DNA of 64,000 nucleotides, taken from Hyaloperonospora brassicae. Taxonomy: Eukaryota > Oomycota > Peronosporomycetes > Peronosporales > Peronosporaceae. Position numbers and translations under genes: made by a program. Location of the stretch: the NCBI GenBank assembly GCA_947650285.1, contig CANTFL010001122.1:1-64000 (forward strand), given 5' to 3'. Shown piece by piece: positions 1 through 64,000 of the stretch. Under the pieces are notes generated by a model that did no database searches, had not been told where the DNA came from, and was given only the letters and a program-made list of their open reading frames with translations. Numbering within the stretch: the first letter of the stretch is position 1; every line of letters begins with the position of its first letter.

Positions 1-125
1 GACTTAATTTATTAATATAACAGTTCTACTTTTACCCTACCTACGCTTCCTCGCTTGCCACGTGTACGTCCGTCGGGGCACCCAAATCCCTTGCGTTAAG
101 TTACGCAAGGGTGTGCCCCGTTACA
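1..125 (+). mobile_element. 3' end of a Gypsy LTR, cut by window edge
   Basis: This segment matches the last ~125 bp of the solo LTR at 1221-1611 almost base for base and ends in the same CCCCGTTACA. The sequence after position 125 does not resemble the primer-binding region of Gypsy-1. It is therefore either a solo LTR or the 3' LTR of an element lying outside the window. The terminal hairpin (CCCTTGCG stem) seen in the other copies is present. Confidence 0.85.
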
Positions 126-1220
126 TGTGGTGGCAATTACTGACGTGACTTATTGTTATGTTCAACCTGCTTGCATCTTCATTCATTTATCCCTAACTGG
201 CCCCACCAAATTAGGCTCCTATTCATGGAATGCGATATATCACGGACAGTATGTCGTGCCTCTTGCGCACCAACTACGCTGCGATCGCTTTCATGGATGA
301 AGTCGGAAGTCTGGTGGATTGCACATTGCTTTTCAACATACCGCATGTCACAACATGAACAAATTTATCGCTACGATTTATTGCCCGACATTCTTGCTCT
401 GATCTGCACAGTCGTATTTGCTGTGAATCTTTGCTCTAGTAGTGTAACTGCCAACTTCCTTCCCCAGTGGTGCCAACATCTCGATGGCGTAAACTGCGTA
501 CACTCTCGGGTCGCGCGTTCTTTTGCTATACAAATTACTACTAACCATTTCTCGTGATGCATGATCAACAACTACTTACAATGAAAATATAAGCATGGAT
601 ACCAGAAACAAGTTTAGCACATGTGCACTTGGTTTTCCATCTCAGTAAATGTACACTGAAGCAATTACCACAATCTTGACTTACAACTTTGTTATCCTCA
701 TCCTCACGTTCAGCGCCGCACCCCTTAGCAATAGAACGGTGTCATATTGTAACGTCGAGTGTCTGTCGTCGATACAGAAAAAGTCCATGACCCTGGTCCA
801 ATGGTCGTTGACCTGAGCTGTCATTGGAAGTGTAAGGTGCGTTCGATGTATTTTGCTGTGTTCACAGACTAGTCTACCATTCGATGCAAACCGTTTAGTG
901 GTGAGACCTAATGATGACTATCCGTTGAGCTGCGTTTCGCCTGCTTCTCCTACATATAGGCTTCAAATGGGCAGCTTGGGGTGGGTGCCGGATTCTGTGT
1001 TGGCGAATGATCATCTTGCTACTCTACATTCCATGCACTGGGAATACATCAGTGCACTTAGCGCGAGTAGACAGACGAGGTCAAACTCTTGCTGACGAAG
1101 TCATGACTACTGAGTTGCGCAAGCAGCTCGACAGTATGATACCCGCCATCCGGTCTTGAGCGTCCATTGTATCATAAAATAATAGGATCTCGGGCAAGAA
1201 ATCACACGAAAGAGCGTCAG
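126..1220. other. No gene recognised
   Basis: About 1.1 kb between two LTR copies. Short ORFs of 80-134 codons occur on both strands (153-557 and 853-1095 on plus), but none shows a domain I recognise and stops interrupt every frame. It is probably old intergenic or decayed sequence. Confidence 0.4.
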
Positions 1221-1611
1221 TGTAACGGGGCAGCCCGTTACATGAAATTGTCACTTAAAGGAAAGTGACAATAAAGAATATAAAGATGGATACTCTTTAA
1301 AACAATATCACCAAAGTGGTGATATTGAAGGGTCGACCAAAGGGTCTGTTCATTGGTTGATATCGTGATGATATCAACCCACCAATCGCCGCAAGACGCG
1401 CGCAATGAGTGGTGACGAGACGTCACCATACATGCAGTTATATTAGCATAATTGAATTAAGTCAAACGAAGAGACAGTAGTTTAAAGACTTAATTTATTA
1501 ATATAACAGTTCTACTTTTACCCTACCTACGCTTCCTCGCTTGCCACGTGTACGTCTGTCGGGGCACTCAAAACCCTTGCGTTAAGTTACGCAAGGGTGT
1601 GCCCCGTTACA
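1221..1611 (+). mobile_element. Solo LTR, Gypsy-1 family, with 5-bp TSD
   Basis: A 391-bp LTR running from TGTAACGGGG to CCCCGTTACA, so its ends are perfect 10-bp inverted repeats. It is flanked by GTCAG at 1216-1220 and GTCAG at 1612-1616, a perfect 5-bp target-site duplication of the size typical for Ty3/Gypsy integrases. No internal sequence remains, so the element was removed by LTR-LTR recombination. It is the same family as the LTRs of the full element at 29891-37832, which lies in the opposite orientation. It holds several perfect hairpins: 1221-1242, 1247-1272, 1303-1327 and 1355-1379. Confidence 0.95.
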
Positions 1612-2616
1612 GTCAGGGGTTTCGATTTGCTGTTATGTGTCACTCTGCTATTGACAGGATTGGCACTGAACCGGACGGCCAAATGCGGTCAAAAACTGGC
1701 ACGTGCACAGCAGATAAGCGTCAATGGCATGTGCATTAGTTACAAATATCTGGTCGCTGGACCCAACGAAGTGGCATCCACGATATTTTCGCTGATGCGG
1801 TGGATTATAGCCCCCCCGAGAACGTCAGTTCGTACGACCATTCTTGCGTCAAAATCACGTCAGTCTATCATTCGGTGGCACTGATCAATGCGGCTACACA
1901 TCTCTAAGTCCAGCCGTCGCCAAGCAGGCAGCCAGCGTCGACTTTCATGACCGTCGGTGCTATGTGCTTTTCAAAAAGAGTGCATTGATCACGCCTGTGT
2001 AACCCCAGACAAGCTTATCGTTGGCCAACTGCACAATGTTGACGATGGCAATAGTGGTGGATACGCGCTGATTAGTGAGAGAGAGAAATGTTGGGGATGA
2101 TCCAGGTACGCGAATGACCGCTATACCAGTAGGATAGGTACTCAGCTGTGAACCACCACTCTCCAGCGTTACAAATCGTACCAACCCCATGGGCATTAAT
2201 CTACGTACCTCCCAGTCCCAATGCCATGCATAGTGACTCGGCCACTGAGGCTGGTAAGGTATGCGCTAGTGAATGCAGGAGCTACCTACGCTTTCGGACG
2301 TATTTGCGACGACCACTTTTGTGACTTGTTCTTTTGCTGTGCCTGGCTGTGGTTAGCTTTTTGTAGTTTATATTTTGGTTGACACTAGAGCGATAAGACT
2401 GTCACAACAAGCAACCTGATCTCAACTGCCTTCGCATCACGTGTCCACTGGCACACACATATAATTGCCACCAGTCGCTGGTATGCAACACAAAAACATA
2501 AAGCTGACAAAGTAGGGTGGTCATGCATCGGGTTGTATTCATTATCGTGCCGTCTGACACAGTCAAGCGAGTTCGCTCGAACACTCGTCAAAGCAGATAA
2601 AGTGCGCCAACCATGT
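1612..2616. other. No gene recognised
   Basis: About 1 kb between the solo LTR and the transporter 3' end. On plus, around 1610-1890, one frame reads like decayed coding sequence but has stops and gave no secure family. The rest shows only short random ORFs. Confidence 0.35.
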
Positions 2617-3964
2617 CTAGCTCGAGTGAACCTTGCGCAGTGCAATCACGGCAGCACATGCACAGATGATAGCGGCACCTACGATGCTCCAGTAGTTGAT
2701 CTTCTCGTTAAGCAACAAGTAGTCCCAGAGAAAAATACAGACCACGTCTAAGTAACGCATCACCGAGGCAATGCCTGCCTTCTCAAGCTGGAAGCCCTTC
2801 GTCAGAAGTAACTGACCAACGAACGTGAGAACACCGCTACCGATGACAGCCAACCAGGTATTGAGAGTCGATGGCACTACGAGTGCCTGTAGAAATACAC
2901 GTATACAAAGTCAGCTCTCGCACAATCAAAACGCCAGCCTAAATGCACAACCCCGTACCCGTTGCACCAACAGTATGTACGCAAGCGATCCCACCATGCT
3001 GAATAGCATAAAGTAGTTCACGATGACCATAAAGTGTATGCCCTTTAGCTTTCGCACGGTAATAAAGACGAACGCCTGACCGATGGCACCAAGCAAAGCC
3101 GATCCGACGGCAATCCACGATCCATCGGTTCGAGCAGTAGCATGGTCGTATCCAAAGATAAAGCCCGGTCGAATCACACATAGCAGACCTCCAAACGACA
3201 GCAGTGCACACGCAAAGCTAGGAGCGTCAATACGTTCGTGCAGCAAACACGCTCCCTAGACATGTGTACAATATCAGTAAAGTCCATAGAACAGCGACCA
3301 AAGCCCTTTGTCGCAGCGACACCAACACGCAGACAACCCACGAGAAAAAAGGTGAACACAGGAGACGTGAACACAATGACACTGCTGTCCGCGAGCACCA
3401 TTTGCGACAAGGCGTAGAACGCGAACGAGATGGACGAAAATCCAGCCAAGCAGCGGTAAAAGAGCATGGCGCGGTCTCGTTCAGCAACGTACAGCGTCTT
3501 GCCAGTGTACCAGATGCACACCTGAGTGAAGAGCAGCACAAAGCACAGAGCCATTCACACACATAAGCACATATCCGTCACCCACTTGTTAGAGATTCAA
3601 TCTGCCACAACGGTACTAATTCCGCCTGTTATTGTTGCATAGAAACTCCACGGACGTAATTCAGAGCCATGGCGACAATCGATCGCCAGAAAATCGCCTC
3701 CATGGACGTCATCGTGTACGTGTTGTACTTGACCAGAGTTGACATGAGGCTGAAGCACACGGCCGAGAGCGCCACGCACGAGATACCAAGCAGCGCATGC
3801 GGTTGGCGCTCTCCCTTTGCATGCAGCGGCAGCAGCGGACGGTGCTCGGGCACGTGCGTTTCTAGTCCGACCAACATGGAAGAGTGGATAAAATCGATTC
3901 GAAAAGCTGGATAAGCCGCTTTGAGATAAGTGGAACGAGAACCGTCGAACGTGATAGTTTGCAC
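2617..3964 (-). CDS. Drug/metabolite (EamA, SLC35G-like) membrane transporter, four exons
   Basis: An integral membrane transporter of the DMT/EamA superfamily; substrate unknown. Four minus-strand exons join in frame through three phase-0 introns: 3964-3656, 3521-3342, 3255-2959 and 2886-2617 (stop). Introns are 3655-3522 (GTCCGT...CAG), 3341-3256 (GTGGGT...TAG) and 2958-2887 (GTACGG...CAG). The product would be 351 aa, normal for the family. Visible signatures include FWRSIVA in exon 1, FYRCLAGFSS and SSVIVFTSPVFTFF in exon 2, LHERIDAPSF and VIRPGF in exon 3, and a final repeat containing LLLNEKI. These correspond to two EamA repeats of hydrophobic helices. The ~55-residue N-terminus is hydrophilic and probably cytosolic. 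No frameshift or stop occurs inside the exons, so the gene may be functional. The first intron has the weakest donor and is the least certain junction. Confidence 0.82.
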
Positions 3965-6900
3965 TGATGCTCGTTTATGCGCGAATTAAGCTGAACGTTG
4001 TGCACGCACATAAATCGGCCGACAGTTTAAAGGATCCGTCCCAAAAGCCTCGCAAGAGGAATGATCACATCGCTCGAATGACATTTCTACCTCGTCTGCC
4101 AACGCCCCTTACATACTGAGAACCAGCCGCCTCAAATGGCCGACCAGCAAACTTTGACTGCAAAGGCTGTCGCGCACGTCGACGACGGGTCATCTTCTAC
4201 GATTGTCTCGCAGAGCGAAGACAAATGTTGGTGACTGACGTTTTAGCGTGCGACGGATAGACTTGGCGTCTTACGCAATTTAAGCCATTTTGAGCTGCTT
4301 GTATCGTATGGCCACGACAAAGAGAAGCAGAAACTTACTAGAATCAATCGTTGCTCACGTGGTCTTCTACACTATACCTCCCGAGCAGACCAGGTTAATG
4401 ACAGTACCTCGCGAGTTCGTAAGAAATACACAAGCTCACTCCAGCTGCGTTGACAGCTGCTAAAGATTTGCCTACATTAGTTCGAGCTACCCGTTATGCG
4501 TCCTCACTCAGACCTAGAACAAGTAACACGTACACGCCAGATCCAGTTGCAAAATTGCACTCGGTTGGCTGCTGGTGCCTAGGGTTTGAAGCGAATATAC
4601 CCTCCAGGCTTCTTTGTCAGTGAGCGAGATGTAGGTCGCCCAGATCATCCCGCGTGTACTAAACAAGCTGCGGCGACTATTTGATTGAAGTTTTTTGCAA
4701 AACGGGTGACAAATGACCAAGTGTTAGCACGGAATGGAATATTGAGGCGTCTCAGAAACGGGTGTTGCTATCTTTACAGATGTAATCATCGAGTGCTTGT
4801 CGCGCAATTGTCTCTTTCCATGTCCATTTCATTTGACACGCGTTCGTAGCAATCATTTTTTGTGGTCTCACCGCCAAAATAAAATGTCAAGTACCATAGT
4901 GCGCAACTGTCATGTGCAAGAGCATCAATAGACAACAGTTTACCTGGCCTAATAGGCATACGACGAATATTACATGGTTGCGACCGAATTGTTGTAACTC
5001 GCAGCAGCATTGTTGCTGCATTTATACGCATCGAAGTATCTTGACACAGCATCGATGATGAAGTGTAGAAGGCACGTTACATATATTAATATATTTTGCA
5101 AGGATCAGCGCAAAGGTAAAAGCCAGTGTGACATGATGTGCATTACTCTTCATGCTATACTTCTTTGCGGTCTGCGCTTTATAATAAGATACGAACGTTT
5201 TTAATGGATGGATGCTGTTGACTCTGTGGTAGCACCTCTTGTCCGAGCAGGACGATCTCTTTGTGTCAACAATTCCACCCGCTTCTTGTGCCAACGTGGG
5301 AGTGTTGCGCAGTCCCAGCCTGTATACTGGATGTTATTCAATCCGAAACATACAGGGCTGAGCTTAAGGATCACGTCGGCTTTTCATCCAGCTAACGGGT
5401 ATCGACCATAATCAGTCGATGATTGGTCAGCCTCCAACAATATGAACATGCACAGAACGGGTGGTAGGTATAGTTGTTGCCCTAACTAAGTGCTTTTTTG
5501 CATAAACAGTAAATTCGTCAATGCTGGTGGTTAAAGACGCTTTCTTCATTCGCACATATATCCCGGCTTGTATGCGCGCTTCTTGTACGTCTGTGAGGTT
5601 GCACATGTATTTGTCCACATCCACTGTCGTCAGCGTGCTACTGAGCGATGCGCGACTACAATTGCTCTCTTTATAAATATTGTTACGCGCGTTATAAACA
5701 AATATACTTATTTATAATACCGAAAACCCAGCCATATTTGGATTGTCGACACCATTGTTACGCCACATACGAACCTAACATCCGATTCGTGTAAGAATTT
5801 CAGCCATGTGTACTGCCCCTCCACTCCTTTAGACTCATAAATCGTAACGAATTACATATCTCTATCGAAAAGTTATGGGTACGGTAACAAAAGTTGCCGA
5901 AACTTAATAGGGTTTTCAACTGATTGGTTAGTAATGTAACGTACATAAACAAAAGTGTCTTTGTTGAATGCAATCATAACGGATTTAAGCAACCGTAACG
6001 ATCCATACTTCCTCCCAGAACAAATCAGAAATCCGGCACCAAGGGTCAGAATGCAGGCAAAGGGGGATTTAGTCCTGAGTTCTCGGGCTGCTTGATACTT
6101 GCCCATAGGTGGGAGATACAGCACCAAACTCTTTCCCCTGAGCTAAAACCTTTTGCATACTGACAGTCACATGCATATATATAATTTGAAACAGTGTCTT
6201 GACTGTTGATTTACTATTCAAGCAGCTGAGATGTCGCTGATTTGGCTTGCCATATAAAGCGTATGCAAATACGCAAGCAGGAGGGTAAGCATACATGCTT
6301 AATGCAGGCAAAAATATCTAACTGATCAACCAAGGCTTTGGACTGGCTTATACTCTGTCAAAGGCATTGATCAGCAATATCGTTTAAATGTGGGCTTATC
6401 TGAAGACAATAAATCGAAGCATTATCAAACAGGTCTCCAGCATCTAATTCAACATCCTATAATTTAAGAAGCTGCGACCTTTTGGTTCAGCAGTTTCAAA
6501 GCTGCGAAATTATTTCGCTGCTTACGTCATCTGCGCGAAGGACTAACAGGTTGCTCAATCGCTTCGTAATCTGTACAATAAATTGCTTTCTTGCACAAAT
6601 AACTGTGCAACTAAAACAACTCCACAATATTTGCTCTATTTGAATCCACGACAAACGCGATTCGATGGAATTGGAGGCCATAAATAAAGCTCTTTATGGT
6701 CCGAGGAAGTTAATTTCTGGGTGTTGTCGGCCTGGTAAATACAACGTAGAGAAGAATTAAAATTTCAGAATTTTCGAACTATAACTGAACTCGATTATGA
6801 CCAATTGATTTTTTAGGACTGTTCTACAACATGTTACTGAATATCGTACGGCAAGAGTTGAGGGAGACAAAATGACAACATATCAAAAAATTCAGATACT

Positions 6901-7079
6901 TTACATTTTTTACTGACACAGGGTAACGCTGATGAGGTAGAGTAGCTTTGCTCTTTCGAGGAAGCGATCCCAACTACCAAATGGCACCCGGACGAATATA
7001 GACAAGTGGATCTAAGAATGGTAGAAGAATGAGCTGAAGAAGGGCTACCCGTACTCGGACTTGGTACGAATTGTAAATG
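3965..7079. other. No gene recognised
   Basis: About 3.1 kb upstream of the transporter. Only short ORFs occur (all below ~95 codons) and none resembles a known domain. The transporter promoter should lie just right of 3964, but I could not pick out a convincing oomycete initiator. Base composition is AT-rich throughout. Confidence 0.4.
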
Positions 7080-7290
7080 GGTGGATCACGACAATCGGAT
7101 CCGATCTGGAAAAAGATCCGATCCAAGAAAGAGAGCGAATTCGACAGAAAGACCTGATCTGAGAGCGCATCCGATACAATAGGGCACCGGATCCAAGAGG
7201 GATCCGATCCAGAGCGGATTAGATCCGGGAGGAGATCCAGTCTAAGAGGGGATCCCATTTAAGAGAAGACCCGATCCCAGATCAGATCCT
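7080..7290. repeat. GATC-rich low-complexity tract
   Basis: About 200 bp dominated by near-repeats of GATCC/GGATC (GGATCCGATC, AGATCCGATC, GCATCCGATA, AGATCCGGGA), spaced irregularly every 8-25 bp. It reads as a degenerate tandem array rather than coding sequence. The neighbouring sequence lacks the motif. Confidence 0.6.
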
Positions 7291-9119
7291 GACCTAAGTC
7301 AGGGGCAGGGGATAAATCGGGAGTCTACGGGGTAGAATAGACAAGGGGATTCATTGTATGACACGTGGTGAGTGCCTTTGGCATGGATAGGCTAGGTCGT
7401 AGGTTTCTCAATTTGGCTGGCTAATATTATTAAACAGAGTTCAATCCACTTCATATGACACGCGTCTTCTCTTCAGGGTTGGATTTTAGGCCTCCCGACT
7501 CAATCAAGAGTCACGACTCTCGTCTACAAAATTGTTGCACCTGGATTGTTTGGCCAGCTGCGTTCAGGAATCTCACAACGTCACAACAACTGCGATCGGA
7601 CGTAGCAAGAAAGCAAGGGTGATCGAGATTGCGAGACGGCTCAAGTGTTCAGAAGGTCAAGCAGATCAAGGTCTACATATTGGACAGTGCGATTTCGTTG
7701 AGATACGGGTAACTCATATAGAGTACCTACAAGTGAACTGTGATCGTGTGAAGATTTCCACACGATCACCCCCCGTCCCGAACACGGTCAAGTTTAGCAT
7801 CGACAAGAGTCCACCGAGAAGAGTGCATCCCGCCCGACCGACGGGTACACAAGGTGAGGAAGGAATCGAGCTCGGAAACGGAGTACCCCCTCTGGTATTC
7901 GGTCCTCTGGTCATTGGTGGAGAGGAGGGATCACATCGGCGATTTTTTGAATTCCGCCCCACCACACGACTGACTAACGGAGTGAGTCTGTGCTATAAAC
8001 TTAGATCACCTTGTGACCCGTCAGTAGGGCAGGTCGCTCTCTTTCAGGTTGACTCGAGTCAATACCGAACTTGACCGCGTTTGGGATTGGGGCTATAGCG
8101 TGAAAACCTTCGCAAGATTGCGCATGTTGTGAGTGGGTCTCTATACGCTCTGCCCTGATCTGGTTCAGATCTCCTTGCCCAACGGTGATGCTCGATCTAT
8201 GTGCCTTCTGACCACTTGGTCCATCTCGCGATCTTGCACCCGCTTCCTTTACTTGTTTAATGCGTCGAATCGTAGTTGGGGTTTTGCTTTAAAAAATTCC
8301 GTCATCCCTGGCCAAACAAATCCAAAGTATGATTTGGTTTAAGCATGCAGCTTTTCCTGACGTCGGGCGGCCAGTAATCCAACCCGGAGATGAAGTCGAC
8401 AGGTTTACTCAAGATCAAATTAAAATCTGTTTAGTGTTAGAAAATCAACCGATAACAAATATATCACCACGCCTATCTGTATCACACGAACATCTGAGGC
8501 CACTCCCTTTCCATAAGATCGCCCACTTTTACCTATGTGGTCCACATGAAGTACACCCACTTTTGAACCTTGGCGTGGTCTACATCCAATTTGTACACAG
8601 CTGGCTTCAGGATCGCGACCTTGTGGTGTAATCGCAATGATCTGTTGGGACGCATTTTAGATTACTTAATCATCCTGCACGTAATGCATATTTCTCGTCC
8701 TTGCCACCAGCGAGCTCGCGATCTGTTAAGTTTGGGTACACGATCATGAGTCGCCCGTCCTAGCTCGTATCTTCCAATTAGAGACCTTTCGGACTGAACT
8801 GACGCTGGCGATCCGTTTGCTCTCAAGCCCAGCTTAGCGGAAAATCTCCTGACCGCTTTGCCCCACTGACATCCTCCGTAGACGCATCTTCATTGTTGTT
8901 ACCGCAAATCCCGATGGATAAGACATGTTGTAGCCTTTGTATATAGGAAAGAAAAACAAATGGGTGCTATTATGGAAAAGGCAGACCAAGCACTTGAGTT
9001 TATCCCCCGCACGATACTAAGGCTATATTAAGGCGCGTGTAATTCAAGGAATTGATTTTACATGTGGACAAAACGACGAAGGTACGTGGTAAAAGCCCCT
9101 AACTAATTATATACATAAA
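7291..9119. other. Decayed, unrecognised sequence
   Basis: One 180-codon plus-strand ORF (7532-8074) and a 100-codon ORF (8329-8631) occur, but neither has a domain I recognise. The minus strand around 8520-8630 has a retroelement-like flavour in one interrupted frame. I treat the whole interval as decayed, possibly retroelement-derived DNA. Confidence 0.3.
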
Positions 9120-9318
9120 GGGCTTGTCTAGACGTACACCCCCTAATAAGTGCGTGCACCCCCCGTGTGTGTAATCGTCTAATCGTTTCGTGTACCCTCT
9201 CTTTTTTATAAAACGAGGTTTATTTTTCTCTCGCGCTGACCAGCAACCGAGAGTGAGCCCGCGGAAGAAGCTAAAAGGGACCATCACTCTATTTTTTTCA
9301 CTGTGTTGAAGCCACAGC

Positions 9319-9582
9319 ATGAACAGCGAGGACGCGGCCACGCGCGCAGCCAAGCGCAAGCACTCCACCTCGGGCGGCCGCAAGCTGCTGCTATGGGACG
9401 CCGCGCGCTGGCAGCTGTTCAAGCGCACGCTGCCGTACACGACGCGCCTCAAGAGCGCGCCGCTTTTACACCTGCGCGCCCCGCTCGCGTCTATGTGCGT
9501 GAGCTGCTGTCCCGTATGCGGCGTGGCCCATTCTTACGCTCTCTTGTGTCTCTCTTTTTCTGTGCTATTGTTTATCAGCTAA
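9319..9582 (+). CDS. GC-rich ORF inside the MULE, probable captured host fragment
   Basis: An 87-codon ORF on the strand opposite the transposase remnant. Its first ~60 codons are strikingly GC-rich and codon-like (many GCG, CGC, AAG and CTG codons) and encode a basic N-terminus (AAKRKHSTSGGRK, then WDAARWQLFKRTLPYTTRL). The last ~25 codons are AT-richer and hydrophobic and may be read-through into element sequence. I do not recognise the family. Autonomous MULEs do not need such a segment, so capture of a host 5' exon (Pack-MULE) is the simplest reading. Expression is unproven. Confidence 0.4.
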   Translation: MNSEDAATRAAKRKHSTSGGRKLLLWDAARWQLFKRTLPYTTRLKSAPLLHLRAPLASMCVSCCPVCGVAHSYALLCLSFSVLLFIS

Positions 9583-9608
9583 GAGATCCATTTTTCCTGT
9601 TGAAAGAG

Positions 9609-10328
9609 TCACGCTCCGTCGGTGGTGATGGAGCAATTGATAGTCGGCACGCGCTCGGGGTCTGTAGTGAGTCTGGGGCTCGTGATTGACGCGACAGGTA
9701 GCGACACGTGTCTGCACGATGTCAAGTGCGCTTTGGTTGCGGTTGTGCAGTGGGGGTCATGGTGGGGGAATAAGAGGTATTGACTGGACAATTGTATGGG
9801 CTGATAGGGTGTAGGACGGATTAGGGCTTTAGCATTGGAGATGTCTTTACTGGTGGGGTTTATTTGCGGATCTTGTTGCCGTAAGTTCGTAAGAATAACT
9901 TTGTGGGCTGCACCGACCTTGGACATCTGTTGTATGACCTGTCGCTCTTGCTCTGTGACTTTACGTGCGCTGGGAAAGCCTGACATATCGGCTGTTGCCT
10001 CATGGTTGTGAGAACCCTTCCCTACCTTGAACCGCCGCATCCATCCCTCTGCGGTCAATTCTCTTTTGATAGTGACGATCCAGGGGCATTCAATGCATCT
10101 GCTGCTGTTCTTTCTCTTCCGATTTCCTTCAGTGAGATATTCGTGACGGCTCCTGTACTCTAGGCCGTGAAAGCAATGGATCCAGACCTTGCGTGTTTCA
10201 CCGCTTTTGGAGGGTTTTGAGCGAGTCCTCCCCCCCACAGCGTAGCCTTGGTCAATTACAAACCGTTCTACTGCCAACTAAGCATCATCAAGAGAAGGAT
10301 AATTATGCTCGGGAGGTGGTGCTAGCAT
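9609..10328 (-). pseudogene. MULE transposase N-terminus (FAR1 domain), truncated
   Basis: From an ATG at 10328 the frame is open for 16 codons, meets a TAG at 10280-10278, and is then open for another ~223 codons to 9609. The open part shows the FAR1/WRKY-GCM1-like zinc-binding DNA-binding domain of oomycete MULE transposases: VWIHCFHG, RCIECPWIVTIKRE, KGSHNHEA, then the linker with QQMSKVGAAHKVILTNLRQ. Normal similarity stops around TSKDISNAKA. The remaining ~70 residues are unrelated low-complexity sequence, consistent with internal deletion of the catalytic domain. It cannot encode an active transposase but could encode a DNA-binding fragment if translated from the internal ATG at 10277. 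Confidence 0.8.
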
Positions 10329-10472
10329 TGCCGGAAGAGCAATGAACAGAGAGATAAAAGGATTGAATGGAGGATAGCTCGCATTTAGTGAAGTAAAATT
10401 TTTTCGACATCACGGGGGGGGGGGTGGCGCGTAGTTATTAGGGGGTGTACGCCTAGGCGTTCCCTACATAAA

Positions 10473-12702
10473 TTATAGTATTTCAATTGTTTTCAGAGAA
10501 AAATGTAGTTCAATTGATAGCGCCCCATTGCAATCATGGGTGACCGAAAAAAAAGCCAACACCTGATTCAAACTGGTTCCTCTCAACTAAAACGTCAAGA
10601 CTTTAACTAACTGAATTGACGCGCAGGTATGATTGCAGCATACAAGTGGCGGTATCGCATCTAATATATGCAACATTTGTTTCATTTTTATGGATGTGGG
10701 GGAATGGAAGCAGTCAAAAAAACCGAACGACTTGCCGTCATACGCTGGTCAAATGAACGATATCTAGTTCCCTGCCATTTTTACTTTTCCAAGCCCACAT
10801 TGGTATTTTACAAACAACATGTCGCTTTGAAGTGATGTGAATTTGCAAGAGAACGAAGATGGCGCAAAGATGGTTGAAAATGTGTGGTGGGGTGGTGATT
10901 GCTCTTTTGAAACGTCGATACCAACTCTCCACTGGCACCCGGACGACCGACTAACGGAGGGGGTACTCCGAAATTCGCGATCTCTTCTCTTATCGCGAAT
11001 TTCACTTGTCGCTTCACCACAGATGCATATAGTGATCTGGAAAGGAGCCGAGTGCTCAACTGAAGCAGCGCGGAGTCCGGCATCCTGGCGAATCTGACAT
11101 TTATAAACCCATCAAAGATAACAAGACTAATTTGAAGGAGCTAACGCGAGAACGAGATTCTGGAAGCGATAAATGAGGAACGAAAGGAAGTAGGAATTAG
11201 TAGAGATGTAACGCCTGTCGCAGAAATGTTCATCCTACCAAAAATATCGAACTCATGCGTGTACCTGCTGCCTGATCATTGTTTCCCAAAAAACCTACAA
11301 TGCACTTATAGATTATTCTACAGTCACCTAATAAATGTATGCAAGGCACCTAACACCCGAAAGGGCCCTTGACATGTGCCGTAAATAATTAGGTTATTTG
11401 AGATACATAATGCTTCGTATCATAGAATTATACTTCTTTGGTAATAAAAACTTACAGCCTTCAACTCAAAGGTCATAAAACAAGCTCGGTGGGATGCCCA
11501 ATGTTTTTCTACCAAGGGTTACAACGTCCCGGGAACTACAAATTGGACCGCGACCGGTATGTTCTATACGCGAAATTTAAATTTTTGGATGAATTTATAT
11601 AAGTTGACCGTATGTTTCTTTCACGATCAAAACGAGCGGTGACAAAGAGCGATTAATCTTTTTCCCAGAAGCCACTAAATTTTTGCCTTATACATTGTCT
11701 TGCGGCACCTACTTTCTGCATGCGTATTCAAAAGTTATTCCTTGGCTTGTCAAAGCCCCCAGAAGAGTTTGTCTACAACAAGAAGCACATTGTGAGGCGA
11801 AACGCTTCCGAAACTGGCCTCACGATGGACTTTGGCTTTCATGACTGTAAATTATATATCGCCTATTATATGCGCACATACTCCTTTCGTACAGGTCAAC
11901 AGAAATAATTGAAATACACATTTATATATTTTCATAAAATATACATACATACATGAATTTTTATGTTTATGTTCCTATTTCAAGTAAGGGTCAAGATGCA
12001 CGAATAAAATCGACATTGTCTGTCAAATTTCCATATTTGCTCCTTTTACAAAATGTCGTTACCATAACATGTATAAAGTTGCTACATGCCTTGTCGTGAC
12101 GGTTATCACGATCATTTTACGTAGATTTGATATAGAAAGCACCGAGGACTCGTTTTGCGAACACCGCGGTCGAAAGGGATATCATTATTATATATTTTCG
12201 TCGATTCCGCGCTCATCATTTCATAATCCCTGCTTTTAATTTAATAGCATCTTTTTTAGCACGACCGCGCAATTTTTCTAAATAAACTAGACGTATCAGC
12301 GTTGAAAAGCCAAGTTTGAAACTCAGGAGATGAAGATCGAATACGATACGTTTGTAGATTGCGATAAAGAAGTGAAGAAACCTGTCATGATATGAAAAGT
12401 AGAACCAAAACAGGATCAAATTTGTAGATCGGTAAGTGCTGATATTACATGATCAAGCCATTGAACTGGCTGAATAGGATGAGCATGCAAATCAAAAGCG
12501 CTTATATTATACTGGATCAATGGTTTTGCTCACTTCTTCAGAAGGTTTGCGGAGTAAATCTAGCGTTTTCTGCTAGTACATGCTGAAAAAGCTTGCGTGT
12601 ATACAAGTCTCGGGACACCTAAGCACGACTAAACCATTGAATCTTCCAAAAGAAAGCTGCTGTTTTTATGCAGATATTTTGATTCGTGCACGATAGATAC
12701 TG
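10473..12702. other. No gene recognised
   Basis: 2.2 kb of AT-rich sequence with only short ORFs (60-91 codons) and no recognisable domain or repeat. Confidence 0.45.
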
Positions 12703-13160
12703 TGTAACGGGGTGAGCCTATTACGTGTCATCGATATTGTTATATATCAATGTAAATTTCATCTTAGTTAATAACGCTCATTAATATTACCTTCGTAAGA
12801 AAATATTGACGGCGTATTACCTTCAAGAGTTATGGCCTTCGACCGCTCCACGAATAGATTAATGTGGACCATGTTATCCATAAAATTATCCACTAACCGC
12901 TGCTAGACGTGCGGAATGTGTGGTGAGCGAGAAATATACATAGGAAATTGGAGCTTCATATATTAGAGGGTAAAAAGAAGAATGTTGTGTGATAGAAATA
13001 TAACTATATCACATACCGTTTTATTTCCCTGTACACCAATTATCCTAGTCCCAGTTTATTCCTTGCGCTTTCTGGAGATCACGTGGACGTGATTTCCGGT
13101 ATGCAGCACCAGCGATATGTAATAATCTTAAGGACTTAACAATTATTGATAATAGAGTGT
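12703..13160 (+). mobile_element. Possible decayed Gypsy LTR
   Basis: The segment opens with TGTAACGGGGTGAGCC followed by TATTACG, which looks like the terminal palindrome of the Gypsy-1 LTR with several decayed stem bases. Downstream, near 13134, a GACTTAA-rich stretch vaguely resembles the middle of that LTR. No matching 3' end or TSD was found, so only the left boundary is supported. Confidence 0.35.
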
Positions 13161-16100
13161 TATGTTACAAAATCGACTTGTCGGCAGAGTTCCGAGTGGC
13201 AAACTATAAAAAAGATACCTTTTGACCTGTTTCCAAATTGGTTTATCCGTTCCTGTTGCTCTCCTTCATTACAATATGGGTCTACATAAAAAAACGATTG
13301 TTTCTGTAGTTTTCATGAAAAGGCATGTTTTTAATGACAAACGCTTGCAACAATCTTGAAAAGAATTAGTCTATGTGTTTCCGTGCACTGAAACATAGTC
13401 TTTTGATGGATATACAGGTCCATTATTTTTATCTGTATTTTATTGGATATGCCTTGTTACTATAATCATTCGACGGCCATACATGTCGAGATTATACCGC
13501 TTGTATTATATTTGTTCAATTTCACACAAAACATACATAATGATTATAAAATTGTCATTTACATACCTGTATATACGTCAGGATGTCCTAAAGTGTTAGG
13601 ATAATAAAACACAAAAATAAAAAATACTAAAAATAGTACCATCAATCCAAATAAATCTCTTTAAATAAGCTTGTCTTGTACGCGTTACTCTCTGCTACAA
13701 CTTATAGCTATCAATCGCTACATTCCGATAATTGAATATGAAAATGTGTCAACTCCTCGTATTTTCACTGTAGTATTGTGAAAAATTAAACCTTTTTTAT
13801 TAACCGGTAGGCATCGACATAGCCATTTTACCCTTATTATGGGTCCGTGATCAAGGCTTACTTGTTTAGACGAACAGAGGTCTAAATTACTTTCATTACT
13901 TGGTCGATCACAAAGATTATAGGCGTATTCTGGACTAGCAAGGCTCCTATATTTACACAAGTAATAATTCACATAATCCGGCATGGAACAACCGCACGAC
14001 ATTACATTTTTTCGGATACCAGCATGATTCTTTTGCGCCGCCAATTCATTTGCTAGTACTGACATTAGCCAACTATATACCAAGTTCTTTCTCAGTACAA
14101 TCTATTATATACTTCGCATTTCCCCAATCGTTTCATATAGCCGTGATTTGGCAAAGCCTATATCACTTAAATCGCTGGTGTGAGGCGCGACATTTCAACT
14201 AATTATACTTCCCGACTCTCGAATGGTGAACTTCAGGCCGTGTTTTTGCTGAAAATATCTGCTCTTACCTTGAGCACAATTAGTTTGGGATGGCTTAAGA
14301 TCGTCGCATCGGCATCAAAGTACTGATTTTGCTCTTGTGCATTAAATCGCGATCCGATCTCTGTGCGGGAATCTTTATACAGAGATCGAGTGCTCTTGTG
14401 TCGCGGTCTTTCGCGGTCCATTCTGTAAAACCTTTGAACTGATATTCTGATCCCACGAGCTGTGCCGCGATATTTATATCATCTTTTTTCTTTCGTTTGC
14501 TACATTCATTTTCATTTAAGTCTCACAAAGCACTTGCGCGATCGGGGGCCAAATTCCTCGGAACGGTCCTATCGATCGTGGCTGATAAAAGCAGATCAGT
14601 CCTTTGCGTCGTATACAAGCGTTCCTTCCAAATCACAAGAAACCAGAGAAATATTTCCTGGAAAGGCGAGCGCCGCATGCGTAAGAGAATAAATGTAAAT
14701 CTAGTAATAGCCGATCAACTCAAAATCCCAATTATCTTCTTACCTATCATAAACTGCACAATATTACATGAAGCTGTAATCACCATCACGATCGTTGGTC
14801 GCCTTAAACTCATGTGAAATGTTTACACCGATTTCCCAATACCCAAGCTAAATGTCGCCATCTTTCCCTTCCAAGCTAAACATTAATGTATTTCAAATAT
14901 CACAATTGTATCCAAAAGGTCGGCACAATATCTAAAAGTGAGGGTGTATTTAGTTTTTAGCCAGCTGTGCTCATGACAACAATGTGACATCATTTGAATA
15001 TCTTCCACTGGAACTTAAGATCTAGGTTTGAGAAATTTGCCTTGTAATACTGTTCTCACCTTTTTTTCTTACAATTTTACCTCCAACCGTCAATAGATAC
15101 TCTTCATAAGTCCACGATCTGATCTCAATGGTCATTGTTTGTTATAAACGTAGATTATAATTGGAAAACACTCCCGAACCATATTCAAATAAGCCACACA
15201 CCCGTTTTGTGTGCCGTTTTAAGACACATATAAAACCCCAGATTAACTGGTACGAATCGATTCGGGAAAGTGTCATATCGGAGGGGATGAAGCATATCAC
15301 TGATCTCATCATTCAGTACATCACTCTGGTCAATATCCCTCCTTTGTACCATAGGAAGTAAACCCTATCATCCCACCGTCACGGTCTTCAAAGTCACATT
15401 AGTGAGCGAGGCATATCAAGCTTTGTACGAGCAAAATCAAGTCCTAGGTCAGACTTTTCTCGCTTGAACATCTATCGGCCTTATGGGACACGTACAGGTT
15501 AGACGATACAAAAATTTTCTATCAGAATATTGGAGCTTTGTAACCTTGATTGGACGGAGATCGACTACACTCTTTCTCAAATCGACTTTTGTTACAGGAT
15601 TTGCAAAATCAAAAATTTGTTTCATTTTAGGCCATCCAGATTTTTTAAAGCAGTAGATGAGGCAATTTGCGCACCCTAAATTGAGACGCTGCTACAGCTT
15701 ATATATATTAGGCCTGGCTGCCTTCCGTAACGTTTCGTTGTAAATTATACAATAATTTAAATTAAAAGCATGTGTGTACAAAAGCCATGTGTTATCCTCT
15801 CATTTGTATGAGACACTGTAACGCTTATGGCGCAATCGTACGCCCCTTTCTAATGCTCACACTTCTCACCGCAAGCTACATTCATATGATGTATCGAACC
15901 AGGAAATTTTCTTTGTTATAATTTCACAATAAAAAAGAAAATGAAATAGTCCTCCATTTAATCACGATAATAATAACATGCCCCAGATCATTGAAAAATA
16001 TAAAAAAACCACTTCCTTGTATAATAAAGTTAATGTGGTCCACATGGAACCACACGTCTTGAAATATTTTCATTAGACCATTTTACGGCCGTGACAAACT

Positions 16101-16391
16101 CCCGCCCGGTTTGGAAAGCCGCGAAGAGGGTTCTGCCGCGGGATTGATGCGCTTGCAGCGACCAGTTTCAGGAGCAGAAACGAGATATGAGGAGGTGAAC
16201 ACGTCTTTGTATCATTGGTCGCAGCCGTAAACTAGTCAGTCGGTGTGGTGCTACTGTTGTTGAAATTTTTTAATACTTTTGTTATTGTTTTTTTCAGTTG
16301 CTTTTGTTGATATTGGAACTGCTGGTGTTGATGTAGGTGCTGTGGTTGCTGTGGTTGCTGCTCTGTTGATGATGCTACTGCTATTGATATT
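13161..16391. other. No gene recognised
   Basis: 3.2 kb of AT-rich DNA. ORFs up to 121 codons occur (13718-14083 minus; 14497-14817 plus) without recognisable features. The end of the interval (16240-16420) is a CTG/TTG-rich low-complexity run that reads on minus as a Gln/His-rich stretch. Confidence 0.4.
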
Positions 16392-16739
16392 GTGGTTGTG
16401 GGTGCTGCACCTTTTACTAATATTTTTCTACCAGTGAAATCGCATTCACGCACTCATGGCTTTTATGCGTCGACGTGTCCCGTCGCTGTTCCGCAGTGGG
16501 CGACGTCAAAGCTCGCCAAGTCCGTTCCAATGCCGGAAGACTTTTTTGAGTCTCATTCGCATTCGGAATACGAGTTGCAGTCGGATCTCGAGTCGTAGAC
16601 GCAGTAGCCGGATAAGCCGCAGATGAAGATGCAGTCGCTTGTAGCAGAGGTAAAGGAACGAGATGCAGTCATTTCAGTGAATGAGGTCGCGTATACGAAC
16701 GCCCGCAATACGCGCGTGCTGGTGCTCAATAAAGGACAG
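16392..16739 (+). pseudogene. Coding-like remnant of unknown function
   Basis: One plus-strand frame is open from 16392 to a TAG at 16596-16598, has a second TAG shortly after, and then stays open to a TGA at 16737-16739. It reads as ordinary protein (WATSKLAKSVPMPEDFFES, then an acidic Ser/Glu stretch, then VAEVKERDAVISVNEVAY). The GC content is higher than its surroundings. No family recognised. It may be a decayed host gene exon, or chance. Confidence 0.22.
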
Positions 16740-19700
16740 TGAACGTGTGCGTGTGTGTAGCCAGAAAAAGATGAGTGTGGTGATGCTCCTACCGAGCTGC
16801 GTTTAAGACGTATGACACGGTTTATGATAAAGATAAGATGTACGCAACTTTTACCGTAAATTACCAGCACCTATTGTGAGGGGTTAGAGTAGGTTGCATA
16901 GAGCTCATATAAATTGCGTTGAGAACCATCTAACCATAACCAGAACTTGTATCGATGTGGTGCGCTTTTGTTGATTAAATTGTGGCTGTATCATGATTCT
17001 CGACATGCGAGGCGCTTCTTGAGAGTAGTATAATGGGCACAGGATGCAGCTGAAGTGAGCATAAACTTCAGTAAACCAGGACGTGGGGCATTTTTTTATT
17101 TTCCAATTATCTGGGGTATTTTTATGTTCGTGATTAGATGGGGCAATTGTTTTGATTTTCCAAAAAAAACATTATTCGATTGGTACTTAGATTCATATCT
17201 CTTGTTTATTTTTGTGCATGAATTGTGGCTAGTCCATCCCACAAACGAGCACCATTAATGCTTCATACGTAGATGACAGATTTTTATAAAACCTGGTCTG
17301 ATTTTTATTCATGAATTCATTTTATATGTTGAAAGAACGCAAAAAATCCTTGAAAATAGAAGGCAACCTTGCGTGTTTTCCACGAAACGGTACCTTCCAT
17401 CTCCTAATTGCTTCCCACAGAGCACAACAAGTCATTTTTTGCGTTTCTTGATCTATTTTATCGCATGAATGCAATCCTTTTTTAATCCAGCTCTCATCGA
17501 CTTGTACAGAAAAGCGAAGCGAATGATTCAAGTATCAATAAGCCGCCTGTATATTGAGCTGTATATAGATCATAAAGACCTATATGTTGGATGGTGAGAA
17601 AGTTATTAGTAGGGATAGGTATTACTTCGTTGCGTTTGAATGAAAAACATAATTTTTGCCACCTTAAATATCAATGTATAATCAGACAGTACATAATTAA
17701 GTATTTGCTTCACAATGAGTACAGCCGTGAGGTTCTTTCAAATACTTGTCGTCTGAACCAAATAATCTAGTATCTTTTACTAATGTAAAATGCTCTTCAA
17801 AAGTCGTGACGTATTCTTCCACTCCCACGACGCCTCGAACTACCGACGTAAATGAGTTTAGACTCCGATCCTTTTTCTTGTTGTATCCTACGCTCAACAT
17901 TTACAACCGTCGGTAAGGGCTGTCGTGATTTCTTTGCAATGGCCTTAGGGAAGGGCTATTCATTTGAACTTGGGGTTTCAGGTTATTTCTTTCCATGAGA
18001 AAATATTTACACAGGGATTTGTGTATGTATTGATCTTGATCCAATAAAGCCTGTGAATATGTGCCCGAGACTATCCGAACTTTAGCCAAATACGTCTTTT
18101 GAGTTGGTAAAGTTTGTTTTGTAGGTGATTTTTATTCAAAATAATGCCGTATAATTATTTGCTTCGTGTCGTATATGCTAAATCCACATGATCTTTCCTT
18201 CTGAACACTTCAACAATCGTACATAATTTCATTTTTGTATGCACCATAATTATCCATATGTCTTGGATATATAGTCGTTTTCGTGTTTTCTGCATCTAGT
18301 AGCAGTCGAGTTGGCTCGAGTGTTCTTATTGAACCTGGTCAAAAAATGTAGGGATTATTTTCTTCTTGTCAAGGCACCGCGATTAGAGCTGGTCATCATG
18401 CGGCAAAAATTTCATATCCAGAAGAAGTAACCGCAAGACCTAGATAGAACGATAATTTTCGATCTCTGCTATTGGAACACCGATTATTCGTCGTTTTGCT
18501 TGGCCATGGATACCTTCTAGGAAAGATCAAATCTTAATATTCTGATCCGAACACAGAAATAGCGCCGATTATTCTAATGTTGATAATCCTAAGAAACTTG
18601 CGATCTCCAACCCAATATCCTAATCCAGATCATTGGCGTAATACTGATGTGTCAGTATGCTATATTTATGGACACATTCCGCTGGCTCATTTGATATGAA
18701 CGAATAATGAATCATAATACCATATATTCTCAATATTCTTATTTATTGTGATATCTCGTATCACTGTCCGGTATCATATCATTTAACAACAGTACCTATT
18801 TCATGCATGATCTTGACAAAATAGGGGTAGCAGGTTGTGAACTTTCGGTTGATGTTAAATCTTTGACATACTTGTGTCACATGCTATATGGAGATGCATA
18901 ACTGTATTGGCTTTATCAATGCAAATCTGCTTGGGAAAGATATAGACATGTACAGAACGAGGGGTCATTGGTATTACTTGTTCATATTATATGTCAATCG
19001 ATCAAAAGCCCGGAACCTATATCACGGGAACAATCGGTAAATCTTATGTACAACTTGCGATGCATTTTACCTTAATTTATTATGTCAGTCTAGGGTATCT
19101 GTCTCCTGTCCACTTCACATACGTTTCCAGATCAACAATGTTGCGCTTGTATATACGTACATCAGAAGTAACCGAATTATGAAATGCATAGATTTTTTGT
19201 TGGGGATCCAATCTCCTTCACACATTAGACGGACAGAATTGAAGTCGGTATATGGATATTGACTATCTCAATATCAAGTACTTAGTCTCTACCAACACCG
19301 GCACATCCGATCAATAAATTATCGCTTACATACAATGCTGCTTTTTTGAACCAGAAACTGTAAATACTTAAATTTATAAGACTTAGCAGTATACGCGATG
19401 TGTCTCAAAAAAATAGTTTACTTGCTATAAACTGAGATACCCTAGGTTTGAATTACAATTTTGGCAGAGAACCGTTTACGCACGCAGACCATCTTAAACG
19501 CTCATCTGTCTTTGCAGTAAATGTATGCCTGCAGAACAAATTTGGTGAATCTACCCATATTGACTATGTCAGAATACAGTCACAACAATCACGTACGCTT
19601 TCCTCGATTACTGCGTAGTTTGTTCATAGTAATAAATTGACTTTCATACTGACGGTTACCAAATTTGTCATTCATCTGCTTAATTTGACAAAAAAGCGGG

Positions 19701-22700
19701 CTTTTTGGCGTATTAACATGCATTTATTGCTTCATCCAGGACATTCAGCAATATGTTAGTACTATGAAAAGCTCTATCGCAATGTTCGTAGGTATTAACA
19801 GTTCAATAAAACAAGGCTCCTCCTCCTCCATTGGATCCTTTATCTTTGCCTCAAAAGTAGACTTGCGGGCCCTTATAAGATTGATTGACAGTATTTCACA
19901 TGGATTGAATGTAGGTAAATGACGGGTGAAGAAGTCCTGCCGTGTCAACGTCTTCAACGGATCGTGTAGCGAAAAAATTATTTTAGAGATACGTGATCTG
20001 CTATCCAACCATTCTGATCTGCTATCTACATGCAGACACCAGGCTTTCTGGAAATGTTATTGCAACTTAAATCTAAATTAACATGATACAACATGTAAAA
20101 CTGAAAAAAAACGTCAATGGGCTTGGATACATAGCAATGCACCAGTATCTAGAAATGAAAAGCAGCTAAGCGATCCTCTTACAAGCTTGACCAAGATACC
20201 AAACTGAACCACTTGCTTGATTTTACAAAATTATAAAAGAATTCCGATTCACACGTCACCTATCATGAAGACTACAAAACGCGATGCTCGATCTTTGGAT
20301 CGCTTTTTAGTTTCGTCAGTCCGATACCTGCAATTTAATATTCGCAATACCTATTTGGGTAATGATAACCCCTATAGACCTAGAGCGGTACATGCTTTAT
20401 GTGGGCCATCCATTACATGGGTGATTTTTTGCGTATGGACGATATGTGGCGGTCAAAAATGGATAACTTAAGGTATATCATAATCTTAAACGTTGTAATT
20501 GGTACGCTCGTTTAAAGTTTAATTTAATTCTGCAAGCATGCATTGACTTCCGCTGTAATGCGAATATCCTTTTCATACCGATTGTCATGATAACCGATCA
20601 AAACCCTCAATCATTTCGCCCCTGAGTCTAATGACTAGTTGCGAATAGAACTTTTAGGATAATTCCTTTCAGGGCGGTTAGACGCATGCGACCGTTGGTG
20701 TTTAGTTGCCAATATCTAAATAGCTAAAGAGTTGAAGAGGCTAATGCATCAGGTAACAATAGGGTAAGTTGACAAAGCTATTTACGAGGGGAGTGGAATT
20801 TGTACCTATCACCTCAACATTCGCGGCTTTCGTTTGATGACATTTCTACGTCCATTTAAAGATCAATAATCCGTCTAAGATCGGCATCGATCTATTATAT
20901 TAAACAGAGATAACCGTCCAGATCAGCACTGATATACATGGTGCCTTACGATCGATTATAAATTGTGGAAGATTGTCCCTAATGTTCGGTTCTCTAGGCG
21001 CCAGTAATTACATCAATACATATCATATTGTATCAATCATCTCTTTACTATTACGTCTCAAGCAACTTGAAAACTCGAGGCGCTTTTGCTTCAAAATGAC
21101 ACGGTAAGCGCTACATGCATCTTTTGAGCTTTCGGTTAAGTACCAAAGACCGTTTCAACAATCTTAGGCTTAAACATATCACCCGAAGAGCTCAAAAAAA
21201 CAATGACCTTAACGTCAAATGCGTCCTCTGTACGTCTTGCGTCGATGCGTGCATGTGCGGCGATATACACTGCATGACGTGTCGAACGAGCATTGAAAGA
21301 TTATACTTGCAGCCGATACTAATGAAGGCTTACAGGCAGGTGAACGCAGAAGTGCAAGCGCGCTCCGTGCTAACTTCATTGCGAGTCTTGATGAAAAAAG
21401 AGAATCGCCTTCAGATCAACAATGAGGGACGCGTAAATACATACATCAGGTGATCTTGATATTAAAAATAATAATAAAGGTCACTTTATCAGATTTAGCC
21501 ACAAATAATCAAAGTAGTAAACGAAGGTAATGCAACAATAGAAGTCCGATTATAAAATCGCCATCAGAAAAATAAGTAGCAAATAGTGTTTAAGCGGATC
21601 GTAAAAAAATGGATACTAGTAAAGACTCAGGGTTTTATCACATCCGTTAGTTGTTGGATATAATTTATCTTCGTGATCACCGCCCATGACCGAATAAATT
21701 ATTACTGCACAAAAAGGTGATAACCTTAAACAAGTTGTGCTATTAGTTTTCATACAAATACATTGAAACATTAATCAGATTAATCAAAAACCCACATATC
21801 GACTTAAAGCTCTCATTTACCTTCGGCTAAAGGATCTCTTAGGAGCTATATTGTCTTATATATGTAGATGTATCCAAATACAAAGGACTGAAGATGGGCA
21901 GTTACGCATGGTCTATACTTATGGACGCGCTAGAAAGCTCACTTTTCAGTCTAGTTGTTCATTTTACATTCTGACAAGTTTTCCTAAAACCGAGTGATCC
22001 CCGATCCCACGAGATAAACCAAAAAAACATATTTCATTGCTAATAATGTGTCCGGAACACACGTTTTGGTAAATAGGAACAGTGAGCGGTAAATCTGCCC
22101 GTTTCGGGTGCATTTCTATCAAACTGTGTATATGTGTACTTAACAAATGTTATCCAATCATAAGATCTGCTGATTTGTGGCAATTATAAAAAAAGACTTC
22201 ACCTTATAACACCACCACCACATACCAAACATCACACATGTGGACAAAGTGAGTGAAAAAGAGATAGTAAGAACAGCAAACTCAAGAATGCTGTAGGTTG
22301 CACAGTGCTGGCACAATTTGCTTCTGATAATGGAGTCGCACAATCATGGCGTCGCAATATAATGCTTTACCACTATTGCTTGAAACTAAGCATGCTAAGC
22401 ACGCTTCTAGAGGATTACATACCAAAAGTAGCTTTATTAAGCGAGCATCAATGAGAGGATATATAACATGTTGGAACACAACAGTTACACAGGGTAAAAC
22501 AGTCACAGCTATAAAATAAGTGACGCATCAATCGCTAGGAGGGTCTTATTCATCCACATTGATCTGGCAATGCGCCAATTCAAAAAAAGCGAGGAAATTA
22601 TTGCCGAAAAAAGACTTGCTTACCCATCATATATGGTGTGTCGTGGGTCATAGCACGAAAAATGACAGTTTTCGACGTTTATCCCTTCCCAAGAAAATGT

Positions 22701-25700
22701 CGGTGTTGCGTAACGAATAAGTAGCACTGCTCTTACCGGATATCAATACTGAAAGCAATCGTGCTGAAGAAAGAGTTTCTCACTCGATCGAGGGATTTAT
22801 AAGGACACTAAATGAAAATCTGTCATCGTTTCAGATCAAGCGCGTGCTTAAATTTTTACTCGAATCGAGAATTGACCACTTCCTATTCTACAATCATACA
22901 ATTTTACAAGCGATGTATCACTCGCGATGGCGTGGATTTGCGTATATAATCGTGCAAAGTATTGCTGAACGTTATGTCAAATGGTGACCGGAATAGTCAT
23001 TAAGATATCTCGGGAGAAGGGATGTCTCACACTACTCTATGCATTCAATAACCTTTGAAGGGATGTGGAACGAGCGTGAATAGCGTCAAGGTGTATCCAG
23101 CCGCTATCAGCACTCGCCGGTAAGGCGTGGTGATCCAGGTCACTATATACCATATAAAGAGGTTTCACCGATAGCATCCAGTAAAGGACAATATCTCTCT
23201 AAACAGTGTGAAAGCTACAGAGTTCGCGAGGTGTCATTGTTACTTATTTATTTCTAGTGTGGATGACCAGCTCAAGCCTTCGCCGGTTTCCATGTCTATA
23301 ATCCAAGAGAGGTACTGCATGTAATTAACGAGGAAAGCCATGGAAACGTTGGCGACTTCATAATTAGATAGAAGCGTCTATGTGCGCTTTTATCTGTCAA
23401 TCAAGTCTCTTCGTCGTTAAAAACAGCAATCTTCCGCATGCTTCGCTCGCAGAATCCGCGAAGAAATTTGCATTTTGGGGAACATCGGCACGGGTTTGAA
23501 TTTTATATTGGAGCGGGAGAAGCATCATGCAGTAGCTTTCTTGTTGTCATTTACTGAGTGTAAGGTGTACTTTATCACGCCTAGGCGGGATGTCATGTGT
23601 TCAATTTTTCGTTGTTTCAATGTTATTATTATAAACGACTGTATACAAATTTGTACTTATGTATGCTTTCACTACCACAATGGCATCGACAGATGCGTTT
23701 GTATATTTGTTAGTACACTATACCTCAGTAGCACTATTTTATGCCCTAGTTCTCAATTACGGCTTTCTGAAGTCCTTTAATGTACAGTAGAGCTAAATTG
23801 TCGATTTTTATATTTTATAGCTTTTGCGCCGGCTCCGGTGAGCGGGTGACTTTATCGCGACGACCAAACAAGCAACAGAACTGCGCATAAATGTCACACC
23901 TACATTTCATGTTTGCAGATTACTTCAATGGCCGCCGAGTCACTAAGTGTATCACTAGGCGGCGTGAAGGAGGTTGTTGTAATAGGAAGATTATCGATTA
24001 GAATTGCGCTCCTTTCTGCGGTCGACAGCTTGATCGCACATCTACTGCGCACTGATGGTGACGGCAGTAAGGGTAATTATTTGCGCTTCATATTGGGCCC
24101 GAATCATCAGTAGCAATACCTAATTGATCGGCAGTCCTTCACAAAAAATTGACGTGCGCAGGTACGTTTCAATAAGATTTAAACGTTTGAAATATCTGCT
24201 GCTGTCATGTAGATGCATCGATATTTGTCTCAATATAGGTAGCGATCCTCCACGTATGGATTAAGTGTATAGAACAAGGATGAAAAATAATTAGTACAAA
24301 GGTGATGTGCATTATGTCGGGACGGGAAAGAGTAACCTGTTGACGCCTGATACGGTATGCGAAGCGGTAATTATCAGCGATCTATATCGCACACTGTAAC
24401 GAATTTGTTTAATACAAAATAGTGGTCTAAATGCGCAGCACACTACTTATTGAGGCAAATGTAGTGAAATATTTGCAGCATTTAGTCATTTTGATAGAGC
24501 CGGGCTCGTTTTTTATTTGTTTTTTCAGAGCTTGGATACATGTAGATTAATAACCGAGTTCCAATGTGGCGAATGTCAGCAACCAGCAACCAACCCGCGA
24601 CAACAATACGAAAGTCCGAAACCACGACAACAGTTGCGAGCAGAACGGCATTTTGATCTATAATATGAATGAACAGATTTAATTTGCTTGCGATGCAATA
24701 ACACAGAGATTGTAGCAAAAGATATCATCGTCTATAAGGAAACGAAGATGGCAACGATGTGATTGTTTCAATGTGCGTCAGAAGAAATGCCGTAAACAAC
24801 GACAAGACACAAGTAGTACCGATAACTTATAGAGATTATAATTTGTTTATACAGGTCTTGCTATCATAAAGTTGGGCCCACGCGCGGATGTATTTCACGC
24901 ATTTTAATTTACCCACATGCGGGTCTATTTAGACGTATATGGATAGTGCAAGAGGCAAATTAAACCACGATTTATTGTGACAAAGTAGTTCCAAATGCCT
25001 CAATGATAATATATGTGGCGGCAAAGCTATATTGGGTCTTCGCCGCGATAAATCGCGATGGTAGAAAGATCGAGTACAATGATATGATAAGTTAGAGATA
25101 CGCCCTTAAGAGAATACTGCTAGGCACGTCATAATTTTTCGTAAATAGCTTTCATAGCGCTTCAGTGTTAAATTCATGACTTATCTGAACGGTCTCAAAA
25201 AGAAAAACGTTGCGAAATTAAATGTTCGTGATACCCACTCGAAGTACATCTACCGCTGTCACCGTAAAAATATGAGATGCAAGCGTGGCTGGCTCAACCC
25301 ACTCGTCGGTACCTTCTTCTGTAGAAACAGAGACATGACAACATTTGTTTATAGCTTAAATGGGCTAACGCGACGAATCAATATCAAGAATTTGTGCAGG
25401 CCTGCTTCACATAAAGAATATGATTGTAATTTATGGAAGAGGACTACCAGCGCGCGATACGTAAGCTGAGACTTGGGATCTTGGCAGCGGTATGCAGAGG
25501 CTCACGATCTGGGTGCCTGGTTCCCAAGCCGATACATTCAAATCTCACTAGGGCGTACCGTATCGGGGGGGGTACATATTTATCGTAATCGGTGTATTGA
25601 TATACGGCTAATTATATGTCTTGATTGATAACGTACAAGGCTCTCGCGTCCTAATCAGAAGTGTTCTATGCATACTCAGCTTATTTTTAAAATGACTGCG

Positions 25701-25980
25701 ACACAGACGACATGAATTAGTATCTTGATATTTCGGCAGCACCTACGTGGTGCTATAGACAGGCGTGTCTCAATGCCGTCAAACACCTGCCACTTCTTTC
25801 GACTCACCGACTACGCGGTAACATTTTGCAAGTGTTGAGATAGGCGACTTTACTACTGGGACAATAGATCTTAGCAGTAGTAAATTAAATACTGTATAAG
25901 ACAGAATGAATTCGCAATATCTCTTATCTGTGAAGCAGTCCTCACTCAATCATTTAATACAGTAGTATAAAAATATGTAT
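16740..25980. other. Long AT-rich gene-free tract
   Basis: About 9.2 kb in which no frame shows a convincing gene. The longest ORFs are 97-112 codons (21115-21453 plus is Cys-rich; 25176-25469 plus) and match nothing I know. On minus, 17330-18090 has several adjacent short ORFs that read as coding-like but remain unidentified. No tRNA, array or long tandem repeat was seen. Confidence 0.45.
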
Positions 25981-26060
25981 TGTGACGTCGACTCACCACC
26001 CTTTGCGCGCGTCAAGCAGCAATTGGTGGGTGAATTTTATTCCATGTATTATCCATTAAT
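25981..26060 (-). mobile_element. Gypsy-1-type LTR fragment
   Basis: About 60-80 bp align with the middle of the Gypsy-1 LTR: GTGACGTC, then CACCAC, TTGCGCGCGTC, GC-GC, ATTGGTGGGT. Orientation matches the LTRs of the minus-strand element. Flanks show no further LTR match and no TSD, so it is an old truncated piece. Confidence 0.5.
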
Positions 26061-27685
26061 GAGTAGACCCATGGATTATAAGTATAATATCACAGTGCAT
26101 TGAGATATTCTGAGAAACATCAACGAAATGTTCCTTATCATTAGATTTTATATACGATAACAGCATGTAAAAGGTTCATATTTTACAACCACGTGCAGTC
26201 TATGTCTTTACTTCTCGGTGAATTGTTCGCAGAAAACTTGTCATTCGTACGCACATGACGCGAAACGACAAAGATATAGCTTGATTTTGTCTATCTTTGA
26301 TTACGCTCATGCGACATAGAAGGAGCTCGTGCTGTCTACTAATATAAGTTAGTAGCACGCCGTCAAACACCGAGTGACCAGAAGTAGGAAGGGAGTGATA
26401 TTGATAAATAGTCGTAGCTTTCAATAATCGACTGGGTTTGTATCTACTTGGAAAGCCTCACCGCCTTGTACTTGCGATGAAGAAACGAACGCAACAGTGA
26501 ATCGCAGACACAGCCTCTAGTGTGCACTGCATTACAAAAGTTCAGTCAAATTGATTTTATTGGCTCTCTAGATACGACCATTAGTCCGTGTACATGTGGC
26601 GTTTTTAAGAGTATCATAGGGAGATTCGAGCTCAGCCGTGAACCGTACCTATCCGCGGGCATCTACTCAATGCTGCACACTCATTCAAATACTATGAGAA
26701 GTAATTACTTTGCGTTTGTGCATTGGACATCAGCATGCATCTTGTTTACTGAGGCATGACAGTCGTCTCATTTCATTCAAAGCTGCCGTCACGAACGTCC
26801 CTGTTCAAAGGCACGGCTTAAGCTTATTTTAGCTCGTCACCTTTGACTAGGAGGTATCAGGTCGAGGCTATGCATCTCGCTCCAACTCGCATCAATCATA
26901 GAAGCTTACGACTGATCTTGCTCATTACAAGGAAAGCAATACATGAGCGGCATTGCCTTTTAAGTGCCGCAGCCTTGCAAAAACATTGACCAGTGCTCAT
27001 AAACCGACGGCATCATCATGTTCTTCAACTGGCACGATCGTGACGAGGTTCTCAACGCTAGTCTGAAGCTGTTTCATATTTATTGTGGGGTAGCATCCGC
27101 AGCTTGAGAGTATAAGCGATGTTTCGGCTGTGCCGGCCAGATGAGTTTGTGCGCAGCTTACCAGCCTTCGGGCAAACGAATGGGAATCACCGACTCGTGT
27201 GAACAAGCCCAAGACGATAGCGTCCGGAACATCAGTCATGGGGCGAGCTGGTCGCTACGCCCTTGAAATGCACGTTTGCGTGACCCGTCACTCTCTTTGC
27301 ATACATTGCATAACGTGACATTCTCCTTGAATCACATTTAACCTACGATCTCCGGCAGTCGACGCACAAACACAATAGGCAGAGACAACAGTCTCAGACT
27401 TGCTGTGTGTTCCTTGCACGCCCGTGCCGATTGGCAGCTCTTGGTATCACCACCTTTGGTGACTCTTGAAAAGGGACCCTTACAGCGCAAACATTTGGAA
27501 GACGTACAGTAGGATTGCTAACTGCCTTGCTTCAGCAATTTCAGCACAAATGGAAGCGTTACCGTGTGTAGCAATTTTGTTACAAATGTCTAAACATAGC
27601 TACGGTTCGTCTAGAGCACCCACGCGAACGTTCGACCATCTGTTGCACCAAGATGGCGCCTGGGTAGCTCTGCCTCAAAACCCCG
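26061..27685. other. No gene recognised; one coding-like minus ORF
   Basis: AT-rich at first, with composition closer to coding from about 26.8 kb. A minus ORF of 80 codons at 26997-27239 reads smoothly (begins MTDVPDAIVLGLFTRVGDSH) but has no family I recognise and no visible continuation. It could be an exon remnant. Confidence 0.3.
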
Positions 27686-28660
27686 TCACCAATTTCTCCG
27701 ACCAAGTCTCTTCAACATATACTTCTTTTGCGCAGTGGCCTCCTTCACAAGCTCTTCCGTCCCTGGCATATTTCTCAGCAGCCGATACAAAAGGGATTGC
27801 CGCTTCGATGGGAGTGATGATAGCACTGTAATTAAATCGCGTGCCGCTTTTTCGTAGGAATACGAATCGAGGCCATGTTTACTCCTGAAAACGTCAGAGT
27901 ACGTAAGCCAGTGAACCAAATGCTTGAACCTCATCTTCTTGTTGCCGTGATCACAGAGAACTGCAACGGGTTGGGCCTTTAATTTCAGCTCCACTGTGTT
28001 TAGCAATTCGTATTCCTTTCTGTGCTCATTAAACAGACGATGCACCATCCGAGCACCAAGTGGTTTCAAAGTATGGTTCTGCAACATTGATTCCAATAGA
28101 GCCTCCAACTTTTGGTATTCTTTAAAGTACTGTTCTGCAACAGTGATATCAACAGAGCCTTTGACTTTTAAAGTTATTCCTTTTTCCTTGAAGATATCCA
28201 GCACTTTGGAAGAGTAGTCGATTTTCATAATGTTCTCGTACAAGACAATGAAGTGAAGCCACTTCATAAACGCTGGCGTTTCAGCACAATTATGACTCGC
28301 CTCCAGACGCAGGCGTTTCATCGCTAATTCGGGAGTCAGTTTTGCTTCCAACCACTCGGACGTAGTCGCTCGCATCAATTCCGCTGCCATCTTCTCTCGT
28401 AAAAGACCGACCCTAAGAGGAGACCTCTCTTCGCTCGGCTCGTTAGAGCTTGTTTCATGGCTGTTGCTCCAACCACGATGTACATGGCGTAGAGATTTTC
28501 GGGGCGTTTCTGATACGAAAGTGCTTTCTTCCTGGCGAAAGGTAAGCCGTGGGTCAACGCCAGCCGCAACATCCGTTTGAGCACCGTCAGCAATTGCTGT
28601 CTCTGCACCTTTCCACCGATAGACGATGAAGATCCCGAAGATGAGGCAGCGCCCGCGCAT
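27686..28660 (-). CDS. RxLR-WY-type secreted effector candidate
   Basis: An intact 324-codon ORF. Residues 55-58 are KSLR, a near-miss of the RxLR host-targeting motif, followed ~20 residues later by the EER motif (77-79, in SEERSP). The C-terminal region is alpha-helical and fits the WY fold of oomycete effectors: LTPELAMKRLRLEA, then PAFMKWLHF and a Tyr about seven residues on, with a second Trp-centred unit (LVHWLTY) near residues 250-260. Such proteins are secreted and act inside plant cells; the target cannot be predicted. Oddly, the predicted N-terminus has only a ~10-residue hydrophobic core (LIFGIFIVY) cut by Arg-Trp-Lys, a poor signal peptide. Either the true start or first exon lies elsewhere, or the secretion signal has been lost. 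No TE lies within it; a terminal-repeat element begins ~490 bp away. Confidence 0.68.
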   Translation of the reverse strand: MRGRCLIFGIFIVYRWKGAETAIADGAQTDVAAGVDPRLTFRQEESTFVSETPRKSLRHVHRGWSNSHETSSNEPSEERSPLRVGLLREKMAAELMRATTSEWLEAKLTPELAMKRLRLEASHNCAETPAFMKWLHFIVLYENIMKIDYSSKVLDIFKEKGITLKVKGSVDITVAEQYFKEYQKLEALLESMLQNHTLKPLGARMVHRLFNEHRKEYELLNTVELKLKAQPVAVLCDHGNKKMRFKHLVHWLTYSDVFRSKHGLDSYSYEKAARDLITVLSSLPSKRQSLLYRLLRNMPGTEELVKEATAQKKYMLKRLGRRNW

Positions 28661-29150
28661 ATTGGCGTCTAATCGGTCTCAGGGAATGGTGAGGGTGAGA
28701 GAGGGACGGGTAGTCGCCTAGCAGATCGACGCGTTGACGAGCTCGTTGATATAGTCGTTTGCGGTGGAAGAAGAGGTTGCGGGATAACGTCGACTTTTTC
28801 TGCACGATTTTTTTTAGTTTTCAACCACCCATTGACTCAGCCTATATTAGGACATTATTGCCGTCCATTGTGCTCCAACGCCCCGTTGAATTTTCGATAC
28901 CAAATGAGCAAATGTATAGGAACGCCGAGCTCATTATTTATTTGTGTTCATTTTAACGGGTCTTCGTTCACGACCGACACGGTCATATACAACACAACTA
29001 CCGAAAGCTTAGTGTACAAGGTTCGAAGGGTAGCAACACGCGGCTAAAGCGCAAACTTGAGCTAGCTTCCACAGTTTAGAAAAAGCACAGTCAAAAAGAA
29101 GAAATGTGACATGTTCGACCTCGAAAAATGAGACGACTGAAATGCATTTT
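28661..29150. other. Effector 5' flank
   Basis: About 490 bp upstream of the effector ORF on its own strand. No convincing promoter element was picked out. A 72-codon minus ORF (28587-28805) overlaps the effector start in another frame and begins with a basic stretch; it does not supply a better signal peptide. Confidence 0.35.
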
Positions 29151-29790
29151 AAGAGATTTATTGGTGCACCCACCCTATGATACGTACATCCCCTGAAATA
29201 GAGGCCCCTTCTTAAGTACCGTAACCTATCTAACTAGAAACTGCACAGTTTTACTTACAAAATTCCATATTAATATTCTTTACTACGTACACCCCCATCG
29301 TAATACAGGCCTCTTTTGTGTCAGCACACAACCTTGCGCTAACTTCCGCTCTCATAATCCAGTACACCCCCTGTAAATACCCCTAATACTACCCTTTCCC
29401 CTATTTCAAGATAATGATGACCATGATCAAATATTGACCATACCTCTTGCTGATACTGCAAAATTAACAGTCAACGGGGGACATATACATACCCAGTCAA
29501 ACTGTTGAAAGTCATCATTTGCCATGATGTTTATCGTCAATGAAGGAGAAATTAAGGTGTCGCTATCTGTAGTAAACAGCTCTGTGATATCGATTATGAC
29601 TGAGGAGAAAATTCTCGCATGCATTTGGGTGTTGTACCAGACCAGAAAATGGCGGCTTGGTTGGTAATAGGATATTTAGACTACTGCGACTTAGCAGACG
29701 GTACTCGCATCAAAATTTAAAGGTTTGTAGTTATTGGATTTGGATGGGGTGTAAGTATCAATCGGTGGGTGTGTACCTTTAAATCTCCTT
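29151..29790. mobile_element. 640-bp element with terminal inverted repeats
   Basis: The left end (AAGAGATTTA, then CACCCACCC, TATGATACGTACATCCCC) and the right end read inward (AAGGAGATTTA, then CACACCCACC, ATTGATACTTACACCCC) are inverted repeats over ~45 bp. ATTTT precedes the left end (29146-29150) and follows the right end (29791-29795), a possible but low-complexity TSD. No coding capacity. Its first ~258 bp recur in inverted orientation at 39395-39655. It resembles the C-rich termini of the MULE at 9120, so a non-autonomous MULE is the best guess. Confidence 0.55.
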
Positions 29791-29890
29791 ATTTTTGTAA
29801 TTATTATTATTATTAAGGACACGGCACTGCTGGTCGAATTTCGACACTGCTGTGACCAACTGTCGATCTTTCAGCGAGTCCAGCGCTCGG

Positions 29891-30264
29891 TGTAACGGGG
29901 CACACCCTTGAGTGAGCTTAACGCAAGGGTATCGGTGCCCCGACAGACGTACACAAGGCAAGCGAGGAAGCGTAGGTAGGGTAAAAGCAGAACTGTTATA
30001 TTAATATAATTAAGTCTTTTAACTACCGTCTCTCTGTTTGACTTAACTTAATTATGCTAATATAACTGAGTGTATGGTGACGTCTCGTCACCACTCATTG
30101 CGCGCGTCTTGCGGCGATTGGTGGGTTGATATCATCAAGATATCAACCAATGAACAGACTCTTTGGTCGGCCCTTCAATATCACCGCTTCGGTGATATTG
30201 TTTAACGAATATTCAACTTCATATTCTTTATTGTCACTTTTCTTAAAGTGACAATTCCATTACA
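29891..30264 (-). mobile_element. Gypsy-1 3' LTR
   Basis: 374 bp, against 391 bp for the 5' copy. The difference is a 17-nt deletion at the U3 start (plus-strand right end, near 30260), which removes most of the terminal palindrome TGTAACGGG...CCCGTTACA and leaves TGTAATGG. Six of the seven substitutions against the 5' LTR fall in the outermost ~45 bp at the other end (29891-29935). It holds the conserved LTR hairpins. Confidence 0.93.
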
Positions 30265-30276
30265 TCACCCCCCCTT
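30265..30276 (-). other. Gypsy-1 polypurine tract
   Basis: On minus the sequence reads AAGGGGGGGTGA immediately before the 3' LTR. This is the expected position and composition for the plus-strand primer of reverse transcription. Confidence 0.8.
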
Positions 30277-30390
30277 AACTGATAGTCACCGTGTGACTAT
30301 CGAAAATAATGGCGGCCACCCGTTGGTCACCATTGGGACAGGGAGCACTTGTTGGGTCCGTTCCATTCACTTTCCGCTCGACCTCGCATA

Positions 30391-31283
30391 GTAAACATGT
30401 CTATGCGGGGTGACTCAATGCACACAGAGTCTGTGCCTGTGCCAGCTTCTTCGGCAGACGATTCGTCGTCTGCTGCTCGTTCTTCGCCTGCAGCAAGAGG
30501 TGCTGCAGGTGCACGCGGTAGAGCACCGCGTGCGCATGATGACCCCACATTGAGGTCATCTACTCTGGCGAGTCAGACGTGTCTGACTCGGGCAATGCTG
30601 CAGAGGCGTCTCGCTCACCGGCGACGCCTCAGTGTTCGTCAAGGCCACTGCCGAACGAACGGACTCGTGAGTTGCATCACAGTCTGTTCGGCAGTGATGA
30701 CGATGATCAGGGCGGTGAGGAATATTATTCCTTACCACCACCGGCTCGTGCCTCTTCGCACGAGCGTGATGAAGATGGCGTGAGCCGTCGTCAATCTGGG
30801 AGCCGTGGTACCGACAAAGGTACCACTGTGAAGCGTGATGAGCTGAAGCCGTGGCGTTTGCCCGAACGTCTCATCAATAGATTGTCTCACGAGACAAGCC
30901 AACACCATCGAATGCCCTTATCCGATGCGACTGAGCTTCACGGCTTGAATCCCAGCGCGACCATCTTTCGCGCTAAAGAAGAATTTTATCTTGATGTCTT
31001 CCTTAGACATCGTTGGTACAACAGCAACCAAAAGCGTGACAAAGCCTCGATTTTGGCTGCGTGGAACGCGTTCGTCCAAAACGTAAAGAATTTTGGACGA
31101 GAAGGGTGGCTCAAGAAACTTGAAGCGACACGCCTCAGGTTCGAAAAGCGAACGCCAACCGGTGCCAGGTACCGGTTGCACTGTTTGTCGAGTGAGGCAG
31201 ACATCCCTTGCCTCACATTGGAAGCCCTTGTGCGAGTTGTGTTGACAACTCGCAGCGTGCACATAGGGACGTGTATTCCCTAA
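30391..31283 (+). pseudogene. Antisense ORF tract of Gypsy-1, 5' part
   Basis: Runs opposite to gag-pol, between the chromodomain and the 3' LTR, where no sense coding is visible. From an ATG at 30391 one frame is open with a Ser/Ala/Pro-rich acidic N-terminus. Near 30550 it shifts by one base into a 234-codon frame (30579-31283). That part encodes an acidic stretch (FGSDDDDQGGEE) and then a helix-rich, ordinary-looking domain (KEEFYLDVFLRHRWYN, ILAAWNAFVQNVKNFGREGW). No family recognised. The next ORF (31319-32001) is probably its continuation after another small indel. Transcription could start in or near the 3' LTR on the antisense strand. Gypsy-2 has a counterpart in the same place. Confidence 0.5.
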
Positions 31284-31318
31284 GTTTGCCCTGGGGATGA
31301 TCACACATCTCGGAGGAG

Positions 31319-32001
31319 ATGCGTGACGCGATTGCAAACTTGCAATCCGTCTACAAGCGCCTAGGGCGCGTGTTTACCGATGGGCCCCAGGACTCATCGG
31401 ATGGGTCTCGTCATACTGGCGGACGAGACCTTCAACATCCATCAACATCTGAGAGCGGGGCTCCCAGCTGTTCCAAGAGGGTGGATACCCCCGCCACTGG
31501 ACGAAATAGCTCGTCCTTGATCCTGAATCGCCACGGTGATTCAAGATACGGTCCACTTGAAAGCGTTGATCACCTTGAGCATTTATTAAAGGATGTGGTG
31601 GAGGAGGAAAGACCTCCTTCAGATGATTCGGCTCACCATCTCGACGCTTACGAGATGGATCGCGCAATCGATGAATTGCATGATGATTGAAGCACGAGCG
31701 CGACCGGCGCTACGCTTTGACTGATACCGTGCGGAAAAACCGCAAGAGTCGCGAGGCTGATCGGGCGAGGGATCGCGCCGATTATGCCACGGCGCAGCTT
31801 CAGGTCGAGCGGGATGTCCGCTCCCTATTCGGCGAGCTGGCGACAGCTCGCGGGGAGATATCTCGGTTGAGTTCCGAGGTATCATATCTGCGCGACCAGA
31901 CGGATCGTCTGGAGTGCGAACGCAAGAACTTGATGGATGTTCTTGAACGTGGGGGCTATCTTCACCGGAAGAAGAAGGCTCGTACTGACAGTACGGCCTG
32001 A
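31319..32001 (+). pseudogene. Antisense ORF tract of Gypsy-1, coiled-coil 3' part
   Basis: Two frames, 31319-31690 and 31687-32001, are separated by a one-base shift at about 31685. The second encodes a clear coiled coil (QLQVERDVRSLFGELATA, ISRLSSEVSYLRDQTDRLE) and a basic tail (HRKKKART), ending at TGA 31999-32001. The tract is antisense to the integrase C-terminus and chromodomain. A single missing base at 31683-31689 would account for the break both here and in the sense chromodomain frame, so both strands seem once to have been open through this site. Function unknown; a role as a regulator or nucleic-acid-binding accessory protein is only a guess. Confidence 0.5.
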
Positions 32002-32540
32002 GCCTCCCCACGTAAAACGTAGGATGCGTGCGCATCTTACGTGGAAATTCGAGTGTGTATGCATTGCCCTTGCGACGCAACACTCGAAATGGCCCAATGT
32101 ATTTCGACAGTAGTTTGCTACTGCCGACACTAGTGACTGCATGTCCAGGTAAGTTTACCGTTGACAGTAGTACTAGGTCGTTAACCTTAAATGAAAGAAC
32201 ATTTGCTCTTCCATTCTTGTCTGCGTTCCGTTTCTGACGGTCCACCGCATTTGCGATGGAGTCCTGAACGAAACGGACTACCGCTTCTCGAGTCAGCAGG
32301 AAGTTCTCTGCTGACTCTATGTTTTGTCTGGCAGTGCGCTTCGTGCGCACTGCTAAGAGATTGCTCTCTTCTTCAGCGAGCTCGTTTAATTCCTCGCTGG
32401 AATAATCGTTGACGATGCTGAATATACTAGCCTCGTCATCATCATCCGAATCAATAATAGCGTCTTCGCTGTTATTGAGATGATCTTCTTAATCGATGTC
32501 GACTTGATCGACATCGGCATCATACGTGACGACGTTAGCG
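31374..32540 (-). pseudogene. Gypsy-1 integrase C-terminus and chromodomain
   Basis: Continues pol after a frameshift near 32.4-32.55 kb. Frame 32350-31619 carries the integrase C-terminal module: FKVNDLVLLST, LGPF-like YIGPFRVLRRKGNAYTLEFP, then HPTFYVGRLRPY. After a further one-base shift near 31685 the frame ending at 31374 encodes a chromodomain: FQVDRIL, then YFVQWRGYPPSWNSWEP. Chromodomains in chromoviral integrases bind histone marks and bias insertion toward heterochromatin. Both frameshifts make this copy non-functional as it stands. Confidence 0.85.
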
Positions 32541-35500
32541 TCGACACATGATGAGCAAGAGCCAAAACGGTTTTTGCTCGAGCGAGTCCCTCCCCCCTTA
32601 TCCAAGAGTCAAACTCTAGAAGGGTGGGCACACGTGGATGGCGTAGGCCATTCACGTAAAACGGTGTGTGCTGTGTGGAAGAATGCACCGAATTATTGTT
32701 TGCGAATTCCACCATGGGTAGGAATTCGCTCCAACTCGGGAACGAGTGGACATATCCTCGAAGGATCTCTTCGAGGACACGGTTCGCACGTTCCGTCTGA
32801 CCATCTGTTTCGGGATAACAAGAAGTAGACATCTTCAATCGTGTTCCCAATGTGCGGAACACGGTTTGCCCAAATGCCGCCGTGAACCGAGGGTCACGGT
32901 CGGATACGAGTTCACGGGGTAACCCATGTAGTCTAAAGACCGTGTCTAGAAAGACACGAGCACAACCATGAGCCTTGATCGACTCAGGGACTGCAGCAAG
33001 ATGCACCATCTTGCTGAACTGGTCAACGAACACAAGAATACCATTATTCTTGTGAGCGTCTTCGGTAAACCCGACGACGAAGTCCATTCAAACGGACTGC
33101 CAGCACTCTGCCGGAACAGGTAGAGGCTGCAATGGCGCACGGGATGAAGGACTAGGCTTCACCCGTTGACAAACCTCGCAAGCACGTATGTACTTGCGGA
33201 CAAACTGATACTGGCATGGGCAGTAAAAGTCACGACTTACCGTGAGGTAGGTCTTTTCTCTACCACGATGGCCGCCTGTTGGGGCATCGTGACACTCATA
33301 CATGATGCGTAAACGCAGATCATGATGAGCGGGTACGACTACACGAGGCGTGTCGTCGGCAACAGCTGTATAGTACAGCAATCCGTTGCGTGTACTGTAC
33401 CGATCCGATATGGATCGGTACAAAGCCGGTAAATCTTTCAATATTTTACTGGATGGATTCACCAGATGATCCATCAATCGCAGAAGATCTTTATCTTCCG
33501 CGTATGCCTTTCGTACGTCGTCAAGTAAACTTGACGACGGGACACTGACTGACAGTGTCGCAACAGTGGGCTTAGCTTCACTGTTGGTATGTGCGTCCGG
33601 CTCGAAATAGGGCCGGCGCGAAAGCGCATCAGCGACGACATTGAGTCGTCCTGGTTTTTACTTCACGGAGAAGTTATACTCCGCGAAGAAAGACAGCCAC
33701 CTCTCCATTCTTTGCGAGAGGTGTGGGCTGTTTACGGCCGTGCGTAATGACGCATTGTCCGTATAGACGATGAACGGTCTATCTCCCAATAGATTGACCC
33801 GGAACTTAGCCAGTGCGTACTTCGTGGCAAGGAGTTCCTTGTCATGCACTGGGTAATTGCGTTCGGCTGGTTGCAGCTGACGCGACTGATAACAGACGAC
33901 GCGCTCTGCGCCGTCTGTGTCGTATTGCATCAACGCACAACCGATAGCAAAATCGCTGGCGTCACAGACCACGTGAAACGCTCTGTCCTGATCTGCAATC
34001 GCCAAGATTGGCGATTGCATCAAGCTTTGCATGATACCCTCTAAGGAACGCTGACACTCAGCGTTCCATGACCACTTGACATTTTTCTTGAGCAAGCAAG
34101 AAAGATGAACAGTCATCTCGGCGTTGTTTCGCGAGTACTTGTGCAAGTACGTCGCTAGGTCAAGGAACTTCCTTAGTCCCTTGAAAGCGACTAACACTGG
34201 CCAGTCGGTGATCGCCCTGATCTTTTTGGGATCAGGGCGTACGCCGTGTTTACCCACGATGCACCCAAGAAGTGGTATTTCGCTAGCCGCGAATATACAC
34301 TTCTTGAGGTTGCCGTACAACTTATGATTGCGCATAAGTTGAAGGACTTGACGAACGCGAGTTCTGTGAACTTCAACGTCCGTCTTTCCGTCCATAGCCC
34401 GGCTATGGACGAACACATCGTCGAAGTAACTCGGTGCGAAGTCTCGCACCGGTCTCAACAGATTTGTGACACATCTGTTGAATGTTGCAGGGGCATTGCT
34501 CAGCCCCTGTGGAATCACTAGCCACTCCCACAGCATCCCGCTGGTGGTACTCACTGCCTTGAATGGGATGTCCCGTTCACGCATAAGGATCTGATAGAAC
34601 CCATCCATCAGATCCATGGACGAAAAGATGGTACTCTCTGACATCCCATCTATGATTACGTCCTTCCTCGGTATCGGCGTCAGAGCCGGTACCGTTGCAG
34701 CATTCAACTTGTTGAACGCGTGCACTATGCGCCATCCTCATGTGGGTTTTCGCACACAGAAGGTCGGAGAGCTGTGAGGGGATGTTGATTCCCTCACATG
34801 GTCCGCTGCTAAGCGATCGGCAAAGAACTTGTCGATCGCTAGTACTTGTTCACGAGGCAGTGACCACTGCTTCATGACACAATACTTCGAGCCCGGTCTT
34901 AGCTCGATCTCGTGTCGACTGCCTTTGTCCTTAGGCAACTCGCAAGGTACGGATTCAGGGAACACATCCCTGAATTCGATCAAATCCTTGTACAAAGGAT
35001 TTGCCTGAAGTGACTCCCAGGATTGGGACGCGTATCGATCAATCCGAATCTTCTCATCGCGTTCACTTTCGTCCATCGATGAGCTGCTGAGAACCCGTTC
35101 GTTCTCAGCAAATACTGTTGCCGACCGAATATCGGCCACATACTCATCCTCTGTGACGAGTATGCAGATCTGTTTGACTTTGCCACTACGCAGATCACGC
35201 AAGAACCGTTTCGGTTGTAGCGTTGGCAACTGAGTTATCTCCGAAGTTAACTTCGGAGGCACAATCAGATCAAGCGTATAAGCGCCTACGCTTGATCCGT
35301 CATTGACCGAGACGTTCAACGTCTCGGTTACTTCCTGGGAACTTCTTTCCACAGGTTGCTGAGGGCCTGATCCCTCAGCAAGTGACTCTTGAGGAATTCC
35401 TTCCTCAAGCACGTGGGGACTTATTCCCTCGACGTCTTCTGAATGTGGCTGTGCAACCACAGTCAGGGACCGATCCTCTACGGTCGACTCTCCAGTCGAC

Positions 35501-36281
35501 CTAGGATGTCCATGTTGCCCTTCGAAGGTAACATGTTTCTTTTGTCTAAGATGCTGCCCGCTAGTCATGCATACATGTCCCGGTCCACTCGACTTATTCG
35601 AGTGTTGTACCTTCGGCGCAGCCTGTACTTCTATACAGCCGCCGGGATCTTGCTCCACAGTGTAGTGATCAACTACACTGTGATTTTGTGCAGTCGTGCT
35701 AACGACCGAACCGCAAGTGAGGCCATCGCACTCACTCGCAGAACATCCACACGCTTGTGGACGCTCCAAGATGTTCATCAGATGGCCATCTGATGAACAA
35801 GCAGCAGGCATCTTCACGGATCGATGCTTCCAGCTCACCCTTGACTCGTATTTTCTGAGTCAAGGTAGTCCCAGGATGACATCAAATTTGTCATCCAGAT
35901 CTAGTACGATGAAGTCATCATCGTACTGTTCGCCCTTCAACGTGTAGTGGATTCCTACTACACGTTTCTCAACGGTAATCGATGCGCCTGTTGCAAGGCG
36001 CACCGTCATCCTTGTGAGGGGAATGCCGCGCTCAACGAACTTAAGCCTACGACCCTCTAGTGACTGGCGTCGAACAAACTTGTTCGACGCCTTACAGTCT
36101 ACTAGGGCACGAAGCGACAGATCATTTGTCGCTTCCAACTTCATGGTGATGAACGAAATGTCATCACCAGGTGCAGAGGCACACAATGATTGTGTATCTG
36201 GAGCAACTTTCGTCAAGAGATTTGCAAATTCTCTTGAGGTTGCTGGATCAGTAGGGCGCTCCGCCCCTACTGACCCCGACC
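32541..36281 (-). pseudogene. Gypsy-1 pol: protease, reverse transcriptase, RNase H, integrase
   Basis: One frame runs through the whole region, interrupted by stops at 35860-35862 (TGA, where relatives have Trp after ILGLP), 34738-34740 (TGA), 33658-33660 (TAA) and 33088-33090 (TGA). The protease site reads LVDCKASNKFV, so the Gly that follows Asp-Cys/Ser/Thr in the family is Lys here. RT shows the fingers/palm motifs PQGLSNAP and an intact YFDD at 34417-34428. RNase H begins FHVVCDASDFAIG. Integrase has a HHCC finger ending CEVCQRVKPSP, then MDFVVGF, VSDRDPRF and the TERANRVLEE segment, so the DDE triad is present. The catalytic cores other than protease look intact between the stops. Confidence 0.93.
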
Positions 36282-36288
36282 ATTTTTT
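36248..36288 (-). promoter_or_regulatory. Candidate -1 ribosomal frameshift signal between gag and pol
   Basis: In the gag frame the minus strand reads A AAA AAT at 36288-36282, a slippery heptamer of the X XXY YYZ form. Eight bases later a strong hairpin begins (stem TCAGTAGGG with CCCTACTGA, 36273-36248, one bulged base, short loop). Shifting back one base at this site enters the pol frame, which is open from here through the protease to the first pol stop. The gag stop lies ~15 bases downstream. Because hairpins occur all over this element, the stem alone is weak evidence; the heptamer, the spacing and the exact frame relation make the case. Confidence 0.7.
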
Positions 36289-37397
36289 GATGGCCCGTCT
36301 CGCTGTTGCGGCTTCGCAACAGCGCTGGACCCACGTCCATTGCCCTTTCTGGCGAATGGGCGTCCATTTTGCTCAGTACTGTTTGGTACTGGGCGTGGAT
36401 AACTACACTCGTATGCGTAGTGCCCTAACCTCTGACAGCGATTGCACTTCTGCAATCGCTTGTTGTTTGAAGAGCGAGGTCTCTCGCTCTCAACATAGCA
36501 GAGGTCCATTGGTTCTGGACCTCCGATCTCTTGTCGTCTCGGTGGACGGTAAGAGTTTGAGCTAGCATGAGCCTGTCTCATGCTGAAGTCTTCCTGTTCC
36601 GCGGCTGATATCGCTTCTTCATGCGTATTCAGCTCAAGGCGGAACAGGTGGTTCCTGACGGGCCCTTCCACGAGCCCTTGCATGAACACCGTAATCAACG
36701 TGTGTTCATGAACTGGGTTAGCCGTTATACTACTCGCTAGGAGTCGCATATGTTGTGCGTAAGCGTGCACATCACGCTTACCCTGCTTGAGTTTCAGGAG
36801 CTCTGAGCGAGCCCTGAACTCAGCACGTGGCGGCTCAAACGTTTTTCTGAGCCGGAACTTGAAGTCATCTAGCGACCTAAACACATGTGGGTCGCTACGC
36901 TCGAGTCCCAGGGACCAAGTTTTGGCACGCCCTGCCAAGTAAGTTTGAGCAAATGTGAGTTGTATTAGCTCATCTTCGACGCGACGAGCCCTTAAGGCTC
37001 TGTCGAGTTCGACAAACCATAGTAACAGGGAGTCCTCCAGGATTCCGCTGTACTTGTAGATGTCAACCTTCATGACCTCGGGACGACGTGCATGCGCCAT
37101 CCCGCCCAACAGCAGCTCTGTCTGTTGAGCACCGAGTTCTCTCAACTGCTCGGCCTGTTGTGAGCCTTGCTGGTGAAGCAAGGCTACTTTCTCCCTTTCG
37201 GCAACAAGTTCATTTTGGATGAACTTGGCTATAGCGGCATGTTGTTGGTCTCTGTCTAGATACTCCAACATGGCGCTAATGGCGAGTTCGCCTACGGTAG
37301 AACTCATTCGTTCTACCGCACTCCATTCTATGTCGCTCAAATGGGTAAGCCCTTCACGCGTGGCGTGAAAGGTCTCTTCATCATCCAACATGTTCAT
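36267..37397 (-). CDS. Gypsy-1 Gag (capsid-nucleocapsid)
   Basis: An intact 376-codon ORF with the retrotransposon Gag core (LLWFVELDRALRAR, then FAQTYLAGRAKTW and FKFRLRKTFEPP) and a C-terminal zinc knuckle CNRCQRLGHYAYEC (CX2CX4HX4C), followed by a basic tail. Gag forms the cytoplasmic particle that packages element RNA. It is the only full-length sense ORF left in the element. It starts 45 bases after the LTR, close behind the primer-binding site, so the leader is short. Pol would be made as a Gag-Pol fusion by -1 frameshifting near its end. Confidence 0.92.
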   Translation of the reverse strand: MNMLDDEETFHATREGLTHLSDIEWSAVERMSSTVGELAISAMLEYLDRDQQHAAIAKFIQNELVAEREKVALLHQQGSQQAEQLRELGAQQTELLLGGMAHARRPEVMKVDIYKYSGILEDSLLLWFVELDRALRARRVEDELIQLTFAQTYLAGRAKTWSLGLERSDPHVFRSLDDFKFRLRKTFEPPRAEFRARSELLKLKQGKRDVHAYAQHMRLLASSITANPVHEHTLITVFMQGLVEGPVRNHLFRLELNTHEEAISAAEQEDFSMRQAHASSNSYRPPRRQEIGGPEPMDLCYVESERPRSSNNKRLQKCNRCQRLGHYAYECSYPRPVPNSTEQNGRPFARKGNGRGSSAVAKPQQRDGPSKNGRGQ

Positions 37398-37420
37398 ATT
37401 GGATGTTGTGGTCCTTGGAA

Positions 37421-37438
37421 GGACTACAAAGTGCTACC
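37421..37438 (-). other. Gypsy-1 primer-binding site
   Basis: Three bases inside the 5' LTR the minus strand reads TGGTAGCACTTTGTAGTC. TGG pairs with the CCA tail of a tRNA, and TGGTAGCA is the usual start for initiator-methionine-type primers. Beyond the eighth base I cannot confirm the match, so the tRNA identity is tentative. Confidence 0.65.
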
Positions 37439-37441
37439 AGG

Positions 37442-37832
37442 TCTAACGGGCTACACCCTTGCGTGAACTTAACGCAAGGATATCGGTGCCCCGACAGACG
37501 TACACAAGGCAAGCGAGGAAGCGTAGGTAGGGTAAAAGCAGAACTGTTATATTAATATAATTAAGTCTTTTAACTACCGTCTCTCTGTTTGACTTAACTT
37601 AATTATGCTAATATAACTGAGTGTATGGTGACGTCTCGTCACCACTCATTGCGCGCGTCTTGCGGTGATTGGTGGGTTGATATCATCAAGATATCAACCA
37701 ATGAACAGACTCTTTGGTCGGCCCTTCAATATCACCGCTTCGGTGATATTGTTTAACGAATATTCAACTTCATATTCTTTATTGTCACTTTTCTTAAAGT
37801 GACAATTCCATGTAACGGGCTGACCCGTTACA
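37442..37832 (-). mobile_element. Gypsy-1 5' LTR
   Basis: 391 bp, the same length as the solo LTR at 1221. Read on minus it begins TGTAACGGGTCAGCCCGTTACA, an intact terminal palindrome, and ends ...CCCGTTAGA (one base off the usual TTACA). It carries the LTR hairpins at 37675-37699, 37727-37751 and 37781-37806. Confidence 0.95.
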
Positions 37833-37837
37833 CTCGG

Positions 37838-38950
37838 CCACATACAAAAATGATGTAATTTTGGATCATGGGCCGATAACTGCACGTACTCGAGCTGCTT
37901 CCAGTTGTCAAACTGGGAGTAGTCGGGCGCAACGGACATAGCCAGAAAATAGAAGCCCGAGAACTCCTTCCACTGCTCGAGCGTTTGCTTCGTGCCGAGA
38001 ACAAACATCTTCAGTTCGGAATGATCAAAATCTTCTTTCGTGATAGGCAAGTGCAAAATCGCGGAAACGTTACACTTTCGTGATTGCTGCACTGCGTACT
38101 GCTTGCTCCAATTGCGGTCCTACACCACCTTTCGGGTCTCGTACCAGTGGTACTTGGCGCTTTCCGAGGGAGAGTAGAAGTCACAGCCAGCATTCCAGAG
38201 CTGTGTCGCACGTGAATACCCTTTGCCGTGAAAAAGGCAAGGTATTTACGGGCCATTCCGCATTTCCTTCACCTGTTTACATTCGCCAAAGTTGAACCCA
38301 CAGGCCAGCTGCTACATCAATCGCGGCTTGGTCTGGTCCTTCTTGTCAATCCAAGCAGAAGCCACGTACTGCAGCATGGCGTCTCTATCGTTCGTCTAGA
38401 TCTGCGACAAACTCATGATCTGTACCAGGTCATCCACAACGTGATCCGTCAAATGATCAGTGAACTTTGGGTAGATCGAAATGATGGCGTGCATATTTTC
38501 TATGGTCCCCACTGCGCGATGATCTTCTCGTCCCAAGCGCGCACAAAAATCATGTGCGATTTAATTGTCAGGCATAAATGCTCGTCCGTGATGGTATTTC
38601 CGTCTCGTACCGCGCAGCAGGGGGAACTTGCACCGCATATGATCAATTACAGACCCTTCAGCAGTAGTAAGTGAGTCAACAGCCGCCTCCAAAGAAAACT
38701 AATAGACGCCTCGTCAATGACCTACCGTCGCACTTACAGCGTTGATCCGAGACGACTCAAATTGAGTGCGGTGACAGTCGTCTTCCTCCATGAGCTCACA
38801 AAGCACGTCGGCGCACGAGAGTTCGTTCCCTCCAGGACAACTCGGGTCATATATGCTATTCTTTCGATTGTCCGGCGCTGCTTCATTGTCAAAGATCGAC
38901 CGCAGCGACTCCGAGCACCTGAGCAGGTCAAAGACACATTTCACATCCAC
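37838..38950 (-). pseudogene. Unknown broken gene split by Gypsy-1
   Basis: Several minus-strand pieces read as ordinary protein: 38950-38714 (FDLLRCSESLRSIFDN, acidic), about 38690-38200 in one frame with in-frame stops (ENMHAIISIYPKFTDHL, YVASAWIDKKDQTKPRL), and 38092-37838 (DHSELKMFVLGTKQTLEQW, APDYSQFDNWKQLEYVQLSA). The last piece runs straight into the Gypsy-1 target site. Across the element, minus 29890-29779 continues with DSLKDRQLVTAVSKFDQQC, one base out of frame, and then Asn-rich sequence. I do not recognise the family. It has at least three stops and is surely a pseudogene. It may be a host gene or cargo of the flanking inverted-repeat element. Confidence 0.5.
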
Positions 38951-39394
38951 AAAAAATTAGTAAATAATCACCCGGGAAGTCGAATTCAAACAGACACAAG
39001 TACCCCATTGTATATATGTGGCACCTGCTCATCTGATCGAGTCGCGTTAATCGGCCACCAGAACGTTCGTGCAACTTCCATCGACAATATACCGTGTAGC
39101 TTCAAGTGGCTGCGACAGAGAAGTGACAGCTGCTGCGTCGTCGTCCGTGCGCAAACGCAGCTCAGCTCATCTCAGCAACGAGATGGTCTCCTGCGGTCGT
39201 TCAGGCAGTGTATTCCTGTAGATTAAATAACTCGTCGGCACCACAACAAGACAGATGGCGGGTACGGAAATGTGCAGAGCAACGAGCAGGCCACATTCTG
39301 CTCTTCTCTGCTTCTAGCTGCGGGAGCTCACGCGCCCGTACGGATGAATTGCTGCTCTCATCTGAGGCGTTGTTGACGTTGTTCTAGACGCTGT

Positions 39395-39655
39395 TTGAAA
39401 TAGAGTAAAATGTAGTATTAGGGGTAGTTATAGGGGTGTGTGCCGGGTAACGAGAGCGGATGTCATTCGCTAGGTTGTGTCTTTACACAAAAGAAGTCTG
39501 CATCACGAGGAGGGGGTGTTCGTAGCTAAGAATGTTGATATGGAATTTTGTGTGTTTAACTTTGCAGTACCTAGCTAGGGAGGTTACAGAACTTAAGAAG
39601 GGGCCTCTATTTCAGGGGTGTATACGTTCATAGGGTGGGTGTGTAACTAAATAAA
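39395..39655 (-). repeat. Inverted copy of the 29151 element terminus
   Basis: Read on minus, this ~260 bp matches 29151-29408 closely: CACCCACCCTATG, CCCCTGAAATAGAGGCCCC, TTCTTAAGT, AAAATTCCATAT, CCCCTAATAC, then CTATTTCAA, after which the copies diverge abruptly. The two copies face each other across 10 kb. They could be the long terminal inverted repeats of one MULE-like element that later received Gypsy-1, or two separate relatives. No convincing TSD joins the pair. Confidence 0.75.
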
Positions 39656-40062
39656 ATCGATATTTAAAAGCAGACATTGTCAAAAACAAAAAAGATTAAA
39701 ACCCTTTTCTACGGCAAATAAATGTACAAGAATACAAATTTACGCTACACGATAAAATGATGGATATGTTTTTGTTTTACAAAAACCGCTAATTCTAAGA
39801 AACAAGCCTAAATCATTCACGTTTATACACGCTTTAAGTACAAAGTCTGTACAACTAAACAAGAGTCGTTTCAATTTCGGACAGACACGTGTGTCCCACT
39901 GGTATGGGGTTATCTTATAACAAGGTTATTCATTCGTCAACAAATTGTCCTATCCCGATAACGGTTTCCTACATGCAAAAGCCTACCCAATATTACCGGC
40001 ATTTTTAAGAAGTGGTATTCTCCAATATAGGACCCAATTGCCGTTAAGGAGACCACTACTCC
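39656..40062. other. No feature recognised
   Basis: AT-rich spacer between the inverted repeat and the MULE reading frame. I looked for a terminal repeat matching the far side of that MULE and found none. Confidence 0.4.
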
Positions 40063-41698
40063 ATGCCGCTGACCTCACTAGATGGTGCGACTTTCTCGCC
40101 GCTTGATAAAGCATGGAAAAGTATTCATGCCCATGCATCAGCAGAAGGCTACGAATTCAAATGCGAAAAATCGCGAACTGTTGGGAACAGAAAAGGCGGA
40201 AAGATAAAACATGTTGTCGTTCACTGTGTACATGGTAGAGCATACACATGGAAAAGGCAGGGTCCCCGCAAGACTAGCACCTCTCGAACCCGCTGCCTTT
40301 TCCAGGCAACACTGCGACGAAATGGATCAGACAGCTCATTCACTTTACCGGTTGATAATACTACACATACCCACGCAGCATCCGAAAATGTCGCAGCATA
40401 CGCAGCGGCAAGGACCCTTAGCGATGAGCAGCTGTTGACAGTAAACAGCTGTGTGAAGCAGGCTTCCAGCCAAAAACAATTTTCACTACCTTGCGCCAGA
40501 CCGACCCACCCTGCAAAGCCATCCTTCAGGTTATCTACAATATCAAGACAAAAGCCAAAAACGAATTTCTTGCTGAACTCCTACCCTTGGATGCTTTTCT
40601 GTACATGCAAATTGAGAAAAATGTTACCCATGAGTTACTTCGAGATGACTCAGGCAACTTTTCTTACATCTTCATATCGCCCGACTCCGTCGTTGCTATT
40701 GCGAGCGATAATTCTGCAAACGACGTTCATCTTTTGGACTCGACGTAAAAAACAAAATGTACCAAATGCCTCTACTACACATCATGGGTGTAACATTAAC
40801 GAACAGGTCGTTCTTACTTGCATACTAATTCATGTCTGCGGAGACGGAGGATGATTATTTGTGGCCAGTTACGCAACTGAGAGATTTTGTACAAGCGCTT
40901 AACAGATCCAATGCGATGGTGTTTGTGATGTACAGAGAGATTACACTTATGAACGCAATCGAAAGCGTTATTCCTGCAGCCTACAACTTGCTCTGCGTTA
41001 GCAAATCAAAAAAAATGTGCTGGCGAATCTATAAAATCAGTTTGCCACATCTGAGGGATGGACAGACTTATGGGGGATTGATATGGGCTCTGTCCTACGA
41101 TTACCAGAGAAATTTTGACTATGAATGACAAGCAATGAAGGCCAAGCATCGGTTCGTTTTCAGTTCTTACCTGGATAAGACATGGCTCACGCACAAGGAA
41201 AAGTTTGTCAAGGCGTGGACACGTCACATTCCTCGCTATAATCTACATGTGACCTCGCTAGTCGAGGGCACTCACACAACTATTATGAGTTGATTAAATG
41301 TATATACTGGTGTCTTGGAACAATTTACGACAAAAATTAAATTGCACCACACGCACCAGAAGGTTCAGATCAGTCGTGATTCGGCAATCCAGAAGGCAAG
41401 GTTGCGACTGAGACATGAGTCATAATTGTGGTCGGACGTGGTGAAAAAGATTTCATACGAAGCTTTAAAAGAAGCGTTTGGACGCTATCAGCTCGCACAA
41501 GTAATACCGGCTGACTCCCCTACATGTACTGGATCATACATGGCAATAATGGGAATCCCGTGCTGTCATATGATGAAGCGCATGGTGACCGATGGTACAA
41601 AAATCATATATGACAGATTTTTGGCAGCATTGGTGGCTGTAATAATATTCTCTGCAATGGCTGATGCCGTACCCAACACATCATTCGAGAATAAATGA
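40063..41698 (+). pseudogene. MULE transposase, decayed but nearly full length
   Basis: Frame 40063 onward holds a FAR1-like N-terminal domain (HVVVHCVHGRAYTWKR, TSRTRCLFQATLRRNG, THTHAAS). Near 40480 the protein shifts frame (40491-40748: LLPLDAFLYMQIEKNVTHELL), then reappears at 40832-41128 (TQLRDFVQALNRSNAMVF, LMNAIESVIPAAYNLLCV) and around 41128-41290 with KAKHRFVFSSYLDKTWL-like sequence and WTRHIP. The end, 41426-41698, has the SWIM-type zinc motif (PTCTGSYMAIMGIPCCH) that closes MULE transposases. The catalytic Asp expected before LMNAI is Tyr. At least three frameshifts or stops are present. Terminal repeats were not found. Confidence 0.82.
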
Positions 41699-43799
41699 GC
41701 CAGGTTGTGTAAAGGCACGCAAACCTTGCTCCACATCATCAACACATTTTCGAAAGATATTAGCAAAAATTTGTCGAAGGCGATAGCATAGATACAGTAT
41801 TCAATCTCGCTATGGTCTGTGGCGTGGTAGATAGCAGGGAAGTGCCAAGTTTTTGTCACAAAAGTCGACACAGAGAGACCCCTCGGCATTACAATGCGTA
41901 ATTAATGAGGGTTCGTGTTATTTAACAGCTGCAGGACGGAAGAGAAAATGAGGTGAGTGCAACGAGGAAGAACACAACATCCGAAACTGTTCCGTTCGAC
42001 GTCAAAGACAGTTTAGTTTCCCAGTTTCCATTATTGTCCTTCCCAGTACATTGGCATACTTTTGTATACTTTTACCAATAATCGGTGCCACAACCACTAT
42101 TAGTACTGAAAAGAATATGCAAGACGTCTAGTACGTGAAAGAATTAAATGAATTGTGTTCATGCGCGAGTGTCGTTGCTCGATATCAATTTTGTAGCATT
42201 CAAGTTTTTCTGTAGTGCGAGCAGAATGCAAGCACCGATTTTAGCTAAGTACCCAGAATCCTAACAGACAAAGAAAATAAAAGACCAAGTGTTGATGGCT
42301 CGCCCGAACCATATGAAATGATTAATGACCTCTTAGTTTCGGCTACTAATATGTACATTGAAGATAGTATCAACGCAATGCTCATGGTTGTATTATCCTT
42401 AATAGAGATATAATTTGAAGTGACTCGAATTTGCATTACCGACTTAAAGACTGTTTACTCGGCTCTAAACATGCATGTCGATTTTATTCTTCTCGTTGTC
42501 GAACATGATGCACCTCGTGTGTATCAACGACACACTATCTCCAGCACGCAACTTGGGGTATCCATAGCAATTTACGGATAATCATAAACGATGCTTCTTC
42601 GTGCTCGCTTGCTTAAGATTTTTGCCAAACACTTTGGTCCCACGACATTCGACCAACGGAAAGGGCCTGGACAATCATCGAAGAACGACCACTAGTTAGA
42701 ATCGACAACATCTTTCCTTATACGTAAAAGAGTAGTAAAGCTGCTTCATTATCTCGACACAGCTCAGCACGGACGGGCAGGGCATGACTTTGTCTTGGGT
42801 GTTGCCCTTGCCGAGTGGTACCTCTTGCGCGTCAGCATTTATTGGTCAATGATTAACAACAGCAACTCGAGCTTGATCGTATCCTGGCTTGTTGGTGCGC
42901 AACAACTTACCACGCCACAAACATCTTTCAGTGACTGCACACTCGTAGCTACTATCACTCATTATTTTTACCAGTGAAGTCCGTCCGTCAACTCCAGCGT
43001 CGTCAACTGTTCGCCGCGTCGGGTAATCTAGACATGGTATACGACATTTGATAGTTTGAGCTGCTTCATCTTGAGCATCCAATTCCTGTCAAACAAATGG
43101 TCTTGTCTTGTTATTAGCCTATTCCGATTATCCATTGAAACTTATCAGTTTCATCCACAATATTGTTCATCAGTGTACTGCAAGAATCCGTACTGTCCCG
43201 TCGGTCTTCTATTCCTTAACATCTTTTTAGTCCGTTATGTCTGTATCTCGCTGCGTTAAACGTTCGAGGCGGAACAAAATTACGTATTTGATACGTACAC
43301 GTTGTTGCGGCAGAGATGACGTTCTCATCGTTTGAGCCGTTGATAATTTCGGTCGACTTGTCCATCTCTCGTAGATGTTCCCCCATCGTAATGCTAACGA
43401 CGGGCCGCAGATAAGATTATAGTCATAATTGAGAGATCGACAAATTTTTTTGAAAGGTAAAAACCCCGCTCTAGAAGCGACAATTTTGGTTCCTGTTACT
43501 GCGAAATATGGGATGTGGTACATATAACATAAGGGTGCGGTGCGTATCACGGTTCCCAAAATCAAAAAGGAACTAAGATTTTCATTTGATAGGCACAATT
43601 TTAATGCAATCATATGATCCATAATATTGACATTATTTTGTGTGGCATTGTGGGTTTTGTACTAGCAGACAATGTTCCACAATGTTGCGTCAGAGCGTTA
43701 CACAATGACATTACCGCTACGAAGATAATACGCGATAGCGGCTGACAACATGCTGTGGATTGAACCATATCGACCATTTAGTAGCCAACAATGCGAGCA
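41699..43799. other. No gene recognised
   Basis: 2.1 kb with ORFs up to 131 codons (43227-43622 minus) that show nothing recognisable. No repeat or RNA gene seen. Confidence 0.4.
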
Positions 43800-44283
43800 A
43801 TCAACAAAGCGCAATGAGTGGTGGGTGAGGCACTCAATATGCATGTTGTGTCAAGACACGATCAATCGTAATACGAATATGTTACACTAAACGTATTAGT
43901 TTTTCGAAATATAGCTCTCTCTCTCTCTTTTCATTCAACGAAAGATCTCAATTCGTTGCCTACGATCAATTTTACTCAACGGTGTGCATCCAAATTAAAT
44001 TCACATTTTGTGCTGTCACAACGGTAGACTGCCCATTATGTGTCAGTGAAAGCGGAACGTTCTCCACTAAAATGGGTAGCATCCGTGGTGTTTTTACGCA
44101 TCACAAACACATCCATAAACACGTACGAGGTTAGATGTTACACCACGCATGACGTCTTCATCATCTGAAGATGTCGGAAAGAACGCGTTGAAGCTCAACC
44201 TTCGGCCAGCCGCCGGTGCAATGTTGCTCTACCGGGTTAGAGACAAACAACGTACCAGGAAACGCTACGTTTATTCATCGTAG
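43800..44283 (+). mobile_element. Possible decayed Gypsy LTR and gag start
   Basis: GCGCAATGAGTGGTG at 43809-43823 is identical to the Gypsy-1 LTR core in plus orientation. It is followed ~100 bp later by a CT-rich run (43913-43930), as in oomycete LTR U5 regions, and then by a 44-codon ORF at 44149-44283 beginning MTSSSSEDVGKNALKLNLRP. Downstream frames to ~44.8 kb have coding-like pieces with stops. I cannot confirm a family or boundaries. Confidence 0.3.
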
Positions 44284-45066
44284 AACCAACACGTCTTACG
44301 ATAAACTAACCCTGCTTCATCAGAAAGGGTATCAAGAGGCAGATCTGTTTCGAGAATAAGCTGCTTGACTGCTCAAACGATTTGAACAACAGCAATTACT
44401 TGCCCCTTTTGCTGGGTCGCTGTACGTGCGTTCGCCAGAAATATTGACGAGTGGCTCTTCAAGCCTGAAGAAGGTTAACGATACTACTTATGGTATGATG
44501 GGATGTCGATACTGACGACGGTGCCAAAGATATTCGCATGAGCGATGATGCGCGATGAAGATTTCTTTCACCGTATTTAAACTGGCTGTACGTGGTGAAT
44601 ATTGATCGATAGGGGGTAACGCTCCATATATTTTAGGTCATATGAAGGCCTCCCGAATGGTTGATTCAGCTTTTTTTATGGCCTGGTGACGAATGAAAGC
44701 TCTAGAAGTGCTTACAGAATTAAAGGAGGGTACACATGAATTACTCACTTTCAATAATCACAAACGATATCGCACGACTTTGACCGTGTTTAGCCCATTG
44801 ATCTTGAGCGAAGGTCAATGTGATTGTCAAGGACCTGGAAGGTAGCAATACCATGAGTCATGTACCCGTCAAGGAATCTAGACGTTTAAATCGATACCTT
44901 TGTGGGAATAACAGGGAATCATAGACCTAAGACAGGCTTACGTCAACGTAGATTCCTATCGTTCACTAATAGAATATAAATTAAATTCCATGGATTACGT
45001 ATTTACTTCATAAGTGGAACAGGAGATACTTCCTAAAACCGCGGCCAAAATATTAGGGTACGACTT
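44284..45066. other. Decayed sequence
   Basis: Scattered coding-like pieces on plus (about 44330-44480 and 44630-44720), each closed by stops. It may be the rest of a ruined retroelement; nothing could be assigned. Confidence 0.25.
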
Positions 45067-46763
45067 GGGCATCATCCCACTTTTGCTAGTGTCACACCCG
45101 CCCTCCTAAAATGATAAAAACGGCTTTACATTTAATAGTGCAGAACAATAAGTAAAACGTATTGTCACTAACCACTGATTTCTATATCCCTATCTTTTAC
45201 GCAAATCCATTCGTGCGCAAGGTTTTATCAATCCATCTTGGTCAGGGCGGTATCCAAACTGACAAAGCCTGCTCGGAGCCCTACGGTCTCGAACACAACA
45301 TCCAATCCAATGGTACCATGCTGAGTGACCTGACCATCGTCCGTGGACACCACTCGTTTCCGACGTTGTAGCCGAGACAGGCACGGGCAAATGCGCAACG
45401 CGTGTAGTAATTGTGGACGTTTATACTACATTCTGTGACGAGGCACGTACAATATGCCACGCAAAAATACAAATTCGAGTTGTAAAATAAGTGATGTCTC
45501 TACGCCGAATCAGAGCGAGTTCTCGATAAAACACGAAGACTTTTGGCAGAGCATTATGTGTAAGCGTTTGTGCAAGAACACAATAGCAGTCCTGTACGAC
45601 TCTTCGTTCTAATTTCTCATGAAAACGAAGACCGCAGAGAATGTTGTGTGTAATGAGGTGGAACCGACGACGTGCAGGAGAGGCATACGGTTATAGTCTG
45701 TCGTGTAGGTATAATCCAAGACTAACACTTCGTGATTTAGTCTCTTCAACTCCCCCATTGCCGGGTGTACAATAAAACTAATATGTAACACCTTCATTAT
45801 CGCTTAAAATCAATTCTGTTCCATAGGCTTCATCCCTGAGAGCTTTTGCCAGCCTTTCGACCGGTTTCTTGCCATTCAACTCTTTCTTGTCCAGATGCCT
45901 GACGGTGTTGTTTATCTTCTTCATGGAAACCTTCAAGCCATGTATTTTAATTTGATTCTGGATGCTTCGTGGGGGCCCCATTGCGTCGAGCAGCCCCTTA
46001 ATAGATAAAACCTGTCAGTGCGAGAGATATTTGGTGGGCAGTATGCCAGACCGGACCGACGAAGGATTGTGGCTGTCATCGACGGTGACCATGCTGGAGT
46101 TCCAAATTACATCTGATTTCGCATCGTCGCACCTTTTAAACATGCATTTCATCAACCTGCTGGAATTTCGTCGCTTCCTTTTACCGTCGGTGATGTTATG
46201 ACTGTTTTTGTAGGTCCCGCTACGATCGCACTTGAAGTAGACCTGTTGTAGACCCCGCCTCGTTTTCATTTATCTAGCGACGACGATGGAATCCCCTTGG
46301 GCAGCCGCAAAACCGTTTAAGGTTGTTACCATCTCGTTCCTGGACGAACTTCTGATACCAACGAGAGCGGTAGGTGGAGGTTGTAGCTGTATTAGCGACG
46401 GTTGTCCCTCTCTCAGTCCTTGTTACTTTGTTTTAAGATTCCAGCTAGTGCGCGTTATCATCCGGTGTTTCCTGTCGTATTGTATGAGCATTATGGAACA
46501 TAGAAGCAATTGCGCGGCCAATACAGGCGTTATAGACATACTCTTTCTATTTTGCAGTAGATGTAATTCTTCTCGCTAACTTCCATAGCATAGGCCGAAA
46601 ATTTCAGCAATTCGGTTGAGTGCTTCTACATACAATTTCAATGTACTGTACACGTACATTATTATGCACTATATAATGCGAAAGTTATTTTATATTATTT
46701 TATGCGGGCGGGTATGCCCGTAGCAAAATGGGGTGTGTCCCTTGCAAAAGTGGGGTGTGCCCC
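45067..46763 (-). mobile_element. Degenerate MULE with terminal inverted repeats
   Basis: Left end: GGGCATCATCCCACTTTTGC, then TCACACCCGCCC. Right end read inward: GGGCACACCCCACTTTTGC, then GACACACCCC. These are clear inverted repeats of about 35 bp. The remains of a MULE transposase lie between them on minus. No TSD was found, so the ends may be eroded by a few bases. Confidence 0.7.
45609..46269 (-). pseudogene. MULE transposase remnant (FAR1 domain and start of catalytic region)
   Basis: 46269-46015 carries the FAR1-like piece (VYFKCDRSGTYKNSHN, KRKRRNSSRLMKCMFK). 45981-45778 carries the linker helix region (VERLAKALRDEAYGTELIL). 45797-45609 carries the family-typical start of the catalytic domain (HISFIVHPAMGELKRLN, HEVLVLDYTYTTDYNRMPLL, HVVGSTSLHTTFSA). 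These pieces lie in different frames separated by stops. Left of 45600 the similarity fades and the rest of the DDE domain is unrecognisable. Confidence 0.78.
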
Positions 46764-48841
46764 TAGTCGTGGCCAGAACAATATTGCAAGTACTGATAGA
46801 TATGGGACATTTTCACATTATTATTTAGACGTCACGAATCTTTTCTCGAAAGAACGATCAAAGGAGGAATCGTCTTTTCAAAAAAATTGATATGAAACCA
46901 CTGATGTTGTTTTTCGCAACAGCAAATGAAAGGTAAAACGATCTGGGTAAGTAGATGTGGAGCATCCTACCAAAATAGCAGCCACTAGAATGTTATAGGT
47001 CGTTTCACGACGATCACTGCATCACATATCTACTTTGTACTTAGTCCTTTGCTGAGGCCATTGAATTAACAATTTGATGATGTAAATGATAAAACCTGTT
47101 CTGTCACATCTAATGTGTTAGTTGGACTTACGCTGTTGCACTATTTTCTTACTTAGTTGTGCATGCGTTATAAGTTATCACCCTACATCCAGTTTAGCGG
47201 GTGTAGCACGTCGCATATAAATGGGAATGTAGACCTACGATTATCTGATAAGATTGAGATACGTCTAAAGGTTGATTATATCAGGCCAGATACACCTTTT
47301 ACAATTTCGAGTCACTTATTTATTATATATATTCAGAGTACAGAATCAGTTATACAATGGACTTTCTCTTAAGGCCTCTCGGTCACGTGTAAGCTATTGG
47401 AGCGGAGCTCATGCCATAACACGTGATGTACCGTTAAATAAAAAGCTTGTGCCAGAAGTTGGTATGCATATATGCCTAGCGGGTCATAGAATATCTTGTA
47501 CCACGCGATATTATCTTATATTACGAGTACGGTGTAACATAACCTTCAACGCCTCACGGTGGCGCCTAGAGTGATTTGTGTCACGTCGAGGATGATATCA
47601 GTGACGTTGATTATACAACGCATTTCAATGTACCAGTTCGTGATAAAAAGCTTATTAATGCACATCGGTGAGAATTGCAGTTTTTAAAACCTTAACGTAG
47701 CGAATATGTGATGCTAAAGACTGACGCCCTCTGAGCAACATCGTCTTGGTCACAAATGGCATTTATGTAGAAGGTTTTCGAAAAAGACCGTTTTTTACTT
47801 TTTGAGCCGCCAAAAGTTAGTATTTAGTAACTTATAAATTTATCTCTCAACAACGTCAATACACATATTCGTCACTACATCACTGGACCTGCCGACTTGC
47901 TTCGTGTATTGTCATGAAGCTCGTATACAAGGCTAGGTCTCTTCTTTGTTCTATAAAACGCGTGTCTACAATATCCTGCCTTACATGGGCAGACCCATCG
48001 TCAATAAAAGATGCGGTGCCCTCGCCTTACTCGGAGGATATGTGGTGGAATCTGCTGGAACGACGTCCATTAAACGTCGTGGATCCAGTCCGTATGAAAT
48101 GCTAAAACATTTTGACGACGGGGACCGAAGCGTCCAATACCTTGTCGAAAGACTGTATAAATGATTGGGTTGTTGGCCTTTTTCCGCGGTCAAAAATAGC
48201 GCCATCGTGCTGCATAGCACCTAGCGCTGTCTCCCATCTAAAGAAGATTGAAGTGGCGGTCAGATTGATACCGGCCGGTATCCTTTGTAAAAATGATAGA
48301 AACCACAGGGGTCCGAGCGCCGTCCTAAGCGGAATACATAATCTAGCAACTCTGTGGCAGCCCAAAATCCAAAATGCCGTGCTATAAATTCGCCATTGAA
48401 TTACAGTAACGAAAATGGCGACAAACGTCTGACTATCTCCATTCTTTGCGCCACAGACTTTTGGTGGCCTTTACACGTACCCGTGAATTCAAGATCGACA
48501 AGTAATTCCCTTCGCAAGTTGTGTTACTTTGTGTGTTCCCACGCGAGCGACGGTTCACAAGGAATCTGGGAGGATGTCGTCAAATCAAACTATATGAAAC
48601 CACGTTGTTCAGCGGTGCTAAGTGCCGTTTTCGTACACTTCCGATTAGTTTCGCGTACCACAGAAGTTGATAATGTCTTGATAAATTAATTCATTGAACA
48701 AATCTTATTATATGTGTTCGTCATTGCACCCTACCCGAATTGACTGGTTTCAGCGGTCGGTAGATCATTAAAAGTCTACGAGCTTAAAGCCAACCGGTAA
48801 TCTAATTAGCGATTTATGAATTATGGCAGACGAAGAATTAA
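46764..48841. other. No gene recognised
   Basis: 2.1 kb, AT-rich to 47.8 kb and then less so. A plus ORF at 47946-48164 (GRPIVNKRCGALALLGGY, then a basic/acidic tail) and an overlapping minus ORF at 48102-48365 read smoothly but have no family I know. Confidence 0.35.
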
Positions 48842-49381
48842 TGCTCAACGAGCAACTTTGATTCTACAAATTCGACTCAAAGCGTCAGCAGCTGAGAGAG
48901 CTAAGGTTTGGTTCAATGAACCCGACTCAGAGAGCCATCAGCTTAGAGAGCTAAGGCTTGGTTCAAAGAACCCGACTCAAAGAGTCAACAAGCTCAGAGA
49001 GCTTGCGGTCCCTGTTCCAGGGGGACCAAATGATTCAGAGCTTCAAACGCACTGAGTGCACAAGTAGTAGCTGCCTTAACAAGTGTTGCTACCTCCTCAA
49101 ACGATCACAAGACGCCTCTGGGAGGCACGTGTCTTTTGTTGATCAAAATGGGAACTGAACTTTATTTCTTCTTTGAACCTAAAAGAACACCTTAGAACAA
49201 CGTAAAAAAACTACTCACTTATGTCCTAAATAAACCTATCAAAAGATCGCGTAATCAATGGTTGACAGAAATCAGTTTTCAACAATTGACACTGTGTTCT
49301 AATATCACTTCAAAGGGGATCCCATCCCTTGTGTGCACCACACCTATTGTCGACTACCAGTCGACGTGTAACCCCGTTACA
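48842..49381 (-). mobile_element. Gypsy-2 3' LTR
   Basis: 540 bp; on minus it begins TGTAACGGGGTTACACGTCG and ends GTTGAGCA. It contains a short internal duplication in which CCCGACTCA...GAGAGCTAAGG-like units repeat two to three times (48880-49010). This is the cleaner of the two copies at its outer end. Confidence 0.93.
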
Positions 49382-49393
49382 CCCTCCCCCACA
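49382..49393 (-). other. Gypsy-2 polypurine tract
   Basis: The minus strand reads TGTGGGGGAGGG directly before the 3' LTR, the expected plus-strand primer site. Confidence 0.75.
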
Positions 49394-49499
49394 AGACTGA
49401 CGTTTACACAAAACGTCGATCTAATTCTTTCCTCGTAGAGGACGGTGTGTGTGCGCTCCAACCTTCACGGTTTGCAAAACACAAAAGACCATGGGATCG

Positions 49500-50787
49500 C
49501 CACACAATGGCTCCTCGGCTCTCTCTTCCTAACTCGGCAATGATGTGGAGGTGGACTATGGTAGCGATACCAATATCCATTGTGAAGAGAGGACAATTTC
49601 CGACTCACCAGTGCAAGACGCATCGCCTCATACTGCACCGAACCCATTTGCCGAGCGTGGCGAAGACAACGCGCCACCGGCGCCGCATCAAATACCCATC
49701 GTGGGCAATGCCATCATCACCATCCGCTCGATGAGCAACAACAGTTGGCTATCCAACGAGAGGAGAGCGCTCAGCGCTGTATGCAGCTTGGTGCAACCCT
49801 TGAGGGTCGTCGTGGCTATCTGTTCACACCACTTAATGTGGAAGAGCGTATACGCCAAGCGACAGGTCGTTCTTTGGCAACGTGGGCCATTGGCGCTGAG
49901 CCTACATCTTCTGATGAGGTGGAAATTCGACAGGCACTCCGTGGCAGGTGCCTGCAACCCCACTTGACGACTCAAAGTCAATACAAGTTGAGACTTGATA
50001 CGCAAGCACGGGGTGCACCGGTTCCACCGATGAAGGGTATACCCACCCTCTTATTCGCTGGCTAATCTCAGGAGAAGAAAGACAACGCTTTTGCTAGCTG
50101 AGTGCATCGGAACGACAACTCAGCAGCGTGTTAGATCTCAGAGCAAGTGCCGATGTGGCATATGTTCGTCTAGAACGAAAGCTTCAATATGATTATGACA
50201 AGCTTAAGGCCATAGTCCAGTTGCAAACTCGCACACGCTATGCTCTGGCTGTACCGGTTGATGTGGGTGTTGGCCAAGCGGTGCCCAACTACCCACCTGC
50301 CTCCACCACTATTGGTGAGAAGCGCTCTAGATCGAGGGATGACCCCTGCCACGATGTTTAAAACATCAATGGCGTATGGGCAATTCTGACGAAGAGGTAT
50401 CTCAAACTCCCACGAGTTCCTCGACTCCGGGTACCCCCGGCACTTCACCAGACACTGGTATTGACCCTGACGACGACGTCGTTTTAGGAGTCGCTCCACA
50501 TGGAACTGGCGGTTCCCTTACTCATTGAGCAGCGTCGGAGGTGGTCGGTATACCGAAGGAGAAGCATAAGAAGGTGCTTCTCGATCTGAGTGATCTCCGT
50601 GAGACATTGGGTAAGACCCAGAGTGCGTTTGACGCGATGCAAGCCCCTGTCCAGGTGTTGGAGCTAGGCCAAGCCTGGATGGAGGCTCAGCTTGACCTCC
50701 TGATACGGATTCAGCAACCGATGGCAAGGCCAACCTACGCGGCGCAAGTGACTCCAGGTTCACGTGGGACGGATCCCGATACGGCTT
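49500..50787 (+). pseudogene. Antisense ORF tract of Gypsy-2
   Basis: Opposite in strand to gag-pol and placed, as in Gypsy-1, between the chromodomain and the 3' LTR. Open pieces: 49545-49740 (EVDYGSDTNIHCEERTISDS, acidic and Pro-rich), 49745-50065 (ESAQRCMQLGATLEGRRGYL, IRQATGRSLATWAIGAEP), 50128-50361 (VRLERKLQYDYDKLKAIVQL) and 50541-50787 (KHKKVLLDLSDLRETLGKTQ, helical). They lie in more than one frame with stops between. The last piece ends at TAA 50787, antisense to the integrase motif LLKPY, the same place where the Gypsy-1 tract ends (LRPY). Sequence similarity between the two antisense tracts is not obvious by eye, but architecture and position agree. Function unknown. Confidence 0.45.
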
Positions 50788-53700
50788 AAGCAAGCCCACG
50801 TAAAACACAGGGTGTGTGCGCAGTTTGCGCGGAAGGTTGAGCGTATACGCAAGCCCCTTCTTGGCGACGACCTTGAATGGTCCAATGAAGCGCGGACGCA
50901 ACTTTGTCTTGAAGCCAGCAGACGCTACATTTGTAGTTACAATTTTGGCATTAGGTAGAACTTGGTCTCCGACCTCATAATGTTCATTACAACCTCTGCC
51001 TTCAGCATCAGCTTGTTTCTTCTAATTTTCTTGGCTATCAGCCGGTGCGTCACGCACATGAAGTAAGACATTCAATTGCGTTGCGATAAACTCGCTTACC
51101 TGTTTTTGAACAGTAGCAGGGCTGATATCAGCAAGCCGATCGGCAGCTCCTCCCCCACCATTCCCTGAACCACGCAGTGGTAGCGCTAACGGAACGCGAG
51201 GGTGTGTGAGACCATTCACATAAAACGGTATGTAGCCGGTGGAGGCATGCACGGCGTTATTCAACGCAAACTCAACGACAGGGAGCATCGAACTCCAACT
51301 CTTAGGCGTTTCAGCGCAAACACTGCGCAAGATGTCACCGATAATTTATTTCACTAGCTCGGTTTGACCATCGGTCTGCGGAAGATTTAATGTGGACATG
51401 TTCAATCGTGTGCCAATTACCGTAAATATGGACTTCCAAAACTTCCCAGTGAAGCGAGGTTCTCTATCAGAGACAATTGCCACGGCAAACCGTGTTGTCG
51501 AAAAACTCGTCCTATAAACATCGAAGCTGTACCTTCACCATCAATGGTATTCGGCACCGCCGCTAAATGCGCCATCTTGCTCAAACGGTCAACAAAGACC
51601 ACAATATTCGTATTGCCATACCAATCTTTCGGTAAACCGAACGAGAAATCCTTGCTGATGGACTCCTAACACCCCTTGGGTACAGGCAAACTAGCCAGCG
51701 GCTCGGCCGCATGAGGTGAGGGTTTCACCCGTTGACACGTTTCACACGTACGCACATATGTACTTACCCATTTGTATAGTTTGAGCCACCAAAAGCATTG
51801 GCTAACTGAGCCGTAGGTTTTCTCACGACCGAAATGACCACTCAACGCAGTATCATGTGCCTCATAGAGGATCCGATACTTCAACTCCTCATCATGAGAG
51901 ACAACGATACGAGGAGTATCCTCGACATCAGTGCTTTAGTACGACATGTCTTGATCGATGTAATATCGATGTAACCTCGCACGTAAACGATTCGGCAAGT
52001 CTATGTCCGAGCCCTGGAACTCCCCGCTCCCTAGAGCACGTAGCAGGGCTATGCAATGTTCATCTTTGGCAATTGCCGAACGGCTGAGGTCAAAGACCGA
52101 CGACGACAGAGTCGTAACATGAGCAAGCTCATAGTCAGGCTTGCGGGACAACGCATCAGCTAAAGCATTCTGATTGCCCGGCTTATACTTCACCTCGAAG
52201 TTGTACTCGGCAAAGAAGGAAAGCCAACGAGCCATTTTTCTGAGAAAGGTGAGGCGACTGGGTCGCAGTGCGTAGTGACGTATGATCTGTATAGATCACA
52301 AACGGCTTAGAGCGAAGAAGATGAACTCTGAATTTGACGAGAGCATACTTCATTGCAAGTAGCTCTTTGTCATGAACAGGATAGGTATTTTCTGCAGCTT
52401 TGAGCTGTCGAGGCTCAAACGCGATAACGCGCTCTCGTCCATCAATATCTGTTTGTAAAAGAGCACTGCCTATGGCAAAGTCAGATGCGTCACAGAAGAC
52501 AATGAAAGATCGATCAGGATCAGGCAAAGCCAAGATTGGCGCATGAAGGAGAATCTCCTTTACTGCTTGAAAAGCATCATGCTCGGTGATATTCTAGCAC
52601 CATTCCACATCCTTTTTAAGGAGATTGGATAATGGCCGATCCATATCTGCGTAATTCGCGCAGTACTTGTGCAAGTAATTGCCAAGCCAAGCCACTTACG
52701 TAAGTCCTTTTGGATCGTTGGAACCGGCCAATCAACCATGGCTTTTATCTTAGCGGGATCCGCTCTAAGGCCTCGCTTACCAATAAAGCACCCTAAAAGA
52801 GGATCTCTTGTGCACCAAAAATGCACTTAGATGCGTTGGCTTACAACTTTTTTGTGCGCATGCACTCGAGCACTGCTCGTAAATGGTCAATGTAATTGTC
52901 CACATCCGACAGACCGTTCATAGCACGACTATGGACAAAGATGCCATCAAAGTACGTCTGTGCATATCCTCGGTGAGGTCTGAACAATTGTGTCACAAGA
53001 CGATTGAGAATATCCGGGGCATTTGATAACCCTTGCGGCATAACAAGCCACTCCCAGAGCATACCGTTTGTAGTGCTGACCGCTGTCAGCGTAATGTCGC
53101 TTTCTCGCATGAGCAGCTGGTAATAACCATCGACTAAGTCGAGCGCACTTTACATTGTACATCCCACAATATTGTTATGATGACCATCCCTCCTCGGAAT
53201 TGGTGTCTGAGCCGGGATGGTGGCCGCATTAAGCTTATTGTGAGCATGAACAATGCGCCACTTCACATTAGGTTTTTCGACTTAGAAGGTCGATGTGGAA
53301 TGGGGAGATTCGTTCTCACTAACCATATCTGCCGCGTGCTTTGCACGAAAAAAGTCTCAATGACGTCACACTATTCCTTCGGTAAAGGCCACTGCCGTGT
53401 TACGCAGTATCTATTTCCAGGAATCAAGTCAATTTCATGACGTACACCTCTATCGAGAGGTAAGACGGACGGTGGTTTGTGGCACACCACGTCCTGAAAC
53501 TCCTTTACCAAAGAATAGAACGGATCAAGAGGATCCTTAAGGATCAAAGATCCACTACGGGCATCCAATGCCGCCTTTGTGTCCTCAAGGACAGACTCGT
53601 CCAATAACGAGGATGAGTTCAACTCAATATCAGGCCGAATGACCGCTAACTCGGACAATTCTCCTGCCTGCAAGGCTTGGCTAAATTCGCCATCAGACAT

Positions 53701-54800
53701 TTCGTCTAATTCAAAGAGAGTATCCAAGTTTAGAGGAGTCTCAATGCTAATATTGCCATCAACCTGGCCAGTCAACCCATTGACAAGTGTATATAGTGTA
53801 TTATTAATATTATCAATTCGTAATTTCTCATACGTTGGGCGCTTAACAGTTGCCACCCGACGCCACGACCGTTTTTGAAGGAAACCTTACGCCTCCTAGA
53901 GGCCGGAACAGTAGGTCCCGTTGGTGCTATATATCTTATCACGCTCTATACGAGAGCTCATGTCTTGAACGACATCTGGTGAAGAGTTACGTAACTCGAA
54001 CACTTCACCCAGTGGAGTTACACGTAACACTTCGCGTACAGCATCCGGGCCTAGCCCTGGAAACTCTGGATTCTCGCCAACAATTTCATTCCCGACATTT
54101 AGTGAGTCGCCACCTCGGCTGCCCTCACTCGGTGGAATTTCACGTGCCACCCCACTCACATCAGAGGAATTATATTCTTGATGTCTCGGCTCTTAGTCCA
54201 ACTATGCCTGCAGCATGCGGTGACTCAGTTTTACAACGGGTATCACTCAACGGAGCACAACTCTCTTCACATACGGTGAAAGATCTCCGCTCAATATTGA
54301 TGTCATTGATATTAATATTAATTTACCCGAATCTACCAATATCCAGCACGTTGACGCCCTCTGTCAATGGCTCGAGCCAATAGCGCTTTTGTTGCCTAGC
54401 AAAGGTGGGTTCATGACTCTCCAAAGCCTCGCTAGGAACATTGCGCGTGGCGCCTAAGGTCTTAGACCTTCAATCAACCCATGGCTCATGGCGTTATTGG
54501 CCAAGGCATACCCAGGATGAGATCGTATCTCGAATCCAAATCGAGGACAAGACAGCTTGCAATACTATCAAAGTCCAAAAACTTCAAACCTAAGTTCAAC
54601 GTAGCTTTAGGCACCGTGACGCGACTACCAGTCGCTGAACGAACGGTGATCGAATCACCTTCATGCGCTTTGAGCGCTTTAGAGTATCACTGAATTTCCT
54701 CAAGAGAACGCCGTCGAGCATAATTGCATGATGCTCCGGAGTCGATTAGGATCGACCAATGCTTATCAAAGCCTTTAACTTTTGCCTCGGCGACTAACAA
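50170..54800 (-). pseudogene. Gypsy-2 pol remnant
   Basis: The protease keeps an intact site LIDSGASCNYARR (about 54730-54770) and ends near LILGMPW. The RT lead-in (53856-53371) is followed after stops by 53110-52841, where the catalytic box reads YFDG instead of YFDD, so the second Asp is lost. RNase H begins FIVFCDASDFAIG (about 52520) and shifts frame near 52235. The integrase finger ends CETCQRVKPSP (about 51730). The catalytic core is broken by stops and the second-Asp segment is mutated. The C-terminus (YIGPF-like FIGPFKVVAKKGLAYTLNLP, HPVFYVGLLKPY, 50901-50750) and a chromodomain (CRGYPESRNSWE, about 50430) follow. It is clearly dead. Confidence 0.9.
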
Positions 54801-54959
54801 GCCAGACTTGTATCCACGCTCTATGCTGGCTGTCGCAAAGCTCTGTGGGGCTGAGTTCTATTTTACTCTACCTCGTAGAGAAGTAACAGAACTCAATTCC
54901 ACCCCAATAGGGCACCCCGCGTCCACTGATGGTCGACGTTACCCCGTGACTTACCAGAC

Positions 54960-55956
54960 TTATGGTTGGGGACGGGCTTTCGACTCGTAGGAGTCTGGTA
55001 CTGCTTGCTCAAAGGACAAGCGGGACGCAAGTGTTTAGTGCTTCCGCACATGTAACAGCGTCTCATTTCCTGTTGTTGCTTCGCAACTTGAAGCTCAGCT
55101 TATCCTTCATCTTAAGCATGGCTGAGATCCATCGGTTCTACTTACAGTAAACCGAGGTGCTCGCAGAGGTCGCCCTCTCAAAGCTTGGTATGTACCCATT
55201 CCAACCAAGTCTGGCCGACTTGAAGTTGTTCTCAGCATTCTGAGCGATGCTCACCGCCTCTTCAAAAGTAGATGGATGGACCCAAAAGATATCGGTCCTG
55301 GCAACGCCATTACGAAGACCTACCATGAAGACAGTCACACAGACTGTCTCAGGGTGAGGATCACACTTCATAGCAGCAATCATAGCTCTCAACTCTTGGA
55401 CATAGTCCGTTTACTCATTCTTACCCTGACAGGTAGACAAGAAGCGTGAGCGCACGCGATAAGCCTGGTTAGGCGGCGAGAAAACTCGCAAAAGATCTAT
55501 CTTGAGCGAATCCCATGTGGGAAAAGCCAAGTCGACAGACGTGTTGCACGTCAGAGCCCACTCTCTAGCTCTTCCATCGATCTTAGAGATGGCCAGCGAA
55601 ACTCGCTGGTGCTCAAGTGAGATAAGGCCAGATCTCATGCCCATCTCAATTTCACGGATCCAGAGGGTAAGATTCAACCCCTTCTTCCCGGAGTAATTTT
55701 TGACGCTCACCCGAAGGAGACGAGGATTAGCCTCAACATCTAGCATCGCCACGTAGCGTGTTGGCATAGCCGACGCTACTTGGTCTTGAACCTGCTCTAG
55801 GAGGGCTGTTTCATACTGCATGAAGGTCTCGACTCGTGCATTGAGCACATCGGGACCTTGTGCAGCTAGAAACTCCACATATTCAGGGCCTACGGCAGCG
55901 GTCAGCTGATCAAGCTCGACCTTCTAGGCCTCAGTGAGAGGTGTGGATTTCTCCAT
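54960..55956 (-). pseudogene. Gypsy-2 Gag remnant
   Basis: From an ATG at 55956 the frame meets TAG after ten codons, then is open (55878-55411: YVAMLDVEANPRLLRVSVKN, LTLWIREIEMGMRSG, FSPPNQAYRVRSRF), has a TAA at 55411, and continues in the same frame to ~55138 (IAAMKCDPHPETVCVTVFMV). A zinc knuckle CYMCGSTKHLRPAC (CX2CX4HX4C) follows near 55050 in another frame. It is a Gag of the same general type as in Gypsy-1, with at least two nonsense codons and one shift. Confidence 0.85.
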
Positions 55957-56059
55957 CCTCACAGAGGATCAGTCTTTACCGACTCAGGCGTAGATTGACT
56001 ACTAGTGCTACTAAGTGTAGCGGAGCTTCACAGCTCCTTAAGTCAGAGGAAGGCTTTAA

Positions 56060-56599
56060 CGCTCAACGAGCAACTTTGATTCTACAAATTCGACTCAAAG
56101 CGTCAGCAGCTGAGAGAGCTAAGGTTTGGTTCAATGAACCCGACTCAGAGAGCCATCAGCTTAGAGAGCTAAGGCTTGGTTCAAAGAACCCGACTCAAAG
56201 AGTCAACAAGCTCAGAGAGCTTGCGGTCCCTGTTCCAGGGGGACCAAATGATTCAGAGCTTCAAACGCACTGAGTGCACAAGTAGTAGCTGCCTTAACAA
56301 GTGTTGCTACCTCCTCAAACGATCACAAGACGCCTCTGAGAGGCACGTGTCTTTTGTTGATCAAAATGGGAACTGAACTTTATTTCTTCTTTGAACCTAA
56401 AAGAACACCTTAGAACAACGTAAATAAACTACTCACTTATGTCCTAAATAGACATCTCAAAAGATCACGTAATCAATGGTTGACAGAAATCAGTTTTCAA
56501 CAATTGACACTGTGTTCTAATATCACTTCAAAGGGGATCCCATCCCTTGTGTGCACCACACCTATTGTCGACTACCAGCCGATGTGTAACCCCATTATA
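56060..56599 (-). mobile_element. Gypsy-2 5' LTR
   Basis: 540 bp, about 98% identical to the 3' copy by eye count (some eleven differences). Its outer end has decayed from CCCCGTTACA to CCCCATTATA, so the TG...CA termini are lost on this side. Confidence 0.92.
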
Positions 56600-56606
56600 T
56601 CATATT

Positions 56607-56694
56607 AAATGGGACTCCGTCCTTTGTGCAACCACACCTGATATGTAGCCCACATATGTTGTGTAAAACAAACATGTGGTGTAACCCCGTTACA
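56607..56694 (-). mobile_element. Second, diverged LTR end next to Gypsy-2
   Basis: The segment GGGACTCCGTCC...CAACCACACCTG...TGTAACCCCGTTACA resembles the outer ~85 bp of the Gypsy-2 LTR (GGGATCCCATCC...CACCACACCT...TGTAACCCCGTTACA). Here the terminal TGTAACCCCGTTACA palindrome is intact. It is an older relative of the same LTR, so the two lie in tandem. Confidence 0.7.
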
Positions 56695-56703
56695 CACTCA
56701 TAC

Positions 56704-56788
56704 ACACATACATACATACATACATACATACATACATACATACATACATACATACATACATACATACATACATACATACATACATACG
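56704..56788. repeat. (CATA)n microsatellite
   Basis: About 20 nearly perfect CATA units directly after the LTR scrap. They create a meaningless Met-Tyr-Val-Cys ORF on minus. Confidence 0.97.
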
Positions 56789-59700
56789 CGCGTGCATCTT
56801 AAAGTTTCTCACTACAGACGTACATCTATAAGTGCCGCATCACCCTTAACTAGTTTATATTGCTGTCAAATACGGTGATAAAGCAGGAGTCTTATACACG
56901 TTCTTTGCGGTCGAGCAGTGGTCATATTAATTAAACAAAGTAGTCGAAAATGATCTCATTAACGGGTAAACGTTGTTTGAGTAGGAGTATCACACGAAAC
57001 CACAAATATTGAGCAGGACTTTTTAATCATGGGATACATGAAAAATCCAGTGAGCTTCATCTACAAAATTTCGGAGGAAGCAGAAGATGCTCCCTGTGTC
57101 TATAGTAAAATATTTATGATCATAACACGACCTTTGCCAACGTCACAATTGCTTTACGAAGCAAGACTGGGGTGGTGTCGGCGGAAGTGCGTTCTTGACG
57201 TCAAATGAATTTATTGCGAAGCTTTCCAGGACACATACCACATTTTAATAATATTCCGATAACTTAACTTCGCTGCATGAAGGCAGACTAATACAAGTCG
57301 ATGTATCCTACTTCATTTGAATCTACGAACGACACTTTATGATGCTTTATTATAATCTTGTATCACGTCTTAGAAGCGCAGGAACAAAGTCAGCAAAAAA
57401 GGAGCTATTTCCAGAGCAAGCCTAAAAGTCTCACACGAATCCATCAACTCATCTCACAAGGTTCTTTGTGAGTGCAGAGACATTTATGTAGAGATTTTAT
57501 TTGTATAAAGCACTGTCGGTAGGGGCGTTCACCACAGCTTTTATGTGCTGACGGGGTCCAGTTGATGGAGGCAATGACAGCGATAGCTCCCGTGAGACCT
57601 ATTCAAAGCGATCGATGGCTCGTCAAAGCATGTAGGAATTAAATAATCACGTCTTACTTGAATATAGAATATGCGTGTAGAAGGCACCTGGAGGACGCCG
57701 TATTATCCACGCTTCGAACGAGTAAAACGAATCCACGATCCTCGCGCTGACGCCAGCCCTCCATACTGACGAAGTGACATAACTAATTTCTCAACGTGTC
57801 ATATACATAGCTATCGCAAGGCTGTACCCTTTATCCTAGTGAGAACCAGCGCCAAAGTACTTACAGTAGCGAGAAAATCGAGTGCGGGGATGTGGGGATA
57901 TTTTAGTAATGCTACCGTGTTCGAAGAGCAAAATTTAATCACATTTAATGGATTTATTAATTTGTACTGTGTCTTTTTGCAAAGTCAAGCCGGGATGATT
58001 TGAATCTTTTTCATTTAGGTTAGCGCTGAAGGAGGCCTCATCTATGTGGAAGATCATGGGTGGTACTAGAATTTTCAATGATTGCAGAACACAATCTGCC
58101 ATCATATCTGAATATAACGTCTTCCTCTGCGCACCAAATCGTTTTGTAAGCTGATAGTCTCTCTTAGCAATATAAGGATCGGATTTTAATTCGATTGTTT
58201 TGGCCATTCATTTTTAGGTCACACCCAGCACCCCAGTAATTTTACATCAATATAACGGCATGGATATCACGCGCAGAAGTGCAACCAAGAGATCATCTGC
58301 ATCTACATATACTTATCTTCACTTTAAAAGTAGGCGCCATATTTCCGTGGCCTCCAGTCTTAAATAGCCTTTTTTGTAAAATAGAGTCTAGTTTTGGCTC
58401 CAGTATTGGTATTTCCATGTAAATATATCCGCTTCGTGTCGTTCGGTATATTCGGGATATCTTGTTGTGGTTGTGCATTCATACAAATTATTTGGATGAT
58501 TGTGAATGGGTTGTGAGATAACATTATTGCCAGCTATAGGCTTGAATAAACGTTGTAAGACAAGGCGCAAATTTCTCTCATATGATATCCATCTCTTCCA
58601 GAACAGAATGTTGCGCTGTACCCGAACTGCCCGTCGTTTTGAGCCGCTACAATACGCCTTCGTTTCCGCAACGCGTATCACACTTCCTTTTAATCGTCGA
58701 GCAAGAAAGATGCGGAGTCCGTAACAATTTGGTAATATACATAAATACATACGTCGATGCACTATCGGTGTATCTTGAATTTCATCTCCGTGAGGCGTTA
58801 GGTTGACAGAGTTCTTGAAGGAGAAGCTTATGGCACATTTTGATGGTATTTAGTACTAAGTTCGAGATAATGTCCCAGTTATACCTCTTTACAATGACAC
58901 CACTCCTCTGTGCGACAACGATCCCGATTGTGTTGACATGATTACGATATCCCAACGAAGTTTCGTTTAATACTTCGTATTGTGATAAGAGAGATCATAT
59001 TACGCGATACATGCCAAAAATTTGCCCTTGGTATTTACAAGATCGGTATTTATGGTGTTTCAAGTCCGTATGGGCTAGGAACCCTCCATGTTCAACAAGA
59101 CCCATTTAGCTTCTTTCTGGCGCGCTAGATGTCCTTCAGGGAGGTATTATACGACATTGAATGGCGCCAATCTCTTCAAATAGTGCGTTAGTATTGTCAA
59201 AGTGTGAGGTTGTCATCGTATGAAGCCATAGATTTTGCCTCAAAGTTTCCTGAATCACTTTCCTGTGCTACCTAAACTTGCCGCCAAATTGTATGATTCT
59301 TATTTTCAGGTCGCATACACTTATGCTTACATATATAGAGTATACACTAAGCAATTTGCCAATGACATCTTGGCGCTCGTCGGTCATTTTGCTTTCAGAA
59401 AAACGTGCTTACTCGTCTCAGTGTCTGACAGCCACCTATCGTCACCATGTCGATTAGAACTTGATCCTCCCGACCGTGGTTCCGCGCTTCACTTCATTCT
59501 TCTGGGATACAACATCCAAGCTCTTTGAGACGATGATCATAATGACAACTGTGAACCACTTGATAATGTGTTGTCAAGAATAAAGTCGAAGCCGTGGTTT
59601 TTATATGTATTTTTAAGGAGACTCGAAACGCGTATACGAGGTTGATTCTCTTCATTTCACTTGCTGATTTTGCACACTAGTACCGCGAAAGACGCGCAAA

Positions 59701-62300
59701 CGAGATTGACCTGCTTTGTGTAATTGGAGCGTTTAAAAAGTCCTGTGATCCAGCTCTACTTGCCACGGGTCAATCACCTACGCCTTGTGCCACATTGATT
59801 TTTTTAGATACCCATGACAGAGTGCCAAATGCGTAATTAAGGGCGCTGATATGATCACACGGAGCCACAAGCAAAGAAATAGGAATTGACGTTGCACGAC
59901 GTGTCGTTTTCGCGTAACGTTCGGACCGAGGCCACATTAGGCGACTCTTATCAGCTACCCGTTTCTAAAGTACTGGTGTTTGCAGCCAACTACGCATGGA
60001 GAGCCTCAGCGCGGCCATTTTTTGGCACAGCAATGTCAAAGCTCTTTTTTTTACGTCAGTTGATAACCCGCTATGACAGGATTGCATTAACGTCGTCTGT
60101 AAATAGCTGAAACAAGAATTTAGCAAAGCGGTGGAAAATAGAATGTGAATGTATGTAAGAAGCAAAATCGTGTTCTTCTGTTTAAAGAATGTAGCAAATA
60201 TGTAACGAGGGCAGATTTTAGCAAATACGATCCCCTTCATTAGTTCTTATTAGGTGCTTAAGATCGAAGCTGTTTATAAAAGATATAATAGGAATCCCCT
60301 ACAACCACACCAGACATTCAGCGTCAAACGTGTGAAGGCTATTGGCTGGCTACGATCTCCTAGTCTGCGCAACAAGCAGGATAAGTTGCTCATAGAAACA
60401 TCGTAGCTCCTGATGGACTCTACGTGCTGGCATAATCTCGAAAGAACTTGTTTATGTGTGGCTGGTCAAGACCTGGCGCTATATATCTTTATCAGGATGA
60501 AGTAGCTTTCGATCTCCTAACATTCTACCTTAGTTCCTCTTCACTCGCGCATCACAATACAATGGTTTCCCATCTCGAGTGCAATATATGATGCCCAATT
60601 TGCTGCTATATGCAGATAGCTCTGGAAACCAGGACTCCAGGCTTGTCTTCATGTGGGCTTAATATCGCTGCGAAATATGCCAGTAAATTCCGCTGGACCT
60701 ATCCAAATCAAACTTACAAAAGTAATTTAAAGCGCGCTCTATGTCCAACTTATAGTGCACGTGAGTAATCTATCTCGCGCCAACAAATTTGCTGGCTTGG
60801 CATTCGCTTAGAGGAAGGAGTGTGGATTTCGCCCCATATTTTGTGCACGAAATTAAGAATGCTATGCGTGACAATGAGGTCAAAATGGAGTCAATTACTG
60901 TAAATATAATTGCTGCTTAAGATGTGAGTCGAAATGTCTTCGTTCTGTGTACAAATAACAATGCTATCATGACGTTATCGCAGCGCTTTGCAAGAATTTT
61001 GTTACTTCCAACTTTTTATGTTTAGAAGATAGCGTGGTTTACCATAAGTAGTTGTGGCCACATTGTTTCATGGCTGCGATCGTAATTGCTTTAATTCTCG
61101 CTTATTTTCGTGCATTTGTTGATCCAGTGAATTGTCGTCGCCACTTTTCTCTAGATTGGTTGCAATAATTCTTCACATACAAAAAAAATCCTTCGATCGC
61201 GTGGAACGAGCAAAATTGATCTCCATGTTAAGCTTTTTCCCTTATCGTGTTTCTTAATTCACATAATGAACACGAAATACGCAAGGACCTCATTGGTTGC
61301 AAGTCATCCCGTGAAGTTTGATCCCTCGTATCTATTAATATCCATCTCCGGGTGATCACTAAACAGTTACTGTTACGCGTTGCATCTCGTGCCGCTGATT
61401 ATTTGTCGCGTCACGCAAAAGAGACCAGAGTGATCTTACATGCTTTATAACGATATGAAATTGATCTTTGGGACCAGGTCGTACATAGTGTACGGTCTGG
61501 AATCACGATCAATCTATCACGCGATTTTGCAAAAAGTTTTTTATAAGGTCATTATAATACCTATACATTTCCCTGTCATTGTTGACTTGCACATGCGCGT
61601 CAAATCTGTCTCTTTTAGTTATCGATCAGCACCTAAGGCATGTGTATTATAGTATGGTATGTCGTGATGCAATAAGCCCACCCCATTCAACAAGTTTTGC
61701 ATTTTCAGGTAAATTCACTACATCTATTGAGCGGTTGCAATTCATGAATTTATTCGTTTCAGACCAATCATTAGCCAGTAAGACAACGGTACAAAAATGA
61801 TAAGCTCTTATCAGAGAAGGCACACCAAATTAAAGTTGGTTTCAAATGAGAAAAAGGCAGAAGGTAGGTCTATCTATTCATGAACTGTTCTCGGATTCTT
61901 ATGGCCACATTAAGCTTCCATCGGAAACACCTACTCGGTACAGGTCGTTTGGGCTTCAAATCAACTTTAACTGATACCAAGAAGTAGTGGACCGTAGACT
62001 TTTGTAAATTGATTGCAGTATACTCGTGATATAATTGTATTGCGCTTTGCAACTTCAGGATTTACAAGAGCATATAGACTCTCGAAAAGAGGTACGTTTC
62101 ACCAGTGGACTCGATAACCCGATGTCTCATTCATCAAAGAGTCGCGTCGCAACGGGATGGACGCTTCCCGAACGCATACAGCTCATGAACGCATTCGCAC
62201 ACGCCCCTCAAGCTCGAATACTGCTACTTGTTAGGTATCGATGCGATGGGTATACTCGACAAAGTAGTACCTGACGACAACTACATAGCAGCATTAGCTG
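56789..62300. other. No gene recognised
   Basis: 5.5 kb of AT-rich sequence. A minus ORF at 57935-58207 contains IFHIDEASF, which resembles the Asp-Glu box of DDE transposases (pogo/Tc1-like), but nothing else supports a transposon. A minus ORF at 58388-58762 (124 codons) and a plus ORF at 62035-62274 are unidentified. Confidence 0.4.
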
Positions 62301-63248
62301 CTAGTATCCCATCGGAGAGCGCTTGGTGAACCAAGAAGGTGTGGGTATTATTGCTCTGCACGATTCAGCGCGTCCAAGCCACAAACGCGGAATCGCGAAT
62401 GCCATCGGGTGCACGTCGCAATGTATCGATTGTTTTACAACAGACAATCGTGTTAAGCTTTTCGTCGCCTGCAAATTGAAAGCAAACTCAGTAGTCTCAC
62501 GGTATTTGTTGGTCCTCACGATCACAGCCACAACGTTCATGCCGAAGTCTTCGAATGTTTGTACGTCGGCGGCGTGACAGTAGACCACCTCTACTCCACC
62601 TTGCCGGCCGCAGGTAAAGCGAAAGTGGCCGACATCCCACTGCGTTGAGTTAGTATCATCAGCGCCATTCGTGCTTGGAGACAAAAACCCGAATACACGC
62701 GTTGTGAGTAACGCCGTGAGCGGTCGAGCGTAAAACACTTGGTCGTCGCTTCGAGTTCCTACGAAAACCTCCATGGCAGACGCATTCCTCGTCCCGCTGG
62801 TGTTTAGGCAGCTCGCTTTTAGAGGCAGATTTGGAGGCACTTCGTCGGTCCCATATGGGCTGCGAGCGGACCTGGAAACACTGCATGCGTCACAATCCAG
62901 ATGCCTCTTGCTGCAAAAGTTACTGCTGTTTTGACGCAGCATTCCATGGCTGAACAGTCTCGAGCTGAATGTCAGCGTGCAACATGTGCGACTCCGACAG
63001 GATTTTATGCTGCGACAGACTCGAAAGGATAGGGCTACTAATGCTACGGTCCAGCGTAGTAGCGAGTTGGTAACACGTCCAGGAGTTGCATTGAAATTGC
63101 AGGAACGCCGCTGAGGCTCTAGCAAAGTTAAGTGTCGGTGTATGCCGCTGGGACGAATTGGTATGCAAGGTGATTGCGTGGTGCCTAGGGTCATACAGAT
63201 GACATGCACCGCGACTAGCGACGCTCTGGTTACTACTGTTGCTAGCAA
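62301..63248 (-). pseudogene. Long ORF of unknown function, possibly a decayed gene
   Basis: A 315-codon open frame. Its C-terminal ~180 residues read as plausible protein (FYARPLTALLTTRVFGFLSP, WDVGHFRFTCGRQGG, ADVQTFEDFGMNVVAVIV). The N-terminal half is Arg/Ser/Cys-rich and looks like a shadow of another minus frame (62920-63303), which itself reads better there. A frameshift near 62.9 kb joining the two is possible. No family recognised. GC content rises here relative to the preceding 5 kb. Confidence 0.25.
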
Positions 63249-64000
63249 CTAGCGTGGAGCAGGTCTCTCGTTGATGTTGAGACTCGGTATGAGACGAGAA
63301 CACACGTCCGTCGTGTCAGTGGGACGTTCCGATGTGCGTAGAGACTGAAAGCGAAGACGGGGGCCCTACGCATTGCTGAGAGGCGACTCGGTTTTCGCGT
63401 CGTCGTTCGCACCGCCTGTAAAGTCAAAGTCGTTCTCGATTGTCGATAGCATCTACGTGCTTGCCGCCGCAAGACCATAGAGTTCAGTGTGGAGTACGTA
63501 GTCCATCGACGCCCTCCTGTGGTCAATCGTTCACTAGCAGTGGACAACTACTCCACTGCGGGCGCGCGTGGGTGGGTGGAGGGGAAGGACTCTTTCTGCA
63601 CGCGAAGAAGGCCGTCGTGGACACTCCCTACCCGCGCGTTACGATCGACAATTCAACGCGTCACCTAATCGTGTCCCATCCTTGTCCCTGCGCTCCCTGC
63701 AGCAGCTCGGACAGGAACTGGGCGCCCGTGTCCCAACGCGGCCATTGCTCGATTCAGGCTGTCCCGTGCGCGGCTCTCCTGCCCACAAACTCGACGAGAC
63801 GCAGCAACGCTCGTGGAGATCGGTCTTGCGACAAAAGCTGAACGCCTCAGTCTCAAGATCCCGACTTTGTCGCGGCGACTTTGCCAGGCTCGTCGCTGTC
63901 GCCGTCGTCGTGTCTCCGGCCCTTTCTCTCGTGCGCCACCACACCACCTTCCGAACGACTTCACCGCGTGCTATCCACACTTTAGCACAAACCAAAAGAC
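63249..64000. other. GC-richer right edge, no assigned gene
   Basis: Several overlapping open frames on both strands, as expected from the higher GC content. One plus frame is open from ~63540 to the window end without an obvious start. A gene may begin or end here and continue outside the window. Confidence 0.3.

What the first reader, a model, noticed from the sequence alone, without database searches (positions are those of the whole stretch)
29891..37832. Gypsy-1 is saturated with short perfect hairpins from LTR to LTR
Perfect inverted repeats (stems mostly 7-13 bp, loops 0-10) occur about every 30-60 bp through LTRs, gag, protease, RT, integrase and the antisense ORF tract. Fourteen with stems of 10 bp or more were verified; the longest is a 26-bp loop-free palindrome at 35773-35798. 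Chance expectation for stems of 10 or more with loops of 8 or less in 8 kb is about 0.1 (equal-base estimate). Coding sequence tolerates them, and a neighbouring Gypsy does not show them. Possible causes are selection for RNA structure, or repeated quasipalindrome-to-palindrome correction by template switching during reverse transcription. I know of no description of a retroelement like this.
Basis: partly seen in the sequence, partly recalled or inferred. Interest (0 to 1): 0.88.

Follow-up and report, generated by a model that had tools for sequence, protein, structure and literature searches.

The report
Jumping gene packed with DNA hairpins
A family of jumping genes in a water-mould-like genome is filled from end to end with short mirror-image sequences that fold into hairpins, and some copies carry hairpin loops flipped end-for-end, which suggests that the copying of the element itself builds and repairs these hairpins.

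Summary
Confirmed. The 7.94-kb chromodomain Ty3/Gypsy element (minus strand) holds 78 perfect hairpins (stem >=8, loop <=12) against 1.25 in dinucleotide shuffles. The 16 near-full copies examined carry 71-96; four copies with an open pol frame carry 29-33 in 2.4 kb, against 0.6 in synonymous-codon shuffles of one of them. Of eight other reverse-transcriptase loci sampled, two (~65% protein identity) are also enriched, at mostly different positions; six are near background. Selection on sense RNA fits badly: G-U mismatches are not preferred over A-C in conserved stems. Template switching on DNA fits better: loops are inverted with stems intact at nine sites, one near-exact, differing at >=3 positions; five exact inversions of the commonest loop against 0.06 expected; two come with a change that lengthens the stem. 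I favour quasipalindrome correction and loop inversion by template switching, probably during reverse transcription, filtered by protein coding. The reverse-transcription step is inferred; added selection for hairpins is not excluded. Nine literature searches listed no such retroelement.

The parts
37440..37832 (-). 5' LTR of the element (element reads on the minus strand); six perfect hairpins of stem >=8
   Evidence: 98% direct repeat with 29889-30188; LTR-LTR 98.4% over 368; hairpins
29891..30262 (-). 3' LTR, four hairpins of stem >=8; lacks the ~20-nt terminal hairpin present at the start of the 5' LTR
36267..37397 (-). gag-like ORF, 376 aa, Retrotrans_gag (zinc knuckle below its cut-off); 11 hairpins of stem >=8
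   Evidence: Pfam PF03732 E 1.7e-15; hairpins
31374..36216 (-). pol region in pieces (frames broken in this copy): RT/RNaseH 33658-34725, integrase zinc finger 33088-33477, integrase core 32386-33087, SH3-like domain 31619-32350, chromodomain 31374-31667
   Evidence: broken frames
30579..32001 (+). antisense ORF tract (three pieces here; one open frame of 513-578 codons, stop to stop, in copies L026, L032, L039); conserved protein of unknown family
35772..35799 (.). longest perfect palindrome, 14-bp stem, no loop
31660..31685 (.). hairpin site (approximate limits) whose loop is exactly inverted in copies L022 and L037 (4 differences)
33396..33422 (.). hairpin site whose loop is exactly inverted in copy L032 (5 differences)
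35200..35220 (.). hairpin site (approximate limits); copy L039 has the loop inverted and a 3'-arm change that lengthens the stem
36563..36587 (.). hairpin site (approximate limits); copy L035 has a near-exact loop inversion and a 3'-arm change that lengthens the stem
33516..33539 (.). hairpin site with a loop inversion in copy L065 relative to a variant held by three copies
1223..1611 (-). solo LTR of the same family with five hairpins of stem >=8

Best explanation
This is a chromodomain Ty3/Gypsy retrotransposon lineage whose DNA is repeatedly rewritten by template switching at short inverted repeats. A growing DNA strand copies one arm and the loop, then uses its own first arm, or a template of opposite polarity, before returning to its proper template. 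The second arm thereby becomes the exact reverse complement of the first, and sometimes the loop is flipped. Repeated over many replication cycles, chance imperfect inverted repeats become perfect stems of about 7-12 bp with short loops; new ones arise where the protein code allows, and stems broken by mutation are re-perfected. After insertion the copies are no longer rewritten and their hairpins decay. Shown: the excess, fewer hairpins in more diverged copies, compensatory pairs, loop inversions, a few stem extensions, no wobble preference. Inferred: that the rewriting happens in the element's own replication (reverse transcription, perhaps plus-strand synthesis), and that mutation rather than selection is the main driver.
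For: Hairpins far above dinucleotide shuffles and synonymous-codon shuffles (44 vs mean 1.2, max 4 of 100, in the open pol frame of L035). Loop inversions with stems kept at 9 sites differing at >=3 positions: 7 centres, one more (L023), one near-exact (L035); 5 exact inversions of the commonest loop in 2277 cells vs mean 0.06, max 2, in 2000 redraws. Two inversions come with an arm change that lengthens the stem; at another site two adjacent changes in one arm of L035 extend a stem from 8 to 11 bp. Stem mismatches shared by >=3 copies show no wobble preference: G-U 14, A-C 20, other 20 in 1282 pairs; G-U 16, A-C 21, other 42 in 284 pairs. Compensatory pairs 7 of 284 vs 0-4 in nine slid controls, and 5 of 1282 vs 0-2. 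Stem lengths plateau at 7-10 (in L055 a hump at 8) where shuffles fall steeply, and drop sharply above 11; loops are mostly 0-12. Four open-frame copies have 29-33 hairpins in the RT segment, the 17 other copies 17-29. Six of eight other RT loci sampled in the same genome are near background, so genome-wide mutation does not explain it.
Against: Inversions are rare (5 of 2277 cells) beside single changes at paired stem sites (1081 cells), so it is not shown that rewriting is frequent enough to hold stems perfect. Single-step gains of pairing show no arm bias (116 vs 122). Of 205 clusters of >=3 private changes only 4 are explained by a nearby reverse complement, all of them loop inversions in place. 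Arm polarity is weak: 8 vs 1 at the first setting, 11 vs 5 when relaxed, 3 vs 2 in the subfamily rows. L035, whose pol frame is also open over 1338 codons, has only 23 hairpins in the RT segment, so open frames and hairpin number are not tightly tied. Loop inversion during reverse transcription needs a template of opposite polarity, which was not shown. No LTR pair dates an inversion. All DNA is from one assembly.
Confidence: 0.5

Rival explanations
1. Selection for a folded sense RNA, as in genome-scale ordered RNA structure of RNA viruses: the genomic RNA folds into a string of hairpins that helps packaging, stability or evasion of RNA silencing.
For: Mean folding energy -61 to -64 kcal/mol per 150 nt vs -40.5 to -42.6 for base-shuffled windows in the four open-frame segments. 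Hairpins differ in place between families, as expected for selection on overall structure. Compensatory pairs exist. Sense is slightly more stable than antisense in the RT segment (17-20 of 31 windows in each of four copies).
Against: No clear G-U preference over A-C: 12 vs 9, 9 vs 7, 14 vs 20 and 16 vs 21. Full-length sense and antisense are nearly equal (-58.8 vs -57.9; -57.6 vs -57.5; sense lower in 56 and 47 of 105 windows). Does not predict loop inversions.
Confidence: 0.15
2. Strand-symmetric selection: hairpins are favoured on both strands (single-stranded cDNA, cruciform DNA, or both sense and antisense transcripts), for instance to keep sense and antisense RNA from forming duplex; template switching only supplies the variants.
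For: Strand symmetry of mismatches; a conserved antisense gene implies antisense transcripts; hairpins also in non-coding LTRs; a sharp upper limit of stem length could reflect avoidance of duplex sensing (inference).
Against: No direct evidence of antisense RNA across the whole element; hairpin spacing is close to random; two related families carry far fewer hairpins and one is near background.
Confidence: 0.22
3. Chromosomal template switching: ordinary DNA replication of the inserted copies makes inversions and corrections wherever hairpins exist.
For: Loop inversion and compensatory template switching are described for RNA genes and attributed to DNA replication (PMC8794818, passages read). 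At eight of the nine inversion sites the inverted form is seen in a single copy.
Against: It would act on all DNA, but the rest of the window and six of eight other RT loci sampled are near background; more diverged copies have fewer hairpins, not more. It may still explain some private inversions.
Confidence: 0.1
4. Chance, composition, or an assembly or amplification artefact.
For: All copies come from one assembly; chimeric reads can create reverse-complement joins (recalled).
Against: Excess of about 60-fold over shuffles; same hairpin sites in independent copies and in subfamilies about 15-20% diverged; stems differ by compensatory changes that follow the clades.
Confidence: 0.03

Closest known systems
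Template-switch mutations that create and maintain RNA hairpins (Monttinen and Loytynoja, PNAS 2022, PMC8794818; passages read)
   Same: Loop inversion, stem extension and compensatory changes attributed to reverse-complement copying between stem halves.
   Different: In the passages seen it is traced in RNA genes (rRNA, microRNA loci) and attributed to DNA replication; here it concerns a protein-coding retroelement saturated over its whole length, where reverse transcription is the suspected step.
Quasipalindrome-associated mutation in E. coli (PMC7202029, passages read)
   Same: Imperfect inverted repeats become perfect when the nascent strand serves as its own template.
   Different: Hot spots and reporters in a bacterium; not some 80-100 hairpins in one element.
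Genome-scale ordered RNA structure of RNA viruses (recalled; the term was searched, listing only)
   Same: Pervasive folding across coding sequence, at places that differ between relatives.
   Different: Here mainly perfect Watson-Crick stems of 7-12 bp, no wobble preference, and near-equal folding of both strands in full-length copies.
Chromodomain Ty3/Gypsy elements of Peronosporaceae (RT homologues in Peronospora matthiolae and P. effusa)
   Same: RT 81% identical over 308 and 87% over 252 residues.
Elements with an additional antisense ORF, such as the plant Tat lineage (recalled, not tested)
   Same: Extra ORF in antisense orientation 3' of pol.
   Different: This is a chromodomain element in an oomycete-like genome; no sequence relation was tested.

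Membership tests
Ty3/Gypsy LTR retrotransposon, chromodomain type | Two near-identical LTRs flanking the element | tested here: met
   98.4% over 368 bp; 98% direct repeat
Ty3/Gypsy LTR retrotransposon, chromodomain type | gag, then RT-RNaseH before integrase | tested here: met
   Pfam hits in that order on the minus strand
Ty3/Gypsy LTR retrotransposon, chromodomain type | C-terminal chromodomain | tested here: met
   PF00385, E 1.3e-13, window 31374-31667 minus
Ty3/Gypsy LTR retrotransposon, chromodomain type | tRNA primer-binding site and target-site duplication | not tested
   Not examined
Template-switch-made hairpins | Multi-base changes explained by reverse-complement copying at a hairpin (loop inversion) | tested here: met
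   5 exact inversions of the commonest loop in 2277 cells vs 0.06 by redraw; further cases
Template-switch-made hairpins | Stem extended or corrected by copying one arm into the other | tested here: inconclusive
   Clear single cases: L039 and L035 inversions with arm extension, L035 from 8 to 11 bp; but no excess was shown statistically, and 205 clusters of private changes gave only loop inversions
Template-switch-made hairpins | Consistent donor and recipient arm (polarity of synthesis) | tested here: inconclusive
   8:1, 11:5 and 3:2 depending on setting and rows
Template-switch-made hairpins | The switching takes place during reverse transcription | not testable with these tools
   Only family restriction of the hairpins points to it
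Genome-scale ordered RNA structure | Folding energy far below shuffled controls | tested here: met
   -61 to -64 vs -40.5 to -42.6 kcal/mol per 150 nt (these shuffles keep base composition only)
Genome-scale ordered RNA structure | G-U pairs preferred over A-C in stems of the functional strand | tested here: not met
   G-U 14 vs A-C 20; 16 vs 21; 12 vs 9; 9 vs 7

The most novel reading that the evidence does not exclude
Hairpin drive: in this retrotransposon lineage the replication machinery of the element itself keeps turning chance inverted repeats into perfect hairpins, so that a protein-coding genome of about 8 kb has been re-coded, mostly through synonymous sites, into a string of short palindromes. 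It changed more than once among related families, which would make it a heritable property of some reverse transcriptases.
Probability: 0.4. Interest if true: 0.88.

Novelty: new variant of a known kind. Interest (0 to 1): 0.8.

Why it matters
Where perfect hairpins come from, and whether mutation or selection keeps their arms matched, is an open question (stated in PMC8794818, passages). A multicopy element with some 70-100 hairpins per copy, at least 40 copies, and related families with and without the trait gives a natural experiment in which template switching, its polarity and its dependence on a particular reverse transcriptase can be measured. It also warns that covariation and strong folding energy in a coding sequence need not mean selection on RNA structure.

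Tried and rejected
Chance and composition: rejected by dinucleotide and synonymous-codon shuffles. Damage of one copy: rejected, all 16 near-full copies show it. Sense-RNA selection as sole cause: disfavoured. Multi-base arm replacement from a nearby sequence: not seen beyond in-place loop inversions (4 of 205 clusters). Single-step gains as a test of correction: no signal, and partly biased by how helices were chosen. Polarity of the rewritten arm: at first four two-gain cases and the two inversions all lay in the 3' arm (rows with one gain or with gains in both arms not counted), then 8:1, but 11:5 and 3:2 under another setting and in other rows, so kept as a hint only. Raw inversion scan: 32 centres, many on 3-4 base windows; 11 had >=3 differences, against 1 for reversed and 8 for complemented strings, so a flanking stem was then required. 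A candidate in the 5' LTR of L023 (column 34) lies in a diverged, badly aligned LTR and was not counted. Two-change loop flips (7 of the 12 exact flips) were set aside because a palindromic intermediate can give both forms by single changes; for the site at column 3342 the palindrome is seen in L055. Dating inversions by LTR pairs: no clear case in the 15 pairs compared. Compensation over the union of all helices was weaker than in the later test: 43 of 1489 pairs vs 21-29 in eight slid controls. Relatives in viral contigs and genome contigs: none found. A script failed on a print format (its alignment was used afterwards). Literature: nine searches, listings seen.
Full report
WHAT IS THERE. 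The window holds a 7.94-kb LTR retrotransposon at 29891-37832, read on the minus strand: 5' LTR 37440-37832, gag 36267-37397, pol in pieces down to the chromodomain at 31374-31667, then a plus-strand (antisense) ORF tract at 30579-32001 and the 3' LTR at 29891-30262. LTRs are 98.4% identical over 368 bp. The pol frames of this copy are broken; copies with an open frame of 1339 codons exist in the genome. The genome has 100.6 Mb in 898 contigs. RT homologues include proteins named from Peronospora matthiolae (81% over 308 residues) and P. effusa (87% over 252) and many from Phytophthora (best 120 of 1772 listed), so the host is taken to be a Peronosporaceae-like oomycete.

THE HAIRPINS ARE REAL. 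There are 78 perfect inverted repeats with stem >=8 and loop <=12 against a mean of 1.25 in 40 dinucleotide shuffles, and 30 against 0.05 for stem >=10; the rest of the window, without its first 2 kb, has 13 in 53.8 kb. The excess holds in each part: 5' LTR 6 vs 0.02, 3' LTR 4 vs 0.05, gag 11 vs 0.15, pol 41 vs 0.8, antisense tract 16 vs 0.3 (pol and the antisense tract overlap). Loops run mostly from 0 to 12 with most at 4-5; between 14 and 20 there are none, and at 21-36 there is a small further excess (10 against about 2). Stem lengths plateau at 7-10, in L055 with a hump at 8, where shuffles fall steeply, and drop sharply above 11. Spacing is close to random (gap mean 33-44 nt, sd 35-49, three sequences). 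The longest is a 28-nt palindrome.

ALL COPIES EXAMINED HAVE THEM. The LTR query gave 43 matches, 40 candidates being scored. Twenty stretches were fetched; 15 near-full copies plus the window copy were aligned, the five partial ones (L027, L028, L029, L033, L036) being left out at first and added later. All 16 carry 71-96 hairpins; mean pairwise difference is 8.0%. Among 16 rows (L037 left out, L065 added) less diverged copies carry more (Spearman -0.50, p 0.047). Four copies chosen for an open pol frame have 29-33 hairpins in a 2.4-kb segment where the 17 other copies have 17-29; one of these, L035, has an open pol frame too and 23 hairpins there. The simplest reading is that hairpins belong to the replicating lineage and decay after insertion.

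THEY ARE WRITTEN LARGELY IN SYNONYMOUS SITES. Permuting synonymous codons in the open pol frame of L035 leaves 1.2 hairpins on average (maximum 4 of 100) where the sequence has 44; in L055 0.6 (maximum 3) against 33. The register that pairs third with third codon positions, where least synonymous freedom can be used, holds 9 of 59 pol hairpins (stem >=7) in L035, 14 of 53 in L037, 10 of 42, 10 of 41, 11 of 44 and 7 of 36 in L053-L056, 3 of 18 in L057 and 2 of 9 in L060, against one third if indifferent.

OTHER FAMILIES. Eight other RT loci were sampled (one 2.4-kb segment each, chosen by frame length to represent different families; whether all eight are distinct families was not tested). L057 has 11 and L060 has 6 hairpins of stem >=8 (synonymous shuffles 0.9, maximum 3, and 0.6, maximum 2), L058 has 1, and five others 0-1. 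L058 does have more stems of 5 and 6 than its shuffles (48 vs 18, 21 vs 6), though not of 8 or more; this is unexplained. RT protein identity of L057, L058 and L060 to this family is about 65%. Their hairpins lie mostly at other positions, but L057 and L060 share about five sites, some with compensated pairs. In an RT tree of 26 rows L058 is placed nearer to L057 and L060 than this family is, with moderate support (91/97), so hairpin richness probably changed more than once.

NOT A SENSE-RNA SIGNATURE. If a folded sense RNA were selected, G-U should be the favoured mismatch. Mismatches shared by >=3 copies: G-U 14, A-C 20, other 20 in 1282 pairs; in the integrase segment of 29 sequences G-U 16, A-C 21, other 42 in 284 pairs. 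One-mismatch stems in six copies: G-U 12, A-C 9, other 8 for those shared by >=3, and 6, 17, 18 for the rarer ones. Four open-frame copies: 9, 7, 4. The composition expectation of G-U to A-C is 0.97. Mean folding energy per 150 nt in full-length copies is -58.8 sense and -57.9 antisense (L031), -57.6 and -57.5 (L039), with about -39.5 for base-shuffled windows; the open-frame RT segments show 0.8 to 2.8 kcal in favour of sense.

MARKS OF TEMPLATE SWITCHING. In several hairpins a copy carries the reverse complement of the loop found in other copies, with the stem kept. Two-change cases are weak, because a palindromic intermediate can give both forms. With at least three differences there are nine sites: seven centres in the 28-row scan, one of them in two copies, the L023 site and a near-exact one in L035. 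Against a redraw of the same numbers of loop changes, 5 exact inversions of the commonest loop in 2277 cells compare with a mean of 0.06 and a maximum of 2 in 2000 trials. In L039 and L035 the inversion comes with a change in the sense 3' arm that makes it match the 5' arm and lengthens the stem. In L035 at another site two adjacent changes lengthen a stem from 8 to 11 bp. Compensatory pairs: 7 of 284 in the integrase segment, split almost cleanly between the window family and the subfamilies, against 0-4 in nine slid controls; 5 of 1282 in full length against 0-2. When both sides of a pair differ between copies, 746 cells keep a Watson-Crick pair and 187 do not (cells, not events); with private changes 39 and 23.

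RESULTS AGAINST. Of 205 clusters of >=3 private changes only four are explained by a nearby reverse complement. Single-step gains are even between arms, 116 and 122. Clustered one-arm gains favour the 3' arm 8 to 1 (2-9 to 0-2 over nine settings), but 11 to 5 with a looser threshold and 3 to 2 in subfamily rows, so the polarity expected of plus-strand DNA synthesis is only a hint. No LTR pair dates an inversion. Inversions are rare next to ordinary substitutions, so the rate needed for a purely mutational account is not shown. The union test of compensation was only 43 of 1489 pairs against 21-29 in slid controls.

READING. The best account is a DNA-level process that perfects and sometimes flips hairpins, tied to the replication of some lineages of this clade, most simply template switching during reverse transcription, with purifying selection on the proteins deciding where hairpins may stay. 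Selection that favours hairpins on both strands, with template switching as the supplier, is the main rival. PMC8794818 (passages) describes loop inversion and compensatory template switching in RNA genes; PMC7202029 (passages) describes quasipalindrome correction by nascent-strand templating in E. coli. Nine literature searches (listings seen) showed no retroelement of this kind; the library lacks most subscription papers.

Noticed in passing
30579-32001 (+); copy L026:6176-7795 (-): The antisense tract is a conserved gene: the open frame of L026 (540 codons) has 11 homologues among 8000 scored candidates, three at 41-47% identity over more than 90% of it, and two named from Hyaloperonospora arabidopsidis and Peronospora matthiolae; no Pfam family above its cut-off in the four proteins scanned.
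   Followed up: partly
29891-30262 against 37440-37832: The 3' LTR of the window copy lacks the ~20-nt terminal hairpin present at the start of the 5' LTR.
   Followed up: no
L021, L023, L040: These copies have LTR pairs only 86-91% identical although their overall divergence is ordinary, which suggests mosaic or converted LTRs.
   Followed up: no
L037, alignment columns about 976-2000: This copy carries 11 of the 39 compensated double changes listed, nine of them in this stretch, as if it were a mosaic with a diverged subfamily.
   Followed up: no
L058 (RT segment of a related family): Hairpins of stem >=8 are near background, but stems of 5 and 6 are in excess (48 vs 18 and 21 vs 6 in shuffles).
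   Followed up: no
1223-1611 and 1-125: A solo LTR and an LTR fragment of the same family, inverted, with the same type of hairpins.
   Followed up: partly
about 52.2-53.3 kb (-): RT of a second Ty3/Gypsy element, 57-58% identical in protein, in a stretch without hairpin excess.
   Followed up: partly
L027:1791-5413: A diverged copy (77-80% identical) lies beside a fragment of the window family and keeps many of the same hairpins in decayed form.
   Followed up: partly
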